Virus record (IMG/VR): IMGVR_UViG_3300021354_000499
Coordinates: 1 to 48,099 of that record
Length of the DNA: 48,099 bases
Origin: a virus
Strand: one strand, 5' to 3'
Shown here: in pieces, positions 1 through 48,099 of the stretch
How the letters are laid out: the number at the start of each line of letters is the position of its first letter
Position numbering within the stretch: the stretch's first letter is position 1
Notes under the pieces: model-generated
Seen by the model: the letters and a program-made list of their open reading frames with translations, nothing else
Database searches by the model: none
What the model was told of the DNA's origin: nothing
Position numbers and translations under genes: made by a program

Positions 1-272
1 GAGCTGGTACTGCTGGTTATTTGTTACAAAGCAATGGTACATCAGCTCCGGCATATATTGCAACTAGCACTTTACAAGTTGGATTTGCAACTACTGCAAC
101 TAATTTAGCAGGTGGTACAGCTGGACAACTTCATTATCAATCAAGTACAGGACAAACTGGATTTGTCGGAGCTGGTACTGCTGGTTATTTGTTACAAAGC
201 AATGGTACATCAGCTCCGGCATATATTGCAACTAGCACTTTACAAGTTGGATTTGCAACTACTGCAACTAAT
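1..272 (+). repeat. 168-bp tandem repeat in the fibre gene
   Basis: Bases 1 to about 104 recur nearly identically from 169 to 272, a period of 168 bp (56 codons, in frame). The array probably continues left of the window. After the second copy the sequence diverges (TTAGCAGG against TGGTCTGG). In-frame tandem copies suggest fibre-length variation by recombination. Confidence 0.85.
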
Positions 273-749
273 TGGTCTGGTGGAAATGTTTCAAATATTA
301 CAGTAACTAATACAACTGCAACAAACTCAACAAATTCTGGTGCTTTACAAGTAGTTGGTGGTGTTGGCATTGGTGGCGGTTTATATGTCGGAGGAACTGT
401 TACTGCGACAAATATTGTAGGTAATGTTGTAGTTAACGTATATTCAACAGCAACCGTAATATCACCATACACGCCTGATTCGTCATATAGTCAGATTAAC
501 ATTACAGCAACTTCGGTTTCGTTTACAATAAACAGACCGTCAGGTTCACCAACCGATGCTCAAAAATTATTATTTAGAATAAAAGATAACGGATTTCCAC
601 GTAGTCTAATATTCACGGCAACGGCATATAGAGCAATAGGAGTAACTTTACCGTCAACAACTGTAATAAACAAAGTGTTATATGTTGGGTGTGTTTATAA
701 TTCGCAAGATTTATATTGGGATGTTATTTCAGTCGGACAACAGGTATAA
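3..749 (+). CDS. Tail-fibre-like protein, C-terminal part (5' end outside window)
   Basis: The reading frame is open at the window edge, so only the last ~249 residues are seen. It is rich in Gly, Thr, Ser, Ala and Asn and contains a 56-residue tandem repeat (motifs AGTAGYLLQSNG and TLQVGFATTATN), followed by a module reading GALQVVGGVGIGGGLYVGG and a globular C-terminal part. Such low-complexity beta-rich repeats are typical of the trimeric fibre proteins of T4-like marine and freshwater phages. It probably acts in host recognition at the virion tail. The next four larger genes look like further fibre or adhesin genes. The fibre class is well supported; the receptor and exact role are not visible. 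Confidence 0.75.
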   Translation, partial: AGTAGYLLQSNGTSAPAYIATSTLQVGFATTATNLAGGTAGQLHYQSSTGQTGFVGAGTAGYLLQSNGTSAPAYIATSTLQVGFATTATNWSGGNVSNITVTNTTATNSTNSGALQVVGGVGIGGGLYVGGTVTATNIVGNVVVNVYSTATVISPYTPDSSYSQINITATSVSFTINRPSGSPTDAQKLLFRIKDNGFPRSLIFTATAYRAIGVTLPSTTVINKVLYVGCVYNSQDLYWDVISVGQQV

Positions 750-751
750 TT

Positions 752-934
752 ATGATTAAAATAGATTTCACAAAAACTAACGGAACTTATTCATTAACTG
801 ATGCATTATATCTTCCTGATGATCATGCATTTACAGATCAAGAAATTGAACAAATGAAACAAGATAGGTTTGATAACTGGATTACATTTTTATTAACACC
901 TCCAGTTAATAGTATTAACGGCGGTGTTATCTAA
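752..934 (+). CDS. Small conserved phage protein next to fibre genes
   Basis: Encodes 60 residues starting MIKIDFTKTNGTYSL, with DALYLPDDH and FTDQEIEQMKQDRFDNW motifs. From memory this small acidic protein is common beside tail-fibre genes of T4-like phages, but its function is unknown to me. The ATG at 752 follows the upstream fibre stop directly, and its stop overlaps the ATG of the next fibre gene (TAATG), indicating translational coupling. A role in fibre assembly is only a guess from position. Confidence 0.75.
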   Translation: MIKIDFTKTNGTYSLTDALYLPDDHAFTDQEIEQMKQDRFDNWITFLLTPPVNSINGGVI

Positions 935-3825
935 TGGCAACGTATTTTTGGGTCGGCGGGGCTGGTACTTGGAGTACAACTGGTAATACACAGTTTGCTA
1001 CGTCATCTGGCGGAACTGCAACTGCTTCTAACCCAGGAACAGCAGATACTGTAATATTTGATAGTTTATCAAATGTGGCAGGCGGCGGAGCAAGTTACAC
1101 CGTTACAAGAACCGCAACCAACGGCATAACCTCATTAACTGTAGGGAACCCATCAGCAGGTACTGTAACACTTACAGTATCTGGTGTAATAACCATATCC
1201 GGAACATTAACTGTAACATCTGGAATTATTGCCGGAACTGCTGTTATAACTGTTTCAGGAACTTCAGTAAGTGTATCTGCTGGTGTGACATGGTCACACT
1301 CAGGCACTTTAACGTTTACAACTGCTAATATTAAAACTGTAAGTACAAATGGTGTTGTGATGGCTAGCCCAATTACAGTAAATATAAGTACTGGAACTAT
1401 AACTTTTTCAACAACATTGGTAACTTCTGGACTATTTACTTTTTCAGCAGGAACAATAGCTGTTGGTAGTTATATAAAATGTAATACTTTTTCTCAAACC
1501 GCAGGAACTTGTGTAGCAAATAATACTTTTGAGATAACAGGAAATAATACAACAGTCTTAACATTAACAGGTTTAGCATTTACTGGATCAACTTCTTTAC
1601 AATTTTTATATACATATGCAGGCGGAACTGGAACTAGAACAATTAACTGTACAAGAGCATACGGAACGCATATTTTTGGACCAGCAACTGGATCAGCAAC
1701 TGATATAATCAATGTTACGGCATCAAATACTTTTGGTGCTTTACAATTTAACTCAACATTTAATGGTACTTTTTCTGGTTCATCGGCTTTTAATATTGAT
1801 ACTTCAAATTTAACATCATCACCTGGATTATCAGTTTCAACATCAAGCATTATGACGTGGACACAGTCTGGTGCAATTTCATTTTTAGGAACAACTTCAG
1901 TATCTTCTGGAAATTTTCAATCAAGCTTTGTTTTACCTAATCCAGTTACCATCAATTCAATCGGTACTGTTACATTTACCGGTATAGTAATGTCAAATTT
2001 TCTTACATTAATTAAAGGAAGTTATGTAAATGGCACAGGTACGATTTTAGGTGGGTTTGTATCGTCAGGTGTTACTGCAAGAAGTATCGATACTGGATCA
2101 GCAGGGGTTCCGATACAAATTAAAACAACAACATCCGGACTAATTTGGAATACAACCGGTGCACAAACTGGTTTAACTTTTCTAACTACTTTTTTAAATG
2201 TAATATTTGATTGTCCTAGCGCAACTTCCGGAACTACTTTTACAATTGATTCAGGAACAGGAGCAACTACTTCTGGTTATATGAAATTTAATATGAAAAA
2301 TGGTTCATATGGATTAACTATTACCAGCGCAAACGTACTTAACTCTTTAGATTTTACTGATACCGTATTAAACAATGGTACAGGTTTCGGTGGAACAATA
2401 GCAAATACTTCATTTACGGTATATGGAAATATTTATTTATCGTCAAATATGACATGGACTATTGGAGCAAATACAGTAACTGTTAATAATAATTCAGTTT
2501 CTGCTTCATCAGTTATTAAATGTAATACTAATTCATTTGGGTGTTATTTAACATTTACTGGTTCTACAAGTATTACTAATATTTCAGATAATTTAACTGT
2601 AAACGGACAAATATCTCTAACAGGCGGAGCATTAGTCTGTACAGGCTTTAGTGTCACCTGTTATGCATTTGTTGGTTCAGGTACAAGAGTATTAACTTCA
2701 CCCAGTAGATTAAATATTTCAACAAACAATGGAGCGTTTTCAAATCCGTGGAATAATAATACTACCGGTTTAACAATAAATAATACATTACCGGTTTACA
2801 TAACGGCAAATTTAACTTCACTATCCACAATTACTATTACTAATGGAAATACTGCTGGCGTTTCTGATTCTGTTGACTTCTATTTTACAACCGGAACTTA
2901 TGTTTTAGTATTAGCTGCTGCTACTTCTATATTTGGAAATGTAGATTTTACTGGTTTTTCAGGGTCTATTTCAGCAAGTCTTGGTTTTGCAACAAATATG
3001 TATAAAAATCTAACATTATCATCAACAATGACATGGAGTGGGTCAACTGCAATAACATTCCCAAGTGGAGGGACTTCGACCTTGACCACAAACAATAACT
3101 TAAATTTAGCTGTTTCTTTTGTATTTTCAGGCGGATCAACTATTAATCTCGGAAGTGCAATTACTATAGGATCTGGAAACACATTAACATTTACTCTTTG
3201 TAACTTTTATACCAATGATTATAATGTTACAACCGGATTAGTTTCTGCTGCAAATGCTACTGGAAATAATATTTATATGGGTGCTTCAATTTGGACCTTA
3301 ACTGGATCTGGAACGGTTTGGAATATTGCAGGTTTTAGTTTGATAAACATTTCTCAAGACACTAGTACTATTGTGTTATTTGATAATGGAACAATAACCA
3401 GAACGTTTGCAGGTGCGGGTGCTAATTATTATAACTTAATTTTTGCTGGTACTGGAAATTCAACAACTTCATTTACTGGTTCATACCTTTCATCTGGAAA
3501 TCACTTTAAGTATTTTGGAAGTTCAAAAACCGATTCTTTTTCAATTTGGTTTACAGCTGGATCTTCAAATATAACATCCATAGAAACTTGGGCAATAACT
3601 GGAAGTGCAACCGGTATAGTTAATATTAATAGTATTTCAGTAGCAGTTCATTATCTCAGTTGTCCAAACATAGTTGTTAATTCGAATTATTTACAAATAT
3701 CATTGTCAAATGCCACAGGAGGTCCTTGGTATGCGGGAGTTAATAGTACACAAGGTAGTGGATCAAACACTGGTTGGATTTTTAGTGATCAACCAAATAA
3801 TACAAAATTTTTAGAATTCTTTTAA
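934..3825 (+). CDS. Large tail-fibre/adhesin-like structural protein
   Basis: A 963-residue protein beginning MATYFWVGGAGTWSTTGNTQF, a short N-terminal module seen in phage structural proteins, followed by about 900 residues rich in Ser, Thr, Gly and Asn with beta-strand repeats (GTLTVTSG, TITFSTTL, SGSSAFNIDTS). There is no catalytic motif or membrane segment. It reads as an extended beta-helical or beta-sandwich virion protein. The start overlaps the preceding stop (TAATG). The related opening in the proteins starting at 4265 and 5359 (YFGA.., LTGNW) suggests a common attachment module. Which appendage it belongs to is not visible. Confidence 0.7.
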   Translation: MATYFWVGGAGTWSTTGNTQFATSSGGTATASNPGTADTVIFDSLSNVAGGGASYTVTRTATNGITSLTVGNPSAGTVTLTVSGVITISGTLTVTSGIIAGTAVITVSGTSVSVSAGVTWSHSGTLTFTTANIKTVSTNGVVMASPITVNISTGTITFSTTLVTSGLFTFSAGTIAVGSYIKCNTFSQTAGTCVANNTFEITGNNTTVLTLTGLAFTGSTSLQFLYTYAGGTGTRTINCTRAYGTHIFGPATGSATDIINVTASNTFGALQFNSTFNGTFSGSSAFNIDTSNLTSSPGLSVSTSSIMTWTQSGAISFLGTTSVSSGNFQSSFVLPNPVTINSIGTVTFTGIVMSNFLTLIKGSYVNGTGTILGGFVSSGVTARSIDTGSAGVPIQIKTTTSGLIWNTTGAQTGLTFLTTFLNVIFDCPSATSGTTFTIDSGTGATTSGYMKFNMKNGSYGLTITSANVLNSLDFTDTVLNNGTGFGGTIANTSFTVYGNIYLSSNMTWTIGANTVTVNNNSVSASSVIKCNTNSFGCYLTFTGSTSITNISDNLTVNGQISLTGGALVCTGFSVTCYAFVGSGTRVLTSPSRLNISTNNGAFSNPWNNNTTGLTINNTLPVYITANLTSLSTITITNGNTAGVSDSVDFYFTTGTYVLVLAAATSIFGNVDFTGFSGSISASLGFATNMYKNLTLSSTMTWSGSTAITFPSGGTSTLTTNNNLNLAVSFVFSGGSTINLGSAITIGSGNTLTFTLCNFYTNDYNVTTGLVSAANATGNNIYMGASIWTLTGSGTVWNIAGFSLINISQDTSTIVLFDNGTITRTFAGAGANYYNLIFAGTGNSTTSFTGSYLSSGNHFKYFGSSKTDSFSIWFTAGSSNITSIETWAITGSATGIVNINSISVAVHYLSCPNIVVNSNYLQISLSNATGGPWYAGVNSTQGSGSNTGWIFSDQPNNTKFLEFF

Positions 3826-3846
3826 TAATCAGAAATAATTATTCAA

Positions 3847-3854
3847 GATAAATA
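3847..3854 (+). promoter_or_regulatory. T4-type late promoter motif (GATAAATA)
   Basis: GATAAATA lies about 22 bp before the ATG at 3876, in the only gap of this fibre block. T4-like phages use TATAAATA-like octamers, recognised by gp55-type sigma factors, for late transcription. A ribosome-binding site (AAGGAAAA) follows. Confidence 0.55.
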
Positions 3855-3875
3855 TCAATAAGATAAGGAAAAAAT

Positions 3876-4262
3876 ATGACATTCCCAAGAGATTTAAGTA
3901 AATTAGCCGAGGTTGCATCTTACAATATGAATCCTCCAAGTTTAGCATGTACAACAACTACATATGCATCAAATATCACACTTGTTCGTAATACCAATAT
4001 TAGAATAAATGCAACTGCAAATTTAACACTTTTTCAACCGTCAGTAGGTCAAGACTGTGATATGGTTCGAGTATGGGTTACAAATAACGCCTTGTCTTCT
4101 ATTGTGTTAACTCTTGCCCTCCCAATTAAAATTCCAGCCGGTGCTCAATTTACAGGTACAACAACAATTCTTCCTGGCGTAAAAGCAAGAATTGGTATTC
4201 AATATGATTCTGTACTCAACGGCGGCCAATGGGAACTGATTAATTTTACTAACGGATATTAA
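3876..4262 (+). CDS. Small virion-associated protein (putative fibre or baseplate)
   Basis: Encodes 128 residues: MTFPRDLSKLAEVASYN at the N-terminus, then a Thr/Asn/Val-rich beta fold with a QWELINFTNGY C-terminus. The ending (Y-D-S-V-L-N-G-G-Q-W-E-L) resembles head-fibre or tail-fibre domains where a short beta-sandwich closes the protein. Preceded by a late promoter motif and AAGGAAAA. No enzyme motif is seen. Position among fibre genes suggests a virion role; the exact function is unknown. Confidence 0.6.
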   Translation: MTFPRDLSKLAEVASYNMNPPSLACTTTTYASNITLVRNTNIRINATANLTLFQPSVGQDCDMVRVWVTNNALSSIVLTLALPIKIPAGAQFTGTTTILPGVKARIGIQYDSVLNGGQWELINFTNGY

Positions 4263-4264
4263 TT

Positions 4265-5359
4265 ATGGCAGCAGTATATTTTGGAGCCATGACTACTAAT
4301 GTGACGCTGACCGGAAATTGGAATACTTCTACTCAATTTTTTTCTACACCAGGATATTCAGGTAAAGGCGGAAATATATATGCAATTCCATTAGGGAGAT
4401 TACCTACTAATGCAGATACGGTTTCTCTAGCACAGTCGATTGTAACTTATCCTACATCAACGTTTTCTGGAACAGTTCTTGGAGGTTATGGATATGGTAT
4501 AAGTTCAGGAACCTGGAATGGAACTGTAACATCGATTTATATTTGGGGTGGAATATTTAACGGACTTCTTAACAATTGTAATATTAACAGTAGTACAATT
4601 GTAAATGGATCTGCATCGCTTTGTACTATCAACAGCGGAACTTTTAACTCATATGTAAGTAGTTGTTATTTGTATGGAGGGACTTTTAATTCAACAATAA
4701 CAGGAGACACGAGTATCATGGGAGGATTTTTTTCTACTTCAAGTAGCTTTATGAATGCCAGTTCATTAAATTTTACAAATGCTGCAAACTCATTAACTTT
4801 GTATAATAATATTTCAGCATCTAGTATTATAATTAGTAGACCATTACCGTTTGCTATCGGAATAGGTACCTGTACTAATCTTACAATTTCAGCTACTACA
4901 ACGTTTAAAACTGATTTATCAACAGCAATTACTGGATTAAAATCTTTAACTATTAATAATTATAGTCCTACATTTTTAACTTCATTAGTGTTAGGTTCTT
5001 CGACTCAGGCTGCAGCATTAACAGTATCAGGTCCTGTAAATATTTCAAAAAACTTAACAGTATATAATTCAACAAGTTATGTTACAAATTTTTCAAATTT
5101 TACAGGAACCATTACAGGGAGGTTATTTCTTCTTAACTGTAACGGATATACCAGTAATATAAAATATATAAACGGAACAAGTTCGGGAAAATATTTCCCA
5201 CCACCGACTACGGTCAAAATTAAAATTATCGGTACCAGTACTGTAATTGAAAATCAAACATTACCAAAAACTTACGGTTTTGACCAGTTCCCAAATACAT
5301 TTAGTCAAACATGTTATGTATCAGGGTTAGTTGACTCAGATTTATTTGGAGCGTTATAA
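4265..5359 (+). CDS. Fibre-like structural protein, paralogue A
   Basis: A 364-residue protein beginning MAAVYFGAMTTNVTLTGNW. Its first ~70 residues are similar to the next gene (YFGA, LTGNW, GYxxKGGxIY, LGR.P). The rest is beta-rich with short repeats (NSSTIVNG, INSGTFNS, LYGGTFNS) like a small beta-helix. Its stop overlaps the start of the next gene (TAATG). The two genes look like an old tandem duplication with diverged C-terminal parts, as expected for receptor-binding proteins under selection. Confidence 0.65.
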   Translation: MAAVYFGAMTTNVTLTGNWNTSTQFFSTPGYSGKGGNIYAIPLGRLPTNADTVSLAQSIVTYPTSTFSGTVLGGYGYGISSGTWNGTVTSIYIWGGIFNGLLNNCNINSSTIVNGSASLCTINSGTFNSYVSSCYLYGGTFNSTITGDTSIMGGFFSTSSSFMNASSLNFTNAANSLTLYNNISASSIIISRPLPFAIGIGTCTNLTISATTTFKTDLSTAITGLKSLTINNYSPTFLTSLVLGSSTQAAALTVSGPVNISKNLTVYNSTSYVTNFSNFTGTITGRLFLLNCNGYTSNIKYINGTSSGKYFPPPTTVKIKIIGTSTVIENQTLPKTYGFDQFPNTFSQTCYVSGLVDSDLFGAL

Positions 5360-6336
5360 TGGCTGATATATATTTTGGAGCTATTTTTCCACCAGTATCT
5401 TTAACTGGAAATTGGCAAAATTTAAATGATTGGTATTTATCTGTAGGATATGCTAATAAAGGCGGCACGATCTACGGAACTCTGTTAGGTCGATTTCCTA
5501 ATACTCTTACAGATAATGTTATTGTTATACAGACAGTATTAAGTAATGTTGCAACATATAACGGAACAAGTTGGTCAACAGATCATACGTATTCTGGCCC
5601 TATTGCAGGTAGTGCGGGATTCACTGGTGTATTTGATGATCAGTTAGCTGTTTTTTCAAACACGTTAACAGTTAATTATAGTTCGATTCATTTAAAAAGT
5701 GGTACTTTTACAAAACCTATAACTGTTCAAAGTAATGGATCATTATTTTTATATTCCTCTGCAACTATAACCTCGGGAGTTATTAATTCTTTACCGGGTG
5801 TTTATAGCGCGGTTGTTGAGACAATGGATAACCAAGCATTATCAAAATTAACAGCTACATCATTATCACAATATTATGGTAAGGTAGGTATAGGTCTTTC
5901 TGGAAATGAAACAACGTCAACATCGTTACAAATTGGAAATACATTAAGCACTGTTTATAATGTAAATGCAGGTTTAACTATTTCCGGAAACGGGTTTAGA
6001 ACTAATCGAAATTTTACAGTTTATTCGAAAAATACTGATATTTTTCGATTTAGTAGTGTAACGTTAACAGGGATTATTTCAATAATCGGAGGAACAAATA
6101 GTGTTAGCTTTGCTAATTCAAATTATAACCCATCTGTTAACATCAATCTATCTACTATACAATATGGCGGATTTACAGTTAATGGTGCAGATTTTCCAAT
6201 ATCATACGGATGCGGGGCAGAGTTAGGTGGAACATTTAATCCTACAATAACAATTATAAACTCACCAATTAACACAGCAAATACAGCAACAATTCCAAAA
6301 ATAACGTCAACAAATATAGGATCACTTTTAGAATGA
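5359..6336 (+). CDS. Fibre-like structural protein, paralogue B
   Basis: A 325-residue protein beginning MADIYFGAIFPPVSLTGNW, a paralogue of the preceding gene through the N-terminal module (GNWQNLNDWY, GYANKGGTIYG, LLGRFP). The C-terminal part diverges, is beta-rich and lacks catalytic motifs. Overlaps its upstream neighbour by one base and the downstream cupin gene by four bases (ATGA). Likely a second receptor-binding or fibre subunit; inferred from composition and position only. Confidence 0.65.
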   Translation: MADIYFGAIFPPVSLTGNWQNLNDWYLSVGYANKGGTIYGTLLGRFPNTLTDNVIVIQTVLSNVATYNGTSWSTDHTYSGPIAGSAGFTGVFDDQLAVFSNTLTVNYSSIHLKSGTFTKPITVQSNGSLFLYSSATITSGVINSLPGVYSAVVETMDNQALSKLTATSLSQYYGKVGIGLSGNETTSTSLQIGNTLSTVYNVNAGLTISGNGFRTNRNFTVYSKNTDIFRFSSVTLTGIISIIGGTNSVSFANSNYNPSVNINLSTIQYGGFTVNGADFPISYGCGAELGGTFNPTITIINSPINTANTATIPKITSTNIGSLLE

Positions 6337-6896
6337 TGAATAAACAAGCAATACCCCAAGAATTAGCATATCAATACGAAAAACGAGTTGGATTTATGTC
6401 TAAAGAAGAACGTGAAGAACATTTTAATAATCGAAGAAGTTCTATAAAAGATTGGACAACTCCATTAAATTTGCAAGAAGTAAAAGCAGGTGCTGAACCA
6501 GATTATTCAAAAGTTTATGTCGACGATGATGTAATTCCTGCAATTAGCATAGTAGGAAACACCTGGGTTAAACAAATGGTTTTTGAACACGCAGGTGACG
6601 TACATCCGGGACATATACATTCATTTGATCACCAAACATTATTAGGCAAAGGGTCAGTCGAAGTTTGGGCAAATGGTGAAACAACAATCTTCAATGCTCC
6701 GACGATTATATATATTAAAGCAGGAGTACAACACGGTATGATTGCTAAAGAAGATGGAACCGTAATTTATTGTATTCACCCATTAAGAGATGGAGATCAA
6801 GTTGGTGACATTATCGATCCGGCTTCAGTTCCAAATGGTGTTATGCCATTAATTGCATCAGCACCAAAAAAATTAATACCAACGGATATGTTATAA
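6333..6896 (+). CDS. Cupin-fold protein
   Basis: Encodes 187 residues with a C-terminal cupin: VFEHAGDVHPGHIHSFDHQT gives an H-x3-H-x-H metal-ligand set near residues 90-100, followed by GSVEVWANGE and a second motif IKAGVQHGM, the usual G-x5-P-x-G and P-G-x-x-H logic. Cupins bind a metal and act as oxygenases, isomerases or sugar epimerases; which one cannot be read here. Its start overlaps the fibre stop and it is followed with one-base overlaps by sulfotransferase-like and 2OG-oxygenase genes, so it probably belongs to a small modification cassette. Confidence 0.75.
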   Translation: MMNKQAIPQELAYQYEKRVGFMSKEEREEHFNNRRSSIKDWTTPLNLQEVKAGAEPDYSKVYVDDDVIPAISIVGNTWVKQMVFEHAGDVHPGHIHSFDHQTLLGKGSVEVWANGETTIFNAPTIIYIKAGVQHGMIAKEDGTVIYCIHPLRDGDQVGDIIDPASVPNGVMPLIASAPKKLIPTDML

Positions 6897-7579
6897 TGCT
6901 TATAAACCACACTAAAAAATATGTTTATATTAGAGTACCAAAAACTGGGTCGACTTCTTTTGAATCTCAATTAATTGAAGATACTGGCAATGACGATGTT
7001 GTTCATACAAATATACCATTTTGTAAAATTCAAGGTAAAAATTGGGATTATTCTGAACAACAAGAAAATTTTAAATTTACAGTTAATAAATCTCATTTAA
7101 CATATAGCCAAATTTTACAACTTATAAATTTTGATATTTCAACTTATGAAATTTATGGCGTTTTAAGAGATCCAGTTGATAGATTTTTAAGTCAGGCATA
7201 TCATAACGAATATGTTCAACCTGATGATGATAATTCTACCATAAGACCAGCAAATATTACGTTAACAAATAATCAACTTGTAGAAAAATGGTTTAATGTT
7301 GTAAAGAATAATTTTGATATTAATTCTCACCTTTTTAAACCACAAACAGACTGGTTATTACATGATAATCAACCTATTAATAATATATTTTTGTATGAAG
7401 ATTTATCATTATTGATGCAAAAATTAACAGGCGATTCTGTGTTACGTTATAATTATAGAAATCAAGCTAGAGAGAATAAAAATTATGACGATTTAGATCA
7501 AGGGTTAAAACAAGAACTTATTCAATTATATCAAGCAGATCATGATTTATATACGTCTTTAAAAAATAAAACTATATGA
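6896..7579 (+). CDS. Sulfotransferase-family-like protein
   Basis: Encodes 227 residues. Near the N-terminus, KKYVYIRVPKTGSTSFE matches the PAPS 5'-phosphosulfate-binding loop (P-K-T-G-S/T-T/S). VLRDPVDRFLSQAYHNEY (around residues 84-100) matches the 3'-phosphate-binding segment (R-D-P-x-x-R-x-x-S). These two motifs define the family that moves sulfate from PAPS to carbohydrate or protein hydroxyls. In a phage it may modify a surface glycan or a virion component. The start overlaps the cupin stop (TAATG) and the end overlaps the oxygenase gene. The substrate is unknown. Confidence 0.75.
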   Translation: MLINHTKKYVYIRVPKTGSTSFESQLIEDTGNDDVVHTNIPFCKIQGKNWDYSEQQENFKFTVNKSHLTYSQILQLINFDISTYEIYGVLRDPVDRFLSQAYHNEYVQPDDDNSTIRPANITLTNNQLVEKWFNVVKNNFDINSHLFKPQTDWLLHDNQPINNIFLYEDLSLLMQKLTGDSVLRYNYRNQARENKNYDDLDQGLKQELIQLYQADHDLYTSLKNKTI

Positions 7580-8163
7580 AAATTGTAAATGTTATTAGAA
7601 ATTACTTACCAATAGATAAATGCGATGAATTAAATTTATGGGTTAAAGACGCAATAGACACTAAAAAAATAGATCATGGAATAACAACATCTGGATTATG
7701 GACCGACACTTATAGAGAAACAGCTCCATTGAGATACACTTCAAGAATGTATGCAAATAGATATGAATATCCACAATTAGTAAGAGATATTCATTCTCAA
7801 ATTGAAAATGAATTTGATTTAGTAAAATGGCACGAACCAAAGCATAGTCATGGTAGAGATGGTGTTGTTGTTAGTGCAACATTACCCGGCGGTGATGTTT
7901 ATTTACATAAAGATCCAATTGATGATTTTGTAAATCAGAAAGAAACTTTACGATGCAATATTTTAACATCAGAAACACAAGGTGGATTGATTTGGGTTAA
8001 TGATGAAACTTACACTTTACAAAAAGGTGATATGATGCAATATCTAGTTACTAGACATGAACATCGAGTTGAACCGGTAATAGGTGATGATGGTGATTTG
8101 AGAATTATGTGGATGTTTGGTTGGAATGTTGATGGTGACCAATGGGAAGCAAGACTTAATTAA
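7576..8163 (+). CDS. 2-oxoglutarate/Fe(II)-dependent oxygenase-like protein
   Basis: Encodes 195 residues with a double-stranded beta-helix pattern: LPGGDVYLHKDP supplies H-x-D, VTRHEHRVEPV supplies the distal His, and DLRIMWMFGW supplies the Arg that binds 2-oxoglutarate. A prolyl-hydroxylase or PhyH-like fold is most likely. T4-like phages of aquatic bacteria often carry such oxygenases, with substrates mostly unknown. Overlaps the sulfotransferase-like gene by four bases, so the three genes from 6333 form a coupled cassette. Family likely; substrate not visible. Confidence 0.75.
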   Translation: MKIVNVIRNYLPIDKCDELNLWVKDAIDTKKIDHGITTSGLWTDTYRETAPLRYTSRMYANRYEYPQLVRDIHSQIENEFDLVKWHEPKHSHGRDGVVVSATLPGGDVYLHKDPIDDFVNQKETLRCNILTSETQGGLIWVNDETYTLQKGDMMQYLVTRHEHRVEPVIGDDGDLRIMWMFGWNVDGDQWEARLN

Positions 8164-8169
8164 TAAATA
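8162..8169 (+). promoter_or_regulatory. Late promoter-like motif (AATAAATA)
   Basis: AATAAATA lies 22 bp before the nuclease start at 8192, in the first real gap after the modification cassette, and is followed by the ribosome-binding site AAAGGA. It fits the T4-type late octamer with one deviation. Confidence 0.45.
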
Positions 8170-8191
8170 TATTAAAACTTAAAGGATACTT

Positions 8192-8914
8192 ATGAAAAAA
8201 TCATTAATTGGACTAGTTCTTGCTCTAACAAGTACATATACATTTGCACAAATTAACAATCAATGTCCGCAATTTACTGTTAACGGAACTCCTCTTTATC
8301 AACCACATCCAGGTGATCAAGAAATTTGTCATTTAAATTATGCTGTGATACATCGTTGTGATGTTAAAGCACCTGTTGCAGTTTTTGAACATTTAACTGT
8401 TGCAGCAATGTCAGGTCCAGCAAAAAGAAAAGATAATTTTCACCCTGATGCATTAGTTTCACCACAATGCTCTGCATCATTAGCAGACTATGCTACAGTT
8501 GGTAAGACACATGATCGCGGTCACATGTCCCCAGCAGGTAATAATACACAATCTGCAGAAATTATGAGTGAAAGTTTTAACCTAAGCAATATGTTAGCTC
8601 AAAATTCAAGTAACAACAGAGGCGGTTGGCGCTTACTTGAAACTGCTGAACGTCAATGGGCAACTGCTCCAGGCACTGACTTTTATATTATTTCAGGTGG
8701 CATTTTTGATCAAGGACATCCTGTAACAGGAAATGGCCTAGGAATACCAACTCGTATATATAAAATTATTATTGAAAAAAATAGTAGAACTGTTCAAGCA
8801 TATTTGATGCCAAATGCTCCAATCAGTCCAGCTACTGATTGGCCTAAGTATCAAGTACCGATGTCTGCAATAGAACAAGCAACAAAAATGGATTTTGGGT
8901 TAGGTCAACAATGA
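8192..8914 (+). CDS. Exported DNA/RNA non-specific endonuclease
   Basis: Encodes 240 residues. An N-terminal signal peptide (MKKSLIGLVLALTSTYTFAQ, cleavage expected after about residue 19) precedes a nuclease domain with the hallmark DRGHMSPAGN (catalytic His near residue 111) and a downstream SNNRGGW segment bearing the Mg-binding Asn region. This is the beta-beta-alpha-metal family of Serratia nuclease and EndoG. Export suggests it acts in the periplasm or outside the cell, for example on competing DNA or on released host nucleic acid. Preceded by a late-like promoter motif. Confidence 0.85.
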   Translation: MKKSLIGLVLALTSTYTFAQINNQCPQFTVNGTPLYQPHPGDQEICHLNYAVIHRCDVKAPVAVFEHLTVAAMSGPAKRKDNFHPDALVSPQCSASLADYATVGKTHDRGHMSPAGNNTQSAEIMSESFNLSNMLAQNSSNNRGGWRLLETAERQWATAPGTDFYIISGGIFDQGHPVTGNGLGIPTRIYKIIIEKNSRTVQAYLMPNAPISPATDWPKYQVPMSAIEQATKMDFGLGQQ

Positions 8915-10014
8915 AGATAAAAGATTTATTCGAAGGCGGTTGGGAAACAACTGCTACTCAATCAACAGTTATAACACCAGGAATTACTAAAGTTGCATTA
9001 GGTGTTATGAAGAATCAGTTTATACCTGACTTCAATAAATTTTTAGCAGGTCAAAATATCGAACCAATTGAAATGGGACATCCAACAGGGTCAAGTGCTC
9101 ATTACCAAAAAGATCCAGAAGAAGTTATCTATGGTGATATTGACTTACAGATCGTTGTTCCTTATATCGAAGGAAGAAATACAACAGGCGAACGTCAAAG
9201 TTTTTGGGGTAGTAAAATTGTTCAATTTATTAAACAACACGGAGATGTTCCATATCTTCATCCCGAAAATGCTGCAATGATTGCTCGTAAAGAAGGCAAC
9301 GGTCCTGTTATCAAAGTTGGACCAGAACAATATATACAAATCGATATAATGCCTCATACTAAAGAATTAGCACAGTGGGGGAGATATCGTGCAACAGCTG
9401 AACGTGGATTAAAAGGTTTACTTAATGGCAACATCTTTGCAATTTTAAGTTCAATGTTTGATGTAAACCTACAACATAGTGGTTTACAATATAAAGCAGT
9501 TGACGGAAAAAAAGTAAATTATTCTAATACACGTAAAGGTTATGATTTAACAACATTAGGAACAAACATAAACACATTTGTTTATGACTTGTTTAAACAC
9601 GAAGTTGATTTGATCAAACCATCTAAAGTAGTAGTTGATCCTTTATTAAAATCAAACCAAGGTGTACAAAAAGTTAACGATCCGGAAGAACTTCGAGTTC
9701 TTCCATTAGTTAATTCAGTTAAAGGTCTTGCACGTAGTTTTGAAGCAAGCGGAATGTTTGGTCAAGGTGAACTTGAAAAATATTCAAATGCAAAAGATTT
9801 TATTAATCAATTTGTTAATTTATATATGGAAAAAGCAGGTTATGCGATTGCTAATAAGAAACGTGATAAGGCAATAACTCAACAAGCAATTGATCGTGCT
9901 AAAAGTGATCGAGATAATATTGCAAAAGGTGCCGAATACGTTAAGTATCTGTTTTTAAATGATAATGCAAATTTAAGTTATGCAGAATACTTACAAAAGT
10001 CAAATCAAACATAA
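8911..10014 (+). CDS. Nucleotidyltransferase-like protein with phage N-terminal leader
   Basis: Encodes 367 residues starting MKIKDLFEGGW. Residues about 55-85 read GHPTGSSAHYQ ... IYGDIDLQIVVP, the G-S ... D-x-D pattern of the polymerase-beta nucleotidyltransferase fold. A later QIDIMPH could supply the third acidic residue. The rest is helical with no recognised domain. The first residues resemble the leader of other proteins in this window (see the genes at 12114 and 15218) and of T4-type head-targeted proteins. Overlaps the nuclease stop by four bases. Enzyme identity is uncertain. Confidence 0.6.
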   Translation: MKIKDLFEGGWETTATQSTVITPGITKVALGVMKNQFIPDFNKFLAGQNIEPIEMGHPTGSSAHYQKDPEEVIYGDIDLQIVVPYIEGRNTTGERQSFWGSKIVQFIKQHGDVPYLHPENAAMIARKEGNGPVIKVGPEQYIQIDIMPHTKELAQWGRYRATAERGLKGLLNGNIFAILSSMFDVNLQHSGLQYKAVDGKKVNYSNTRKGYDLTTLGTNINTFVYDLFKHEVDLIKPSKVVVDPLLKSNQGVQKVNDPEELRVLPLVNSVKGLARSFEASGMFGQGELEKYSNAKDFINQFVNLYMEKAGYAIANKKRDKAITQQAIDRAKSDRDNIAKGAEYVKYLFLNDNANLSYAEYLQKSNQT

Positions 10015-10147
10015 AGAACACCTACCTTAGGACGGTTTACCGTCTGGTGTGCCCGGGTGCTGGGTGAGAATGAGTAGGAGTCGTGCCCGAGGACATTCTC
10101 AAAGTGACCACTAATATCAAACAGGCCTTAATTGGCCTGTTCTTATT
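10015..10147 (+). ncRNA. Structured intergenic RNA ending in a terminator
   Basis: The gap holds three clear hairpins: GACGG-TTTA-CCGTC near 10033-10046, TGAGAATG pairing with CATTCTCA (about 10065-10101), and AACAGGCC-TTAATT-GGCCTGTT near 10120-10141 followed by a T-rich tract. The last is a terminator-like stem for the genes from the left, and may serve the minus-strand gene on the right. The GC content (CCCGGGTGCTGGGTG) stands out against the AT-rich surroundings. Whether the first part is an independent small RNA or a 3' UTR cannot be decided. Confidence 0.4.
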
Positions 10148-10156
10148 TCATGCAAA

Positions 10157-10462
10157 TTATTTTCTTGTACTTACGTTTACAAAACTATATAGCTGTCCAG
10201 CAGTTTCGATAATATTATCTATAGTCGGAAATTTTGGCATCGTTAGATTTTCTTCTCTTAGTAACTTCCATATTTCAAATTCTACATCAAATTCTCTTAA
10301 TCGTATATCTTTTGCAATTGTAAGAATATCAGATCTAATTTCATAGCCGTTTTTAGAATGATTATTAATTGGTTGTATTGTTTTAGGTAATAATTCATGT
10401 GTATTTGGTATAGTTGACATTTTAATTGTGTATGTTTGTGTTATTAAAGTTGAATTATACAT
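10157..10462 (-). CDS. Small conserved T4-like phage protein
   Basis: A 101-residue minus-strand reading frame. The core NGYEIRSDILTIAKD and the ending FPTIDNIIETAGQLYSFVN match a small protein I recall from many marine T4-like phages; its function is unknown. The start at 10462 could instead be the Met at 10420, since neither has a clear Shine-Dalgarno site. An overlapping plus-strand frame (10083-10346) looks like a shadow. This is the only minus-strand gene in the left 39 kb. Confidence 0.6.
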   Translation of the reverse strand: MYNSTLITQTYTIKMSTIPNTHELLPKTIQPINNHSKNGYEIRSDILTIAKDIRLREFDVEFEIWKLLREENLTMPKFPTIDNIIETAGQLYSFVNVSTRK

Positions 10463-10483
10463 TACAAGTTAATAAAATGCAAG

Positions 10484-10512
10484 TTGCATTTTGCCAATAT
10501 TTTTTGTATAAT
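10484..10512 (+). promoter_or_regulatory. Sigma-70-type promoter (TTGCAT-17-TATAAT)
   Basis: TTGCAT at 10484-10489 and a perfect TATAAT at 10507-10512, spaced 17 bp, stand 42 bp before the TTG start at 10554. A late-type octamer (GATAAATA, 10527-10534) follows, so the gene may be read by both the host and the phage sigma factor. Confidence 0.7.
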
Positions 10513-10526
10513 AGAGTACAACATGC

Positions 10527-10534
10527 GATAAATA
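10527..10534 (+). promoter_or_regulatory. Late promoter motif (GATAAATA)
   Basis: GATAAATA lies between the sigma-70 promoter and the ribosome-binding site AGGGAG of the gene at 10554. Confidence 0.45.
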
Positions 10535-10553
10535 ACATAAAGGGAGTCAGATA

Positions 10554-10853
10554 TTGAAACGTCATACTAGAAGCTTACTTGAAGAACTTAACGATATAGC
10601 AATACAACGTGACACTGAAGCTGTCATCGAAAGTCGTGCTTTACATGTTATTAACTCCTCTATTAATCTTTTAAAACTTATTAGAGAAAACTTCGAACCA
10701 GAGTTAGCGTATGAACTTGAACGAAGATTTATCAACAGCATTAAAGGTGCTGACCCTGCAAAATTTACACGTGGCATTCGCAAATTACGTGATCACAAAG
10801 AAGTTAAAAGCAATTTAACTATTATTGAAGGTAATAATAAAAACATCGATTAA
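10554..10853 (+). CDS. Conserved small phage protein, TTG start
   Basis: Encodes 99 residues (MKRHTRSLLEELNDIAIQ at the N-terminus, FTRGIRKLRDHKEV near the C-terminus), mostly helical and charged. The TTG start is chosen because AGGGAG lies 7 bp upstream and no ATG or GTG fits. I do not recognise a function. The tandem sigma-70 and late promoters suggest expression through much of infection. Confidence 0.65.
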   Translation: MKRHTRSLLEELNDIAIQRDTEAVIESRALHVINSSINLLKLIRENFEPELAYELERRFINSIKGADPAKFTRGIRKLRDHKEVKSNLTIIEGNNKNID

Positions 10854-10873
10854 ACTTGTTTTTTTCCTATCTT

Positions 10874-10881
10874 GATAAATA
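10874..10881 (+). promoter_or_regulatory. Late promoter motif (GATAAATA)
   Basis: GATAAATA sits 55 bp before the start at 10936, in an otherwise empty leader that ends in a strong ribosome-binding site (AAGGAG, near 10923). Confidence 0.5.
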
Positions 10882-10935
10882 CTTTTACAAATTACTTCAG
10901 AGTGAAGTACGACATACGAGATAAGGAGAAAAATT

Positions 10936-11340
10936 ATGTCAGCAGGAATTTCAAAAGTACATGGCCAAGTTGCAGCAGGTGCATTTTACGGTTACCAACC
11001 ATTAGTTATTAAAGTTGAAAACACAGGTGCTTTTATAGCAGATACAGTAGATTCAGTTACTGGAGCAATTACAGTTAATGGTTATACAAAAGCTGTTCAA
11101 GTGTTAGAAACATTTGCTTCAATTATTTGGTTAGGTGCACAAGACGATCGTTACTTTACTGCAATCGTTGATAATGCAACTGTTAACCAAGGTGACGGAA
11201 CTGGTGGTCAATCTGGTGCAACAACTGGTTTTGGTGCATTAAAATCTGCATTAGCATTAGCAAACGGTGAAACAGCTAGTGATTATATAGTTACTACATC
11301 AACTGCATTAAATGGTGCCGGTACATTTACATTTGCTTAA
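10936..11340 (+). CDS. Probable abundant virion protein
   Basis: Encodes 134 residues: MSAGISKVHGQVAAGAFYG, a central beta-rich part, and GQSGATTGFGALKSALALANG. The composition (Ala, Gly, Thr, Val; few charges) and the strong expression set-up (late motif, AAGGAG, then a rho-independent terminator at 11363) suggest a highly expressed structural protein such as a decoration or tail protein. Similar proteins occur in marine T4-like phages as far as I recall. No catalytic motif. The role is inferred from composition and signals only. Confidence 0.6.
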   Translation: MSAGISKVHGQVAAGAFYGYQPLVIKVENTGAFIADTVDSVTGAITVNGYTKAVQVLETFASIIWLGAQDDRYFTAIVDNATVNQGDGTGGQSGATTGFGALKSALALANGETASDYIVTTSTALNGAGTFTFA

Positions 11341-11362
11341 TAGTTAAAAACTATTAACTTTA

Positions 11363-11388
11363 AAGGGAGTTAAAAACTCCCTTTTTTA
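11363..11388 (+). terminator. Rho-independent terminator
   Basis: AAGGGAGTT-AAA-AACTCCCTT stem followed by TTTTT, just downstream of the stop at 11340. Confidence 0.85.
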
Positions 11389-11393
11389 TTGAC

Positions 11394-11401
11394 TATAAAT
11401 A
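11394..11401 (+). promoter_or_regulatory. Late promoter, perfect TATAAATA
   Basis: An exact T4 late consensus, TATAAATA, 18 bp before the ATG at 11419 and straight after the terminator. Confidence 0.65.
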
Positions 11402-11418
11402 CTTAATATAGGTATATA

Positions 11419-11826
11419 ATGGAAGTCATAGAACTCAAAACACTTATTGATATTACTAACACCAATGTTAGAAGAATCAATCAAGGTACACAACAACAAC
11501 TCAATCAATATCGAAATTGGATAACATTACTCCAATGCATAGGTTTGAGATCAAATATCAGCTATGACTATGACCCTAGATCAGAAATTGTAAAGGTTAA
11601 TGATTTTGGTAGTGAATACAAAAGTAAACACAGAGTTTGGACTTTTCAATTTAGACCAGAAAGACCTGATGCATTTGCAAATGAAATAAGTTCGATTGCT
11701 TTACTAAAAGAAGACCTCGATATGATCCCAATGATCTTAAATCTTACAGAAACAATAAATATACAACAAGCAGTGTTTAATTTACATGATGAAAGATTTA
11801 GAAATACTGTAGTTAAGGCACTTTAG
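11419..11826 (+). CDS. Conserved T4-like phage protein of unknown function
   Basis: Encodes 135 residues. Recognisable segments are LIDITNTNVRRINQG, QYRNWITLLQCIGLRSN and VWTFQFRPERPDAF. From memory this family is shared by pelagiphages, cyanophages and relatives; no function is assigned. A perfect late promoter motif precedes it, so it may be a virion or assembly protein. Confidence 0.65.
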   Translation: MEVIELKTLIDITNTNVRRINQGTQQQLNQYRNWITLLQCIGLRSNISYDYDPRSEIVKVNDFGSEYKSKHRVWTFQFRPERPDAFANEISSIALLKEDLDMIPMILNLTETINIQQAVFNLHDERFRNTVVKAL

Positions 11827-11872
11827 GCATCCGCAATAACATAAACGAACACTTATTTAGGAGATTACTATA

Positions 11873-12112
11873 ATGGCCTACACGGACATTGAAAAAGAAA
11901 ACTTAGAAGCACACGTAGAGTTGTGCGCAGAACGTTACAAACAATTAGAAAACAGATTAACAACTGTAGAAACTAAAATTAGTACTTTACAAAAAACAAT
12001 TGAAGATAGCAGTCTTAATACAATTAAGATTCTTATAGGAACAGCTGGAACTATTATTGTTGCAGTTTTATCACTTATAGGTGTTATCGTAACTAAAATG
12101 CCTGTAAACTAA
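11873..12112 (+). CDS. Small coiled-coil membrane protein (holin-like layout)
   Basis: Encodes 79 residues: an N-terminal amphipathic coiled coil (residues 1-48, ENLEAHVELCAERYKQLENR) and one C-terminal membrane segment (ILIGTAGTIIVAVLSLIGVIV). This layout resembles the XhlA/haemolysin-type lysis accessory proteins, but it is also common in other small phage membrane proteins. Preceded by TAGGAG and followed after one base by the next gene. No lysin gene is next to it, so a holin role is only possible. Confidence 0.5.
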   Translation: MAYTDIEKENLEAHVELCAERYKQLENRLTTVETKISTLQKTIEDSSLNTIKILIGTAGTIIVAVLSLIGVIVTKMPVN

Positions 12113-12113
12113 T

Positions 12114-12494
12114 ATGAAAATAAATGAATTATTTGAAGATATAACTAATGACCAATTAAAACGTGTTGAAATCTTTGCTGATAAATTATGGGGTCAATAT
12201 GGTGTAGATATAAAATTTACACATCATTTTTTAGATCGTATTAATGATCCTAGAAATAAGACTCAAATTAGTTTAGAAGAACTTGTTTATATGTTTAAAA
12301 AAGAATATGAACAATACGGCAAAGCTATTGCTGGATTGAATCCGAGATCAGAAGCTGTGATGAAAGATTTATTTTCAAATTTAAATTTACCATTTGTAAT
12401 AAACAAAACTTCAGATGGAAAACAATTAGTTGCAAAAACAATAATGCGTAAACCTAATTTTAAAACACCTAATCAGGAATATGTGGTAAAATGA
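12114..12494 (+). CDS. Conserved phage protein with MKINELFE leader
   Basis: Encodes 126 residues starting MKINELFEDI. Core motifs are FTHHFLDRINDPRN, ISLEELVYMFKKEY and KTIMRKPNF. From memory this is a common small protein of large myoviruses; its function is unknown. The leader is similar to that of the gene at 8911 and to T4 capsid-targeting sequences. The end overlaps the next gene by four bases. Confidence 0.65.
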   Translation: MKINELFEDITNDQLKRVEIFADKLWGQYGVDIKFTHHFLDRINDPRNKTQISLEELVYMFKKEYEQYGKAIAGLNPRSEAVMKDLFSNLNLPFVINKTSDGKQLVAKTIMRKPNFKTPNQEYVVK

Positions 12495-12949
12495 GAGCTA
12501 AAGAATTTATTGTAAAAGAAGAAAAATTAGATGAATTTTTACCAACACTTGCTGCGGCAGGAAGTGCATTAGCAAAAGGTGCATTAGCAAAAGGCGCACA
12601 AGCAGTTGGCGGTGCTGTTAAAAATGTTGCTCAACAAGGCGCACAAGCAGTTGGCGGTGCTGTTAAAAATGTTGCTCAACAAGGCGCACAAGCAGTTGGA
12701 CAAGGTATTGCAAATGCTACAGGTCAAGCACAAAGTAACGCAAGTGGACAAGCAGTAGGTACTTCAGCTGCTCCGGCAGGTCCGACAACAGGTGGAACAC
12801 AGGCTCAACCAGATCAAAAAGCACAGGCTGCTCAACAGCAACAGCAAATGCAAGCAGGTCAAAATACTATGTCTAATTTAGATAAAATTGCTGCTCAGAT
12901 TGTTGCACTTAAACAAGATCTTGCAAAACAACAACAAGCAATAAAATAA
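12491..12949 (+). CDS. Ala/Gln-rich repeat protein
   Basis: Encodes 152 residues. It opens MRAKEFIVKEEKLDEF, another leader like those at 8911 and 12114. The middle is built from a 15-residue tandem repeat (GAQAVGGAVKNVAQQ) and the tail is Gln-rich (AAQQQQQMQAGQ), ending in a helical segment. No domain is recognised. Low complexity plus a leader could fit an internal head or scaffold-like protein. Overlaps both neighbours. Confidence 0.55.
   Translation: MRAKEFIVKEEKLDEFLPTLAAAGSALAKGALAKGAQAVGGAVKNVAQQGAQAVGGAVKNVAQQGAQAVGQGIANATGQAQSNASGQAVGTSAAPAGPTTGGTQAQPDQKAQAAQQQQQMQAGQNTMSNLDKIAAQIVALKQDLAKQQQAIK
12593..12699 (+). repeat. 45-bp in-frame tandem repeat
   Basis: Two identical 45-bp copies (12593-12637 and 12638-12682) and 17 bp of a third encode GAQAVGGAVKNVAQQ. 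The exact nucleotide identity points to recent duplication. Confidence 0.9.
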
Positions 12950-13167
12950 TGAAAATACATCAATTATTAAATGCTCCATCAATTATATTAACAAATGAAG
13001 AAAATCATTTTGTTAAATCACATCATGCAGAAATTCCTATTCGTAGTTTATTTGATCGTGAAGAAATAGTTGCTCGCAATCTTGTTCGTAAAGGTGTATA
13101 CGAAATAAGCAATGATAACCAAAACCTTATTTTAAACAATGAAGACACCAGAAAAACATCTATTTGA
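12949..13167 (+). CDS. Small conserved phage protein
   Basis: Encodes 72 residues: MKIHQLLNAPSIILTNEE, then IRSLFDREEIVARNLVRKGVYEISND. Overlaps its upstream neighbour by one base and the downstream gene by 29 bases. The RE-x-x-VARxLVxKGVYExS pattern is one I recall from other T4-like phages without a known role. Confidence 0.55.
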   Translation: MKIHQLLNAPSIILTNEENHFVKSHHAEIPIRSLFDREEIVARNLVRKGVYEISNDNQNLILNNEDTRKTSI

Positions 13168-13606
13168 AAAGATTTCAAAACTTGCCAAAACAATTAAAAA
13201 TGATTTTAAAAATAAAGGCATTATAATCCCAATTCAAAACAATGACGGTACTATTCAAATTGGTACATACACCATTAATAGATTCCGGTCTTTGTTCTAT
13301 ATCAAAGATAAAACCGATGAAACAATATTAGGTCCTTTAAACTTAGCACAATCAGCTATTGTGATTGCTAACGATCTAGCATTAGGTAAGAAAATTGATA
13401 AAATAATATTAAATAACGATAAATGGTACGGTTACAAAGCATTTGATGAAGCAAGTGCTAATAATATAGTTGATCATGCTCGTAAAGAAAATGATTATGA
13501 TAAAGTTGATTTGATTTCATATAAAGCATTTATTGCCGCAGAACAAAAACGTCAATATAAGAAAACAATAGATTCACGCTTTAATAAGTTATACAGATTA
13601 ACATAA
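13139..13606 (+). CDS. Hypothetical phage protein
   Basis: Encodes 155 residues: a basic helical start (KTPEKHLFEKISKLAKTIKNDF), a beta-rich middle (GIIIPIQNNDGTIQIG, INRFRSLFYIKD) and a helical tail (AFIAAEQKRQYKKTIDSRFNK). I do not recognise the family. The ATG lies inside the upstream gene with only a weak ribosome-binding site, so expression probably depends on coupling. Confidence 0.55.
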   Translation: MKTPEKHLFEKISKLAKTIKNDFKNKGIIIPIQNNDGTIQIGTYTINRFRSLFYIKDKTDETILGPLNLAQSAIVIANDLALGKKIDKIILNNDKWYGYKAFDEASANNIVDHARKENDYDKVDLISYKAFIAAEQKRQYKKTIDSRFNKLYRLT

Positions 13607-13609
13607 ATA
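13602..13609 (+). promoter_or_regulatory. Late promoter motif (CATAAATA)
   Basis: CATAAATA lies 26 bp before the ATG at 13635; the ribosome-binding site TTAGGAA follows. Confidence 0.5.
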
Positions 13610-13634
13610 CAGTAAATATTTTTTAGGAACCCAA

Positions 13635-15218
13635 ATGAAAACAACAGACATCTTTAGCCCTTTAACTGCAAAAGCTCTTAATGAGAATTTGTATAAACAG
13701 TTTAATGTTAAAATTAATTTTGACAAATATTCACGTGAGCAATTAGAAGATGCTCGTAACAAATATCGTAGTAAACTTTTTACACAAGAGTCTCAAGCAA
13801 ATTTTAACGATTTATTAAACAATGAATCTTATCAACGTGACAAATATGTGTTAAATGTACTAAACACTCGCATTAAAGAAATGTTAGGTGAAGGTAAAAA
13901 AGTTGATCGCATGGTTAAACATATTGAGAAAAGTGAAAAAGCTTCAGGAAAGTCAGCAAAGAAAGCTTCAGACATTGCGTGGGCAACTGCTAATAAACGC
14001 GGTAAGTTAGATAACAAAAATAAGAAAGTTAAAGAAGCATGGGACGACGATGACGATGATGTTGAAGAACTAACATTAAAAGAATCTGCCGGGTATGATA
14101 TTGTTGATCAGTTAGTTAGAAAATTTAATATGGAAATTAGTGGTGACTCAGCTGTTCCTTTAGAAGTAAGATCACCCGGAACAAGAGTTTGGACTCGAGG
14201 TGATGGTACACGATATAAAGATCCAGGACAAATTATATTAGATCCATATAAAAAAGATAAATGGAAATCAGAAAAACCTGTTGAAAAGTTTTGGGCATGG
14301 GTTAAACATATTCCGGGTGTAAAAGATGGTGGTCAGATTTCCGGTGAATTTGGAAGCGATTCATCAGAAGGTTTTGTTATTTTTAAAAATCTATATCTTT
14401 CATTAGCCGCAAATATTCCTGCTGTTTCTTGGGGTAGTGCAAGTCGCTATAAAAATAAAAAAAGTGTTTGGAGACATAGTTCCAAAGATGTAAAAGAAGC
14501 ATGGGATGATGACGATGATGATGTTGCTCGTGCTGATCAAGAACTAAAACGTATGGGTAAGAAACCAATCAAAGCTGCAAAGATCGATCCAGATAAAGAT
14601 AAAATTAAACGTACAAGACGTGATCGTGAAGAAGAAAACGAAATCGACGAATCACAAAAAGGAAAATCAAAAATGAAAAAATCAGTGAAGGAACATCACG
14701 ATCTAATGCATAAAGCATATCAACAATACATTGCTGAAGGTATTGCAATTTACCTTGCAGAGGATGAAGAAGGTAAAGCAAAGGCAATTACATCAGCCGC
14801 CGATATGGTTAATGACTTTACATCATGGATGCAACGTGTTGGTAACTATCAAACTAAATCAATGATCGAATTAGCAGATAACATTCGTGCAAACTTTGGT
14901 ATGCAAGAAGCTGAAACTTTTAAATCATCAGTTGGAACAGCATTAAATGGTGCACTTGATGCATTAACAAATGCCCGTGAACAAATTAATAATGCAGTTG
15001 CAGTACTTGCAGGCGAAGCTCCAGAAGCAGAACCAATGGGACAAGTACCAAGCATGGATTCAGAAATGGATATGTCATCTCCGGATCAAATGAATTCTCC
15101 AGGTGTTGATGAATTTGGTGCTAGTGATGCAGCATCAGGTGGACCAGAAACAACTGGCAGATTAAGACGCGAAAGTATCGAACGTGGTAATCGTTTAATG
15201 AAAATATTAGGTTCTTAA
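13635..15218 (+). CDS. Large presumed virion or head-associated protein
   Basis: Encodes 527 residues. The N-terminal ~110 residues are helical (FDKYSREQLEDARNKYRSKLF, NVLNTRIKEMLGEGKKVDRM). Twice, near residues 134-141 and 287-294, the sequence reads KEAWDDDDDDV; the segment between is a globular insert. A Lys-rich stretch (GKSKMKKSVKEHHDLMHKAY) and a helical C-terminal part with an acidic Met/Ser-rich linker (MDSEMDMSSPDQMNSP) follow. No enzyme motif. The late promoter and repeats suggest a structural or internal protein; a scaffold role is possible but unproven. Confidence 0.55.
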   Translation: MKTTDIFSPLTAKALNENLYKQFNVKINFDKYSREQLEDARNKYRSKLFTQESQANFNDLLNNESYQRDKYVLNVLNTRIKEMLGEGKKVDRMVKHIEKSEKASGKSAKKASDIAWATANKRGKLDNKNKKVKEAWDDDDDDVEELTLKESAGYDIVDQLVRKFNMEISGDSAVPLEVRSPGTRVWTRGDGTRYKDPGQIILDPYKKDKWKSEKPVEKFWAWVKHIPGVKDGGQISGEFGSDSSEGFVIFKNLYLSLAANIPAVSWGSASRYKNKKSVWRHSSKDVKEAWDDDDDDVARADQELKRMGKKPIKAAKIDPDKDKIKRTRRDREEENEIDESQKGKSKMKKSVKEHHDLMHKAYQQYIAEGIAIYLAEDEEGKAKAITSAADMVNDFTSWMQRVGNYQTKSMIELADNIRANFGMQEAETFKSSVGTALNGALDALTNAREQINNAVAVLAGEAPEAEPMGQVPSMDSEMDMSSPDQMNSPGVDEFGASDAASGGPETTGRLRRESIERGNRLMKILGS

Positions 15219-15565
15219 TGCGATTATTTGAAGTTGCCGGAAACCAATTCGAAGACGACCTTACAGAAATCCTAAGGGTTATGCAAGGTCGTGCTAATTC
15301 AAAAAGAACAACTAGCGTAGTCCTTTGGCCTGCTATTAACAATATGTTACGGTCAAAAGGATACGGTGATATCAATCAAGATATGATGGATAAAATCAAA
15401 GATAAAGTTGATCCAAAAGAAGAACTTATTCAAAATGTTGACGAGCATGGAATTACTCTTAAAACAAAAGTAGCTTCTCCAGAAGAACCGAAACCAATTG
15501 GTGGGGTTCCTCAACCAAAAAGTGTGAATCAGATGGCACACAATGTTGTGTCAAAAGGCTTGTAA
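15218..15565 (+). CDS. Conserved phage protein with MRLFE leader
   Basis: Encodes 115 residues starting MRLFEVAGNQFEDDL, with VVLWPAINNMLRSKGYGDI in the middle. Overlaps the preceding gene by one base. The short MxxFE start resembles the leaders at 8911, 12114 and 12491. Function unknown. Confidence 0.6.
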   Translation: MRLFEVAGNQFEDDLTEILRVMQGRANSKRTTSVVLWPAINNMLRSKGYGDINQDMMDKIKDKVDPKEELIQNVDEHGITLKTKVASPEEPKPIGGVPQPKSVNQMAHNVVSKGL

Positions 15566-15588
15566 TTTTTTAAAAAAGATAGTATAAT
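15560..15588 (+). promoter_or_regulatory. Sigma-70-type promoter (TTGTAA-17-TATAAT) at the start codon
   Basis: TTGTAA at 15560-15565, 17-bp spacer, TATAAT at 15583-15588. The ATG at 15594 is only 5 bp beyond the -10 box, where transcription itself should begin, so the mRNA would be nearly leaderless. Confidence 0.6.
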
Positions 15589-15593
15589 AAGGT

Positions 15594-16331
15594 ATGACAA
15601 ATAATACTATAACTACAATAGATCCACCACCATTCGTTGAACGGTTTGATTATAAAAAATGTAAACAAATCAACGACCCCGTAACCCGCAAACGTGTTTA
15701 TCTTACCCCTGATGGAGAGAAACTACCTAGCGTAACAACAATTCTTTCAGCGACAAAGGATATGACGCATTTGAATGAATGGAAGAAACGTGTAGGACAT
15801 GAAAAAGCTCAACAAATTACAACCGAGGCTGCAGGGGTCGGAACCGCAATGCATGCCAACTTAGAAAGGTTCCTATGCGGTATTCAAAGACAACCAGGAA
15901 ATAATCCAGTTCACGTACAAGCTAATAAAATGGCTGATGTTATTATTGAAAACGGATTAAGCAAAATGAGTGAAGTTTGGGCAATGGAACAAAGCTTATA
16001 CTTTCCAGGTCTTTATTCTGGTACTACTGACTTGATAGGGGTACATGAAGGTGAACCGGTGATTGCTGACCATAAACAAACTAATAAACCAAAAAAATCA
16101 GAATGGGTTGAAGATTACTATCTACAGCTAATGGCTTATATTTTAGCTCATAATGAAGTTTATGGTACAGATATTCGTAAAGGGGTTATCTTTATGTGCA
16201 GTAGAGATTTTCAATATCAACAATTTACATTAGAACCAAAAGATTTTAACAAATATCAAGATTTATGGCTTAACAAAGTAGAAGAATATTATACTTCAGG
16301 ATTACAAGGATATAAGCAACTGCTATCTTAG
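15594..16331 (+). CDS. PD-(D/E)XK nuclease (RecB/Cas4-like)
   Basis: Encodes 245 residues. GVGTAMHANLERFL (near residues 82-95) is the RecB-type His helix, GTTDLIG the metal-binding Asp, and VIADHKQT the D-x-K motif (with His between Asp and Lys), followed by a QxxxY-like helix (YYLQLMAYILAH). This order matches the RecB nuclease superfamily used by phages in recombination and DNA processing. The start is probably leaderless, as the promoter abuts the ATG; no upstream ribosome-binding site fits. Confidence 0.8.
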   Translation: MTNNTITTIDPPPFVERFDYKKCKQINDPVTRKRVYLTPDGEKLPSVTTILSATKDMTHLNEWKKRVGHEKAQQITTEAAGVGTAMHANLERFLCGIQRQPGNNPVHVQANKMADVIIENGLSKMSEVWAMEQSLYFPGLYSGTTDLIGVHEGEPVIADHKQTNKPKKSEWVEDYYLQLMAYILAHNEVYGTDIRKGVIFMCSRDFQYQQFTLEPKDFNKYQDLWLNKVEEYYTSGLQGYKQLLS

Positions 16332-16338
16332 ATAAATA
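16331..16338 (+). promoter_or_regulatory. Late promoter motif (GATAAATA)
   Basis: GATAAATA directly follows the nuclease stop and lies 24 bp before the GTG start at 16362; CAGGAG is the ribosome-binding site. Confidence 0.5.
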
Positions 16339-16361
16339 TCAGAATACAGGAGATTATCAAA

Positions 16362-17945
16362 GTGGCAGTAATTCAAATTTCAAGAATTCAACACCGAAGA
16401 GGACAAACAGCTCAGACAGGCTTCCCACAACTAGCAAGTGGTGAGTTAGGTTGGAGTATAGATACACAAGAATTGTTTATCGGAAACGGAAGTGTAGCAG
16501 AAGGTGCTCCGGCAGTTGGAAATACACAACTTATCACAGAACATAACATTAACAATTTTTTCTTATATGCAAAAGATGGATATCTTTATAAAAACGGTGA
16601 AGGGCTTGCATCAAACGCAAAATTTAGACCTATACAAGATAAATTAGATGATTTTGTTAGTTTGAATGATTTTTCAACATCATCAAACCTTAATGTAACA
16701 ATTCAAAATGCAATAAATTATGCAGCAACAATCGGAAAACCGTTAAATTGGCCAGAAGGTGATTTTAATATTACATCTACAATTTTTCTTCCTCCTTTAC
16801 TTAACCTTTGTGGTGCAGGGATCGGTAAGACGAATATTATTAATACATCATCGTTTGCTACTTTTCAAACAGTAGACGGATCAGCACATACTTTTGATAA
16901 TCCAAGTTTTTCATTAACAACTAATCCTAGCAATATTAAAATTAACGGATTTACGTTTATAAACGATAAATCTAATGCTGATCCGATTATGCAATTAGAT
17001 TGTCTTTCAGATAGTATTATTGAACAATGTTCATTTATTGGTGATATTTCAGTTAACTCTGCTTCTTCAACTTTAGTTCAAGCAATTAATTTTAGAGATC
17101 ATGTAAGCTATCCAGCAAATATAACAAACAATGTTACTATTAAAAATTGTATCTTTTATAAAGTAAGTGACGCAATTGTATCTGATTATGATATTTCAAA
17201 TATTATTATAAGTGAAAATACATTTAAAACACTTGATAGAGGATTAGTATTTGGTGAAAACACAACAAACTTACCCGAAACAAATGGTCCAAGACATGTT
17301 AAGGTTTCAGATAATTCATTTCATACAATTAATAAACAAGCAATATACGAAGGTACAACTAGTACTGCATTTTCATCTGATATCAATAGTGTAAATAATT
17401 TTTACTATAATGTTGGTTGTAACAGCAAAGGTGATGGTACATCAACACAAGCTTATGAAATTTTACATTTTGGATCATTTGGAAATTATTCTTCAGGTGA
17501 TACATTTGATAGGCTTGAGAAGATAAATTCAACATCGACTTATTTTATTAAAACATCAAATTCTAAACCATTAGTAAAAGGACCGGTTGTACTAACATCA
17601 AAAAGTCCATTGTTTTATGAAATTAAAGCATCAGGTGCAGGATTAGAAATGTTTGGTTTTCCAAGAAGTCAATTTAGTACAAATTCTTTTAACCAAAATA
17701 TAACTATTGAATATACAATTAATAAACCAGATGTTCCGTTGATTAGAAAAGGCACGTTAGAAATTATGGTAAGTGAAACTGAAGCAACTGTTAGAGACGT
17801 TTATACTGCAAACAACGATATCGAAGGTAAAAATGTAACTTTTAGCGCACAGGTTAATATTGCAAAAAATCTTGTAATTGTTTACGTTTCTAATCAATCA
17901 ATGTATTTAGGAAATATTTTTTATACTTATACCGTAAGGCAGTAA
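16362..17945 (+). CDS. Tail fibre/tailspike-like protein with beta-helix
   Basis: Encodes 527 residues, GTG start with CAGGAG upstream. The N-terminus IQISRIQHRRGQTAQTG ... ASGELGWSIDTQELFIGNG is a widespread phage fibre module. Residues about 105-330 follow a pectate-lyase-type right-handed beta-helix (repeated N-x-x-I-x-x-C/N-x-F: NVTIKNCIFYKV, NIIISENTF). The C-terminal ~100 residues form a separate beta domain. Such tailspikes bind or cut surface polysaccharide; no catalytic residues can be assigned by eye. Overlaps the next gene by one base. Confidence 0.75.
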   Translation: MAVIQISRIQHRRGQTAQTGFPQLASGELGWSIDTQELFIGNGSVAEGAPAVGNTQLITEHNINNFFLYAKDGYLYKNGEGLASNAKFRPIQDKLDDFVSLNDFSTSSNLNVTIQNAINYAATIGKPLNWPEGDFNITSTIFLPPLLNLCGAGIGKTNIINTSSFATFQTVDGSAHTFDNPSFSLTTNPSNIKINGFTFINDKSNADPIMQLDCLSDSIIEQCSFIGDISVNSASSTLVQAINFRDHVSYPANITNNVTIKNCIFYKVSDAIVSDYDISNIIISENTFKTLDRGLVFGENTTNLPETNGPRHVKVSDNSFHTINKQAIYEGTTSTAFSSDINSVNNFYYNVGCNSKGDGTSTQAYEILHFGSFGNYSSGDTFDRLEKINSTSTYFIKTSNSKPLVKGPVVLTSKSPLFYEIKASGAGLEMFGFPRSQFSTNSFNQNITIEYTINKPDVPLIRKGTLEIMVSETEATVRDVYTANNDIEGKNVTFSAQVNIAKNLVIVYVSNQSMYLGNIFYTYTVRQ

Positions 17946-18379
17946 TGTTTGAACTTGAACTCGAAGACCGGTTATCGGCCTGGTCAGATTTGCGTAAACG
18001 CATCAATACAAGCACCGATCCTCTAAAGGATGTAATTGACTTTTGGTCAACTATTCCTTTTGTTGCACATAATCACATGATAGATCCTTTCTATCAAGCA
18101 AGTTGGCCTACTCCATGGGAAATCATCGTAGATAATAGATACGATGATTTCACTAAAGCTGTGATGATAGGTTATACTTTACAATTAACTGAAAAATTTA
18201 AAGACTGTAATATCCAAATTAAAACTTTAGTAGACACACAGGCAAAAAGATTGTATAATGCTGTTTACATTGATGATACTTGGGTTTTAAATTTTCACGA
18301 TTCTCAGGTATTAAAATCAAACGAAATTTCAGATCTGTTGACTCTTGAAAATCTTGTTGTCCTCGAAAGACCAAGGTAA
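17945..18379 (+). CDS. Conserved T4-like phage protein of unknown function
   Basis: Encodes 144 residues: FELELEDRLSAWSDLRKRI, then PFVAHNHMIDPFYQASWPTPWEII, then AKRLYNAVYIDDTWVLN. This W-P-T-P-W-E family is familiar from marine T4-like phages, function unassigned. It overlaps the tailspike gene by one base, so the pair is co-translated. Confidence 0.65.
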   Translation: MFELELEDRLSAWSDLRKRINTSTDPLKDVIDFWSTIPFVAHNHMIDPFYQASWPTPWEIIVDNRYDDFTKAVMIGYTLQLTEKFKDCNIQIKTLVDTQAKRLYNAVYIDDTWVLNFHDSQVLKSNEISDLLTLENLVVLERPR

Positions 18380-18431
18380 ATATCTGTCTACAACAGAAGA
18401 TGAAGTAAGAAAATAATTTTAAAGGTAATAT

Positions 18432-20081
18432 ATGATTTCAGTCGTTAAACGGAATGGGGCACGAGTTCCTATAGACATAAGCAAAATACAAAGACAGGTA
18501 GCACACGATTGTAAAGGCATTGATGGTGTAAGCCCAAGCATGATTGAGATTAAAGCTCAAATTGAACTTCACGACGGAATGTCAACTAAAACTATTGATG
18601 AATTATTATTAAAAGCAATGGTTGATTTAATTGACGAAACTGAAAATCCAGAAATTAACAATACAAACTATCAATATGTTGCAGGTCGACAAAAAGTTTC
18701 AATGCTTCGTAAAGAAGTGTATGGCTCTTATACTCCTCCTAGTTTATACGAAATCGTTAAGAAAAATGTAGATATCGGAATATACTCATCTGAACTACTT
18801 GAGTGGTATACTAAAGAAGAATGGGGAATTATTGATCTATTTTTAGATCACGACAAGGACGAGTCATACACTTATGCGGCAATTGCACAGTTAGCAGAAA
18901 AATATCTAGTTCAAAATCGAGCTACTGGTCAAATATACGAAACTCCGCAAGTGCGATATGCTATTGCAGCCGCGACAGCATATCATAACGAACCAGCGAG
19001 CAAAAGATTAAAATATGTTAAAGAATATTACGAGTGCGCTAGTGATGGTAATTTTACCCTTGCTACTCCTGTTCTTGCTGGCCTTGGAACTCCTACTAAG
19101 CAGTTTAGTAGTTGTGTTCTCATTAGCAGTGATGACACTCTTGACTCCATTTTTGCCTCGGGAGAAATGATGGCAAAATATGCTAGTAAACGTGCTGGCA
19201 TAGGACTAGAGATCGGAAGAGTAAGACCTCTCGGTGCCCCTATTAGAAATGGAGAAATTAAACACACTGGTTTGATTCCTTTCTTAAAGAAATGGCTAAG
19301 CGATTTGAAAAGCTGTTCGCAAGGCGGCATTAGAAATGCATCATGTACTGTTACACTTCCAATTTGGCATGCACAATTTGAAGACTTTATTGTCTTGAAA
19401 AATAATCAAGGTACTGAAGAAAATCGTGTACGCCAAATGGATTACAGTATTGTTTTAAATAAAATGTTTTGGAATAGATATAGAAAAAGTGAAAACATTA
19501 CTTTATTCGACCCACACGAAGTTTCAGATTTATACGAAGCATTTTATAGAGATCAAACAGAATTTGAAGAACTTTATCTAAAATACGAAAAAGACGAAAC
19601 AAAGACAAAAAAAGTATTAACTGCTGAATCAATATTCAATAGTATTTTAAAAGAAAGAACAGATACAGGACGAATTTATCTTATAAACATCGATAATGTT
19701 ATTAATCAAGGACCATTTGATAGTACAACTGATCCTATATATATGTCAAATTTATGTTTAACGGGTGATACCGTTATTCAGATTATGAACACAGACGGGT
19801 CTGTTCAGTCGATATCTCTTGCCAGCTTTGTTGAACAATATGAATTTGGTGCAATGACTGGTGTTAAGGTTAGAAGTTCAAATATTTCAACAGGAGAAGT
19901 TACTTGGAATACTGTAAGCGACGCGGCCAAAACTGCAACGGTAACAGAACTAATTGAAATTGAAGATGAATCGGGTAAAATTATTAGATGTACACCTGAT
20001 CATCAAATATATACAAAGAATCGTGGATATGTTAAGGCCGGCGATTTATTAGAAACAGATGTGTTATGTATGGAAGAATAA
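18432..20081 (+). CDS. nrdA: NrdA N-terminal part fused to split-intein N-half
   Basis: Residues 1-441 are the N-extein of class Ia ribonucleotide reductase alpha: ATP-cone start (VVKRNGARVPIDISKIQRQV) and GLGTPTKQFSSCVLI with the redox Cys equivalent to E. coli C225. The extein ends MSNL; residues 442-549 are the intein N-half, beginning CLTGDTVIQIM and containing the block-B motif CTPDHQIYTKNRGYV. The reading frame then stops. The missing part of NrdA is the next gene. The two extein lengths add to 761 residues, the size I recall for E. coli NrdA. Makes dNTPs from NDPs with NrdB and glutaredoxin. Confidence 0.93.
   Translation: MISVVKRNGARVPIDISKIQRQVAHDCKGIDGVSPSMIEIKAQIELHDGMSTKTIDELLLKAMVDLIDETENPEINNTNYQYVAGRQKVSMLRKEVYGSYTPPSLYEIVKKNVDIGIYSSELLEWYTKEEWGIIDLFLDHDKDESYTYAAIAQLAEKYLVQNRATGQIYETPQVRYAIAAATAYHNEPASKRLKYVKEYYECASDGNFTLATPVLAGLGTPTKQFSSCVLISSDDTLDSIFASGEMMAKYASKRAGIGLEIGRVRPLGAPIRNGEIKHTGLIPFLKKWLSDLKSCSQGGIRNASCTVTLPIWHAQFEDFIVLKNNQGTEENRVRQMDYSIVLNKMFWNRYRKSENITLFDPHEVSDLYEAFYRDQTEFEELYLKYEKDETKTKKVLTAESIFNSILKERTDTGRIYLINIDNVINQGPFDSTTDPIYMSNLCLTGDTVIQIMNTDGSVQSISLASFVEQYEFGAMTGVKVRSSNISTGEVTWNTVSDAAKTATVTELIEIEDESGKIIRCTPDHQIYTKNRGYVKAGDLLETDVLCMEE
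19755..20078 (+). other. Split intein, N-terminal half (108 residues)
   Basis: Starts with Cys (CLTGD) and carries the TxxH block B (C-T-P-D-H). It closely resembles the phage/metagenomic NrdA and NrdJ split inteins I recall (CLTGD start, CTPDH-x-x-YTxNRGYV). No endonuclease domain is present. It splices in trans with the half encoded at 20082-20183. Confidence 0.92.
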
Positions 20082-20183
20082 ATGCTTAAAATAAAAAGAA
20101 TTACAGTAGAACCAACTGATGTGTATGATATTACTGTGCCAGAAACTGAATGTTTTTTTGCTAATGACATATTGGTCCACAAT
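20082..20183 (+). other. Split intein, C-terminal half (34 residues)
   Basis: Starts MLKIKRITVEPTDVYDITV and ends ECFFANDILVHN, followed by the +1 Cys. F-F-A-N-D-I-L-V-H-N is the usual intein block F/G. It begins at the base after the TAA of the N-half gene. Confidence 0.93.
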
Positions 20184-21146
20184 TGCCAAGAAATCCTTTT
20201 ACCTACACGACCATTCCAACGTATTGAAGATCCAAATGGTAGAATCTCGTTATGTACACTAGGAAGCATAAATTGGGGTTCATACCGTAATCCACAAGAT
20301 ATGCGTAAAGCATGTCGTGTGTTGGTCCGGTCACTTAGTAACTTATTAAACTATCAAGACTTCTTAAGTATTCAAAGTAAACTTGCAAATGATGAATTTG
20401 AACCACTTGGTATTGGTATTACTAATTTAGCATATTGGCATGCAAAACGTAACTTTAAATATGGTGACGAAAATGCATTAGCTGAAGTTAAACGATGGAT
20501 GGAACATCAGGCATATTATCTAACTGAAGCAAGCATTGATCTGGCACAAGAACGCGGTGCATGTGAACGTAGTCAATATACCTATTACGGTCGAGGAATA
20601 TTTCCATGGGAAAGACGTTCATCAGGCGTTGACGAATTAACAGATTTTACACCGAGTTTAGATTGGGAACAACTTCGTGTACGTATGAAAGAATTTGGAA
20701 TTCGCAATGCTACATTAATGGCAGTTGCTCCAGTTGAATCTAGCTCAGTTGTTCTAAACTCCACCAATGGTATCGAAATGCCAATGGAATTGATTTCTGT
20801 AAAGGAATCAAAAGCTGGATCGTTTGTACAAGTTGTTCCAGAGTACAAACGTCTTAAGAATCGTTATCAATTAATGTGGGATCAACAAGATTGTATCGGT
20901 TATTTAAAAACTGCGGCTGTACTTGCAGCCTATGTTGATCAATCACTTAGTACAAATACTTTTTATAATCCTGCATTTTTCCAAGAAGGAAAAGTACCAG
21001 CAACACTTATAGCTAAAAACTTAATGTTAGCGTATAAGTGGGGTTTGAAAACGATTTATTACTCATTAATTAACAAGGTCGGTGCTAAAGTTTCAATTGA
21101 ATCAGATACTATTGAAGATGAAGATTGCGAATCTTGTAAACTTTAA
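20082..21146 (+). CDS. nrdA: Split-intein C-half fused to NrdA C-terminal part
   Basis: Residues 1-34 are the intein C-half; residues 35-354 (320) are the C-extein CQEILLPTRP. Its first residue is the thiyl-radical Cys (E. coli C439) and the third the catalytic Glu (E441). RISLCTLGSINWG holds the second redox Cys (C462), LKTIYYSL the radical-transfer Tyr pair, and the tail DCESCKL the C-terminal reducing pair. All known catalytic residues are thus present. The gene starts right after the TAA of the N-part, with no spacer and no endonuclease gene between. Confidence 0.93.
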   Translation: MLKIKRITVEPTDVYDITVPETECFFANDILVHNCQEILLPTRPFQRIEDPNGRISLCTLGSINWGSYRNPQDMRKACRVLVRSLSNLLNYQDFLSIQSKLANDEFEPLGIGITNLAYWHAKRNFKYGDENALAEVKRWMEHQAYYLTEASIDLAQERGACERSQYTYYGRGIFPWERRSSGVDELTDFTPSLDWEQLRVRMKEFGIRNATLMAVAPVESSSVVLNSTNGIEMPMELISVKESKAGSFVQVVPEYKRLKNRYQLMWDQQDCIGYLKTAAVLAAYVDQSLSTNTFYNPAFFQEGKVPATLIAKNLMLAYKWGLKTIYYSLINKVGAKVSIESDTIEDEDCESCKL

Positions 21147-21184
21147 TAACACAATCCTTTATTAAAGGATAGAGAATAATATAT

Positions 21185-21526
21185 ATGAAATTAATTAAAA
21201 TTGTGTCACATATTGACGGTAGAGAATATCATTCAGATGTTTTCTTATCGTTTGGAAGATCTTATAAACTAGCGATGGACTTTATTGAAAATTCAATACC
21301 ACCAAAACAAAAAATAAGTGAAAAGTTTAAACATGATGGTTGGTATGTCAGAATAGAACTACCATTTAAATCAATCCAACATTATACCGATCACAATGGA
21401 TTTCATGAAAAGGAAGGTCCTTGTCGCAAAGTATTTTTAATACAAAAACGTTTCGGTATCAAAAAAATATTAAAATTAAGCTGTTGGTTCCCAAATACCT
21501 ATTATGAAAAAAATCGTACATATTAA
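21185..21526 (+). CDS. Hypothetical protein between nrd genes
   Basis: Encodes 113 residues starting MKLIKIVSHIDGREYHSDV, basic toward the C-terminus (KRFGIKKILKLSCW). No domain recognised. It sits between nrdA and nrdB on the same strand and overlaps the next gene by 23 bases, so it is co-transcribed with nucleotide metabolism, which does not prove a related job. Confidence 0.5.
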   Translation: MKLIKIVSHIDGREYHSDVFLSFGRSYKLAMDFIENSIPPKQKISEKFKHDGWYVRIELPFKSIQHYTDHNGFHEKEGPCRKVFLIQKRFGIKKILKLSCWFPNTYYEKNRTY

Positions 21527-21743
21527 TCAACATATAATTAAATCAAATAGTAAAACAGGTGAACGAAAACCTGTTATCACATGCAAGACCTATAAAGAAA
21601 ATGTGTATGGATATGAAGTAGAATTTTCAAATGGAAAAGTTGTGTACAGTCCAGACAAACCATTAAGTTGTGGAGCAAAAGTTTGGATTGAAACCGTATT
21701 ACCTATTAATATATTAACCGAAGATGGTTGGAGAACATTATAA
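21504..21743 (+). CDS. Hypothetical protein between nrd genes
   Basis: Encodes 79 residues (MKKIVHINQHIIKSNSKTG, then PVITCKTYKENVYGYEVEF and LSCGAKVWIETVLPI), apparently a small beta-rich protein. No family recognised. Overlaps the upstream gene by 23 bases and a TTG-start gene downstream. Confidence 0.5.
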   Translation: MKKIVHINQHIIKSNSKTGERKPVITCKTYKENVYGYEVEFSNGKVVYSPDKPLSCGAKVWIETVLPINILTEDGWRTL

Positions 21744-21907
21744 AAAAATCACAAGAAGAACTGTCAGTTGATGAAGAACTGAAGGTATTACGCGAAAAAG
21801 TTGAAACAGAAACTAATGTTTTCGAACGATTAAAAATCAAAAGAAGACTTATAGTATTAGAAAAAAATAAAGAAGATCTTTTAGAATCAAGAAGATCATG
21901 GAGATAA
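21728..21907 (+). CDS. Short helical protein with TTG start
   Basis: A 59-residue frame beginning at TTG (21728): MENIIKKSQEELSVDEELK, highly charged and coiled-coil-like, ending in RRSWR one base before nrdB. There is no in-frame ATG or GTG and the ribosome-binding site is weak (GAAG). The open frame begins at 21710. Coupling to the overlapping upstream gene would explain expression. The tight fit between two genes supports it as real. Confidence 0.5.
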   Translation: MENIIKKSQEELSVDEELKVLREKVETETNVFERLKIKRRLIVLEKNKEDLLESRRSWR

Positions 21908-21908
21908 T

Positions 21909-23009
21909 ATGTCAAAAGCACAATACGATTTTACAAAACAAACAGATTATCTAAAAAGAAAAATGTTTTTAGATCCAGCTGGTCCTGTTACAATTCAACG
22001 ATTTGAAGAAGTTAAGTATAATAAACTACAAAATTATGAATCAGTAGCACGAGGATTCTTTTGGGTTCCTGAAGAAATTAGTCTCACAAAAGATAAAATG
22101 GATCACAAAGATGCAACTGATGCTGTTAAACATATCTTTACTTCAAATCTATTAAGACAAACTGCATTAGATAGTATCCAAGGCAGAGCTCCATTTCAAG
22201 TATTCGGTCCAGTTTGTTCAATTCCAGAATTAGAAGCATTGACACTAACTTGGAGTTTTTTCGAAACAAGTATACACAGCAAGTCTTACAGTCATATCAT
22301 TCGTAATATATACGGTGTACCAAAAGACGAATTTAACAAAATACACGATACTGCTGAAATTAGTGCAATGGCCGCTAGTGTTGGTAAGTACTATGAAGAT
22401 CTTCATATTCTAAACATGAGAAAAGAACTTGGCGAAGATTTTCCACTTAGAGATCATAAACGTGCAATTTGGTTAGCACTTCATGCAAGTTATGCATTAG
22501 AAGCTTTACGTTTTATGGTTTCATTTGCTACAAGTCTTGCAATGGTTGAAAATAAGATTTATATTGGTAATGGAAACATTATTAGTTTGATATTACAAGA
22601 TGAACTATTGCATACAGAATGGACAGGTTGGATTATTAACAATGTACTAAAAGATGATCCTGATTTCATCGAGATTGCACAAGAATGCGAAGATGAAGTA
22701 TATGCAATGTATTTAGAAGTTATCGAAGAAGAAAAAGCATGGGCACGATATTTGTTTAAATTAGGACCTGTTATCGGTCTTAATGAAACTATACTTTGCG
22801 ACTTTGTTGATTTTACAGCATTTACAAAATTAAAAGATGTTGGAATAAAATATCTTGGAGAACATCCAAAGTTTAGTCCAATCCCATGGTTCAATAAACA
22901 TTTGAATATTAATAAAAAACAAAGTGCTCTTCAGGAAACTGAAAGTACAAATTATGTTATAGGTGTAATGGGTGATTCTATCAACTATGACGAACTTCCA
23001 GAATTATAA
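21909..23009 (+). CDS. nrdB: Ribonucleotide reductase class Ia beta subunit
   Basis: A 366-residue R2 protein. It shows the ferritin-like di-iron pattern (LTLTWSFFETSIHSKSYSHI; YYEDLHI; LALHASYALEALRF; LQDELLHTEW) and holds the tyrosyl radical used by NrdA. The length is close to E. coli NrdB (~376). The C-terminal tail (VIGVMGDSINYDELPEL) supplies the peptide that docks to NrdA. It lies downstream of the split nrdA in one transcription direction, followed by glutaredoxin, DHFR and thymidylate synthase, a T4-style dNTP cluster. Confidence 0.95.
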   Translation: MSKAQYDFTKQTDYLKRKMFLDPAGPVTIQRFEEVKYNKLQNYESVARGFFWVPEEISLTKDKMDHKDATDAVKHIFTSNLLRQTALDSIQGRAPFQVFGPVCSIPELEALTLTWSFFETSIHSKSYSHIIRNIYGVPKDEFNKIHDTAEISAMAASVGKYYEDLHILNMRKELGEDFPLRDHKRAIWLALHASYALEALRFMVSFATSLAMVENKIYIGNGNIISLILQDELLHTEWTGWIINNVLKDDPDFIEIAQECEDEVYAMYLEVIEEEKAWARYLFKLGPVIGLNETILCDFVDFTAFTKLKDVGIKYLGEHPKFSPIPWFNKHLNINKKQSALQETESTNYVIGVMGDSINYDELPEL

Positions 23010-23020
23010 GGAGAAATAAA

Positions 23021-23485
23021 ATGACAATAAAAGCAACAGAAACTGTGAACGCAATACATAACTTACAAAATAAATTTGATCGAATTGAAGACAAAAATAA
23101 ATGTCTTAGAGTTCAATTTTTTGATTGGTTATCTGATAAAATGTTAGCATGGAGTAAACAAATTAAAGAAACATCCGATCGTATTGATGCTCCATGTGTT
23201 ATTAGATTTGATAAACCAAAAGAACATGTATCAATTTTTAAAGAATTAGAGCAAGCTGATTACTTTTATGATACAGCTACTCATACATATACCGATATCA
23301 AAGGATTAAAAGCAGGTAAATCGTTAGATGATTGCACATATGTAATGTATAAAGATGGTAGTCTTAAATCTCGCTCACAATCTAATGCAGAAATGTCAGA
23401 TGAGGTTAGAGCTGCAAGTAACAGACTTGATGCATTAATTGAAGAAAGAAAAAAAGAACTTGAACATAAAAAGGTAACAGCATGA
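23021..23485 (+). CDS. Conserved hypothetical protein in dNTP cluster
   Basis: Encodes 154 residues. An N-terminal helical half (VNAIHNLQNKFDRIEDKNKCLR, WLSDKMLAWSKQIKET), a middle (YDTATHTYTDIKGLKAGKSLDD) and a charged helical tail. AAGGAG precedes the ATG. Its stop overlaps the glutaredoxin start by four bases. No function recognised. Confidence 0.55.
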   Translation: MTIKATETVNAIHNLQNKFDRIEDKNKCLRVQFFDWLSDKMLAWSKQIKETSDRIDAPCVIRFDKPKEHVSIFKELEQADYFYDTATHTYTDIKGLKAGKSLDDCTYVMYKDGSLKSRSQSNAEMSDEVRAASNRLDALIEERKKELEHKKVTA

Positions 23486-23703
23486 AAGCAATAGTTTGGA
23501 GCAAAGATAACTGCACATTTTGCGAACAAGCGAAAAACTTGTTAACATTAAAAGGTATCGATTATGAAGAACGTAAAATCGGATATGGATGGACAAAAGA
23601 AGAACTTCTTGAAGCTGTACCAACCGCACGAGCTGTTCCTCAGATATTTTTAAATGATAAGTTTATCGGTGGATTTCAACATTTAGTAGAACACTTAAAT
23701 TAA
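23482..23703 (+). CDS. Glutaredoxin
   Basis: A 73-residue protein with the redox motif CTFC (SKDNCTFCEQAKNLL) and the cis-Pro motif AVPQIFLNDKFIGGFQHL. It reduces NrdA, so its place behind nrdB and before folA/thyA is functionally sensible. C-T-F-C differs from the C-P-Y-C of most glutaredoxins but the fold signature is clear. Overlaps the previous gene by four bases. Confidence 0.9.
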   Translation: MKAIVWSKDNCTFCEQAKNLLTLKGIDYEERKIGYGWTKEELLEAVPTARAVPQIFLNDKFIGGFQHLVEHLN

Positions 23704-24098
23704 TGGCTTCACTTAACCATCCTTTATCAAAACATTCAATAGCAATGTCCGGAACTTTTTCTGTAGGAGCTACCGGACCTGTCGGAAGCAATACTTATGG
23801 TCCTGTTACTGTTGGCGGTATGAACACGGTATTTCACCAAATGAATGGAAATTCTGCAATAGGTCCTGGTGGTGCTATTCCTGGTGTTGCTAGTTCTTTA
23901 CATGTAACCAGCGATGCAAAATTCGATGGAAACATTTTATGGAAAGGACGCGATCTAGGTAAAATGCTTGAAACTATTGAAAAACGTCTTTCTATACTTG
24001 TTCCTAATCCTAAAAAGTTAGAAAAATACGAAGCGTTACAAAAAGCTTATGATCATTATAAGGTGTTAGAAGCACTTTGTGAGGAGCCAAATGAATAA
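23703..24098 (+). CDS. Conserved T4-like phage protein, structural composition
   Basis: Encodes 131 residues: a Gly/Thr/Asn-rich N-terminal half (MSGTFSVGATGPVGSNTYGPV) and a helical C-terminal half (GRDLGKMLETIEKRLSILVPN). The SLHVTSDAKFDGNILWKGRDLGKMLE segment is one I recall from cyanophage-like genomes. The function is not known; composition suggests a virion-associated protein even though it lies in the dNTP cluster. Confidence 0.6.
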   Translation: MASLNHPLSKHSIAMSGTFSVGATGPVGSNTYGPVTVGGMNTVFHQMNGNSAIGPGGAIPGVASSLHVTSDAKFDGNILWKGRDLGKMLETIEKRLSILVPNPKKLEKYEALQKAYDHYKVLEALCEEPNE

Positions 24099-24249
24099 AG
24101 ATCCAGAAACTACAAAACTTGAAAAACGATTAACTCAATTAGAATTTGATGTAAAACTACTTGTAAAAAGAATTGAGGTTTTACAACGTGAAAATAATCG
24201 ACGTAGATCGGAATGTAGTCAACTTATTTTAAAATTAAATAATAAATGA
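24091..24249 (+). CDS. Short coiled-coil protein
   Basis: Encodes 52 residues (MNKDPETTKLEKRLTQLEF ... VLQRENNRRRSECSQLI), a continuous amphipathic helix. The ATG overlaps the upstream stop by 8 bases and its TGA overlaps the DHFR start (ATGA). Tight packing supports it. Short coiled-coil genes at this kind of position are common in T4-like phages. Function unknown. Confidence 0.6.
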   Translation: MNKDPETTKLEKRLTQLEFDVKLLVKRIEVLQRENNRRRSECSQLILKLNNK

Positions 24250-24728
24250 TAAAAGCAATATTTGCAATAGATGAAAGCAACGGCTTAGGCAAAGACGGCG
24301 GAATGCCTTGGCCTTTAAACAAAGAAGATCTTCAATGGTTTAAAAGAACAACTGAAAATCAAGTAGTGGTAATGGGTAAGAAAACTTGGGATAGCACAGA
24401 TATTCCAAAACCCTTGCCTAATCGACAAAATGTAGTCATTACTAATGAGTTTTTAGAACGAACTGATATTGACCAAATTAGGGGCGATATTTGTCAAGGA
24501 TTGACTCATTTTGAATCAAAAAATGACAATTTAGACGTGTTTGTTATCGGTGGGGCAAATATCTTAACACAAGCAAAACCAGTAATTGATTATGTGTATA
24601 TTACAAGAATTCAAGGATCGTACCAATGTGATACTATTTTAGATTTAGACGATTTCTTAACTGGTTTTAAACTTGTAGAAATAATTGAATTAGGTACTTG
24701 TAAAGTAGAGGCATATGAAGCAGTATAA
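24246..24728 (+). CDS. folA: Dihydrofolate reductase
   Basis: A 160-residue protein: AIDESNGLGKDGGMPWPL (substrate/Met20 loop), VVVMGKKTWDS (NADPH-binding), LPNRQNVVITN and VFVIGGANI (the G-G motif). It regenerates tetrahydrofolate used by ThyA, whose start overlaps this gene by 14 bases, so the two are translationally coupled like the frd-td pair of T4. Length is normal for bacterial DHFR. Confidence 0.93.
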   Translation: MIKAIFAIDESNGLGKDGGMPWPLNKEDLQWFKRTTENQVVVMGKKTWDSTDIPKPLPNRQNVVITNEFLERTDIDQIRGDICQGLTHFESKNDNLDVFVIGGANILTQAKPVIDYVYITRIQGSYQCDTILDLDDFLTGFKLVEIIELGTCKVEAYEAV

Positions 24729-25545
24729 GAAAGCATTAGAATATATATTAGAACACGGTCAAGATAAATCTGATCGAACCGGCGTGGGTACTCGTAGTGT
24801 ATTTGGGTATCAAATGCGTTTTGATTTATCAGAAGGATTTCCAGTAACAACTACTAAAAAAATTGCATGGAAATCTGTTGTTAGTGAACTACTTTGGTTC
24901 TTAGAAGGTAGCAGTGACGAAAGAAGACTTGCTGAAATCTTACACGGAACACGTGACGAAAACAAAAAAACAATTTGGACAGCAAATGCACAGGCTGACT
25001 ATTGGAAACCAAAAGCACAATTTGAAGGTGATCTTGGCAAAGTGTATGGTTATCAATGGCGTAACTTTAATGGTGTTGATCAACTTCAAAACTTAATCGA
25101 TAACATTAAAAAAGATCCATATGGACGTAGACATATACTAACAGCATGGAATCCTTCAGAACTTGATCAAATGGCGTTACCACCTTGTCATGTTTTAAGT
25201 CAATTTGATGTTACTGATGGCCAACTCAGCTGTCAACTTTATCAAAGATCAGTTGATGCATTTCTAGGACTAAGTTTTAATATTGCTTCTTACTCATTAT
25301 TAACTCATATGATTGCTCAAATATGTGATCTTGGTGTAGGCGACTTTATTCATACGTCAGGTGATCTACACTTATACAACAACCATTTTGATCAAACACA
25401 AGAACTGTTATCTAGAGATCCATTACCATTACCAGATCTTTGGTTAAATCCTGATATTAAAGAAATTGATAAATTCACTATGGAAGATATTTTATTAATC
25501 GATTATCAATCTCATAAAACAATAAAAGCCCCAATGGCTTTATAA
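24715..25545 (+). CDS. thyA: Thymidylate synthase (ThyA type)
   Basis: A 276-residue protein with the ThyA motifs DRTGVGTRSVFG, the active-site MALPPCHVLSQF (nucleophilic Cys), LYQRSVDAFLGLSFNIASY, and HTSGDLHLYNNH. It makes dTMP from dUMP with methylene-THF. Unlike T4 td, no intron is seen here. Only 14 bases overlap with folA. Normal family length; active site intact. Confidence 0.95.
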   Translation: MKQYKKALEYILEHGQDKSDRTGVGTRSVFGYQMRFDLSEGFPVTTTKKIAWKSVVSELLWFLEGSSDERRLAEILHGTRDENKKTIWTANAQADYWKPKAQFEGDLGKVYGYQWRNFNGVDQLQNLIDNIKKDPYGRRHILTAWNPSELDQMALPPCHVLSQFDVTDGQLSCQLYQRSVDAFLGLSFNIASYSLLTHMIAQICDLGVGDFIHTSGDLHLYNNHFDQTQELLSRDPLPLPDLWLNPDIKEIDKFTMEDILLIDYQSHKTIKAPMAL

Positions 25546-25557
25546 CTAAGGAAATAT

Positions 25558-25848
25558 ATGTTAATTAAAAAAAGTATATCAACAAACGAAATCGTAACTC
25601 TTAAATTAGTTACTAGTGAAGAACTTGTTGGCAAATTGAAAGAAGAAACTGATACTCATTATATTATAGAACATCCACTTACATTAGTAATGAGTCAAAA
25701 AGGTCTAGGTTTACAACCTTGGTTATTTACTGTAGATACAGAAAAAGATTTTTCTTTTCCAAAAGAAAAAGTAATGATTATTATGCCTACTATGAAAGAA
25801 ATGGCAGATAATTATCTACAAGGTACTAGCGGAATTGTGTTAGCATAA
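25558..25848 (+). CDS. Small beta-rich conserved phage protein (Sm-like fold possible)
   Basis: Encodes 96 residues: IVTLKLVTSEELVGKLKEET, then HYIIEHPLTLVM and KEKVMIIMPTMKEMADNY. The strand pattern G-x-L-x-x-E-T ... Y-x-I-E-x-P resembles Sm-like small phage proteins seen in cyanophages, as far as I recall. The start has AAGGA. It overlaps the following PAAR-like gene by one base (TAATG). Function unknown. Confidence 0.55.
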   Translation: MLIKKSISTNEIVTLKLVTSEELVGKLKEETDTHYIIEHPLTLVMSQKGLGLQPWLFTVDTEKDFSFPKEKVMIIMPTMKEMADNYLQGTSGIVLA

Positions 25849-26120
25849 TGTCAGAATTAATAGCAGTAGATGGTGATTTGGATTCAAATGGAAGTGGTCC
25901 TTTGGATTCAACTACAGGTGATAGTGCAACTAAGACCGTGTTTATAAATGGAAAAGCTGTTATTGCCGGCGTAACTGATTCAACTGATAACAGCAATTCA
26001 ACAGAAGAAGATAGCTCTACAGTTTTTATTTACGGAAAAGGTGTTCACAGAAATAAAGACAAAAGATCAGATGGATCATCTACTGTTGTTTCTGGACAAG
26101 ATTCTGTATTTGCTGGTTGA
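25848..26120 (+). CDS. PAAR-like repeat protein (putative tail-spike tip)
   Basis: Encodes 90 residues: Gly/Ser/Thr/Asp-rich with two related repeats (TVFINGKAVIAGVTDST; TVFIYGKGVHRNKDKR) and the end SGQDSVFAG. The S-x-T-V-x-x-x-G-K-x-V-H-R-x-x-D pattern resembles PAAR-motif proteins that cap phage tail spikes and T6SS needles. This is inferred from the pattern alone, and its conserved metal-site His residues cannot be matched fully. Confidence 0.55.
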   Translation: MSELIAVDGDLDSNGSGPLDSTTGDSATKTVFINGKAVIAGVTDSTDNSNSTEEDSSTVFIYGKGVHRNKDKRSDGSSTVVSGQDSVFAG

Positions 26121-26145
26121 CAACATACCTCAATTGTTGTAAAAT
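26117..26145 (+). promoter_or_regulatory. Sigma-70-type promoter (TTGACA-17-TAAAAT)
   Basis: A consensus TTGACA at 26117-26122 overlaps the end of the previous gene, with TAAAAT at 26140-26145. ACAAC and GTTGT flanking the spacer form an inverted repeat that could bind a regulator. It drives the cold-shock gene at 26190. Confidence 0.7.
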
Positions 26146-26189
26146 ACATTTTTTAGAAGTAAATTTTTTAATATTAATAAGGTAAGATA

Positions 26190-26393
26190 ATGGCAACAGG
26201 TAAAGTAAAGTGGTTTAATGATTCTAAAGGTTTTGGTTTTATTACTCCAGATAATGGTGGTGCAGATATATTTGCACATTTTTCACAAATCAGTTCAAGC
26301 GGTTTCAAAACTCTTCAAGAAGGCCAAAGCGTATCTTATGATATTACTCGTGGCGCAAAAGGCGAGCAAGCAAGTAATATCCAACCAAATTAA
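26190..26393 (+). CDS. Cold-shock domain protein
   Basis: A 67-residue CspA-family protein: [18 protein letters not shown] carries RNP1 (KGFGFI), DIFAHFSQI carries RNP2 (D-I-F-A-H-F), and [10 protein letters not shown] ends it. It binds single-stranded RNA or DNA and acts as an RNA chaperone. Its own sigma-70 promoter stands upstream and GGTAAG is the weak ribosome-binding site. Phage Csps may help early translation of structured messages. Confidence 0.93.
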
Positions 26394-26394
26394 A

Positions 26395-26402
26395 CATAAA
26401 TA
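26395..26402 (+). promoter_or_regulatory. Late promoter motif (CATAAATA)
   Basis: CATAAATA follows the csp stop and precedes AAGGAGA, the ribosome-binding site of the next tiny gene, by 8 bp. Confidence 0.45.
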
Positions 26403-26422
26403 TTAATTTAAGGAGAATTACT

Positions 26423-26518
26423 ATGGCAAGACGTAGTTCAGGACCAAGAGCAAAATCTGTAAAACAAATGGCAAAACGTGCCGCAAAAGCTTCTTTAGGT
26501 AAAAGAGGCAGTAGATAA
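26423..26518 (+). CDS. 31-residue basic peptide
   Basis: Reads MARRSSGPRAKSVKQMAKRA then AKASLGKRGSR, about one third Arg/Lys. AAGGAG lies 6 bp before the ATG, and a late motif precedes it, so it should be well expressed. No domain; possibly a nucleic-acid-binding or virion-packaged peptide. Similar tiny basic proteins occur in other large marine phages, from memory. Confidence 0.6.
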   Translation: MARRSSGPRAKSVKQMAKRAAKASLGKRGSR

Positions 26519-26520
26519 AA

Positions 26521-26876
26521 AGTTAACAGACTTTATTTTTATACAATAAAACATACTATACGAGTAGTCCATCAATCTACCCCGTGAAATGCGGTAATTA
26601 GTATGTTTTAAATATTCAAGTCAATTGTATTAATTGATTGCTCACAAGAGAACCACAGCAATAGTAGCATAATCTTCTAGTGATACAGGTTGTGGTTGAA
26701 TTTTTACAACAATAAAATGTTCATCGAGCACCCTAACTGGCGATAACACCTGAATCACTCATTAGCATAGCTAGAAATTCTCAAGTGCCATAGTATGCTT
26801 TTTATTGTTGTAATTCCTTTAAAATTAAGACATGTAAGACGGGGGTTCGACTTACAAATCGAACATAAATACTATT
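26521..26876 (+). ncRNA. Structured non-coding stretch (tmRNA-like remnant or novel RNA)
   Basis: No coding frame is convincing in these 356 bases. Perfect inverted repeats are seen: AAACATACTA with TAGTATGTTT (about 26548-26607), TTACAACAATAAAA with TTTTATTGTTGTAA, GATTGCT with AGCAAT, and GTTCGA with TCGAAC at the right end. GACGGGGGTTCGACT (26838-26852) looks like the 5' half of a tmRNA T-arm. A late motif (CATAAATA, 26864-26871) leads the endonuclease gene that follows. This could be the remaining body of the permuted tmRNA at 27685, or an intron-like RNA around the endonuclease gene. I could not prove either. Confidence 0.45.
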
Positions 26877-27632
26877 ATGTTCTACACAGTATATAAAACA
26901 ACTAATCTCATTAACGGCAAGATTTATGTTGGGCTTCATGTAACTCGTAATTTAGAAGATAATTATTTAGGCAGCGGATCTCAACTCAAATCAGCAGTTA
27001 AGAAATACGGCAAGGAAAACTTTAAGAGAGAATATATTAAGATATGCAATTCTCCAGAAGAGATGTATAAGTTAGAAGCAGACATCGTAAATGAAGATTT
27101 TGTTAAAAGATCTGATACTTACAATATGAAAACAGGCGGAACTGGATCTTGGTATCATGTAAATTCTAACTCAGAACAAAAGCGTAAGAATAGTAGCAAA
27201 GGCGGCGTAAAGGCTTCTAGCAGAGGTACTAATCCTTTTAAAGATCCGGAATGGCAGAAACAATATAATTGGACACGCACACCGGAAATATTAAAAGCTA
27301 ACAGTATTAAAGCCAAAAGTCCAGAAGCTATTGCAAAAAAGAAAAAAACATTTTTAGAAAGAAACCATCAACAAGGTGAAAAAAATTCACAATATGGTTC
27401 AAAATGGTGTGTTGAAGAGACGGCAATCGATATAAGTAATAGAAAAAAATTTAAAGAAGTTCCAGTAGGTTGGATAACTACAACAGAATGGAAAGAAAGA
27501 AAAAAGAATAAATTAAAACCGGCATACGGAAAACATTGGTATAACGACGGAATTATCAATTATTATCTATATCCAACAGATGATAAAATAAAAGAATTAA
27601 ATTTAGAAAAAAGAAGACTAGTTTCTAAATAA
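26877..27632 (+). CDS. GIY-YIG homing endonuclease
   Basis: Encodes 251 residues. The N-terminal ~90 residues are a GIY-YIG domain: FYTVYKTTNLINGKIYVG (Y-V-Y ... K-I-Y-V-G), NLEDNYLGSG, and the metal-binding Glu in LEADIVNEDFV. The C-terminal part has Lys-rich NUMOD-like DNA-binding modules (KNSSKGGVKASS, NPFKDPEWQ, KAKSPEAIAKKK). It lies immediately upstream of the tmRNA gene, with the structured stretch on its other side, so the pair may form a mobile unit at the tmRNA locus. A late-type octamer (CATAAATA) sits 6 bp before its ATG. Confidence 0.88.
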   Translation: MFYTVYKTTNLINGKIYVGLHVTRNLEDNYLGSGSQLKSAVKKYGKENFKREYIKICNSPEEMYKLEADIVNEDFVKRSDTYNMKTGGTGSWYHVNSNSEQKRKNSSKGGVKASSRGTNPFKDPEWQKQYNWTRTPEILKANSIKAKSPEAIAKKKKTFLERNHQQGEKNSQYGSKWCVEETAIDISNRKKFKEVPVGWITTTEWKERKKNKLKPAYGKHWYNDGIINYYLYPTDDKIKELNLEKRRLVSK

Positions 27633-27684
27633 CAGAATTGTTGTTAAAAGCTCTTTATGAGAGTATCAACTAAAGTGAAAGTAT

Positions 27685-27990
27685 GTGAGACGCGGAGTGG
27701 TGTCCGCCACCTCCACCAGAAAACATCATAAGTGCTCGCAAACCTATTAATAGGCGTGTATAAAAAGTCTGGAGGGTGGACGCATAAAGAGATCCTCTAT
27801 GGTGTTTTCTAATGGGGGTGTATAATCCTTTCGATCATGTATAATAGCGGAAGTTGCAACAGGTTAGATGACCGACCTAATCGGCATAAACTAAGTATTC
27901 GCAAATGACGAAAACTACACAATGGCAATGGCTGCTTAAAATCAGCACAATGTCGGAGTTTAACTAACTTGGCAACAGAATCAGTTACTA
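27685..27990 (+). ncRNA. ssrA: Circularly permuted tmRNA (ssrA), tag ANDENYTMAMAA
   Basis: A 12-codon tag starts at GCA 27901 and stops at TAA 27937 (ANDENYTMAMAA), close to proteobacterial tmRNA tags such as ANDENYALAA. Eighty-seven bases upstream is GGGGGTG (27814), followed by TTTCGATCATG, as in a tmRNA 5' end and D-loop. Its partner CACCTCC-A-CCA (27708-27718) lies upstream, so the acceptor stem is formed across a 95-nt spacer: the gene is permuted, with acceptor piece first and coding piece second. The T-arm GCGGA/TCCGC (27692-27707) has an odd GTGGTG loop instead of TTCGA. A terminator follows. It rescues stalled ribosomes and tags nascent protein for proteases such as ClpXP, whose ClpX this phage also encodes. 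Confidence 0.85.
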
Positions 27991-28016
27991 ATAGCACCTT
28001 TGGGTGCTATTTTTTT
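27991..28016 (+). terminator. Rho-independent terminator after tmRNA
   Basis: ATAGCACC-TTTG-GGTGCTAT stem followed by TTTTTT. It fixes the 3' end of the tmRNA transcript soon after the tag region, as expected for a permuted gene. Confidence 0.88.
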
Positions 28017-28030
28017 GGTAAAATTAAAGG

Positions 28031-28059
28031 TTGCTAAAGTTACGGTTTTGCCGTATAAT
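28031..28059 (+). promoter_or_regulatory. Sigma-70-type promoter (TTGCTA-17-TATAAT)
   Basis: TTGCTA at 28031-28036, perfect TATAAT at 28054-28059, 17-bp spacer. It restarts transcription after the tmRNA terminator; ACAAGGAC is the ribosome-binding site of the gene at 28098. Confidence 0.72.
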
Positions 28060-28097
28060 ATACTTGTAATTTAAATAAACCAACAAGGACTTTTAAC

Positions 28098-28412
28098 ATG
28101 AACGTAGAAACAACTCTTACAGCAATTAGCAAATTTTGCAAAACAAACAGTGGTGATCAACATACTTGGTCCGGTAACACAGGTACTTATCAATGGACTT
28201 TAGGTAAAGAAACTGACCAAGGTATTATGAACGGTGTAGTTAGAAAACTTGCAGGCATTGATATATCAGGTACTCAAATTTGGGTAGTTGCAGGTAGTTT
28301 GAAAATTTTACCAGATGGAACTATTGCACGTTTTACAGGCTTACCTAAGAAAATGCAATCGTTAGTAGGAATCTTAACTTTTATCGAAACAAAAGCAACT
28401 GAAAACGTTTAA
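28098..28412 (+). CDS. Hypothetical early phage protein
   Basis: Encodes 104 residues (VETTLTAISKFCKTN, GDQHTWSGNTGTYQWTLG, FTGLPKKMQSLVGILTFIE). No family recognised. It has its own promoter and AAGGA ribosome-binding site, and the next gene begins one base after its stop. Confidence 0.6.
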   Translation: MNVETTLTAISKFCKTNSGDQHTWSGNTGTYQWTLGKETDQGIMNGVVRKLAGIDISGTQIWVVAGSLKILPDGTIARFTGLPKKMQSLVGILTFIETKATENV

Positions 28413-28413
28413 T

Positions 28414-28803
28414 ATGACAATGCATCTAGTTGGGCCATGGTTAAATACCGCACAAAAGAAAAAAGGTAAACAAAAGTTCCGTAATGCAGAGCAAGCACGT
28501 TTAGCACGACAAGCAGATGCACAATGGGAGCAGATGAAAAAACAATGGAATATTGCAGATAACGAAAAGAAACAACTTCAAAAGTTATCTAAAAAAGATT
28601 GGAATCCACCTGCTCCTAAATATCGAGGAAGTGAAGAACCAAAAGTGCCAAGCATCGAAACAACTTTTAAGCCTTGTCTTAAAAAAGAATCACCAAAGTA
28701 TACAGGTACATTGATTAAAGGTATTGCACAAACTCATAAAAGTAATGCAGTTCCGGTAATTGATGATCAACACATTAAAGATATCGCTCATATGCGTAGG
28801 TAA
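28414..28803 (+). CDS. Conserved phage protein of unknown function
   Basis: Encodes 129 residues: MHLVGPWLNTAQKKKGKQKF at the start and the conserved end YTGTLIKGIAQTHKSN then AVPVIDDQHIKDIAHMRR. From memory, this protein with the HKSNAVPV box is shared by many marine and freshwater phages; function unassigned. Basic and mostly helical in its first half. Confidence 0.7.
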   Translation: MTMHLVGPWLNTAQKKKGKQKFRNAEQARLARQADAQWEQMKKQWNIADNEKKQLQKLSKKDWNPPAPKYRGSEEPKVPSIETTFKPCLKKESPKYTGTLIKGIAQTHKSNAVPVIDDQHIKDIAHMRR

Positions 28804-28809
28804 TAAATA
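28802..28809 (+). promoter_or_regulatory. Late promoter-like motif (AATAAATA)
   Basis: AATAAATA overlaps the upstream stop and lies 6 bp before the ATG at 28816, 12 bp before the alternative ATG at 28822. The closeness to the start makes it a weak candidate. Confidence 0.35.
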
Positions 28810-28815
28810 ACTATT

Positions 28816-29814
28816 ATGATAATGGCATACTTAACACTTATTTCGGGACTTTTAATCAGCACAGTTGCAATTTTTTATTCTGTTGCAGGATTAACAAGTA
28901 TTTTTAGTTCAGTTGTTTGGCCTATTATAATTATGGGCGCAAGCTTAGAAACAGCAAAACTAGTTGCAACGGTTTGGTTGAAACAAAATTGGGAAATTGC
29001 TCCTAGGTTTCTTAAATCTTATCTATTAGTTGCAGTTGTTATCTTAATGATAATCACATCAATGGGTATTTTTGGATATCTCGCAAAAGCCCACAGTGAT
29101 CAAACCTTGATTAGTGGTGATGAAACTAGCAAAATTGCGGTGTATGATCAAAAGATAAATGTTTCAAAAGAAAATATCGAAACAAATAAAAAACTGTTAC
29201 ATCAAATGGATGAAGCAGTTGATCAGATGATGAGTCGAACTGGAAATAGTGCAGGTGCTGAGAGAGCTGTATCACTTCGCAGAAGTCAGGCAAATGATAG
29301 ACAGCGACTACAAACTGAAATATCAAATGAACAAAAGAATATTGTAGAATACGAAGAACAACGTGCACCGATTGCTTCAGAAATTCGTAAGATTAATGCC
29401 GAAGTTGGACCTATAAAATATATTGCAGCCTTTTTATACGGTGATAATCCAGATGCATCAATTTTAGAAAAAGCTGTAACTTGGGTAATTATACTAATTG
29501 TAATTGTATTTGATCCACTAGCTGTTTCATTATTGTTGGCAAGTCAATATGCATTTGATTTAGAAAAAACAAAAAATCGTAATGAAAAAATTGAAGAGAT
29601 TAACCTTCAAATTGAAGAACCAACAAGTGTAGTTAATGAATCAACTGTATCAATTATTCATACCCCGACTGGTATGATATTTAAAGATGATGTAGGAACA
29701 CACGAAGTTTTGTTAAGTGAAAAAGATATTCAATTTAAGTATGCAAATAATCTTATAACAAAAGAAGAATATTTCGAAGCTATTAAACGACTTCAATTAA
29801 AAGGTAATCAATGA
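28816..29814 (+). CDS. Membrane protein with long coiled coil
   Basis: Encodes 332 residues. Three N-terminal membrane segments (LTLISGLLISTVAIFYSV; SVVWPIIIMGASLETAKL; YLLVAVVILMIITSMGIFGY), a coiled coil at about residues 108-195, then a fourth membrane segment (VTWVIILIVIVFDPLAVSLL) and a soluble tail. I recall similar proteins in many T4-like phages, function unknown. Starts could be 28816 or 28822. Overlaps the next gene by four bases. Confidence 0.65.
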   Translation: MIMAYLTLISGLLISTVAIFYSVAGLTSIFSSVVWPIIIMGASLETAKLVATVWLKQNWEIAPRFLKSYLLVAVVILMIITSMGIFGYLAKAHSDQTLISGDETSKIAVYDQKINVSKENIETNKKLLHQMDEAVDQMMSRTGNSAGAERAVSLRRSQANDRQRLQTEISNEQKNIVEYEEQRAPIASEIRKINAEVGPIKYIAAFLYGDNPDASILEKAVTWVIILIVIVFDPLAVSLLLASQYAFDLEKTKNRNEKIEEINLQIEEPTSVVNESTVSIIHTPTGMIFKDDVGTHEVLLSEKDIQFKYANNLITKEEYFEAIKRLQLKGNQ

Positions 29815-30206
29815 CAAGTAAGATTACTTTAATTACACCACCGGATATATTTGAAAATTCAAACTATAGCATATTGTTCATTGGGTTAACTGAAAAAGAT
29901 CAAGACGATGCTAGTCTTTGGTTAGGAAGAAATGATACTTATCCAGAATGTAATTTTTATTATTATCAAGGTGAAAATAATCCGTCCTGGTTACTTTATG
30001 CATTAAATCGTTCGGATATTTCTTTTTTGAATTTTGAATCAAACGATGCTATAATTAATATTATGGGAAGTTATATTTTAAGTCGGCCGAATGTTTATTA
30101 TACTTCAAAAGATGAAAATTTAAAATCACTAATGAGCCATATAAACAACAAATTTGTTCCTAACGTAACAGCATTTTTAGAAAAGGTGTTTAATGACAAA
30201 AGATAG
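29811..30206 (+). CDS. Hypothetical protein before clpX
   Basis: Encodes 131 residues (MTSKITLITPPDIFENSNYS, GLTEKDQDDASLWLGRNDTY, IINIMGSYILSRPNVYY). It looks like a small alpha/beta protein of the type found before ClpX-like and AAA genes in T4-like phages. Overlaps its upstream neighbour by four bases and clpX by 14 bases, so it is co-translated with clpX. Confidence 0.55.
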   Translation: MTSKITLITPPDIFENSNYSILFIGLTEKDQDDASLWLGRNDTYPECNFYYYQGENNPSWLLYALNRSDISFLNFESNDAIINIMGSYILSRPNVYYTSKDENLKSLMSHINNKFVPNVTAFLEKVFNDKR

Positions 30207-32520
30207 TAAACATTCTTGCAATTTTTGTGGGAAAAGCAAAGCAGATGTATCAAAACTTATTGTTGGTGGTGATTTTGCCATTTGTAACGAATGTGTTGAT
30301 TTATGCTCAAGTATTCTTTTAGATGAAAAGATTAAAGACTTTCCTGATCATGATGATAAACAAAAATTTAATCCAAGCAAAATTAAAGATTTCTTAGACC
30401 AATATGTTATCGGGCAAGATCAAGCTAAAATCGCGTTAAGTGTTGGCGTAGCACAACATTTTAAACGTATTAATAGTCCAAGTAAAGATGTTGTAATTGA
30501 AAAAACTAATGTGCTTATGTTAGGACCAACAGGTTGTGGGAAAGCTCAACCATTGCATAGTAAACTTAAAATTCCAAATGGTTGGATAACAATGTCAGAC
30601 GTTAAATTAAATGATATATTATCAATGCCCGATGGGACTGAAGCAAAAGTAAGTGGGATTTTTCCACAAGGTAAAAAATCAATTTATAAAATTACTTTTT
30701 CTGATGGGCGAACTGCAGAATCATGTGACGAACATTTGTGGAAAGTATATAATGTAAATTGGAAAAATAAATGGAAAGTACTTCCATTATCAGATTTAAA
30801 CAAATGTTTGTCAACTTCAAAAGGAAACTTATATATTCCGTTGTTATCTGTTAATGAAAATGAAGTTGATAAAGAGTTACCGTTAGATCCATATACGTTA
30901 GGTGCATTAATCGGTGATGGCGGATTTACTAATAAAGGTGTAGGTTTTTCAAGTTCTGATCAATTTATCTTAGATAGGGTACAACACGGAATTGGAACAG
31001 ATTATTATCTACGCAAACACCCTTCATCTAAATATGATTATGCTATACGATCTGTAATATCTCAAAATTTTATAAAAGGTGAAACTGTAATAAAAGGAGT
31101 AACTAAAAATAAAATAAAATATGCATTACTTGATTTAGGCTTAATAGGAAAACATAGCGATGAGAAATTTATTCCAGAAATTTATAAACTATCATCATTT
31201 AATCAAAAATTAGAATTAATTCAAGGTCTAATTGATACAGATGGCTATGTTTGTAAAAAAGGTAGAGTAGAATTTACCACTACAAGTATCCAACTTGCAA
31301 ATGATGTGACCGAAATTATTCAAAGTATTGGTGGCATTGCAAAAATTTCAAAAAGTACAAATCGTACTTATATGTATAAAGGATCGCAAACACGGTGTAA
31401 AGATAGTTATAACGTATCAATTCGATATAAAAATCCAAAAGATTTAGTATCGTTGCCAAGAAAAAAAGAACGGTTGTCCGATATATATCAATATTCCGAT
31501 TCTTCTAAAAATAGAGAACTTAAATTAAAAATTAATAAAATTGAGTATGTTGGTGAGCTAGATGCTCAATGTATCTATATTGATCACCCTGAGCATTTAT
31601 ATATAACCGACAATTATGTAGTAACTCATAATACAATGCTTGCTAAAAAAGTTGCAGAGTTTTTAGATATTCCATTTGCAGTTTGTGATGCAACTGGTCT
31701 TACCGAAGCAGGATATGTAGGTGATGATGTTGAAAGTATCTTATCACGATTATTAAGTGTTGCTGATGGTGATATTGAAAAAGCTCAACGAGGAATTATA
31801 TATATCGACGAAATTGATAAAATTGCACGTAAAGGTGAAAATGTTTCAATTACACGTGATGTAAGTGGTGAAGGGGTACAACAAGCACTATTAAAAATTG
31901 TTGAAGGTAGTATCGTGCGTGTTCCGTCAACTGATAAACGTAAACACCCGAAAGGTGAAATGATCGAATTAGACACTACAAATATTTTGTTTATTTGCGG
32001 AGGAGCGTTCGTTGGAATTGATAAAATTATCGGACGTAACAAAGAACCAGCAAGCATCGGATTTAGTAGTCCCGCACGTAGTAAAAAAGATACATCAATG
32101 ATGTTTGATCATTGTACTCCTAAAGATTTAATGAGTTTTGGATTGATTCCAGAATTTATTGGTCGATTTGGATTAACAGTAAATGTAAACGAACTATCGG
32201 TTGAAGAATTAGTTCAGATTCTTAAAGAACCAAAAAACAGTATAATTCAACAATATCAGTATATTTTCAAATTAGACGGAGTTAATCTTAAATTTGACGA
32301 AGATGCATTAACTGTTATTGCTGAGAAAGCAAAAGAATTAAAAACAAATGCTCGTGGTCTTAAACAGATAATCGAGAAACTGCTATTACAATACCAATTT
32401 GAAGCAATGGATCTTGCTGAAAGAGGACTTGAACAAATTGTAATTAGCAAGGAAACAGCCCAAGGTGGCAAAGCAGTACTAATTTTTAAGAAAGAGAATG
32501 GCAAAAAATTATCAAAATAA
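30193..32520 (+). CDS. clpX: ClpX protease ATPase subunit with an intein
   Basis: A 775-residue precursor. Residues 1-50 form the zinc-binding domain (CNFCGKS ... CNECVDLC). Residues 118-480 are an intein inserted in the Walker A motif between Lys and Thr (GPTGCGK | TMLAKK). Removing 363 residues leaves 412, the normal ClpX length (~424). Walker B ([11 protein letters not shown]), the [13 protein letters not shown] motif and sensor-like GRFG remain. ClpX unfolds proteins for ClpP, including tmRNA-tagged ones. No ClpP is seen here, so it may use host ClpP. Overlaps upstream and rpsU genes. Confidence 0.95.
30544..31632 (+). other. LAGLIDADG intein in ClpX Walker A (363 residues)
   Basis: Starts with Ala ([14 protein letters not shown]) in place of Cys/Ser and ends YVVTHN before the +1 Thr of ClpX. 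Block B lies near SCDEHLW (a variant). The LAGLIDADG (DOD) motifs are [10 protein letters not shown] and [12 protein letters not shown], so it is a full homing intein. Codon use matches the rest of clpX. Confidence 0.93.
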
Positions 32521-32740
32521 AATAAGAGTTAAAGGGTTAAAAGTAGAAGTTGGAGATAATCTTAATGGCGCTCTACGTAAACTTAAAAAGAAAGTTGACG
32601 AAGACGGTCTTCTACAAGAAGTAATTAAACGTAGATATTATGAAAAACCAACAACTGAACGAAAACGTAAAGCAGGAGCGGCAAAGGCTCGTTTACGTAA
32701 AAAACTTCGTTTAGAAAAACTCTTGCCAAAAAAACGGTAA
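32498..32740 (+). CDS. rpsU: Ribosomal protein bS21
   Basis: Encodes 80 residues. The bS21 signature reads GDNLNGALRKLKKKVDEDGL, then EVIKRRYYEKPTTERKRKAG with a basic tail (AKARLRKKLRLEKLLPKKR). Family proteins are ~71 residues; the N-terminus here is slightly extended. bS21 sits near the anti-Shine-Dalgarno site and affects initiation, so a phage copy could tilt host ribosomes to phage messages. Overlaps clpX by 23 bases. Confidence 0.92.
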   Translation: MAKNYQNKIRVKGLKVEVGDNLNGALRKLKKKVDEDGLLQEVIKRRYYEKPTTERKRKAGAAKARLRKKLRLEKLLPKKR

Positions 32741-32769
32741 TATTAATGTAATAATCTAAAGAGGAAAAA

Positions 32770-33174
32770 ATGAATCTAGTACCATTGCGCGATGACCTAA
32801 TGGTTCAACAACAGATTAAAAATTCCTGGGAGCATATGGTAGGTGTTATTATGCTTAATCAAACTGGACGAAAACCAGTTAAAACAACTCTCCCAGAATT
32901 TTTATATTGGTTTCCAACTCCACAAATACTTATTAACGCTAACGAGGATTTTGTTAAATCAATCCTTGCACCATTAGGTATGACAAATGTACGGTATCAA
33001 AGACTGGTAAGAATGAGTCAAGACTACTTGACATGGGACGGTGATGATGCTACAATGTTATATGGAATTGGGAAATATGGTAGCGATAGTTACGAAATAT
33101 TTTTCAAACAAAACTATACTGTCGATCCAACTGACAAAGAATTGAAACGTTATTTACAAGAGGAAATTATATGA
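32770..33174 (+). CDS. MBD4-like HhH-GPD DNA glycosylase
   Basis: Encodes 134 residues. WEHMVGVIMLNQTGRKPVK, LAPLGMTNVRYQRLVRMSQDYL and the helix-hairpin-helix LYGIGKYGSDSYEIF followed by the catalytic Asp in VDPTDKELKRYL match the catalytic domain of MBD4 (Y-G-I-G-K-Y-G-x-D-S-Y, then D-K). MBD4 removes T or U from G:T/G:U mismatches. It lies after GAGGAA and overlaps groES by four bases. No iron-sulfur Cys cluster is present, which fits MBD4 rather than EndoIII. Confidence 0.82.
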   Translation: MNLVPLRDDLMVQQQIKNSWEHMVGVIMLNQTGRKPVKTTLPEFLYWFPTPQILINANEDFVKSILAPLGMTNVRYQRLVRMSQDYLTWDGDDATMLYGIGKYGSDSYEIFFKQNYTVDPTDKELKRYLQEEII

Positions 33175-33461
33175 CTAAATTAGTACCATTACATGATAAA
33201 ATTTTAATTAAACGCATCGAAGCTGAAAATGTTAGTTTAGGTGGAATTGTTATTCCAGATGCACATGTTGAAAAACCAAATAAAGGAACTGTATTAGCAG
33301 TTGGCCAAGGAAAATACGAAAACGGTGAACTAGTTGCACCTGTTGTATCAGAAGGTGATGTTGTTTTGTTTGGCAAACATTCTGGTTATAATGTAAAGAT
33401 CGATAATGAAGAATTAACTATTCTTAATGAATCAGAAATTTATGCAATTATTCAAGAATAA
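33171..33461 (+). CDS. groES: Co-chaperonin GroES (T4 gp31 analogue)
   Basis: A 96-residue GroES: LVPLHDKILIKRIEAENVSLGGIVIPD (the mobile loop region), KGTVLAVGQGKYENGE, and GDVVLFGKHSGYNVKIDNEELTIL, EIYAII near the end. The phage copy could serve host GroEL in folding the capsid protein, as gp31 does for T4; this is inference. The mobile loop is short (AENVSLGGIVIP). Overlaps the glycosylase gene and the next small gene (TAATG). Confidence 0.92.
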   Translation: MTKLVPLHDKILIKRIEAENVSLGGIVIPDAHVEKPNKGTVLAVGQGKYENGELVAPVVSEGDVVLFGKHSGYNVKIDNEELTILNESEIYAIIQE

Positions 33462-33631
33462 TGTCAACTTTAGTGCTGTTATATAGTTTAAAATCTATAT
33501 ATAATCATAACATAGATTCAATAGTGGTTCCAAACTTAGAAAAACAAGCGTGTCAATCACTAGGTAAGAATTTGACTGTGGATCTAAAAAATTTAAATTC
33601 TGATATCGAAGTTACTTTTTATTGTGAATAA
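33461..33631 (+). CDS. 56-residue hypothetical protein
   Basis: Reads MSTLVLLYSLKSIYNHNIDS ... NLEKQACQSLGKNLTVDLKN, ending EVTFYCE. It starts in the groES stop (TAATG), which supports translation. No domain recognised. Confidence 0.55.
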   Translation: MSTLVLLYSLKSIYNHNIDSIVVPNLEKQACQSLGKNLTVDLKNLNSDIEVTFYCE

Positions 33632-33785
33632 TACTTTAATCAAAAGAGTCAGGATTTATTACAATTAGATTAAATAGTCAACGTAAGGACGCAGGTATAT
33701 TTTGCAAGGATTCAAACACCCCGAAACCGAAAGATTAACGGGCGTTAATCTTATTTAATTAGTCAAATACCTATAGGAGGTTCTA
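33632..33785 (+). promoter_or_regulatory. pmoC leader with hairpin and strong Shine-Dalgarno
   Basis: The 154-bp leader has a perfect stem AGATTAAC-GGGC-GTTAATCT (33732-33751) with a T-rich tract after it, which may end upstream transcription or mark an attenuator. AGGAGG at 33775-33780 is an exact ribosome-binding site 5 bp before the ATG, among the strongest in the window. No good sigma-70 promoter or late octamer is evident here. Confidence 0.5.
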
Positions 33786-34795
33786 ATGGCTAGTATAGCA
33801 GAAAAAGTAAAAAGTGATGTTGCAGAAACACCGCTTTTAAATGTAAGAAATTTATTATTAGCAGCATCGCTTTATATTTTATTTTATGGTTGGGTTCGTT
33901 GGTATGAAGGTGTATATGGATGGTCAGCAGGTTTAGACTCATTTGCACCAGAATTTGAAACTTACTGGATGAACTTTTTATATATTGAGTTTGTTTTAGA
34001 AACAGCAACAGCTGGTATTTTGTGGGGTTACATCTGGAAAACACGTGATCGTAAAGTTGCATCAATTACTCCACGAGAGGAGTTGAGAAGACATTTTACT
34101 CACTGGACTTGGTTGGTATCTTATGCAATCGCTGTATATTACGGTGCAAGCTATTTTACTGAGCAAGATGGAACATGGCATCAAACAATTGTTCGTGATA
34201 CTGACTTTACTCCAAGTCATATTATTGAATTTTATTTGAGCTATCCAATTTATATTATTACAGGTGTAGCATCTTTTCTATATGCTAGAACAAGATTACC
34301 AGCATACCAAAATGGGTTATCATTAATGTACTTGGTATCAGTCGTTGGTCCATTTATGATCTTACCAAATGTCGGGTTAAATGAATGGGGTCACACATTT
34401 TGGTTTATGGAAGAGTTGTTTGTCGCTTAATTAAATGGGCGCGTATAGTAGCAATATTATAATGAAAACTTTGTGAAAACGGTGGATATCCAGAACGGAC
34501 AATACCGTGCTAAGTCTCGATAGAGAAAAGTGTAACGACTAGTCGAAAGACGTACATCCAAGTGGATGGAAGCGCAAAGCAACTACACGTAGTTGAAGAG
34601 ATAGTCTACTCTATATAGGAATATATAGCAGTTCATAAGAGAACGGTATAAGAATAACGAACTTATGCGAATATAATGCCTTTACATTACGGATTTGTTT
34701 TCTTCGGATGGGCTACACTTGGTGTATTAGGTGTAGTAAATACAGAAGTACAAGCAATATCTAAATTGCTTAAAAAAGATTTAGTGAATATCTAA
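33786..34795 (+). CDS. pmoC: Particulate methane monooxygenase subunit C, intron-split
   Basis: Two exons (33786-34427, 34679-34795) make a 252-residue PmoC. Multiple membrane helices; YEGVYGWSAGLDSFAPEFET and the conserved Cu ligands D128, H132 and H145 (DGTWH ... TPSH) match the Cu_C site, and N199, H203 (exon 1) with H217 (exon 2: PLHY) match the Cu_D site (M. capsulatus N227, H231, H245, as I recall). All are present, so the spliced protein may be active. PmoC is the subunit nearest the putative active site of methane oxidation. Sequence looks type I methanotroph-like; the C-terminus is a few residues shorter than host PmoC. No pmoA or pmoB is in the window, so it would have to join host PmoA and PmoB. 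Confidence 0.93.
34428..34678 (+). other. Group I intron in pmoC (251 bp, no ORF)
   Basis: The 5' exon ends in U (GTCGCT) and the intron ends in G (TATAATG), as in group I introns. Exon CGCT (34424-34427) pairs with GGCG (34438-34441), with the required U.G wobble. Core motifs are visible: an R-like GTGTAACGACTAGTCG (from 34530) and an S-like GAAGAGATAGTCT (34594-34607), whose GACTA/TAGTC halves form P7. Splicing joins codons GCT and CCT cleanly (V-A | P-L-H-Y). A mobility protein is absent, so movement would need help in trans. Confidence 0.88.
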
Positions 34796-34808
34796 CACTA
34801 AAATGAAA

Positions 34809-34838
34809 AGAGTCGTCCTCGTCGGGCGGCTCTTTTTT
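34809..34838 (+). terminator. Rho-independent terminator after pmoC
   Basis: AGAGTCGTCC and GGGCGGCTCT pair (two G.U) over a 5-nt loop and are followed by six T, just after the pmoC stop. Confidence 0.85.
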
Positions 34839-34857
34839 CTTCTGATAAAGGAAAATA

Positions 34858-35742
34858 ATGTCTGTTCTAGTAATAACAAAAGTTGATCGAAACGAATATG
34901 AATCTGAAAAAATTATGGAAAGCTTTGCCTCTAAAGGAATTAAGGCAAGGATGTGTCATCCTGATGGTTTTGATATTATAGTTGACAGAGATATAAAAAA
35001 TGGTATAAAATACAAAGGTGAAGATATTGAATTACCTGAACTTGTACTTGTTAGATTAGGTGCAGGAATTCTTCCATTTCAACTTGCAGTTATTAGACAC
35101 TTTGAGCAAGCTGGTGTTATGTGTGTTAATGGTTCAGAAGCAATCGAAACTGTAAAAGACAAGCTACGTACAAGTCAAATATTAAGTCGTCATAGTATTC
35201 CAATTCCAAACACAATGATGGTTAGGATGCCAATAAATGACAAGTTAGTTGAATCAAATATCGGATTCCCATGTGTTATTAAAGTAGTAACAGGAAGCTA
35301 TGGAGAAGGAGTTTATCTTTGCGAAAGGAAACGTGATTATAAAAAATTAATGGAATTCATAGATAATCTCGGAAATAGAAAAACTATGATTGTTCAAGAA
35401 TACTTAGGTGAACGTGTTGGCGAAGATCTACGTGTTCTTGTTATAGGTGGTAAAGTTGTAGGTGCAATGAAACGAACAGCACCTGAAGGTGATTTTCGTG
35501 CAAACATCACAGGTGGCGGTACTGGTTCTTTTTTTGAAGTATCTGACGAAATCGACTATCTTGCTCGTGAAACTGCTCGATCATTAAATTTAGATATTGC
35601 AGGTGTTGACTTGTTGTTTGATAGTAGAGGGTTTAGAGTTTGTGAAGCAAATAGCAATCCTGGATTTTATGGTTTTGAGAAATATTGCAAAGTTGATGTT
35701 GCTGATCTAATTACAGATTATGTGAGATTTAAAATACAATAA
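34858..35742 (+). CDS. rimK: RimK-like ATP-grasp ligase
   Basis: Encodes 294 residues of the RimK family: N-terminal domain (VLVITKVDRNEYESEK), ATP-grasp centre (GFPCVIKVVTGSYGEGVYL, IVQEYLGERVGEDLRVLVIG) and metal/substrate motifs (FRANITGGGTGSFFE; GVDLLFDSRGFRVCEANSNPG). Cellular RimK adds glutamates to the C-terminus of ribosomal protein S6. A phage copy beside bS21, tmRNA and Csp would fit ribosome modification, but other RimK relatives (LysX, CofF-type ligases) cannot be excluded. Own leader after a terminator. Confidence 0.85.
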   Translation: MSVLVITKVDRNEYESEKIMESFASKGIKARMCHPDGFDIIVDRDIKNGIKYKGEDIELPELVLVRLGAGILPFQLAVIRHFEQAGVMCVNGSEAIETVKDKLRTSQILSRHSIPIPNTMMVRMPINDKLVESNIGFPCVIKVVTGSYGEGVYLCERKRDYKKLMEFIDNLGNRKTMIVQEYLGERVGEDLRVLVIGGKVVGAMKRTAPEGDFRANITGGGTGSFFEVSDEIDYLARETARSLNLDIAGVDLLFDSRGFRVCEANSNPGFYGFEKYCKVDVADLITDYVRFKIQ

Positions 35743-35744
35743 AT

Positions 35745-35752
35745 TATAAATA
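35745..35752 (+). promoter_or_regulatory. Late promoter, perfect TATAAATA
   Basis: An exact TATAAATA, followed by TTAGGAGG, the ribosome-binding site of the 52-residue gene at 35772. Confidence 0.65.
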
Positions 35753-35771
35753 ATATTTTAGGAGGCAAGAG

Positions 35772-35930
35772 ATGAAACAAGATAAACTTATTCATAAGTT
35801 GTATAAGGCTTGCTTTGAACACAACGCAGAGAAACAAAACGAACTTCGTAAAAAAGAGTTTTCAAAAATTTTAAAACGTAAAGCAGAAGGTAAACCATTT
35901 ACAACAAAATGGACAATTGTAAGAATCTAA
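35772..35930 (+). CDS. 52-residue conserved basic protein
   Basis: Reads [20 protein letters not shown] ... [22 protein letters not shown] perfect late promoter, AGGAGG and a terminator behind it make a one-gene late unit. Similar basic helical proteins are common in T4-like phages from memory; function unknown. Confidence 0.65.
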
Positions 35931-35934
35931 ACAA

Positions 35935-35957
35935 AAAGCCACTTAAGTGGCTTTTTT
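35935..35957 (+). terminator. Rho-independent terminator
   Basis: AGCCACTT-AAGTGGCT with flanking A and T runs (AAAA before, TTTTT after), just behind the stop at 35930. Confidence 0.88.
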
Positions 35958-35998
35958 ATTTTAATCATTATGTAATACGTTAATCAATAAATATTACA

Positions 35999-36751
35999 AT
36001 GCAAAAAACATATAAAAGTATTTTTATTTCAGATGTCCATCTGGGAACTCGTGACTGTAAAGCAGAACAACTTAGTAATTTCCTAAAATATAACACTTGT
36101 GAAACTTTATATCTTGTTGGCGACATTATTGATGCATGGCGTATTCAACAAAATAAATGGAGGTGGAAACAATCTCATACTAATGTTGTAAGAAAAATAA
36201 TGAATCATGCAAAACGTGGGACTAGAGTTGTTTATATCGCAGGAAACCATGATGAATTCTTAAGACCACTTATTCCATTAGGTATCGGGTTTGGACGTAT
36301 TGAAGTTTGTAATCAAGCAGAACATTTAGGTCAAGATGGAAAACGTTATTTGGTTACACATGGTGATTTATTTGACGGTATTTCAAAATTAGCTCCATGG
36401 TTAAGTTTTTTAGGTGATAAAGCATATGACTTTATTTTAATAGTAAATAGAAACTTTAATTGGTTTCGTCATAAGTTAGGTTTTGGTTACTGGAGTTTGA
36501 GTAGCTATCTTAAAAATCGTGTAAAGAAAGCAGTTGACTTTATTTTTAAGTTTGAAAGCAACCTTGCTACTTATTGTAAGAAACGCGGTTTTGATGGAGT
36601 TATTGCAGGTCATATTCATCATGCTGAAATAAAAGAAATCGACGGTGTTACATATATGAATGACGGTGATTGGGTCGAATCAATGACTGCATTAGTTGAA
36701 CATTATACAGGTGAATGGGAAATTGTTACATGGACTGCAATTAAAAAGTAA
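35999..36751 (+). CDS. LpxH-like metallophosphoesterase
   Basis: Encodes 250 residues with the calcineurin-like metal set: FISDVHLGTRDCK (D-x-H), LYLVGDIIDAW (G-D-x-x-D), VVYIAGNHDE (G-N-H-D), VTHGDLFDG and IAGHIHHAEI (G-H-x-H). The pattern G-D-I-I-D-A-W and the rest fits the UDP-2,3-diacylglucosamine hydrolase family (LpxH/LpxH2), which acts in lipid A synthesis. A phage copy might alter the host outer surface, but other phosphoesterase substrates are possible. ATG at 35999 lies 6 bp after an AATAAATA motif. Confidence 0.82.
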   Translation: MQKTYKSIFISDVHLGTRDCKAEQLSNFLKYNTCETLYLVGDIIDAWRIQQNKWRWKQSHTNVVRKIMNHAKRGTRVVYIAGNHDEFLRPLIPLGIGFGRIEVCNQAEHLGQDGKRYLVTHGDLFDGISKLAPWLSFLGDKAYDFILIVNRNFNWFRHKLGFGYWSLSSYLKNRVKKAVDFIFKFESNLATYCKKRGFDGVIAGHIHHAEIKEIDGVTYMNDGDWVESMTALVEHYTGEWEIVTWTAIKK

Positions 36752-36773
36752 TAAACATTACTTTTAAGTTATA

Positions 36774-36797
36774 AAAAGGCTATTTTTAGCCTTTTTT
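36774..36797 (+). terminator. Rho-independent terminator
   Basis: AAAAAGGC and GCCTTTTTT pair around TATTTTTA, followed by TTTTT; it lies between the phosphoesterase gene and the next promoter. Confidence 0.82.
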
Positions 36798-36798
36798 A

Positions 36799-36826
36799 TT
36801 GACTTTTTTATCATTTATGTTATAAT
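36799..36826 (+). promoter_or_regulatory. Sigma-70-type promoter (TTGACT-16-TATAAT)
   Basis: TTGACT at 36799-36804, TATAAT at 36821-36826 with a 16-bp spacer, directly behind the terminator. It starts the block of small membrane-protein genes. Confidence 0.75.
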
Positions 36827-36858
36827 GTGTAAATAACAGTACCTTTGTAACTTTTTAA

Positions 36859-37119
36859 ATGGTAAATGAGATGAAAAAAACTACAATAAAAAATATGATA
36901 TTTTCTTTATTATTATTACTTGTTCTTGTTGGTCTTAGTAATGTATATCGAAATTATCAGAAACCGTTAACGTGTAAAACTTATTCACGAGTTGTTGCAA
37001 TTTTAGACATCAACCCAGATATGACGACGGTAAAAATGATGTGTGGTAAAATAATCGGTGTACCTGATAAAAAGGTAAAAGTTGGTGACTCAATATGTGT
37101 TCAATGGGAACGAAAATGA
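36859..37119 (+). CDS. Small membrane-anchored protein
   Basis: Encodes 86 residues: one N-terminal membrane segment (NMIFSLLLLLVLVGLSNVY, residues 14-32), then a soluble beta-rich part (YSRVVAILDINPDMTTVKMM, GDSICVQWERK). The start could be ATG 36859 or 36871 (MKKTTIKN). Overlaps the next gene by four bases. No family recognised. Confidence 0.55.
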   Translation: MVNEMKKTTIKNMIFSLLLLLVLVGLSNVYRNYQKPLTCKTYSRVVAILDINPDMTTVKMMCGKIIGVPDKKVKVGDSICVQWERK

Positions 37120-37259
37120 GTAACAACAAATGTCCGTACTGTGGACAATCTATGTTGTTATTTACATCTTTAAATCTAAAAATATGTGTTGATTGTTGTG
37201 AAGTATTTGATTGGTATTTAAAGCCAAAACAAAAACCGTTGATTCAATATCAACGCTAA
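37116..37259 (+). CDS. 47-residue zinc-ribbon protein
   Basis: Reads MSNNKCPYCGQSMLLFTSL ... KICVDCCEVFDWYL. C-P-x-C ... C-V-D-C-C form one zinc finger. The ATG overlaps the previous stop (ATGA), supporting the start. Such short zinc ribbons are frequent in phages; role unknown. Confidence 0.6.
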   Translation: MSNNKCPYCGQSMLLFTSLNLKICVDCCEVFDWYLKPKQKPLIQYQR

Positions 37260-37279
37260 TTACGAAACAGGAGTTAAAA

Positions 37280-37429
37280 ATGATATCAAATGAAAGATTA
37301 ATTAGTAAATTACAGAATGAAATTATTGAACTTCGTAATACCTTAGCAAAAGTTTCAATTTTATCATCATTTATAATGGTATTTCAATTTATTGCAATTT
37401 CATTCTTTTTAATTAAGGATTACTTATGA
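37280..37429 (+). CDS. 49-residue membrane protein with coiled coil
   Basis: MISNERLISKLQNEIIELRN then a C-terminal membrane segment (SILSSFIMVFQFIAISFFLI). The ATG at 37280 is preferred over an upstream one because AGGAG lies 6 bp before it and it avoids overlap with the zinc-ribbon gene. Overlaps the next gene by four bases. Confidence 0.6.
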   Translation: MISNERLISKLQNEIIELRNTLAKVSILSSFIMVFQFIAISFFLIKDYL

Positions 37430-37719
37430 ACAGATATACTCAAGGATTTATAAAGTTTGGTCCTATGGAACAATGCAATGATGGTAAATGGATCGAATAT
37501 GCAGAACATGAAAAGGTTATAGAATCAATCGAAGGAAAAATTAAAAACCTTGAAAAAATGAGTATTTCTGCAGATGAACACAATCGTAAATTATTAAAAA
37601 TAATCGATGATAGTATCGACAAAATATTTAAACTCGAAAACACTATTTTAAGTTTAGCAATTGTTACTGTAGTTGAACTTATTGTAATTTGTACATTATC
37701 ATACTTTTTATTAAAGTAA
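37426..37719 (+). CDS. 97-residue membrane protein with coiled coil
   Basis: A soluble, largely helical N-terminal part (YTQGFIKFGPMEQCNDGKW; HEKVIESIEGKIKNLEKM) and one C-terminal membrane segment (TILSLAIVTVVELIVICTLSYF). Same layout as the previous gene, with which it overlaps by four bases. Function unknown. Confidence 0.6.
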   Translation: MNRYTQGFIKFGPMEQCNDGKWIEYAEHEKVIESIEGKIKNLEKMSISADEHNRKLLKIIDDSIDKIFKLENTILSLAIVTVVELIVICTLSYFLLK

Positions 37720-37796
37720 AGTTTTAATAATTAAACACCATTACTAATAATTTATATACCTCAGTAAATAGTTTAACATTTAAGGAGGTTATATGA

Positions 37797-37973
37797 ATGA
37801 ACAATCAAAAAGGAACTTTAGTAGATCTTAAGGATTTAGTTGTTATATTATTAGTGTTATTTTTTTATTTTTTATTATCAATTATATTAACAAATTTTCT
37901 ATCACCATTATTTAATAGTATGATATATTTTGTAGAACATATAAATGATTATCTAATTACAATTTTTCGGTAA
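37797..37973 (+). CDS. 58-residue membrane protein
   Basis: MNNQKGTLVDLKD then a long hydrophobic stretch (LVVILLVLFFYFLLSIILTNF), ending FVEHINDYLITIFR. AAGGAGG at 37782-37788 suits ATG 37797 better than ATG 37793, whose frame stops after 11 codons. Probably a one-pass membrane protein of unknown job. Confidence 0.55.
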   Translation: MNNQKGTLVDLKDLVVILLVLFFYFLLSIILTNFLSPLFNSMIYFVEHINDYLITIFR

Positions 37974-37991
37974 ATTTAACTTTAAAAGTAG

Positions 37992-38020
37992 TTGACAAGT
38001 TTACCAATTTTAGTTATAAT
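37992..38020 (+). promoter_or_regulatory. Sigma-70-type promoter (TTGACA-17-TATAAT)
   Basis: Perfect -35 and -10 boxes with a 17-bp spacer, 35 bp before the AAA+ gene at 38056. Confidence 0.85.
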
Positions 38021-38055
38021 ATACACATACTTTTTTACAAACACAGAGAGAAAAC

Positions 38056-39141
38056 ATGACATACTTTTTACGCAACGGTAATACCTTTCGTCCTTCTGAT
38101 GAATTAAGTTTAGATCTTCATCACAAACTCCCCGTAGGAAATTATATTATTAAACAAGACCAATTTGGTAACTTGTTTTTTGAAGGTGTTGATTCTTTTG
38201 AATTTACTTCAAAACGATACGGTGATAATATTCGTAATACCGAACGTATTTTGTCAACCTTCTTATCACGTGAAGCAAGTACAGGTGTAATGCTTGCAGG
38301 TGAAAAAGGTTCAGGTAAAAGTTTGCTTGCAAAAATGTTATCTATCGAAGCTGCAAAACAAGACATTCCTACCATTATTATTAATAGACCATGGACAGGT
38401 GACGATTTCAATAAATTTATTCAAGATATTGAACAACCTTGCGTTATTCTTTTTGACGAATTTGAAAAAGTTTATAACAGTGAAGAACAAGAAGGGATAT
38501 TAACTTTATTAGATGGTGTGTTTCCAAGTAAGAAACTATTTGTATTAACATGTAATGATAAATGGCGTGTTGATAGTCATATGCGAAATCGACCAGGTCG
38601 TATCTTTTACATGATCGATTTTAAAGGACTTGATCAAGAATTTATCATTGAATATTGTAACGATAATTTGATTAATAAAAGTTATATCGAACGTGTTTGT
38701 TCAGTTTCTTTACTATTCTCAGAATTTAACTTTGACATGTTAAAAGCATTAGTTGAAGAAATGAATCGGTATAACGAATCACCTGAAGAGTCATTACGTA
38801 TGCTTAATGCAAAACCTGAGTTTGATAACGGTAATACTAATTTTAGTGTTTTACTTACTGTTAACGGTTTACAAATCAAACAGACAGATCTTGATCCAAA
38901 AGTGTGGAGAGGTAATCCTTTACAATCTAAGATTTGTATTGAATATAAAGATTATACTGCGAGCCAAAGTGATAAAGTTGAAGAATTAAGTTGGGATTGG
39001 GAACGAGTTGATTTTACAACAAGTAACCTTAAAAAAATTGATCCTATAGAAGGAACATTTGTTTTTGTTAATGAAGAAGGAACTTCCTTGATCCTTACTA
39101 AATTAAAAGAGAAAAATTTTAATTATTTTGATGCTTTCTAA
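38056..39141 (+). CDS. AAA+ ATPase (phage type)
   Basis: Encodes 361 residues. Walker A (GVMLAGEKGSGKSLLAKM, near residues 78-95), Walker B (CVILFDEFEKVYN), sensor-1 (FVLTCND) and the arginine-finger-like MRNRPGRIFY. The C-terminal ~130 residues are not recognised. Similar single-domain AAA proteins are found in many large myoviruses, from memory. It could be a remodelling or replication-associated ATPase; its partner is unknown. Own strong sigma-70 promoter. Confidence 0.75.
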   Translation: MTYFLRNGNTFRPSDELSLDLHHKLPVGNYIIKQDQFGNLFFEGVDSFEFTSKRYGDNIRNTERILSTFLSREASTGVMLAGEKGSGKSLLAKMLSIEAAKQDIPTIIINRPWTGDDFNKFIQDIEQPCVILFDEFEKVYNSEEQEGILTLLDGVFPSKKLFVLTCNDKWRVDSHMRNRPGRIFYMIDFKGLDQEFIIEYCNDNLINKSYIERVCSVSLLFSEFNFDMLKALVEEMNRYNESPEESLRMLNAKPEFDNGNTNFSVLLTVNGLQIKQTDLDPKVWRGNPLQSKICIEYKDYTASQSDKVEELSWDWERVDFTTSNLKKIDPIEGTFVFVNEEGTSLILTKLKEKNFNYFDAF

Positions 39142-39152
39142 TTCTTAATATT

Positions 39153-39187
39153 AATAACCCATCTTCTTATTGTTGATGGGTTATTTT
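39153..39187. terminator. Bidirectional terminator between converging genes
   Basis: AATAACCCATC pairs with GATGGGTTATT (39153-39163 with 39175-39185) and is flanked by T/A-rich tracts on both sides. It ends the AAA+ gene and overlaps the end of the minus-strand GDPD-like gene. Confidence 0.8.
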
Positions 39188-39627
39188 TTATCTAAAAGTC
39201 TTGCAGGATAATCTGTACAGATACCAAAACAATTCTTATCAATATTTTCAAACAGTGGATCATTCCATTCAGGCATAACCATTACACTATTTTTTGTCAA
39301 AGTCTTTCCTGGGTAAGTCCAAATATATCTGTGGCTTGTTAATGTAAATTGATCTTCTTCATGCCAAAAATAATTAAGATTAGTTTTAGTCAACCAATAT
39401 AACGCATCTAAGTTTTTGGCATGAATCCATAATCCAGCAGTTGCAATAAATCCTAGCTCAATTTCATAGGTTGGAAGATCATGTCCCAACCATAATTTAT
39501 CATCAATTACCCAAAGATCAATTTCACAATCGTATCCTTGTTTAAGTGCAAGCTCAATTTGTCTTGGATTATTTTCTATATCTTTATTTGGACCATTAAC
39601 AAGACCTCGATGTGCAATTAGTATCAT
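39181..39627 (-). CDS. GDPD-like (glycerophosphodiester phosphodiesterase fold) protein
   Basis: A 148-residue minus-strand protein: MILIAHRGLVNGPNKDIEN (H-R-G with the usual E/N), then GYDCEIDLWVIDDKLWLGHD (E-x-D-L-W ... G-H-D), matching the TIM-barrel GDPD core. It is short for this family (usually ~240), so the rest of the barrel may be missing or replaced. It overlaps the RuBisCO-like gene by four bases, so the two are co-translated. Phosphodiester bond cleavage is likely, substrate unknown. Confidence 0.7.
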   Translation of the reverse strand: MILIAHRGLVNGPNKDIENNPRQIELALKQGYDCEIDLWVIDDKLWLGHDLPTYEIELGFIATAGLWIHAKNLDALYWLTKTNLNYFWHEEDQFTLTSHRYIWTYPGKTLTKNSVMVMPEWNDPLFENIDKNCFGICTDYPARLLDKK

Positions 39628-40817
39628 TTAATTAAACCCCATTTTGTAATTGCTTGATAATATTCAGGACCATATGTTTTATCAATCGATTGACGCATTG
39701 CTAAAGCACCTGATAATGTTCCTCCTGGATGTCCATGAACTGCTCCGCCTACATTTGCTAAAAAATCATTTCCTGTTAAACTTACAATTTTTTCAACCAG
39801 TCCAGGATGAAATCCACAACTTAATACTGGTAATGTATTACCAGCACGTAATACATTAATACTTTCTGTTAGCTCTTTTGGATCGTCGTTGCTGTATCCA
39901 CCTAACATACCAGTTTGTATAGTATCAACACCCATCATTGTAGCAAGTTGGCAAATAACTGGCCATGCAATACTAAATCTATGTTTAGCATCTGTCATTA
40001 ATTTATCACCAGATTTTTGAAAATGAAGAAATAAAGGCAAATCTAATTGACGAATCGCATTATATACTCCTAATCCACTAAAGACATTGATATGTACTCC
40101 ATTACCACCTAATTCTGCAACTCTTTTAACACGATCAATAATCACATGATGATCAGCATTAACAGTATGACAAAAAACAACTTTACGACTTTGTTTTGCA
40201 AGATAGTTAGCAATAATATCAACCCTGCGTTCTAATGGAGCACACACAGGATTTGACATAATTTCGTCTTCTTTAATGAAATCTGCACCACCATCAACTT
40301 GTTGTTTTACCATTTCTAATAATACTTCAGGAGTAATACCAATTTTTGGTTTAACAATGCTACCAAATAACGGTTTATCAAATTGACCTGTAAATTGGCG
40401 TATTCCACTTAGACCAAATTTAGGTCCTTTAAAATACCTTGTAACTGTTTCCGGTAATTCTAACTTAATTAGTCGACAAGAAGTAACACAATCAATATCA
40501 ACATGTCCGCCCATTAATTGGCAAATTAGATGACTTATACCATCTGTTGCCCAATCAGTATTTGCAACAGGAAATGCAATTTCAACTGTTCCAATTTTAG
40601 ACTGTTTTAAAATTTCTTCTTCGGCAAGAATTATACAACTATGATTTTCAAATATTTCATCAGTTTCCCATTCATTTCGAACATTTGGATTACCAACGCT
40701 CTGGCCAATTGCAATATTCCATGCAGCATCATTTAAACTAGTATTGCTTGTTAAATCATACGTAGCAATAAAATACTTGTTTAAATCAATTTCATTTCTT
40801 TCTCTATAAAACTTCAT
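39624..40817 (-). CDS. RuBisCO-like protein (form IV)
   Basis: A 397-residue RuBisCO large-subunit homologue. KPKIG (K156/K158, equal to spinach K175/K177) and GGADFIKEDE (K182, D184, E185 at the carbamylation/metal site) are conserved, with HRF for H294. Loop 6 reads QTGMLGGYSND with no Lys for K334 and no His for H327, so it is not a true carboxylase. Form IV RLPs act as enolases, isomerases or other C-C/C-O enzymes of sugar or methylthio compounds. Overlaps the cupin gene upstream by 14 bases and the GDPD-like gene downstream. Confidence 0.9.
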   Translation of the reverse strand: MKFYRERNEIDLNKYFIATYDLTSNTSLNDAAWNIAIGQSVGNPNVRNEWETDEIFENHSCIILAEEEILKQSKIGTVEIAFPVANTDWATDGISHLICQLMGGHVDIDCVTSCRLIKLELPETVTRYFKGPKFGLSGIRQFTGQFDKPLFGSIVKPKIGITPEVLLEMVKQQVDGGADFIKEDEIMSNPVCAPLERRVDIIANYLAKQSRKVVFCHTVNADHHVIIDRVKRVAELGGNGVHINVFSGLGVYNAIRQLDLPLFLHFQKSGDKLMTDAKHRFSIAWPVICQLATMMGVDTIQTGMLGGYSNDDPKELTESINVLRAGNTLPVLSCGFHPGLVEKIVSLTGNDFLANVGGAVHGHPGGTLSGALAMRQSIDKTYGPEYYQAITKWGLIK

Positions 40818-41127
40818 ATTTGTCCTTTGGTAATGATGGGGTTTTAATACATAATACTTTACAATCTTCTAAAAAGATAGGATCTGCTACTTCATTTGGT
40901 TCAAAAATAAAAACATCTCCTGCATTAATTTCTTGATCTTGAATTGTCATTTTGCCTTCTATTAATACATTATATTCTGTAGCGATTGCATGGTAGTGAG
41001 CAGGCCAATTTTCTCCTTTAATATGAGTTAATATACCAACTTCAAAATCTGATGTTTTTAAGATAGAAGGTTCAAAATCTCCAATAAGCCACCCTCTGTA
41101 AAATGTATTTAATTTATATGTTTTCAT
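40804..41127 (-). CDS. Cupin-fold protein, first gene of the RLP operon
   Basis: A 107-residue minus-strand protein. WPAHYHAIATEYNVLIEGKM gives the H-x-H ... E metal set of the first cupin motif; the second (EINAGDVFIFEPNEV) lacks the usual His. A small cupin could bind a metal or a sugar ligand and help the enzyme after it. Its stop overlaps the RLP start. A divergent glycosyltransferase gene begins 77 bp away, so the space between holds both leaders. Confidence 0.75.
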   Translation of the reverse strand: MKTYKLNTFYRGWLIGDFEPSILKTSDFEVGILTHIKGENWPAHYHAIATEYNVLIEGKMTIQDQEINAGDVFIFEPNEVADPIFLEDCKVLCIKTPSLPKDKYEVL

Positions 41128-41203
41128 TTTGATTTCGTAATATTGTATTCATTGATTTTTTTTAATTAAATATGCATATAATAACTTATTTATAGGATTA
41201 AAG

Positions 41204-42022
41204 ATGACCGGTATTTCTTTTGTGATTACAACTTCAGGAACAAATGATAGTGAAGTTGAAAAAATTATTAATAGTATTGAATTATTAAATATGGTAGATT
41301 ATGAAGTTGTAATTGTTGGGGGGCAAAAAACATCAATTAATCGACAAAATTGTATACATATCCCGTTTGATGAAAGTCAAAAACCTGCTCCTTGGATAAC
41401 AAAAAAGAAAAATATAGGTTCAGCTGTTAGCAAATATGATATAAATGTAATAATGCACGATTATCATGTCTTTGATCCATCTTGGTATAACGAATTTGAA
41501 AAATTTGGTACAGATTGGGATATTTGTATTAATTTAGTTAAATCTCCGCCATCACAAGGAAGTCAGCGAGGAAATGGTTGGAGAGCTGGACCTATCCCTG
41601 GTTATCCTGAAATTCCATACTGCATGACTATTCCGTGGGATATAGATTGTTTTGTTCCTTATATGGGTATACAAGGTTCATATTGGGTTTGCAAAAAATC
41701 AGTAATGCAAGAACAACCATTAAACGAAACTTTACTTTGGGGGCAAGAAGACGATGTAGAATGGTGGCCTCGAGTTGTTCCAGGGTTTGGCGGAGTGTTG
41801 GATGAAAATCCAAAATATAAAATTGTTTCAAACGAAAATTGCATAGTTCATGCAATAAAAGAAAAACCACTTTATCCAGGAAATCCAGACTTTGAAGCAA
41901 TGCAACGTCAATTAGATCCATTATGGAATTGGTTAAGAGAAGGGAACAGAAGACCTGGAGTTTTTCATTATGAAAAATCAATTAATAAAGTTATAACAAC
42001 AATCGGTTTAGAGAATTCTTGA
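41204..42022 (+). CDS. Glycosyltransferase family 2-like protein
   Basis: Encodes 272 residues: the GT-A start ISFVITTSGTNDSEVEKIINS, YEVVIVGG, then VIMHDYHVFDPSWY (D-x-H/D-type metal motif) and LLWGQEDDVEWWPRV (E-D motif). It transfers a sugar, perhaps to a phage or host surface molecule. Divergent from the RLP operon. The acceptor cannot be told. Confidence 0.72.
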   Translation: MTGISFVITTSGTNDSEVEKIINSIELLNMVDYEVVIVGGQKTSINRQNCIHIPFDESQKPAPWITKKKNIGSAVSKYDINVIMHDYHVFDPSWYNEFEKFGTDWDICINLVKSPPSQGSQRGNGWRAGPIPGYPEIPYCMTIPWDIDCFVPYMGIQGSYWVCKKSVMQEQPLNETLLWGQEDDVEWWPRVVPGFGGVLDENPKYKIVSNENCIVHAIKEKPLYPGNPDFEAMQRQLDPLWNWLREGNRRPGVFHYEKSINKVITTIGLENS

Positions 42023-42047
42023 CATATTGCTTATTATTTGCTATAAT
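42019..42047 (+). promoter_or_regulatory. Sigma-70-type promoter (TTGACA-17-TATAAT)
   Basis: Perfect boxes with 17-bp spacing overlap the glycosyltransferase stop and drive the exonuclease gene at 42077. Confidence 0.85.
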
Positions 42048-42076
42048 TTACATTTTAAAAGTTAAAAGGAAAAAGT

Positions 42077-42604
42077 ATGGCAAGACATCTTATGGTAGAT
42101 TTAGAAACAATGGCAGTTAGTCCTCGAACAGTTGTACTAACCCTAGGTGCTGTTATATTTGATCCTTTTAGTGAAGAAATTTATGACGAACTTTATTTTA
42201 AAATTGATATCGATGATCAAGATAAGTTAGGTCGTGAAATTGATCCTAATACACTAGATTGGTGGGCAAAACAAAATGCAGAAGTTATGGAAGAAGCATT
42301 TAGCTCAGATGGTCGACTCAGCTTTGAAAACTCAATCAGTCAATTTCATAAATTTGCATGGGGTTGTGATAAATTTTGGAGTCACGGTGCAGTTTTTGAC
42401 TTAATGATTTTAGAAGATATGTATCGCCAAGTTAATCGAACTCCTCCTTGGGAATTTTGGAAATGCAGAGATACAAGAACTTTATTTGATCTTGCTGATC
42501 CAGAAATGGAAAAAAGCAACGAACAACATAATGCATTATTTGATGCTATTCGTCAAGCAAAAGGTGTACAAACAGTTTATCGTAAACTAGGTAAAACTAG
42601 CTAA
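42077..42604 (+). CDS. dexA: DexA-like 3'-5' exonuclease
   Basis: Encodes 175 residues of the DnaQ/RNase T fold: HLMVDLETMAVS (Exo I D-x-E), FWSHGAVFDLMIL (Exo II), and NEQHNALFDAIRQAKGVQTV (Exo III H ... D). It matches T4 DexA-type exonucleases in motif order. Probably digests host or damaged DNA early, in keeping with the consensus promoter. AAAGGAAA is the ribosome-binding site. Confidence 0.88.
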   Translation: MARHLMVDLETMAVSPRTVVLTLGAVIFDPFSEEIYDELYFKIDIDDQDKLGREIDPNTLDWWAKQNAEVMEEAFSSDGRLSFENSISQFHKFAWGCDKFWSHGAVFDLMILEDMYRQVNRTPPWEFWKCRDTRTLFDLADPEMEKSNEQHNALFDAIRQAKGVQTVYRKLGKTS

Positions 42605-43013
42605 ACCAATTAATCTTTTTATTATTATCAACCCGGAGTTGCCATTCTTTAAGGCTTCCTGGGTATTTTAATGCCCATAACGCTACAAAAAACATTACAA
42701 CACCTAAACCAACAACAAGTTTCCAATTATGTGTTGTAAACCAAAGAATTACTAAACTTGAATCCATTGTTAATACCATAGCCCATTTTGCATAATTTGG
42801 AAAGATTCTTTTTTCATTCCAATTTCTAATAAACGGACCAAACAACTTGTGATTCATAATCCAATCATGCCAACGCTTGCTACTTTTTGCAAAACAATAA
42901 GCAGCACCTACAGCAGGTGTTGACCAAGGAATACCAGGAGTAACTATTCCAATGTACGAAATTCCAAGACAAACAAATCCTAATACCATCCATAATACTT
43001 TTTTTATATTCAT
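42597..43013 (-). CDS. DUF454/YbaN-family membrane protein
   Basis: A 138-residue minus-strand protein with about three to four membrane segments: VLWMVLGFVCLGISYIGIVTP, then AYCFAKSSKRWHDWIMNHKL (the conserved C-F-A-x-S-S motif), WAMVLTMDSSLVILWF and LVVGLGVVMFFVALWAL. DUF454 is an inner-membrane family of unknown function; phage copies are rare as far as I know. Converges on dexA with an 8-bp overlap. Confidence 0.8.
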   Translation of the reverse strand: MNIKKVLWMVLGFVCLGISYIGIVTPGIPWSTPAVGAAYCFAKSSKRWHDWIMNHKLFGPFIRNWNEKRIFPNYAKWAMVLTMDSSLVILWFTTHNWKLVVGLGVVMFFVALWALKYPGSLKEWQLRVDNNKKINWFS

Positions 43014-43041
43014 ACCTGTATTTAATTAGCAAAAATACTAG

Positions 43042-43071
43042 TTGACAAGATACTGGTTTGACCAGTATAAT
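43042..43071 (+). promoter_or_regulatory. Sigma-70 promoter with embedded operator
   Basis: TTGACA (43042-43047) and TATAAT (43066-43071) at 18-bp spacing. Between them is a palindrome TACTGGT-TTG-ACCAGTA (43051-43067), just where a repressor would block polymerase. No coding gene follows on this strand, only the putative ncRNA. Confidence 0.8.
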
Positions 43072-43077
43072 AAGTAT

Positions 43078-43531
43078 TAAATGAACAACATTCACCATTA
43101 GAGCTCGCACAGGCTAACTTCGTGTGCCAATGACAACGGAACCGTTTGGTTGCCGGGACTGAACTGCTGTGGTGGCAGGAACTTAGTGACTATCCTTAAC
43201 AGGACGAAGATCAGATATGCCTTCATAAAACTGGTTTCGCTATTTGAAGAATTTTAGTAAAGGCTTAATGAAGGGACTGTGTGCCCTACGTTGTACTGCA
43301 AGACTGATATTTGTAGTATAACCGCCGTCGTATAAAGACGCAACTCGAGGTACCGGACGACCGCCTCTGTAATGTTGTAATATCAGGACTGTAAAGAACT
43401 CAGATAATGTTTCTTTTATCACTTTGCCCTGTCTGGGCAAAGTGTGACCATTGAATCTAGATAATATATTCAGTGTCAGTTTTAAAAAATGTGATGAGTG
43501 CAAACGAAATCACAAGTGAGCTTAAGCTCAC
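43078..43531 (+). ncRNA. Large putative structured ncRNA (~450 nt)
   Basis: No coding frame is convincing on either strand. Many hairpins are visible: GCACA/TGTGC near 43106-43126, CGGAACC/GGTTGCCG near 43137, CTGC/GCAG near 43170, CCTTCAT/ATGAAGG, AGGG/CCCT, and a perfect CACTTTGCCC-TGTCT-GGGCAAAGTG (43420-43444), ending in GTGAGCTT-AAGCTCAC (43516-43531) before hemA. The strong promoter upstream, GC-richer sequence and long-range complementarity support a structured RNA. It does not match my recall of RNase P, 6S, tmRNA or a group I intron; relatives of large phage RNAs such as ROOL or GOLLD are possible but unproved. Confidence 0.6.
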
Positions 43532-44742
43532 TATTCAAACTTATTAAATGCTTCTTTCAAACTCTCAGCAAGATAGTAAATATCTGCTTCTGTATGATTA
43601 GGTGTTGGGCAAGCTCTCAATCTTTCAGTTCCCCAAGGTACCGTTGGAAAATTTATAGGTTGTAAGTAAATTCCTTTTTCATCTAAAAGATAATCACTTA
43701 TAGATTTACATTTCTTTGCATCTCGAACCATAATAGGGACAATATGTCCTCCTTCAGAAAGAGGATTTATTTCTAAGCCATTTGCTTTTAAATGTTCTCT
43801 AGTTGCTTGAGCAATACTCATTATTTTAGTTCGTAAGTTAGGTTGATCTTGTACATATTTTACACTTGCTAGGGCTCCTGCACATAATACAGGTGCAAGA
43901 GAAGTAGAAAAAATTAACCCTTGTGCATAACTGCGTATCATGTCAATTAGGTCGCGGCCTGCTGCAATATATCCACCCTGAACACCAAAACCTTTTGCAA
44001 GTGTACCTTGTATAATGTCAACTCCGTCTACACATTTTTGTTCTTCAGCAATTCCTGCTCCTCTAGGTCCATATAGACCTACAGCATGAACTTCATCAAC
44101 ATATACCATTGCTCCATATAAACGAGCAATTTCACATACATCACTTATAAGACCCTTATCACCATCCATACTATAAACACCTTCTAATGCAATTATAGGT
44201 TGTACATTTTGATCAAGACTTTTAAGTATTTCCTTTAGATGTTCTAGATCATTATGTTTCCATATTGTACGAGGTACTTTACTTGACTTAATACCTACAA
44301 TCATTGAATTATGGTTTTGAGCATCACTTATATAATGTACATTAGGTAGAATCATACCTAATACGCTTAGTGTGCTTTGATTAGCAACGTATCCGCTTGT
44401 AAACGTAAGTGCAGCAGTCTTATCATGTAAAGTTGCTAATTCACGCTCTAAGGCAACATGATAGTGTGTTGTTCCGCTTATGTTACGAGTTCCACCTGAC
44501 CCAGCACCTGCGGTATCTAATACTGTATGCATTGCATCAAGTACAACTTTATGCTGGCCCATTCCTAGATAGTCATTTGAACACCAGTTTGTTATTTGTT
44601 TAATGTTATAACGTCCATACCAAATAGCTTTTGGAAAATCACCTTTTTGGCGAAGGATGTCCGTGAATACTCTGTAGTTTCCTTCTGAACGAAGTTTTTC
44701 TAAACTAGCAGCAATTGCGTCTTGTGTTTTTGGTTTAATCAT
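43531..44742 (-). CDS. hemA: 5-aminolevulinate synthase (ALAS)
   Basis: A 403-residue minus-strand alpha-oxoamine synthase. GAGSGGTRNISGTTHYHVAL, YVDEVHAVGLYGPRGAG (Asp and His that hold PLP) and GTLAKGFGVQGGYIAAG (PLP Lys250), plus the ALAS-type RACPTPNHTEADI end, fit ALAS rather than KBL or AONS. It joins glycine and succinyl-CoA to make 5-aminolevulinate for haem. The S-D-A-Q-N-H-N-S motif differs slightly from the usual S-D-E-L-N-H-A-S. Full family length. There is no obvious Shine-Dalgarno. It is one of few haem genes known in phages, from memory. Confidence 0.9.
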   Translation of the reverse strand: MIKPKTQDAIAASLEKLRSEGNYRVFTDILRQKGDFPKAIWYGRYNIKQITNWCSNDYLGMGQHKVVLDAMHTVLDTAGAGSGGTRNISGTTHYHVALERELATLHDKTAALTFTSGYVANQSTLSVLGMILPNVHYISDAQNHNSMIVGIKSSKVPRTIWKHNDLEHLKEILKSLDQNVQPIIALEGVYSMDGDKGLISDVCEIARLYGAMVYVDEVHAVGLYGPRGAGIAEEQKCVDGVDIIQGTLAKGFGVQGGYIAAGRDLIDMIRSYAQGLIFSTSLAPVLCAGALASVKYVQDQPNLRTKIMSIAQATREHLKANGLEINPLSEGGHIVPIMVRDAKKCKSISDYLLDEKGIYLQPINFPTVPWGTERLRACPTPNHTEADIYYLAESLKEAFNKFE

Positions 44743-44766
44743 AATATATGTATTTAACTTAAATAG

Positions 44767-44795
44767 TTGACCAATTTAAAAAAACCTGTTATAAT
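44767..44795 (+). promoter_or_regulatory. Sigma-70-type promoter (TTGACC-17-TATAAT)
   Basis: TTGACC and a perfect TATAAT, 17 bp apart, in the divergent gap between hemA and the phosphoesterase gene. Confidence 0.8.
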
Positions 44796-44822
44796 ATTGG
44801 AAATTAATAGAGAATTTAAAAT

Positions 44823-45650
44823 ATGAAAATACACTTAATATCAGATTGCCATTTAAATTTTGAAGATCTAGAACTTCCCGGTGGAGATGTTTTAATCATG
44901 GCAGGTGATATCGTCGAAGCTGGCCATTTAAGAATATCCGATAACTTGCAAAGAAATACTTTTCTTGCTGATAGATATCGAAGATTTTTAAAACATGAAC
45001 TTGCAAAATATCGTCATGTTATCTATGTTTTAGGTAATCATGAACATTATAACAACGTGTATTTTGACACTTTTGAAAGAATTAAAAAAGAACTTCCTGG
45101 TAATGTTTATTTGTTAGAAGCTGAAAGTATAACTATCGATGATGTACATTTCTTTGGTGGAACTTTTTGGACTGATATGAACAAACGTGATCCGCTTGTG
45201 TTAAGATATGTTGATAAAAATCTGTCTGATTTTTCAGTTATTAAACACAACAGTTTCCAAGTTAAAAACATTTATGGTAATAGTTATTATACTGATAAGT
45301 TTTCAACTTCTTTTGTTGCAGATGTATTTACAGATACTGTTACAAAATTAAAAGATTTTTTACTAAAACATAAAGAAAATAAAGTTGTTGTTATTAGTCA
45401 TCATGCTCCTTGTCAACTAAGTATTAACGAAAAGTATAAAGATGATTTTCCAATGAACTATGGTTATTTCAGTGACTTATCAAATCTTATTTTAGATAAT
45501 CCACAGATTAAAACATGGGTTCATGGTCATATGCACGATTCGGTTGATTACATGTTGGGTAAAACTCGTGTAATTTGTAATCCACGAGGATATCAAGGTT
45601 ATGAAGATCAGACATCAATATTTGATCCAAATTTTACATTTGAGGTATAA
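44823..45650 (+). CDS. Calcineurin-like metallophosphoesterase
   Basis: Encodes 275 residues: LISDCHLNFE (D-x-H), DVLIMAGDIVEAG (G-D), VIYVLGNHEHY (G-N-H-E), VVVISHHAPC and TWVHGHMHDS (G-H-x-H). The GNHE variant and the rest are typical of small phage and bacterial phosphoesterases; substrate not predictable. It begins a run of short genes in the same direction, behind its own promoter. Confidence 0.82.
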   Translation: MKIHLISDCHLNFEDLELPGGDVLIMAGDIVEAGHLRISDNLQRNTFLADRYRRFLKHELAKYRHVIYVLGNHEHYNNVYFDTFERIKKELPGNVYLLEAESITIDDVHFFGGTFWTDMNKRDPLVLRYVDKNLSDFSVIKHNSFQVKNIYGNSYYTDKFSTSFVADVFTDTVTKLKDFLLKHKENKVVVISHHAPCQLSINEKYKDDFPMNYGYFSDLSNLILDNPQIKTWVHGHMHDSVDYMLGKTRVICNPRGYQGYEDQTSIFDPNFTFEV

Positions 45651-45653
45651 ACA

Positions 45654-45851
45654 ATGGATTTAGAATTTAAAGATTTTCAAAATAAAAACTTAATCAGTAT
45701 AGGTTTTTGGTTAGATGATAACATTCCAAATCCACCTTTACCAGAAGAGCAACGTTGGTCAATTGGTCTTGCAGAAGATGGTCAGCGTTTTGGAGTAAAG
45801 TTTTTAAATGATAAAGATGCTATGATGTTTTCATTAAGATGGTTAGGTTAA
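45654..45851 (+). CDS. Small protein with C-terminal FxND-D-MFSLRW motif
   Basis: Encodes 65 residues, ending GVKFLNDKDAMMFSLRWLG. The N-terminus starts MDLEFKDFQNKNLISIGFW. The next two genes end in related motifs, so the three look like a small family. No other domain. Follows the phosphoesterase stop by three bases. Confidence 0.6.
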   Translation: MDLEFKDFQNKNLISIGFWLDDNIPNPPLPEEQRWSIGLAEDGQRFGVKFLNDKDAMMFSLRWLG

Positions 45852-46079
45852 GTGAAATATCTTTCAACAAACACTTATGCAGTTAGAAAAGCTATAAACT
45901 GGTTCGAAAATGAAAGAGATGATGGACTATTAAAACTGCTTGTAAATTCAAATGTTATTTCAGTTGATCAATATCAAGTATGGAAAGAACATTTTCATTG
46001 TAGCCTTGATTTTATAGAACAGCGATTAATTTTTGAAAATGATTCAGACTTATCTATGTTTTTATTAAAATGGAGTTAA
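45852..46079 (+). CDS. Small protein of the same family, GTG start
   Basis: Encodes 75 residues starting at GTG directly after the previous TAA. The middle reads YAVRKAINWFENERDDGLLK; the end is RLIFENDSDLSMFLLKWS, like its neighbours. Function unknown; the shared tail suggests a common partner. Confidence 0.55.
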   Translation: MKYLSTNTYAVRKAINWFENERDDGLLKLLVNSNVISVDQYQVWKEHFHCSLDFIEQRLIFENDSDLSMFLLKWS

Positions 46080-46080
46080 C

Positions 46081-46272
46081 ATGCAAATAGGTATTGAATA
46101 TAATATTGTTGAATTAAATGACAATATAGAATTAACAACAATTAAAGAATTATATGATTGGCTTATTGAAAATGTTGGCAACGAAAAAGATAATAGATGG
46201 TTTTTAAGATATCCAAACATATATTTTGCAAATAAAAACGACCATATTTTATTTTGTTTAAAATGGTCATAA
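46081..46272 (+). CDS. Small protein of the same family
   Basis: Encodes 63 residues (MQIGIEYNIVELNDNIELTT ...), ending YFANKNDHILFCLKWS. Same C-terminal motif (F-x-N-x-x-D-x-x-x-F-x-L-K-W). One base after the previous stop. Function unknown. Confidence 0.55.
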   Translation: MQIGIEYNIVELNDNIELTTIKELYDWLIENVGNEKDNRWFLRYPNIYFANKNDHILFCLKWS

Positions 46273-46288
46273 AAAATAAAAGGAAAAA

Positions 46289-46783
46289 ATGAAAATATTT
46301 TTAGATATGGACGAAGTTGTAGCAGATTTTTCAGGCTACGCAAAAAAAATTGCAGGAGAAAATCTTCCTTTGCAAGGAGGAAGGTATTCACTTGAGGTTT
46401 GGAGAGAAATAACACGTGATCCACGAATTTACAGTAAATTGCCTGTTAAAGAAAATGCTTACGAACTTGTAAAATGGTGTAAAGAATATTGTGATACAAC
46501 TAATAGTGAACTTTTCTTTCTAACTGCATTGCCTCGTAATAATGATGTACCTTTAGCAACTTGGGATAAGGTTTGTTGGGCATTAAAATACTTTCCAAAC
46601 ATTCCAGTGATAATTGGACCATTTAGTCACGATAAATGGAAACATTGTAGCAAAGATGATATCTTAATTGATGATAGACTTAGCAATTGTCAAGAATGGG
46701 AACAAGCTGGCGGAAGATCACACATTTATAAAAACTGGGAAGATTGTAAATTTTGGTTAGAAAAACAATTTTATATTCTTTAA
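46289..46783 (+). CDS. 5'(3')-deoxyribonucleotidase-like HAD protein
   Basis: Encodes 164 residues of the HAD fold: IFLDMDEVVADFSGYAKKI (D-x-D-E nucleophile), FFLTALPRNN (Thr motif II), and DILIDDRLSNCQEWEQAGG (motif IV D-D). It fits the dNT family that dephosphorylates deoxynucleotides, consistent with the phage's dNTP genes. AAAGGAA precedes the ATG. Confidence 0.82.
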   Translation: MKIFLDMDEVVADFSGYAKKIAGENLPLQGGRYSLEVWREITRDPRIYSKLPVKENAYELVKWCKEYCDTTNSELFFLTALPRNNDVPLATWDKVCWALKYFPNIPVIIGPFSHDKWKHCSKDDILIDDRLSNCQEWEQAGGRSHIYKNWEDCKFWLEKQFYIL

Positions 46784-46789
46784 AAGATA

Positions 46790-46818
46790 TTGACATTACC
46801 GGTTTAAACTGTTATAAT
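46790..46818 (+). promoter_or_regulatory. Sigma-70-type promoter (TTGACA-17-TATAAT)
   Basis: Perfect boxes, 17-bp spacing, just after the stop of the deoxyribonucleotidase gene; it drives the MazG-like gene. Confidence 0.85.
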
Positions 46819-46845
46819 ATATTTTTATTTGAAAGAGATTTAAAA

Positions 46846-47121
46846 ATGGATAGTCGCACTCACGAGATATTAAGCATCACAATTGAAGAATGTTCTGAAG
46901 TAATTCAAGCAATTTCTAAAATTTTTAGATTTGGTATTGATACCGAATGGAAAGGTGAAACAAATAAAGAACACCTTGAAGAAGAACTTGGTGATCTTAA
47001 AGCATTGATTTTACTTTTAGAACAAAATGATGTTGTTGACAAAGATAAAGTTAATGAAGCTGCTGGTGCAAAAATTCAAAAGTTAGAAAAATGGTCAAAC
47101 ATTTTTAACGAGAATAAATAA
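46846..47121 (+). CDS. MazG-like nucleotide pyrophosphohydrolase
   Basis: Encodes 91 residues: ITIEECSEVIQAISKIFRFG and HLEEELGDLKALILLL give the E-E-x-x-E ... E-E-x-x-D Mg-binding set of the MazG fold. The family hydrolyses NTPs or dNTPs. The ATG at 46846 is chosen: it follows the promoter and GAAAGAG; an upstream in-frame TTG would lie inside the previous gene. Phage MazGs are often thought to adjust host nucleotide pools or ppGpp, which is debated. Confidence 0.85.
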   Translation: MDSRTHEILSITIEECSEVIQAISKIFRFGIDTEWKGETNKEHLEEELGDLKALILLLEQNDVVDKDKVNEAAGAKIQKLEKWSNIFNENK

Positions 47122-47142
47122 AATCATATTAAACGCCATTAG

Positions 47143-47793
<651 letters not shown>

Positions 47794-48034
47794 TAATTTA
47801 CCGGCCTCCCGTTAATAAAATTCCGTGAATTGCTGGAACACCCTTAGAGCTTTTCATACTACAGCATAATTAGTGATGATAAGTGCGAATGTTAAAAAAT
47901 GAATAGATTGGGCAATCAGCAGCCAAGGGACTTAGGAATAAGTTCAAGGTTCAACGACTAGGTCATGGAGTCCAGACAGGACAGTAAAGGCCCAAGAGTG
48001 CGGAAGTTTTGTAAAATTTTGTAATATTAGATAC

Positions 48035-48072
48035 TTATCATAAGTACTGCGTAAAGGAAGCACTTATGATAA
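48035..48072 (+). promoter_or_regulatory. Hairpin over start of intron-encoded gene
   Basis: TTATCATAAGT (48035-48045) and ACTTATGATAA (48062-48072) form a perfect 11-bp stem. The 16-nt loop holds the ribosome-binding site AAAGGAAG and the ATG lies in the stem, so translation should be repressed in this fold, as known for phage T4 I-TevI. Confidence 0.65.
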
Positions 48073-48099
48073 ATGAAAAATTATATAACTATGTATATA
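48066..48099 (+). CDS. Start of intron-encoded endonuclease (GIY-YIG-like), truncated
   Basis: Only 11 codons are in the window (MINEKLYNYVY). The Y-N-Y-V-Y start is like the first strand of GIY-YIG endonucleases, compare FYTVYKTTN at 26877. It lies inside the dnaK intron after a strong ribosome-binding site. Identity is inferred from few residues. Confidence 0.5.
   Translation, partial: MINEKLYNYVY

Follow-up and report, generated by a model that had tools for sequence, protein, structure and literature searches.

A permuted phage tmRNA gene probably rebuilt around a SegB-like homing endonuclease gene

The window (the whole stretch of DNA analysed here, a 48,099-bp virus record from IMG/VR and a T4-like contig) carries an intact circularly permuted tmRNA gene. 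It was probably rebuilt when a free-standing homing endonuclease gene of the SegB type came in along with a replacement tRNA-like domain. Read from the sequence, the locus holds the intact tmRNA, the remnant of an older one, the endonuclease gene between the two, and a coding piece of mosaic composition. The endonuclease would have caused the break by cutting the T-arm, the new domain would have come in through double-strand-break repair, and the new T-loop/D-loop pair may resist recutting. An initial annotation had drawn attention to the odd T-arm and to a T-arm-like motif beyond the GIY-YIG gene; this observation is confirmed, and the interpretation placed on it is partly supported. The features of the locus are as follows.

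26803-26852, plus strand: 5' remnant of an old acceptor piece of the TTCGA-loop type, consisting of the leader, P2 3' strand, GAC, T-stem 5' strand GGGGG and T-loop TTCGACT; homology ends at the T-loop
26841-26852, plus strand: T-arm-like motif GGGGGTTCGACT at the end of the remnant, 851 bp 5' of the present T-arm
26864-26871, plus strand: T4 late-promoter-like box CATAAATA just before the endonuclease ATG, a consensus match only
26877-27632, plus strand: SegB-like GIY-YIG free-standing homing endonuclease gene, intact, 251 aa (Pfam, phrog_314)
27634-27718, plus strand: new complete acceptor piece with leader AGAATTGTTGTT; 5' end not mapped
27681-27688, plus strand: P2 3' strand of the new acceptor piece
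27692-27707, plus strand: T-arm GCGGA[GTGGTG]TCCGC of the new acceptor piece
27716-27718, plus strand: CCA of the new acceptor piece
27719-27813, plus strand: intervening segment of 95 nt between CCA and coding piece, presumably excised in processing
27814-27989, plus strand: coding piece including the acceptor 5' strand, tag frame and 3' domain; 3' end inferred
27827-27828, plus strand: D-loop CC of the coding piece
27835-27842, plus strand: P2 5' strand of the coding piece
27901-27939, plus strand: tag reading frame ANDENYTMAMAA-stop; first codon inferred
27990-28011, plus strand: intrinsic-terminator-like hairpin, then a T run

The present-day tmRNA and the older acceptor piece

The complete permuted tmRNA occupies positions 27634-28011. 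All seven pairs of its acceptor stem form between GGGGGTG (27814-27820) and CACCTCC (27708-27714), a pairing that is possible only if the CCA piece lies 5' of the coding piece, and the circular permutation initially proposed on this ground agrees with the match of the Rfam model tmRNA_permuted (RF04321) to 27663-27939 at 72.4 bits, above its cut-off of 47. The alpha and beta tmRNA models, which had been suggested as a check, gave a divided answer: alpha_tmRNA (RF01849; 27618-27989) lies marginally above its cut-off at 53.6 bits versus 50, whereas beta_tmRNA (RF01850; 27624-28014, E 8.7e-22), although it is the best of the clan by E-value in a focused search, scores 73.3 bits versus a cut-off of 84. 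ARAGORN reported no tmRNA on the window. An unconstrained cofold of both pieces forms the acceptor stem, the T-arm and the P2 helix, the GTGGTG T-loop is present beside the CCA as first noted, and the tag frame has the hydrophobic end and stop expected of a permuted tmRNA. By these features the tmRNA is an intact two-piece permuted gene that looks to be in working order.

The relatedness of the upstream motif to tmRNAs was evaluated against a survey of loci (designated by L numbers). Wider scans in which neither loop was fixed, taken together with the loci found earlier, yielded at least 249 candidates, three of which paired poorly and were set aside; the remaining 246, most of them judged by acceptor and T-stem pairing without Rfam, form 190 clusters among the matches listed.

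The motif GGGGGTTCGACT has no 3' stem strand, its GGGGG being left unpartnered and followed by TACAA, and with 15 occurrences of GGTTCRA in the window versus 9 expected it is unremarkable by itself; a scan for AC plus a T-arm motif, with 23 matches upstream and 28 downstream, is likewise too noisy to be used alone. When the gap 5' of the endonuclease gene was locally aligned with all acceptor pieces, positions 26803-26850 were identical at 38 of 48 ungapped positions to the acceptor piece of L050, whose permuted tmRNA is intact and has a TTCGATT loop. No shuffle reaches the score of 51, either among 100 mononucleotide or among 200 dinucleotide ones (dinucleotide maximum 33), and scores of 37 or more are obtained with 7 of the 190 clusters among the matches listed, all of which have TTCGATT loops. 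A scan upstream of the 180 clusters with enough upstream sequence gave scores above 40 in L143 (53), the window (51) and L006 (45), the maximum of the reverse-complement control being 34; the downstream peaks were 43 and 40, and the first of these looks like a tRNA-type arm.

The match spans the leader and the P2 strand and stops at the T-loop. Leader and P2 strand are absent from tRNAs. Because 48 nt match real acceptor pieces the motif stands above chance, and because the match includes parts found only in tmRNAs and ends at the T-loop, GGGGGTTCGACT is read as belonging to a genuine acceptor piece of which one half survives, 26803-26852 being what is left of the 5' side of an old piece after a break at the T-loop. 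A chance T-arm motif is rejected on the strength of this match and of the shuffle and reverse-complement controls. The motif placed initially about 850 bp upstream of the tmRNA, beyond the GIY-YIG gene, is therefore real. It had also been reasoned that continuous tmRNAs with the same T-loop in relatives would show the motif to be chance; such tmRNAs were found, without an endonuclease gene, in L008 and L013-L015, but they do not make the motif a chance one, since separate evidence shows its derivation from a tmRNA.

As the upstream half does come from a tmRNA, it could in principle still be used, through splicing or base pairing, in a three-part or spliced tmRNA, as the initial annotation had considered. 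This is extremely improbable: GGGGG cannot pair properly with TCCGC, the group I and group II intron families gave no match even at E 10 in 26400-28100, where there is also no group I core, and the downstream acceptor piece is complete. The related proposal that the present tmRNA is broken is rejected, since that piece has its own T-arm and pairs fully with the coding piece.

The region directly 5' of the remnant (26520-26802, plus strand) is a structured non-coding region without an Rfam match. It has long hairpins, one of which has its 3' arm formed by the beginning of the old acceptor remnant. The fold of 26520-26880 has a z of -2.5. Compared with other tmRNA parts, 26520-26802 gave no match better than shuffles, and an exact scan with part of the structured region gave 0 matches.

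The endonuclease gene and the GUGGUG tRNA-like domain

The gene between the old remnant and the new acceptor piece matches PF01541 (GIY-YIG) at 25.3 bits versus a cut-off of 22.6 and phrog_314 (homing endonuclease) at E 1.5e-36. Of the specifically named proteins in the phage records, SegB of T4 is its best relative (E 2e-35, 40.5% identity across 80% of the query), and Y17 and G19 are placed as in the SegB catalytic pair. The gene is free-standing: a search of 26400-28100 for intron families gave nothing at E 10 or better. The suspected link between the T-arm break and the GIY-YIG gene is supported; this intact gene lies between the old and new acceptor pieces. According to PMC13096335, SegB cuts within tRNA genes and favours RAWTSGAAC, found at 23 of 83 sites, and its genes are located together with tRNAs; we read RAWTSGAAC as the reverse complement of GTTCSAWTY, a tRNA T-arm.

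The remnant adjoins the CATAAATA box 5' of the endonuclease gene. Promoters of this type are overlapped, in I-TevI and related enzymes, by copies of the homing site that act as operators (PMC2988022), and by analogy with this precedent it may be speculated that the old T-arm also serves as an operator.

Apart from the window, GUGGUG T-loop tmRNAs occur in 11 viral loci. A T-arm pattern scan found 8 viral stretches, all 8 of them permuted tmRNAs by Rfam, and a D-loop pattern scan with the T-arm unspecified found 12 stretches, of which 11 hold a permuted tmRNA, each of the 11 with GTGGTG; the twelfth, L016, was rejected as not a tmRNA. Among the 190 clusters of the matches listed, GTGGTG is found in five (the window, L006, L008, L009 and L013), and the D-loop has CC in place of the usual GG in all five, versus 0 of the 185 others. 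In this comparison L006, L008 and L009 were selected by the T-arm pattern with the D-loop free and L013 by the reverse, and the window was selected for neither. All five distinct sequences have 7 of 7 acceptor-stem pairs and 8 of 8 P2a pairs. P2a covaries, with compensatory changes on both strands (for example C-G versus U-A), and the T-stem varies between G-C and A-U and between A-U and U-A, its last pair being mismatched in two of the five sequences. Rather than damage, the GUGGUG loop is a trait of this family. Joined by a CC D-loop in all five clusters, it belongs to a distinct tRNA-like domain, in which a contact between CC of the D-loop and GG of the T-loop may replace the usual one.

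A further scan for CC-type D-loops gave 24 stretches, 12 of them new, and none of the 12 has an acceptor piece upstream. In genome contigs, a scan for T-arms with a 6-nt loop gave three matches, two of which are alphaproteobacterial-type tmRNAs by Rfam with CCGGGGCGGTACCCGG arms, so that a cellular source of GTGGTG was not found there. DNA similarity searches among named phages returned only itself for the tmRNA of Pelagibacter phage Mosig and no match for that of L006. A different odd T-loop of 8 nt, TATCGTAT, occurs in L068 and L198, and that of L068 adjoins the C-terminal part of an endonuclease gene.

The association between the endonuclease family and the GUGGUG domain was evaluated with profiles seeded from three GTGGTG-linked genes. 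Such a gene, or part of one, lies at the 5' side of the tmRNA in six clusters (the window, L006, L009, L095, L066 and L068); by eye, the L066 gene is HNH nuclease-like with the same C-terminal region, and L068 has that region only. Among the matches listed, the gene adjoins 3 of 5 GTGGTG clusters versus 3 of 185 others (p 0.0002, or 0.003 when the window is left out), an enrichment that is biased upward because the seeds came from GTGGTG loci. With seeds chosen regardless of tmRNAs the family was found in seven clusters, and in two of them, the window and L006, adjacent to the tmRNA, which is weak. Also weak (p 0.064) is the scarcity of TTCRA loops, found in 0 of the 6 endonuclease-adjoining clusters versus 69 of 184 others among the matches listed. 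Of 95 ORFs directly 5' of a tmRNA, three match phrog_314, and among 95 downstream ORFs this family is not one of the best 25.

The mosaic coding piece and the origin of the arrangement

The segments of the coding piece differ in their closest matches. Over nt 1-24 the window agrees with the GTGGTG relatives at 22 of 24 positions and with L050 at 11 of 24; over nt 53-90 it agrees with L050 at 27 of 38, and with the GTGGTG relatives at 17 to 21 of 38-40 (for L013, 21 of 72 in a gapped alignment), the boundary being blurred between nt 25 and 52. L009 shows the same division: its nt 1-24 are identical to those of L008 and L013 (24/24) and match L186 at 12 of 24, and its nt 53-125 match L186 at 68 of 73. 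By BLAST, the tmRNA match of L009 to L186 begins only at coding nt 53 (93% over 74 nt, where the L186 contig ends), and genes further upstream match at 66-73% in longer pieces. As judged from these alignments, the coding piece is a mosaic in which the tRNA-like start follows the GUGGUG family and the mRNA-like part follows phages with TTCGATT loops, and the two parts therefore have different histories.

The order of elements seen in the window recurs. In L006 (with L010 and L011 in the same cluster) an old acceptor-like stretch is followed by a GIY-YIG gene and then by a complete GTGGTG tmRNA, the upstream stretch matching L124 at 31 of 35 positions with a score of 45 that 0 of 200 shuffles reach. 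The cluster of L009, L005, L007 and L012 has a different GIY-YIG-like gene (phrog_314 at E 5e-4 and no Pfam match for the L005 copy), and the three loci checked (L009, L005 and L012) have, 5' of this gene, a match of 14-20 nt to the 5' end of the L186 acceptor piece; the L009 remnant is weak past the first 15-20 nt. L008 and L013 (with L014 and L015), which have the GTGGTG tmRNA without an endonuclease gene, have no remnant in the upstream gap tested. The full order in L006 and the partial order in L009, together with its absence from the gene-less L008 and L013, are counted in favour of rebuilding; that L008 and L013-L015 carry the GUGGUG domain with no such gene counts against it. Also on the opposing side, L095, L066 and L068 have related genes beside the tmRNA and no old remnant; the remnant is thus absent from three of the six clusters with the endonuclease beside the tmRNA, and without the window its association with the endonuclease has a p of 0.055. 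The ORFs of L006 and L009 end in KNSV-stop, their last codons being tmRNA leader sequence, and L008 has the same leader sequence without any such gene.

These comparisons favour the following sequence of events. An ancestral tmRNA with an ordinary TTCGA T-loop would have been broken at that loop when the endonuclease cut an allele lacking the endonuclease gene. Repair would have drawn on a phage that carried the endonuclease gene and a different tRNA-like domain, bringing in the endonuclease gene and the GUGGUG acceptor piece, together with a start of the coding piece, ~24 nt or longer, that includes the matching D-loop. The outcome would be the old piece up to the T-loop, the endonuclease gene, the new acceptor piece, the new coding start and the native mRNA-like part, with the 5' half of the old acceptor piece left stranded upstream.

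An explanation without exchange is a tandem duplication: the phage would have doubled its own acceptor piece and received the endonuclease gene between the two, with one of them degenerating and the other acquiring its GUGGUG loop by drift. Something of this kind is seen in L143, where a cassette with a 64-aa ORF is flanked by two directly repeated copies of the tmRNA acceptor 5' end, both alike, and of which L222 is apparently the empty allele; the ORF being no endonuclease, duplications of the acceptor end do not need one, and the native-type leader AGAATTGTTGTT kept by the new acceptor piece of the window is also as duplication would have it. The new T-arm and the first 24 coding nt, however, are those of the GTGGTG family of other phage lineages (22/24 to 24/24), so that drift in place would have to produce the same domain repeatedly, and the old copy retains its TTCGA loop. 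Duplication is accordingly rather unlikely. (A small ORF similar to that of L143 lies 5' of the tmRNA in L013.)

Mere neighbourhood, in which a SegB-like gene happened to land beside the tmRNA and nothing connects the history of the GUGGUG domain with that of the remnant, would suit a family as common as this one, which matches 891 of 50,697 phage records and has relatives in Klebsiella phage Lion_ER11 (annotated) and Rhizobium phage TM30 (ORF called here) that end in the first ten bases of a tRNA gene (both from INPHARED); the co-location of SegB genes with tRNAs is, moreover, already published (PMC13096335). What chance adjacency would not lead one to expect is a broken TTCGA acceptor piece beyond the gene in two lineages together with a mosaic coding piece, and the seed-biased enrichment of the gene at GTGGTG clusters (3/5 versus 3/185 among the matches listed) also speaks against it, leaving this explanation with little probability.

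Rebuilding may be an instance of something more general. It is tentatively proposed that SegB-like endonucleases home into tmRNA T-arms and bring along a tRNA-like domain immune to their own cutting, its T-loop changed from UUCRA to GUGGUG and its D-loop jointly from GG to CC, possibly with a reversal of their contact; such a homing element would rewrite the tRNA half and spread that half between phages, with the tag half staying native. This would suggest why unusual tRNA-like domains arise in phage tmRNAs, namely as an escape from endonucleases directed at the T-arm, and it puts a natural set of co-changed D-loop/T-loop pairs on offer.

Known systems and the genomic neighbourhood

Two-piece tmRNAs are known in phages (53 of 133 phage tmRNA structures in PMC9004378; PMC11915505 reports 79 phage tmRNAs with one- and two-piece forms pooled). 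The succession of acceptor piece, intervening segment and coding piece is that described in PMC9004378 for Pelagibacter phage Mosig EXVC030M and Methylophilales phage Melnitz, which are T4-like aquatic phages. The annotated SsrA of Mosig scores 93.6 bits on tmRNA_permuted; it has the loop TGCAACT and no 5' endonuclease gene, whereas the window has GUGGUG, a D-loop CC and a broken second acceptor piece.

The predicted enzyme resembles SegB of T4 and T6, a free-standing GIY-YIG enzyme of the tRNA region, in identity, in the Y17/G19 positions and in lying beside a tRNA-type gene, but unlike SegB its gene lies at a tmRNA, flanked by what appear to be an old remnant and a replacement tRNA-like domain. 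Fungal mitochondrial mORFs, as reported in PMC3630166, bring a foreign C-terminus to atp6, atp9, cox2 and nad3, and the likeness would be that an endonuclease ORF lies in a gene, a native part is displaced and a foreign replacement is supplied. In the window, too, the end of the old gene appears displaced and a divergent replacement lies beside the ORF. The mORFs described there concern mitochondrial protein genes, whereas here it is a permuted RNA gene of a phage that would be supplied with a tRNA-like domain, and the displaced end lies downstream in atp6 but upstream in the window. With the group I introns in tmRNA T-loops described in PMC11915505 the window shares the point of interruption; unlike these, it has no intron and nothing to splice, the old gene having apparently been truncated and replaced. 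The logic of a displaced end and a foreign replacement would thus extend to a structured RNA gene of a phage, in which the lost half is still readable. A literature search on homing endonucleases with tmRNA found, among the papers listed, no title on such an arrangement, which is no proof of absence.

Other T4-like genes on the window encode ribonucleotide reductase, DHFR, ThyA and a ClpX-like protein. Window positions 1-25000 have no similar DNA among the 50,697 phage records (near mode), and DNA similarity to named phages is confined to endonuclease genes, with no tmRNA. For the flanking proteins, no close relatives of 28098-28412 were found, and 28816-29814 has one close relative, without a tmRNA. 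The gene order of the 25558 ORF, a cold-shock gene and the 28414 and 28816 ORFs is similar around the tmRNAs of L122, L041, L032, L130 and others; read by eye, seven such syntenic loci have no endonuclease gene between the cold-shock gene and the tmRNA, having a small ORF and a promoter-like stretch there instead. No endonuclease-less allele of the window's own phage was found.

The 48-kb window has neither an SmpB nor a ClpP gene. About 2.2 kb 3' of the tmRNA, 30193-32520 (plus strand) encodes the ClpX-like protein, which has AAA and zinc finger domains and contains an interrupting intein-like insert of the LAGLIDADG type. Proteins tagged by ssrA are unfolded by ClpX, so both the tag and the unfoldase may come from the phage. 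The ribonucleotide reductase large subunit (18432-21146, plus strand) is, as read from the sequence, split between two neighbouring frames, and an intein-like stretch lies where they part. A Polynucleobacter-1 RNA (RF01718, 86.4 bits) lies at 43102-43245 (plus strand) and occurs also in L008, another phage with a GTGGTG tmRNA. At 43531-44742 (minus strand) is a class I/II aminotransferase-fold enzyme (Pfam Aminotran_1_2) that by eye resembles 5-aminolevulinate synthase or a relative, and 39624-40817 (minus strand) encodes a RuBisCO large-chain-like protein (Pfam RuBisCO_large, E 1.5e-33) on this phage contig.

Follow-up and report, generated by a model that had tools for sequence, protein, structure and literature searches.

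An ORF-less group I intron in phage pmoC and a family of probably mobile introns in the same gene

The pmoC gene in the analyzed stretch of phage DNA (IMG/VR record IMGVR_UViG_3300021354_000499, 48,099 nucleotides, hereafter the window) is broken by a noncoding insert within the segment that encodes the ligands of the Cu_D copper site. The locus raises the question of what this insert is, whether the gene still encodes a complete PmoC, and why the insert lies at the active site of a methane-oxidizing enzyme. The sequence-only reading of this DNA proposed a self-splicing group I intron acting as a ribozyme switch of methane oxidation. The intron identity, exact exons, in-frame conservation, distribution of insertion sites, neighboring genes and a transferred tract in a related phage were determined here by computation. 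The insert is very probably an ORF-less IA2 intron that belongs to a mobile-intron family spreading mainly by collaborative homing.

Exons and Predicted Spliced Product of the Window pmoC Gene

The two coding pieces and the signal preceding them are as follows.

About 33776-33781, plus strand: AGGAGG ribosome-binding site, just 5' of pmoC exon 1
33786-34427, plus strand: pmoC exon 1, PmoC residues 1-214 (Pfam AmoC PF04896, E 4e-106)
34679-34795, plus strand: pmoC exon 2, residues 215-252 and the stop codon, starting with PLH, which includes the Cu_D ligand H217

The open reading frame at 33786-34430 encodes PmoC residues 1-214 followed by a TAA codon (34428-34430), and the in-frame translation of 34679-34795 (PLHYGFVFFGW...DLVNI) provides the missing 38 residues. 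A chance open frame was considered and rejected. Excision of exactly 34428-34678 (251 nt) gives a complete PmoC of 252 aa in which the two copper-ligand triads are present, so that the exon coordinates of the sequence-only reading proved correct. We take the numbering of the window PmoC to be that of M. capsulatus minus 28, and we presume that N199, H203 and H217 belong to the Cu_D site. The Cu_C triad is formed by Asp156, His160 and His173 (PMC7674155). The spliced protein aligns without gaps to the solved PmoC structure (6cxh chain C, 1-249, E 3e-147), its ligand residues being kept; all six ligands listed in the earlier reading (D128, H132, H145, N199, H203 and H217) are present and invariant across the phage PmoC alignment. 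The intron does lie between H203 and H217, as was proposed. The unspliced message would yield a 214-aa product without H217, which ends directly after the VA of exon 1 with zero extra residues, rather than two residues further as previously stated. The spliced product may assemble with the host PmoA and PmoB and support methane oxidation.

The dN/dS ratio from the intron zone to the gene end is about 0.05 for the window compared with L001, L004 and a host, and 0.02 for L037 compared with L038, both of which are intron-bearing. Since an untranslated exon 2 would not show such constraint, purifying selection downstream of the introns suggests that the message is spliced and lends indirect support to self-splicing of the window intron.

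Ribozyme Structure of the Window Intron

The following elements were assigned to the insert and its upstream exon boundary.

34428-34678, plus strand: group I intron, IA2-like, 251 nt, no ORF, starting with the in-frame TAA and ending with omega-G 34678 (RF00028, covariation)
34424-34441, plus strand: P1, exon CGCU 34424-34427 paired with the intron guide GGCG 34438-34441 (sequence reading, Rfam P1 alignment)
34469-34579, plus strand: P3, 34469-34474 paired with 34574-34579 (two-sided changes in five of six pairs)
34537-34606, plus strand: P7 pseudoknot, GACUA 34537-34541 paired with UAGUC 34602-34606
34542-34568, plus strand: P7.1 and P7.2 hairpins, between the P7 5' strand and the P3 3' strand (every pair covaries)

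A cmscan run on the local stretch alone matched RF00028 at 34418-34628 with 82.9 bits (E 1.4e-21). This match is absent from whole-window Rfam scans and appears only in short-range scans, presumably because of the Infernal speed filters. We aligned the window intron with the ten related introns described below and obtained 71 base pairs, including the P7 pseudoknot, with 96.9% of cells paired. Two-sided changes occur at 55 of the 71 pairs. Shuffled alignments gave a mean of 30, with no shuffle out of 500 reaching the observed count, and slid controls gave 4-17; this covariation excludes chance as the origin of the fold. P7 itself shows one two-sided change, GACCA/UGGUC in the second intron of L037. 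The P7.1 and P7.2 hairpins are a mark of subgroup IA2. At the splice sites, U34427 forms the P1 wobble with G34438, and G34678 is the final intron base; all core elements (the conserved P3-P8 core and the P7 pseudoknot) and the omega-G are kept.

On sequence grounds, the identification of the insert as a group I ribozyme is firm. The RF00028 score and the covariation bear out the original group I call together with the details on which it stood, namely the splice-site U, the terminal G, the CGCU/GGCG guide pairing and the P7 halves. It was also right that no endonuclease is encoded inside the intron, whose 251 nt contain no ORF.

Other Elements Encoded in the Window

At 47158-48099, a DnaK-like ORF stops after FDLGG (47796), within the conserved DLGGGTFD motif. 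A second group I-like stretch (47777-48079, 36.3 bits, below the gathering score) is found after the DnaK-like stop, and the window ends before any second exon. The NrdA-like ribonucleotide reductase (18432-21146) contains an apparent split intein with the ends CLTGD... and ...FFANDILVHNC; its first ORF terminates at TAA 20079-20081, immediately before the next ATG. The phage ClpX gene (30193-32520), neighbored by bS21-like, GroES-like and pmoC genes, has an intein in the ATPase P-loop (GPTGCGK/.../T) with a LAGLIDADG domain (Pfam E 5e-11). A permuted tmRNA-like gene is located at 27618-28014 (RF04321, 72 bits), and a GIY-YIG endonuclease gene (26877-27632) ends at its 5' edge. The window also encodes a Polynucleobacter-1 RNA (43102-43245, RF01718, 86 bits), an RNA family thus placed on a methanotroph phage, and, on the minus strand at 39624-40817, a RuBisCO large-subunit-like ORF beside a cupin-like ORF, both judged by eye.

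Distribution of Introns in Phage and Host pmoC Genes

Three scans of viral contigs yielded roughly 100 pmoC contigs. Besides the window, six distinct pmoC loci on nine contigs (L007, L008, L014, L037, L038 and L040, with the paired contigs L007/L013, L008/L009 and L014/L015) contain ten more introns with RF00028 scores of 64-105 bits. When the introns are removed exactly in silico, each of the seven distinct loci encodes a full-length PmoC, 250-262 aa in size. The insertion sites, in the numbering of the window PmoC, are listed below.

After residue 45: L040 intron
After residue 202: L038 intron 1
In codon 205: L007 intron and L014 intron
In codon 207: L037 intron 1 and L038 intron 2
After residue 214: window intron and L038 intron 3
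In codon 220: L008 intron
After residue 224: L037 intron 2 and L038 intron 4

Within the Cu_D segment, six of these seven sites are clustered in 66 nt; if sites were placed at random, the probability of such clustering would be about 2e-4, although the sites need not be independent events. The most densely interrupted gene, in L038, is split by four introns into five exons, of which the three internal ones are 13, 23 and 30 nt long. A terminal G is present in ten of the 11 introns; the exception, L038 intron 1 (L038 1540-1790), ends in A and may splice poorly or contain a sequence error. The L040 intron, located far from Cu_D, is closest to the L038 intron at a similar GGT/TGG target (79%), suggesting that introns move from one target to a similar one. 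The window intron is 79% and 76% identical to the L007 and L014 introns at another site, whereas its identity to the L038 intron that occupies the same position is 67%, a pattern that again hints at site shifts. Five intron-bearing phage records contain one to five group I introns each, mostly in pmoC, and no group I intron was found in the three intron-less phages searched. Further group I introns outside pmoC are located at 90180-90373 of the L040 record and at 8670-8874 of the L038 record.

About 56 distinct phage pmoC alleles are uninterrupted, and so are the best 80 methanotroph host pmoC loci, a set ranked by score and hence biased. A single methanotroph family was represented by 151 genomes; a pmoC match is present in 134 of them, full-length and uninterrupted in 128 and limited to weaker matches in six. 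A search for the same intron in host pmoC thus revealed no interrupted copy among the best 80 loci and the full-length matches of the 128 genomes, and the three host genomes scanned have no group I intron. On these grounds, host pmoC was rejected as the intron donor. The earlier claim that methane-oxidation capacity depends on splicing is likewise not supported, as the hosts own uninterrupted pmoC genes. A DNA search of named phages retrieved intron cores about 70-78% identical in 548 records and no pmoC.

Endonuclease-Like Neighbors and Probable Intron Mobility

In L007, L014, L008, L037 and L038, a gene on the opposite strand encoding 217-294 aa is located directly downstream of pmoC, and in L040, where the intron is near the gene start, a relative of the L037 neighbor protein is encoded directly upstream. 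Each of the six related loci therefore has a free-standing endonuclease-like gene adjoining pmoC, on the downstream side where the intron sites are C-terminal and on the upstream side where the one site is N-terminal. Most of these proteins have a common C-terminal zinc-finger-like block. Evidence for a GIY-YIG domain comes from L038 (Pfam GIY-YIG, 24 bits) and from a weak SegE match in L008 (20.7 bits); the L014 and L040 proteins have weak or partial NUMOD3 matches, and those of L007 and L014 show no Pfam GIY-YIG match and at best weak NUMOD3. In a poor structural model of the L007 protein (pLDDT 61), the N-terminus loosely resembles I-TevI (target-normalized TM 0.54, E 0.3).

Endonuclease-like neighbors were found at six of seven intron-bearing loci and, among intron-less ones, at about six of 56 (P about 1e-4 by Fisher test). 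This comparison is biased, since intron-bearing loci supplied the queries and some contigs stop close by, and it serves only as supporting evidence. Similar genes also adjoin intron-less pmoC, for example in L028 and L039, so the link between intron and endonuclease is strong but not absolute. There is no endonuclease-like gene within 2.5 kb of pmoC in the window, and its intron would therefore be a relic or vertically inherited, or served in trans by an endonuclease from elsewhere.

A trace of mobility is found in L007, a phage about 99% identical to L001-L003 and differing from them by one tract that starts at the intron site and consists of the intron, exon 2 and a 651-nt endonuclease-like gene. 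Exon 1 of L007 is identical to that of L001-L003 at 612 of 614 bases, whereas exon 2 is only 87-90% identical; past the tract, 398-399 of 400 bases again agree with L001 and L003. Collaborative homing is expected to leave a tract of this form (PMC3984707), and judged by these comparisons, the L007 tract is foreign and was co-transferred with co-conversion of the flanking exon. For the window, no close relative was found for such a comparison.

We propose that mobile introns would insert time and again into that part of phage pmoC which is most conserved. Where a co-infecting phage has an intron-less pmoC, a free-standing GIY-YIG/zinc-finger endonuclease would cut that gene close to the insertion site, and its repair would copy the intron, flanking exon and endonuclease gene together, while the presence of the intron would shield the pmoC of the carrier. 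The window pre-mRNA would excise its intron after codon 214 by two guanosine-initiated transesterifications, giving a normal PmoC. Of these steps, we infer splicing in the cell, endonuclease cleavage and carrier protection. A better explanation for the Cu_D placement is that homing elements settle where the DNA is most conserved, because related introns occupy six sites there and the L040 intron occupies a GGT/TGG target far away. The driver is likely mobility rather than a methane switch.

Relation to Known Systems

The closest parallel is psbA of cyanophage S-PM2, which, as described in PMC5931967 (citing Zeng et al. 2009, Millard et al. 2004, 2010), contains a group I intron with in-frame stops and is followed by the free-standing endonuclease F-CphI; light-dependent splicing is also reported there. 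In both cases, a host-derived energy-metabolism gene in a phage is interrupted by an ORF-less group I intron with in-frame stops, and in psbA the endonuclease gene lies just downstream, its own target being interrupted by the intron. A phage metabolic gene with its own ribozyme is therefore less unusual than the sequence-only reading assumed. Unlike psbA, pmoC is interrupted at seven or more sites, with as many as four introns in a single gene; the window locus lacks an endonuclease, and we infer cleavage and splicing. Several IA2-type introns separated by very short exons are also known from orf142 of Staphylococcus phage Twort, with three group I introns, a 23-nt exon and exon skipping (Landthaler and Shub 1999, described in PMC10136302). 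The L038 gene differs in its four introns, in the lengths of its inner exons (13, 23 and 30 nt) and in encoding a metal-enzyme subunit.

In phages TP6_1, BML_3, BML_4 and LR_6, pmoC was described as fragmented (Chen et al. 2020, PMC7674155). According to this account, LR_6 has a transcribed noncoding stretch of unknown function between two pmoC pieces, pmoC being in two pieces in the window as well, and expresses the C-terminal piece at a much lower level, which fits incomplete splicing or other causes. The word intron does not occur in the main text of that paper; the gaps in all four phages are likely introns of the present type. We found no paper in the open-access literature that joins pmoC and "group I intron". 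The element is thus of a known kind, and pmoC is a new gene for it so far as that literature shows, with an unusual intron density.

Alternative Explanations

Regulated splicing would make the intron a switch, kept because it makes PmoC output depend on copper, oxygen, temperature or energy conditions in the infected cell. The light-dependent splicing proposed for cyanophage psbA and the unequal expression of the two LR_6 pieces are in its favor, but the patchy presence of introns at seven sites fits a mobile element rather than a conserved switch, 99%-identical phages occur with and without the intron, and no extra regulatory domain is apparent in its 251 nt. We consider such a role unlikely, and nothing in the analysis shows the regulation implied by the term ribozyme switch. 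It is equally doubtful that conditional splicing, responding to copper, temperature or energy state or involving exon skipping in the four-intron allele, lets the ribozymes set the amount of the phage methane-oxidizing subunit during infection.

Loss of splicing, with pmoC surviving as a pseudogene or used for its N-terminal product alone, would agree with the low C-terminal expression in LR_6 and with the possibly impaired L038 intron that lacks a terminal G. It is quite improbable in view of the strong purifying selection past the introns in intron-bearing alleles, the exact reading frame in seven of seven distinct loci and the intact core and omega-G of the window intron. Even less credible is an assembly artifact or chimera, which might be suspected in a single 48 kb metagenome contig, given that near-identical host pmoC genes confuse assembly (PMC7674155). 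An L038 intron occupies the same site as that of the window, introns at other sites recur in several independent metagenomes (L007/L013, L008/L009, L014/L015), and a chimera would not place an entire ribozyme with covarying pairs exactly at a codon boundary.

Implications

With an intron family spreading mainly by collaborative homing as the preferred explanation, pmoC would be a further host-derived energy gene, like psbA, whose active-site coding region has been struck many times by introns paired with endonucleases. The near-identical phages with and without the element provide natural material for homing studies, and the four-intron pmoC with its 13-nt exon offers an unusual natural test of ribozyme splicing fidelity. 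The pmoC introns may also account for the phage pmoC genes that Chen et al. 2020 (PMC7674155) described as fragmented. If so, these would be intact genes, and gene callers and metabolic-gene surveys would undercount functional phage pmoC.

What the first reader, a model, noticed from the sequence alone, without database searches (positions are those of the whole stretch)
39181..41127. Phage operon of cupin, RuBisCO-like protein and GDPD-like protein
Three overlapping minus-strand genes. The RuBisCO-like protein keeps the carbamylation/metal site (K182, D184, E185) but loses loop-6 Lys and the H327 equivalent, so it is form IV. RLPs in phages are rare to my knowledge, and coupling with a cupin and a short GDPD-like phosphodiesterase is not a known pathway that I recognise. 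A divergent glycosyltransferase suggests sugar-phosphate chemistry, perhaps synthesis of a modified glycan or use of a host phosphodiester.
Basis: partly seen in the sequence, partly recalled or inferred. Interest (0 to 1): 0.82.

Follow-up and report, generated by a model that had tools for sequence, protein, structure and literature searches.

The report
RuBisCO-like enzyme in phage sugar-nucleotide module
Many uncultured phages carry a non-carbon-fixing relative of the photosynthesis enzyme RuBisCO inside a small gene set that appears to make an activated sugar for building surface glycans, a job no RuBisCO-type enzyme is known to do.

Summary
Three overlapping minus-strand genes (cupin, RuBisCO-like protein RLP, short GDPD-like protein) lie at 39181-41127 in a phage contig. 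The set is conserved. At least 170 stretches in IMG/VR encode the RLP, and in the 80 best loci a sugar-nucleotidyltransferase (NT) sits near it in 77, the GDPD-like gene in 66 and the cupin in 51. A SAR11 O-antigen cluster and other bacterial loci hold the same combination. The window itself shows no NT.

In cupin-bearing loci the NT/cupin/GDPD core stays, but the RLP is exchanged for other sugar-phosphate enzymes: an NT-fused RpiB isomerase (as in cyanophage Bellamy) or a phosphomannomutase-type HAD. No locus holds two of the three. The RLPs form one clade (100/100), sister to OiaX-type RLPs (97/90). They are neither MtnW nor, by active-site residues, CO2-fixing: the metal/carbamate triad is kept, loop-6 Lys is Tyr, H294 is Gln. 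The GDPD-like protein is a compact GDPD barrel (AlphaFold pLDDT 96.6) that Pfam misses.

Best reading: the RLP converts a sugar phosphate (isomerase/epimerase-type enolisation) for NT activation and glycan assembly. The glycan-module role is well supported; the exact reaction is inferred. Phage RLPs are common in metagenomes, absent from sequenced isolates.

The parts
40804..41127 (-). Small cupin (107 aa), first gene of the operon; overlaps the RLP by 14 nt
   Evidence: ORF; sub-threshold Cupin_2/Cupin_7; conserved family with HxH..E motif, phrog_24762 of unknown function; 51 of 80 viral RLP loci have it within 3 kb
39624..40817 (-). RuBisCO-like protein (397 aa); likely sugar-phosphate-converting enzyme
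   Evidence: Pfam RuBisCO_large 1.5e-33; active-site residues; own clade; 170 viral stretches
39181..39627 (-). Compact GDPD-fold protein (148 aa); overlaps the RLP by 4 nt
   Evidence: AlphaFold pLDDT 96.6; leading VIA-align rows are GDPDs, Z up to 10.8 with rmsd 3.0 over 138 residues; catalytic motifs invariant; phrog_34507 of unknown function
39153..39184 (.). 10-bp perfect inverted repeat (ATAACCCATC / GATGGGTTAT, 12-nt loop) between the convergent ends of the operon and the ATPase gene; possible bidirectional terminator
   Evidence: Read from the sequence; loop too long for the terminator scan, which found nothing
41204..42022 (+).
   Evidence: No Pfam or PDB match; only weak similarity (27-35%) to ORFs near the RLP in L032 and L043

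Best explanation
The operon is part of a phage-borne nucleotide-sugar module for glycan assembly. The RLP binds Mg2+ through a probably carbamylated Lys182 with Asp184/Glu185 and uses RuBisCO-type enolisation to isomerise or epimerise a sugar phosphate. A GlmU/RmlA-fold nucleotidyltransferase, encoded near the RLP in most relatives, turns the product into an NDP-activated unit, and glycosyltransferases of the cassette add it to a surface or virion glycan. The compact GDPD-fold protein probably acts on a phosphodiester or nucleotide-linked form of the same unit; the cupin is an accessory isomerase or binding protein. Shown: conservation of the module, folds, catalytic motifs, exchange of the RLP for other sugar-phosphate enzymes, O-antigen context in cells. 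Inferred: substrate, exact reaction, order of steps, final acceptor, and that the window's phage has an NT outside the 48 kb.
For: NT within 3 kb on the same strand in 77 of 80 viral RLP loci, GDPD-like in 62 (66 in all), cupin in 51. The same combination in SAR11, Elusimicrobia, Azospirillum and other cellular loci, RLP-NT in Legionella; SAR11 L085 lies among O-antigen genes and L094 between lepA and gyrB. Exchange of the RLP for RpiB (fused to NT in cyanophage Bellamy) or a phosphomannomutase-type HAD in the same position: 121/62/13 loci, never two together (66/38/10 among distinct loci with 4 kb on both sides). The PMM clade lies within RLP lineages on the NT+cupin tree. NT fold Z 30.0 to 4evw, then GlmU, RmlA and UDP-glucose pyrophosphorylases. 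WavE, methyltransferases and epimerases around it. Precedent for an RLP isomerase in R. rubrum (PMC6302742).
Against: No NT in the window itself. Slot exchange rests on about four events, and an exchanged enzyme need not do the same reaction. The nearest characterised relatives by tree are decarboxylases (OiaX clade). Substrate unknown; the role of the cupin and GDPD-like protein is not settled. No experiment.
Confidence: 0.58

Rival explanations
1. Same module, but the RLP decarboxylates (or transcarboxylates) a 3-oxo sugar-acid phosphate, as OiaX does, giving a shortened ketose phosphate for the NT.
For: Sister clade is the OiaX / four-carbon-acid-sugar-kinase RLPs, 97/90. OiaX-type RLPs decarboxylate 3-oxo-isoapionate-4-phosphate (PMC6302742).
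Against: No four-carbon acid sugar kinase found in the loci (partial queries of about 100 aa). K177 is kept here but is Ala/Ser in that clade. RpiB and PMM substitutes are not decarboxylases. The sister relationship has long branches.
Confidence: 0.2
2. The genes are neighbours only because glycan cassettes gather unrelated cargo; the RLP serves another phage or host function.
For: Glycan cassettes are mosaic: gene order varies and neighbouring glycosyltransferases differ between loci.
Against: The NT is near the RLP in 77 of 80 viral loci and in most cellular family members, often with overlapping genes; same core in distant bacteria; mutually exclusive replacement.
Confidence: 0.1
3. One reading: the GDPD-like enzyme releases a sugar or polyol phosphate from a host phosphodiester, and the RLP and cupin process it.
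For: GDPD fold and catalytic residues.
Against: The GDPD-like gene accompanies the NT/cupin core with RpiB or PMM instead of RLP as well, sits in phage and bacterial glycan-synthesis loci and is fused to a GTq-family protein in L062, which fits synthesis better than scavenging.
Confidence: 0.08
4. The RLP is a methionine-salvage enolase (MtnW) or an active CO2-fixing RuBisCO.
For: Metal/carbamate triad and both K175/K177 equivalents are present.
Against: Loop-6 Lys and H294 lost; far below all NCBIfam cutoffs; separate clade; no MtnX-like neighbour found.
Confidence: 0.02

Closest known systems
OiaX (3-oxo-isoapionate-4-phosphate decarboxylase) and related RLPs beside four-carbon acid sugar kinases
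   Same: RuBisCO fold, metal/carbamate triad, sister clade in the tree
   Different: Catabolic operons with kinase; K177 equivalent is Ala/Ser; 140 bits against the OiaX cutoff of 700; here NT, cupin and GDPD-like neighbours
Rhodospirillum rubrum RLP (5-methylthioribulose-1-phosphate 1,3-isomerase)
   Same: Precedent for an RLP that isomerises a ketose phosphate and acts in a pathway with a cupin-superfamily enzyme (PMC6302742)
MtnW (2,3-diketo-5-methylthiopentyl-1-phosphate enolase)
   Same: RuBisCO fold and metal site
   Different: Different clade; 136 bits against the cutoff of 513.6; no MtnX-like neighbour found
Cyanophage Bellamy-type module (NT-RpiB fusion, cupin, GTq, double NT, GDPD-like)
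   Same: Same NT, cupin, GDPD-like and GTq families
   Different: RpiB domain instead of RLP; module previously annotated as hypothetical proteins and phosphatase
GDPD family (e.g. T. maritima 1o1z)
   Same: Fold and catalytic HR, E-x-D, HD motifs
   Different: 148 aa instead of about 220-260 in most matched entries; no match to Pfam models
RuBisCO homologues of the Global Ocean Sampling (65 sequences outside known forms; PMC1821046)
   Same: Marine RuBisCO homologues with altered H327 and other active-site residues that cluster with no known form

Membership tests
RuBisCO superfamily | RuBisCO large-chain catalytic domain | tested here: met
   PF00016 116.8 bits against a cutoff of 30.1
Form I/II/III RuBisCO (carboxylase) | Loop-6 Lys334 and His294 kept | tested here: not met
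   Tyr308 and Gln267 throughout the family
Form I/II/III RuBisCO (carboxylase) | Above curated model cutoff | tested here: not met
   Form III 176 of 497 bits, PRK04208 160 of 438, PRK13475 91 of 489
Form IV, RuBisCO-like protein | RuBisCO homologue lacking residues needed for carboxylation | tested here: met
   activity itself not testable here
MtnW | Above TIGR03332 cutoff and inside the MtnW clade | tested here: not met
   136 of 513.6 bits; outside
OiaX | Above NF042437 cutoff | tested here: not met
   140 of 700 bits
OiaX | Four-carbon acid sugar kinase neighbour | tested here: not met
   None in the loci (partial queries of about 100 aa)
IV-GOS RLP clade | Grouping with the published IV-GOS sequences | not testable with these tools
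   Sequences and the defining paper are not held
R. rubrum-type RLP isomerase | Grouping with R. rubrum RLP | not tested
   Reference sequence not fetched
GDPD | GDPD-type barrel fold | tested here: met
   Z 10.8 (1o1z), leading rows GDPDs and GDPD-fold phospholipases D, next fold 6.5
GDPD | Catalytic HR, E-x-D and HD residues | tested here: met
   H6 R7 E35 D37 H49 invariant and D50 nearly invariant in 41 sequences
GDPD | Match to the Pfam GDPD model | tested here: not met
   No match at E up to 0.1 for the window protein or E up to 1 for two relatives
Cupin | Pfam cupin model above cutoff | tested here: not met
   Cupin_2 20.9 of 27.2 bits, Cupin_7 24.1 of 27
Cupin | HxH...E metal motif | tested here: met
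   H44 and E51 invariant, H46 at 90% or more in 25 sequences
NT/RLP/GDPD module | Linked nucleotidyltransferase | tested here: inconclusive
   Near the RLP in 77 of 80 relatives including the closest, L002, but absent from the 48-kb window, which is a fragment

The most novel reading that the evidence does not exclude
A distinct RuBisCO-fold enzyme family works as a sugar-phosphate isomerase or epimerase that supplies a nucleotide-sugar pathway for surface glycans. It is interchangeable with RpiB and phosphomannomutase-type enzymes and is carried mainly by phages, with rare SAR11 and other bacterial carriers. It may be the unexplained GOS RuBisCO-like clade.
Probability: 0.5. Interest if true: 0.86.

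Novelty: new variant of a known kind. Interest (0 to 1): 0.74.

Why it matters
Characterised RuBisCO-like proteins act in salvage or catabolism (own knowledge; PMC6302742). A RuBisCO-fold enzyme in nucleotide-sugar synthesis would extend the chemistry of the superfamily, might give a function to RuBisCO homologues seen in ocean metagenomes since 2007, and shows phages as main carriers. Because the gene is exchanged for RpiB or PMM-type enzymes around a constant nucleotidyltransferase, its reaction can be tested directly. Annotation pipelines could otherwise read these genes as phage carbon fixation.

Tried and rejected
RLP in isolated phages: none by tblastn with the window RLP or the SAR11 RLP. 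PHROGs: no RLP family, but families of unknown function for GDPD-like, cupin, NT and GTq. MtnW, OiaX and form I-III membership rejected. LicD as a general partner: only in the three Legionella loci, probably one inherited cluster. RpiB in the RLP-anchored loci: none. Cupin relatives on plasmids: GDPD-like/HAD/NT/WavE LPS clusters without RLP; the Acetobacter hit had no such context. GDPD-like on plasmids: no tblastn match to the window protein. Foldseek alone gave no significant PDB match for the GDPD-like model (best E 0.02); the VIA re-alignment was clear. The GDPD alignment was too diverse for a collection scan. The first neighbour clustering merged GDPD with GTq through a fused ORF and was replaced by HMM searches. 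Promoter and terminator scans no better than shuffles. Two genome-search runs failed for want of a handle. Literature searches found no paper on viral RuBisCO or on RLPs with O-antigen in the open-licence library; subscription papers and preprints were not covered.

Full report
WHAT IS IN THE WINDOW. The three ORFs are real and at the stated coordinates. Cupin and RLP overlap by 14 nt; RLP and GDPD-like overlap by 4 nt, so the order on the minus strand is cupin > RLP > GDPD-like. The window is an IMG/VR virus record of 48,099 bases and carries phage genes: exonuclease phrog_298, virion structural protein phrog_14154, ATPase phrog_2376. The RLP matches Pfam RuBisCO_large at 1.5e-33 and no NCBIfam RuBisCO or RLP model above its cutoff (form III 176 of 497 bits, MtnW 136 of 514, OiaX 140 of 700).

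ACTIVE SITE. Aligned with form I, form III, MtnW and OiaX sequences fetched here, the family keeps K175, K177, K201, D203 and E204 (window K156, K158, K182, D184, E185), S379 and glycines of the phosphate site. It replaces loop-6 K334 by Tyr308, H294 by Gln267, R295 by Lys/Ser, N123 by Gly and T65-W66 by Asn-Pro (spinach numbers assigned by motif). This pattern argues against carboxylation and is unlike MtnW and OiaX, whose K177 position is Val or Ala. Pairs of RLPs differ by dN 0.05-0.13 against nearly saturated dS, so the gene is under strong purifying selection.

DISTRIBUTION. tblastn finds no RLP in 50,697 INPHARED phages. IMG/VR holds 170 confirmed stretches; the best 80, at 54-84% identity, lie on contigs of up to 274 kb. 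One scan of 84,980 bacterial and archaeal genomes gives 32 related loci; family members score about 286 bits or more against the viral profile and all others about 204 bits or less. Cellular carriers are rare: 2 of 197 genomes in a SAR11 family sample and 4 of 94 in the Legionella order sample. In a maximum-likelihood tree the family is one clade (100/100), sister to OiaX and four-carbon-acid-sugar-kinase RLPs (97/90), apart from MtnW and forms I/III. With those references as outgroup, cellular members branch first and the viral members are nested, which fits bacterial origin and phage spread. Long branches and missing IV-Photo and R. rubrum references limit the sister claim.

THE MODULE. In the 80 viral loci a sugar-nucleotidyltransferase lies within 3 kb on the same strand in 77, the cupin in 51, the GDPD-like gene in 62 (66 in all). 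Common arrangements are NT>CUP>RLP>...>GDPD and GDPD>NT>RLP. Around them are glycosyltransferase-like, FkbM and other methyltransferase, epimerase and WavE genes. The window has no NT, but its closest relative L002 (84% identical RLP) has NT>CUP>RLP. In cells the module lies in surface-polysaccharide context. SAR11 L085 has GDP-mannose dehydratase, a family-4 glycosyltransferase and O-antigen ligase on one side of GDPD-NT-RLP, and alanine dehydrogenase/PNT on the other. SAR11 L094 has the module between lepA and gyrB, so it is chromosomal. L087 continues with RmlA-like, DegT and flippase-family genes. Three Legionella species have RLP-NT with a divergent LicD phosphotransferase.

THE EXCHANGEABLE SLOT. 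Isolated cyanophages with the GDPD-like and cupin genes have no RLP. In Bellamy the gene just before the cupin is an NT fused to an RpiB/LacAB isomerase (PF02502, 3.9e-32). Cupin-anchored scans of IMG/VR then gave 151 loci. With HMMs for each family, over all cupin-bearing loci held, RLP occurs in 121, RpiB in 62, a phosphomannomutase-type HAD in 13, and no locus has two of them. Restricted to distinct cupin+NT pairs with at least 4 kb on both sides the counts are 66, 38 and 10, again without overlap. The PMM-type gene takes the position NT>CUP>x>GDPD and matches PF03332 at up to 3.2e-18 and human PMM1/2 structures. On an NT+cupin tree the PMM clade lies within RLP-bearing lineages, and the slot needs about four changes in all. 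So the exchange is real but rests on few events. Remaining loci mostly have a KdsC-like HAD and PfkB-like gene upstream of NT-CUP-GDPD. Plasmid LPS clusters of Pseudomonas and Ruegeria have NT, a distant GDPD-like gene, a beta-phosphoglucomutase-like HAD, NT, cupin and WavE.

THE OTHER TWO PROTEINS. The GDPD-like family is missed by Pfam, but 41 aligned members keep the HR, EN, E-x-D, GHD, HxK and late D residues. Its AlphaFold model (pLDDT 96.6) re-aligned to solved structures gives GDPDs and related GDPD-fold phospholipases D in the leading rows (Z 10.8 for 1o1z, 138 residues, rmsd 3.0); the first clearly different barrel scores 6.5. The NT model (pLDDT 96.1) is a GlmU/RmlA-type nucleotidyltransferase, nearest 4evw (Z 30.0, rmsd 1.9, 229 residues); this does not tell which nucleotide or sugar it uses.

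HOW IT PROBABLY WORKS. The two alternatives, RpiB and PMM, are of known reaction type: they isomerise or mutate sugar phosphates. The RLP takes their place beside the same NT, cupin and GDPD-like genes. The simplest reading is that the RLP also prepares a sugar phosphate for nucleotidyl activation, by the enolisation chemistry that RuBisCO-fold enzymes share. An RLP isomerase exists in R. rubrum (PMC6302742). The sister relationship to decarboxylating OiaX keeps a decarboxylase open. The GDPD-fold protein follows the core whichever enzyme fills the slot, so it more likely acts on the activated or linked unit than on host lipids. The substrate, the nucleotide, the cupin's role and the acceptor (virion or host glycan) are unknown.

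VERDICT. A conserved context, undescribed in the literature searched, for a distinct RuBisCO-like clade. The module and the exchange pattern are shown; the reaction is inferred.

Noticed in passing
window 33786-34430 (+): AmoC/PmoC subunit (NCBIfam bacterial AmoC 347 bits, cutoff 319). Not in INPHARED nor in 12 RLP-phage records, but 119 IMG/VR stretches encode relatives. pmoC-bearing freshwater phages are already known (own knowledge).
   Followed up: partly
window 43531-44742 (-): 5-aminolevulinate synthase (TIGR01821 538.6 bits, cutoff 338.55), an unusual phage gene; with AmoC it may hint at the host.
   Followed up: no
window 18432-21146 (+): NrdA is broken by an intein into two abutting ORFs (stop at 20081, ATG at 20082, at the apparent N/C intein junction): a naturally split intein candidate.
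   Followed up: no
window 30193-32520 (+): ClpX (775 aa) with a large in-frame intein inserted after GPTGCGK.
   Followed up: no
L184 2166-3323 (Synechococcus phage Bellamy gene 206): Annotated 'phosphatase' but is a nucleotidyltransferase fused to an RpiB/LacAB isomerase; the fusion recurs in about 60 IMG/VR loci.
   Followed up: yes
L079 9188-9874 and relatives: Recurrent 'GTq' family (MKIAxxxSGQPRF; phrog_13607, weak DUF7796) in 40 of 113 RLP loci, fused to the GDPD-like domain in L062 8206-9276; probably a glycosyltransferase.
   Followed up: partly
L102, L103, L104 (three Legionella species): RLP-NT pair with a divergent LicD-family gene; patchy in the order, 4 of 94 genomes. Suggests a phospho-unit transferred from a nucleotide donor.
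   Followed up: partly
L100 (Sphingobacteriales MAG contig): A 'bacterial' RLP locus whose neighbours (GroES-like, glycosyltransferases, nuclease, no obvious housekeeping genes) look like a phage contig binned into a MAG.
   Followed up: no
L064 11554-12951, L057 4762-6126, L063 6583-7689: NT domains fused to HAD domains of two kinds (N-terminal beta-PGM-like, C-terminal KdsC/PNKP-like), pointing to further variants of the module.
   Followed up: no
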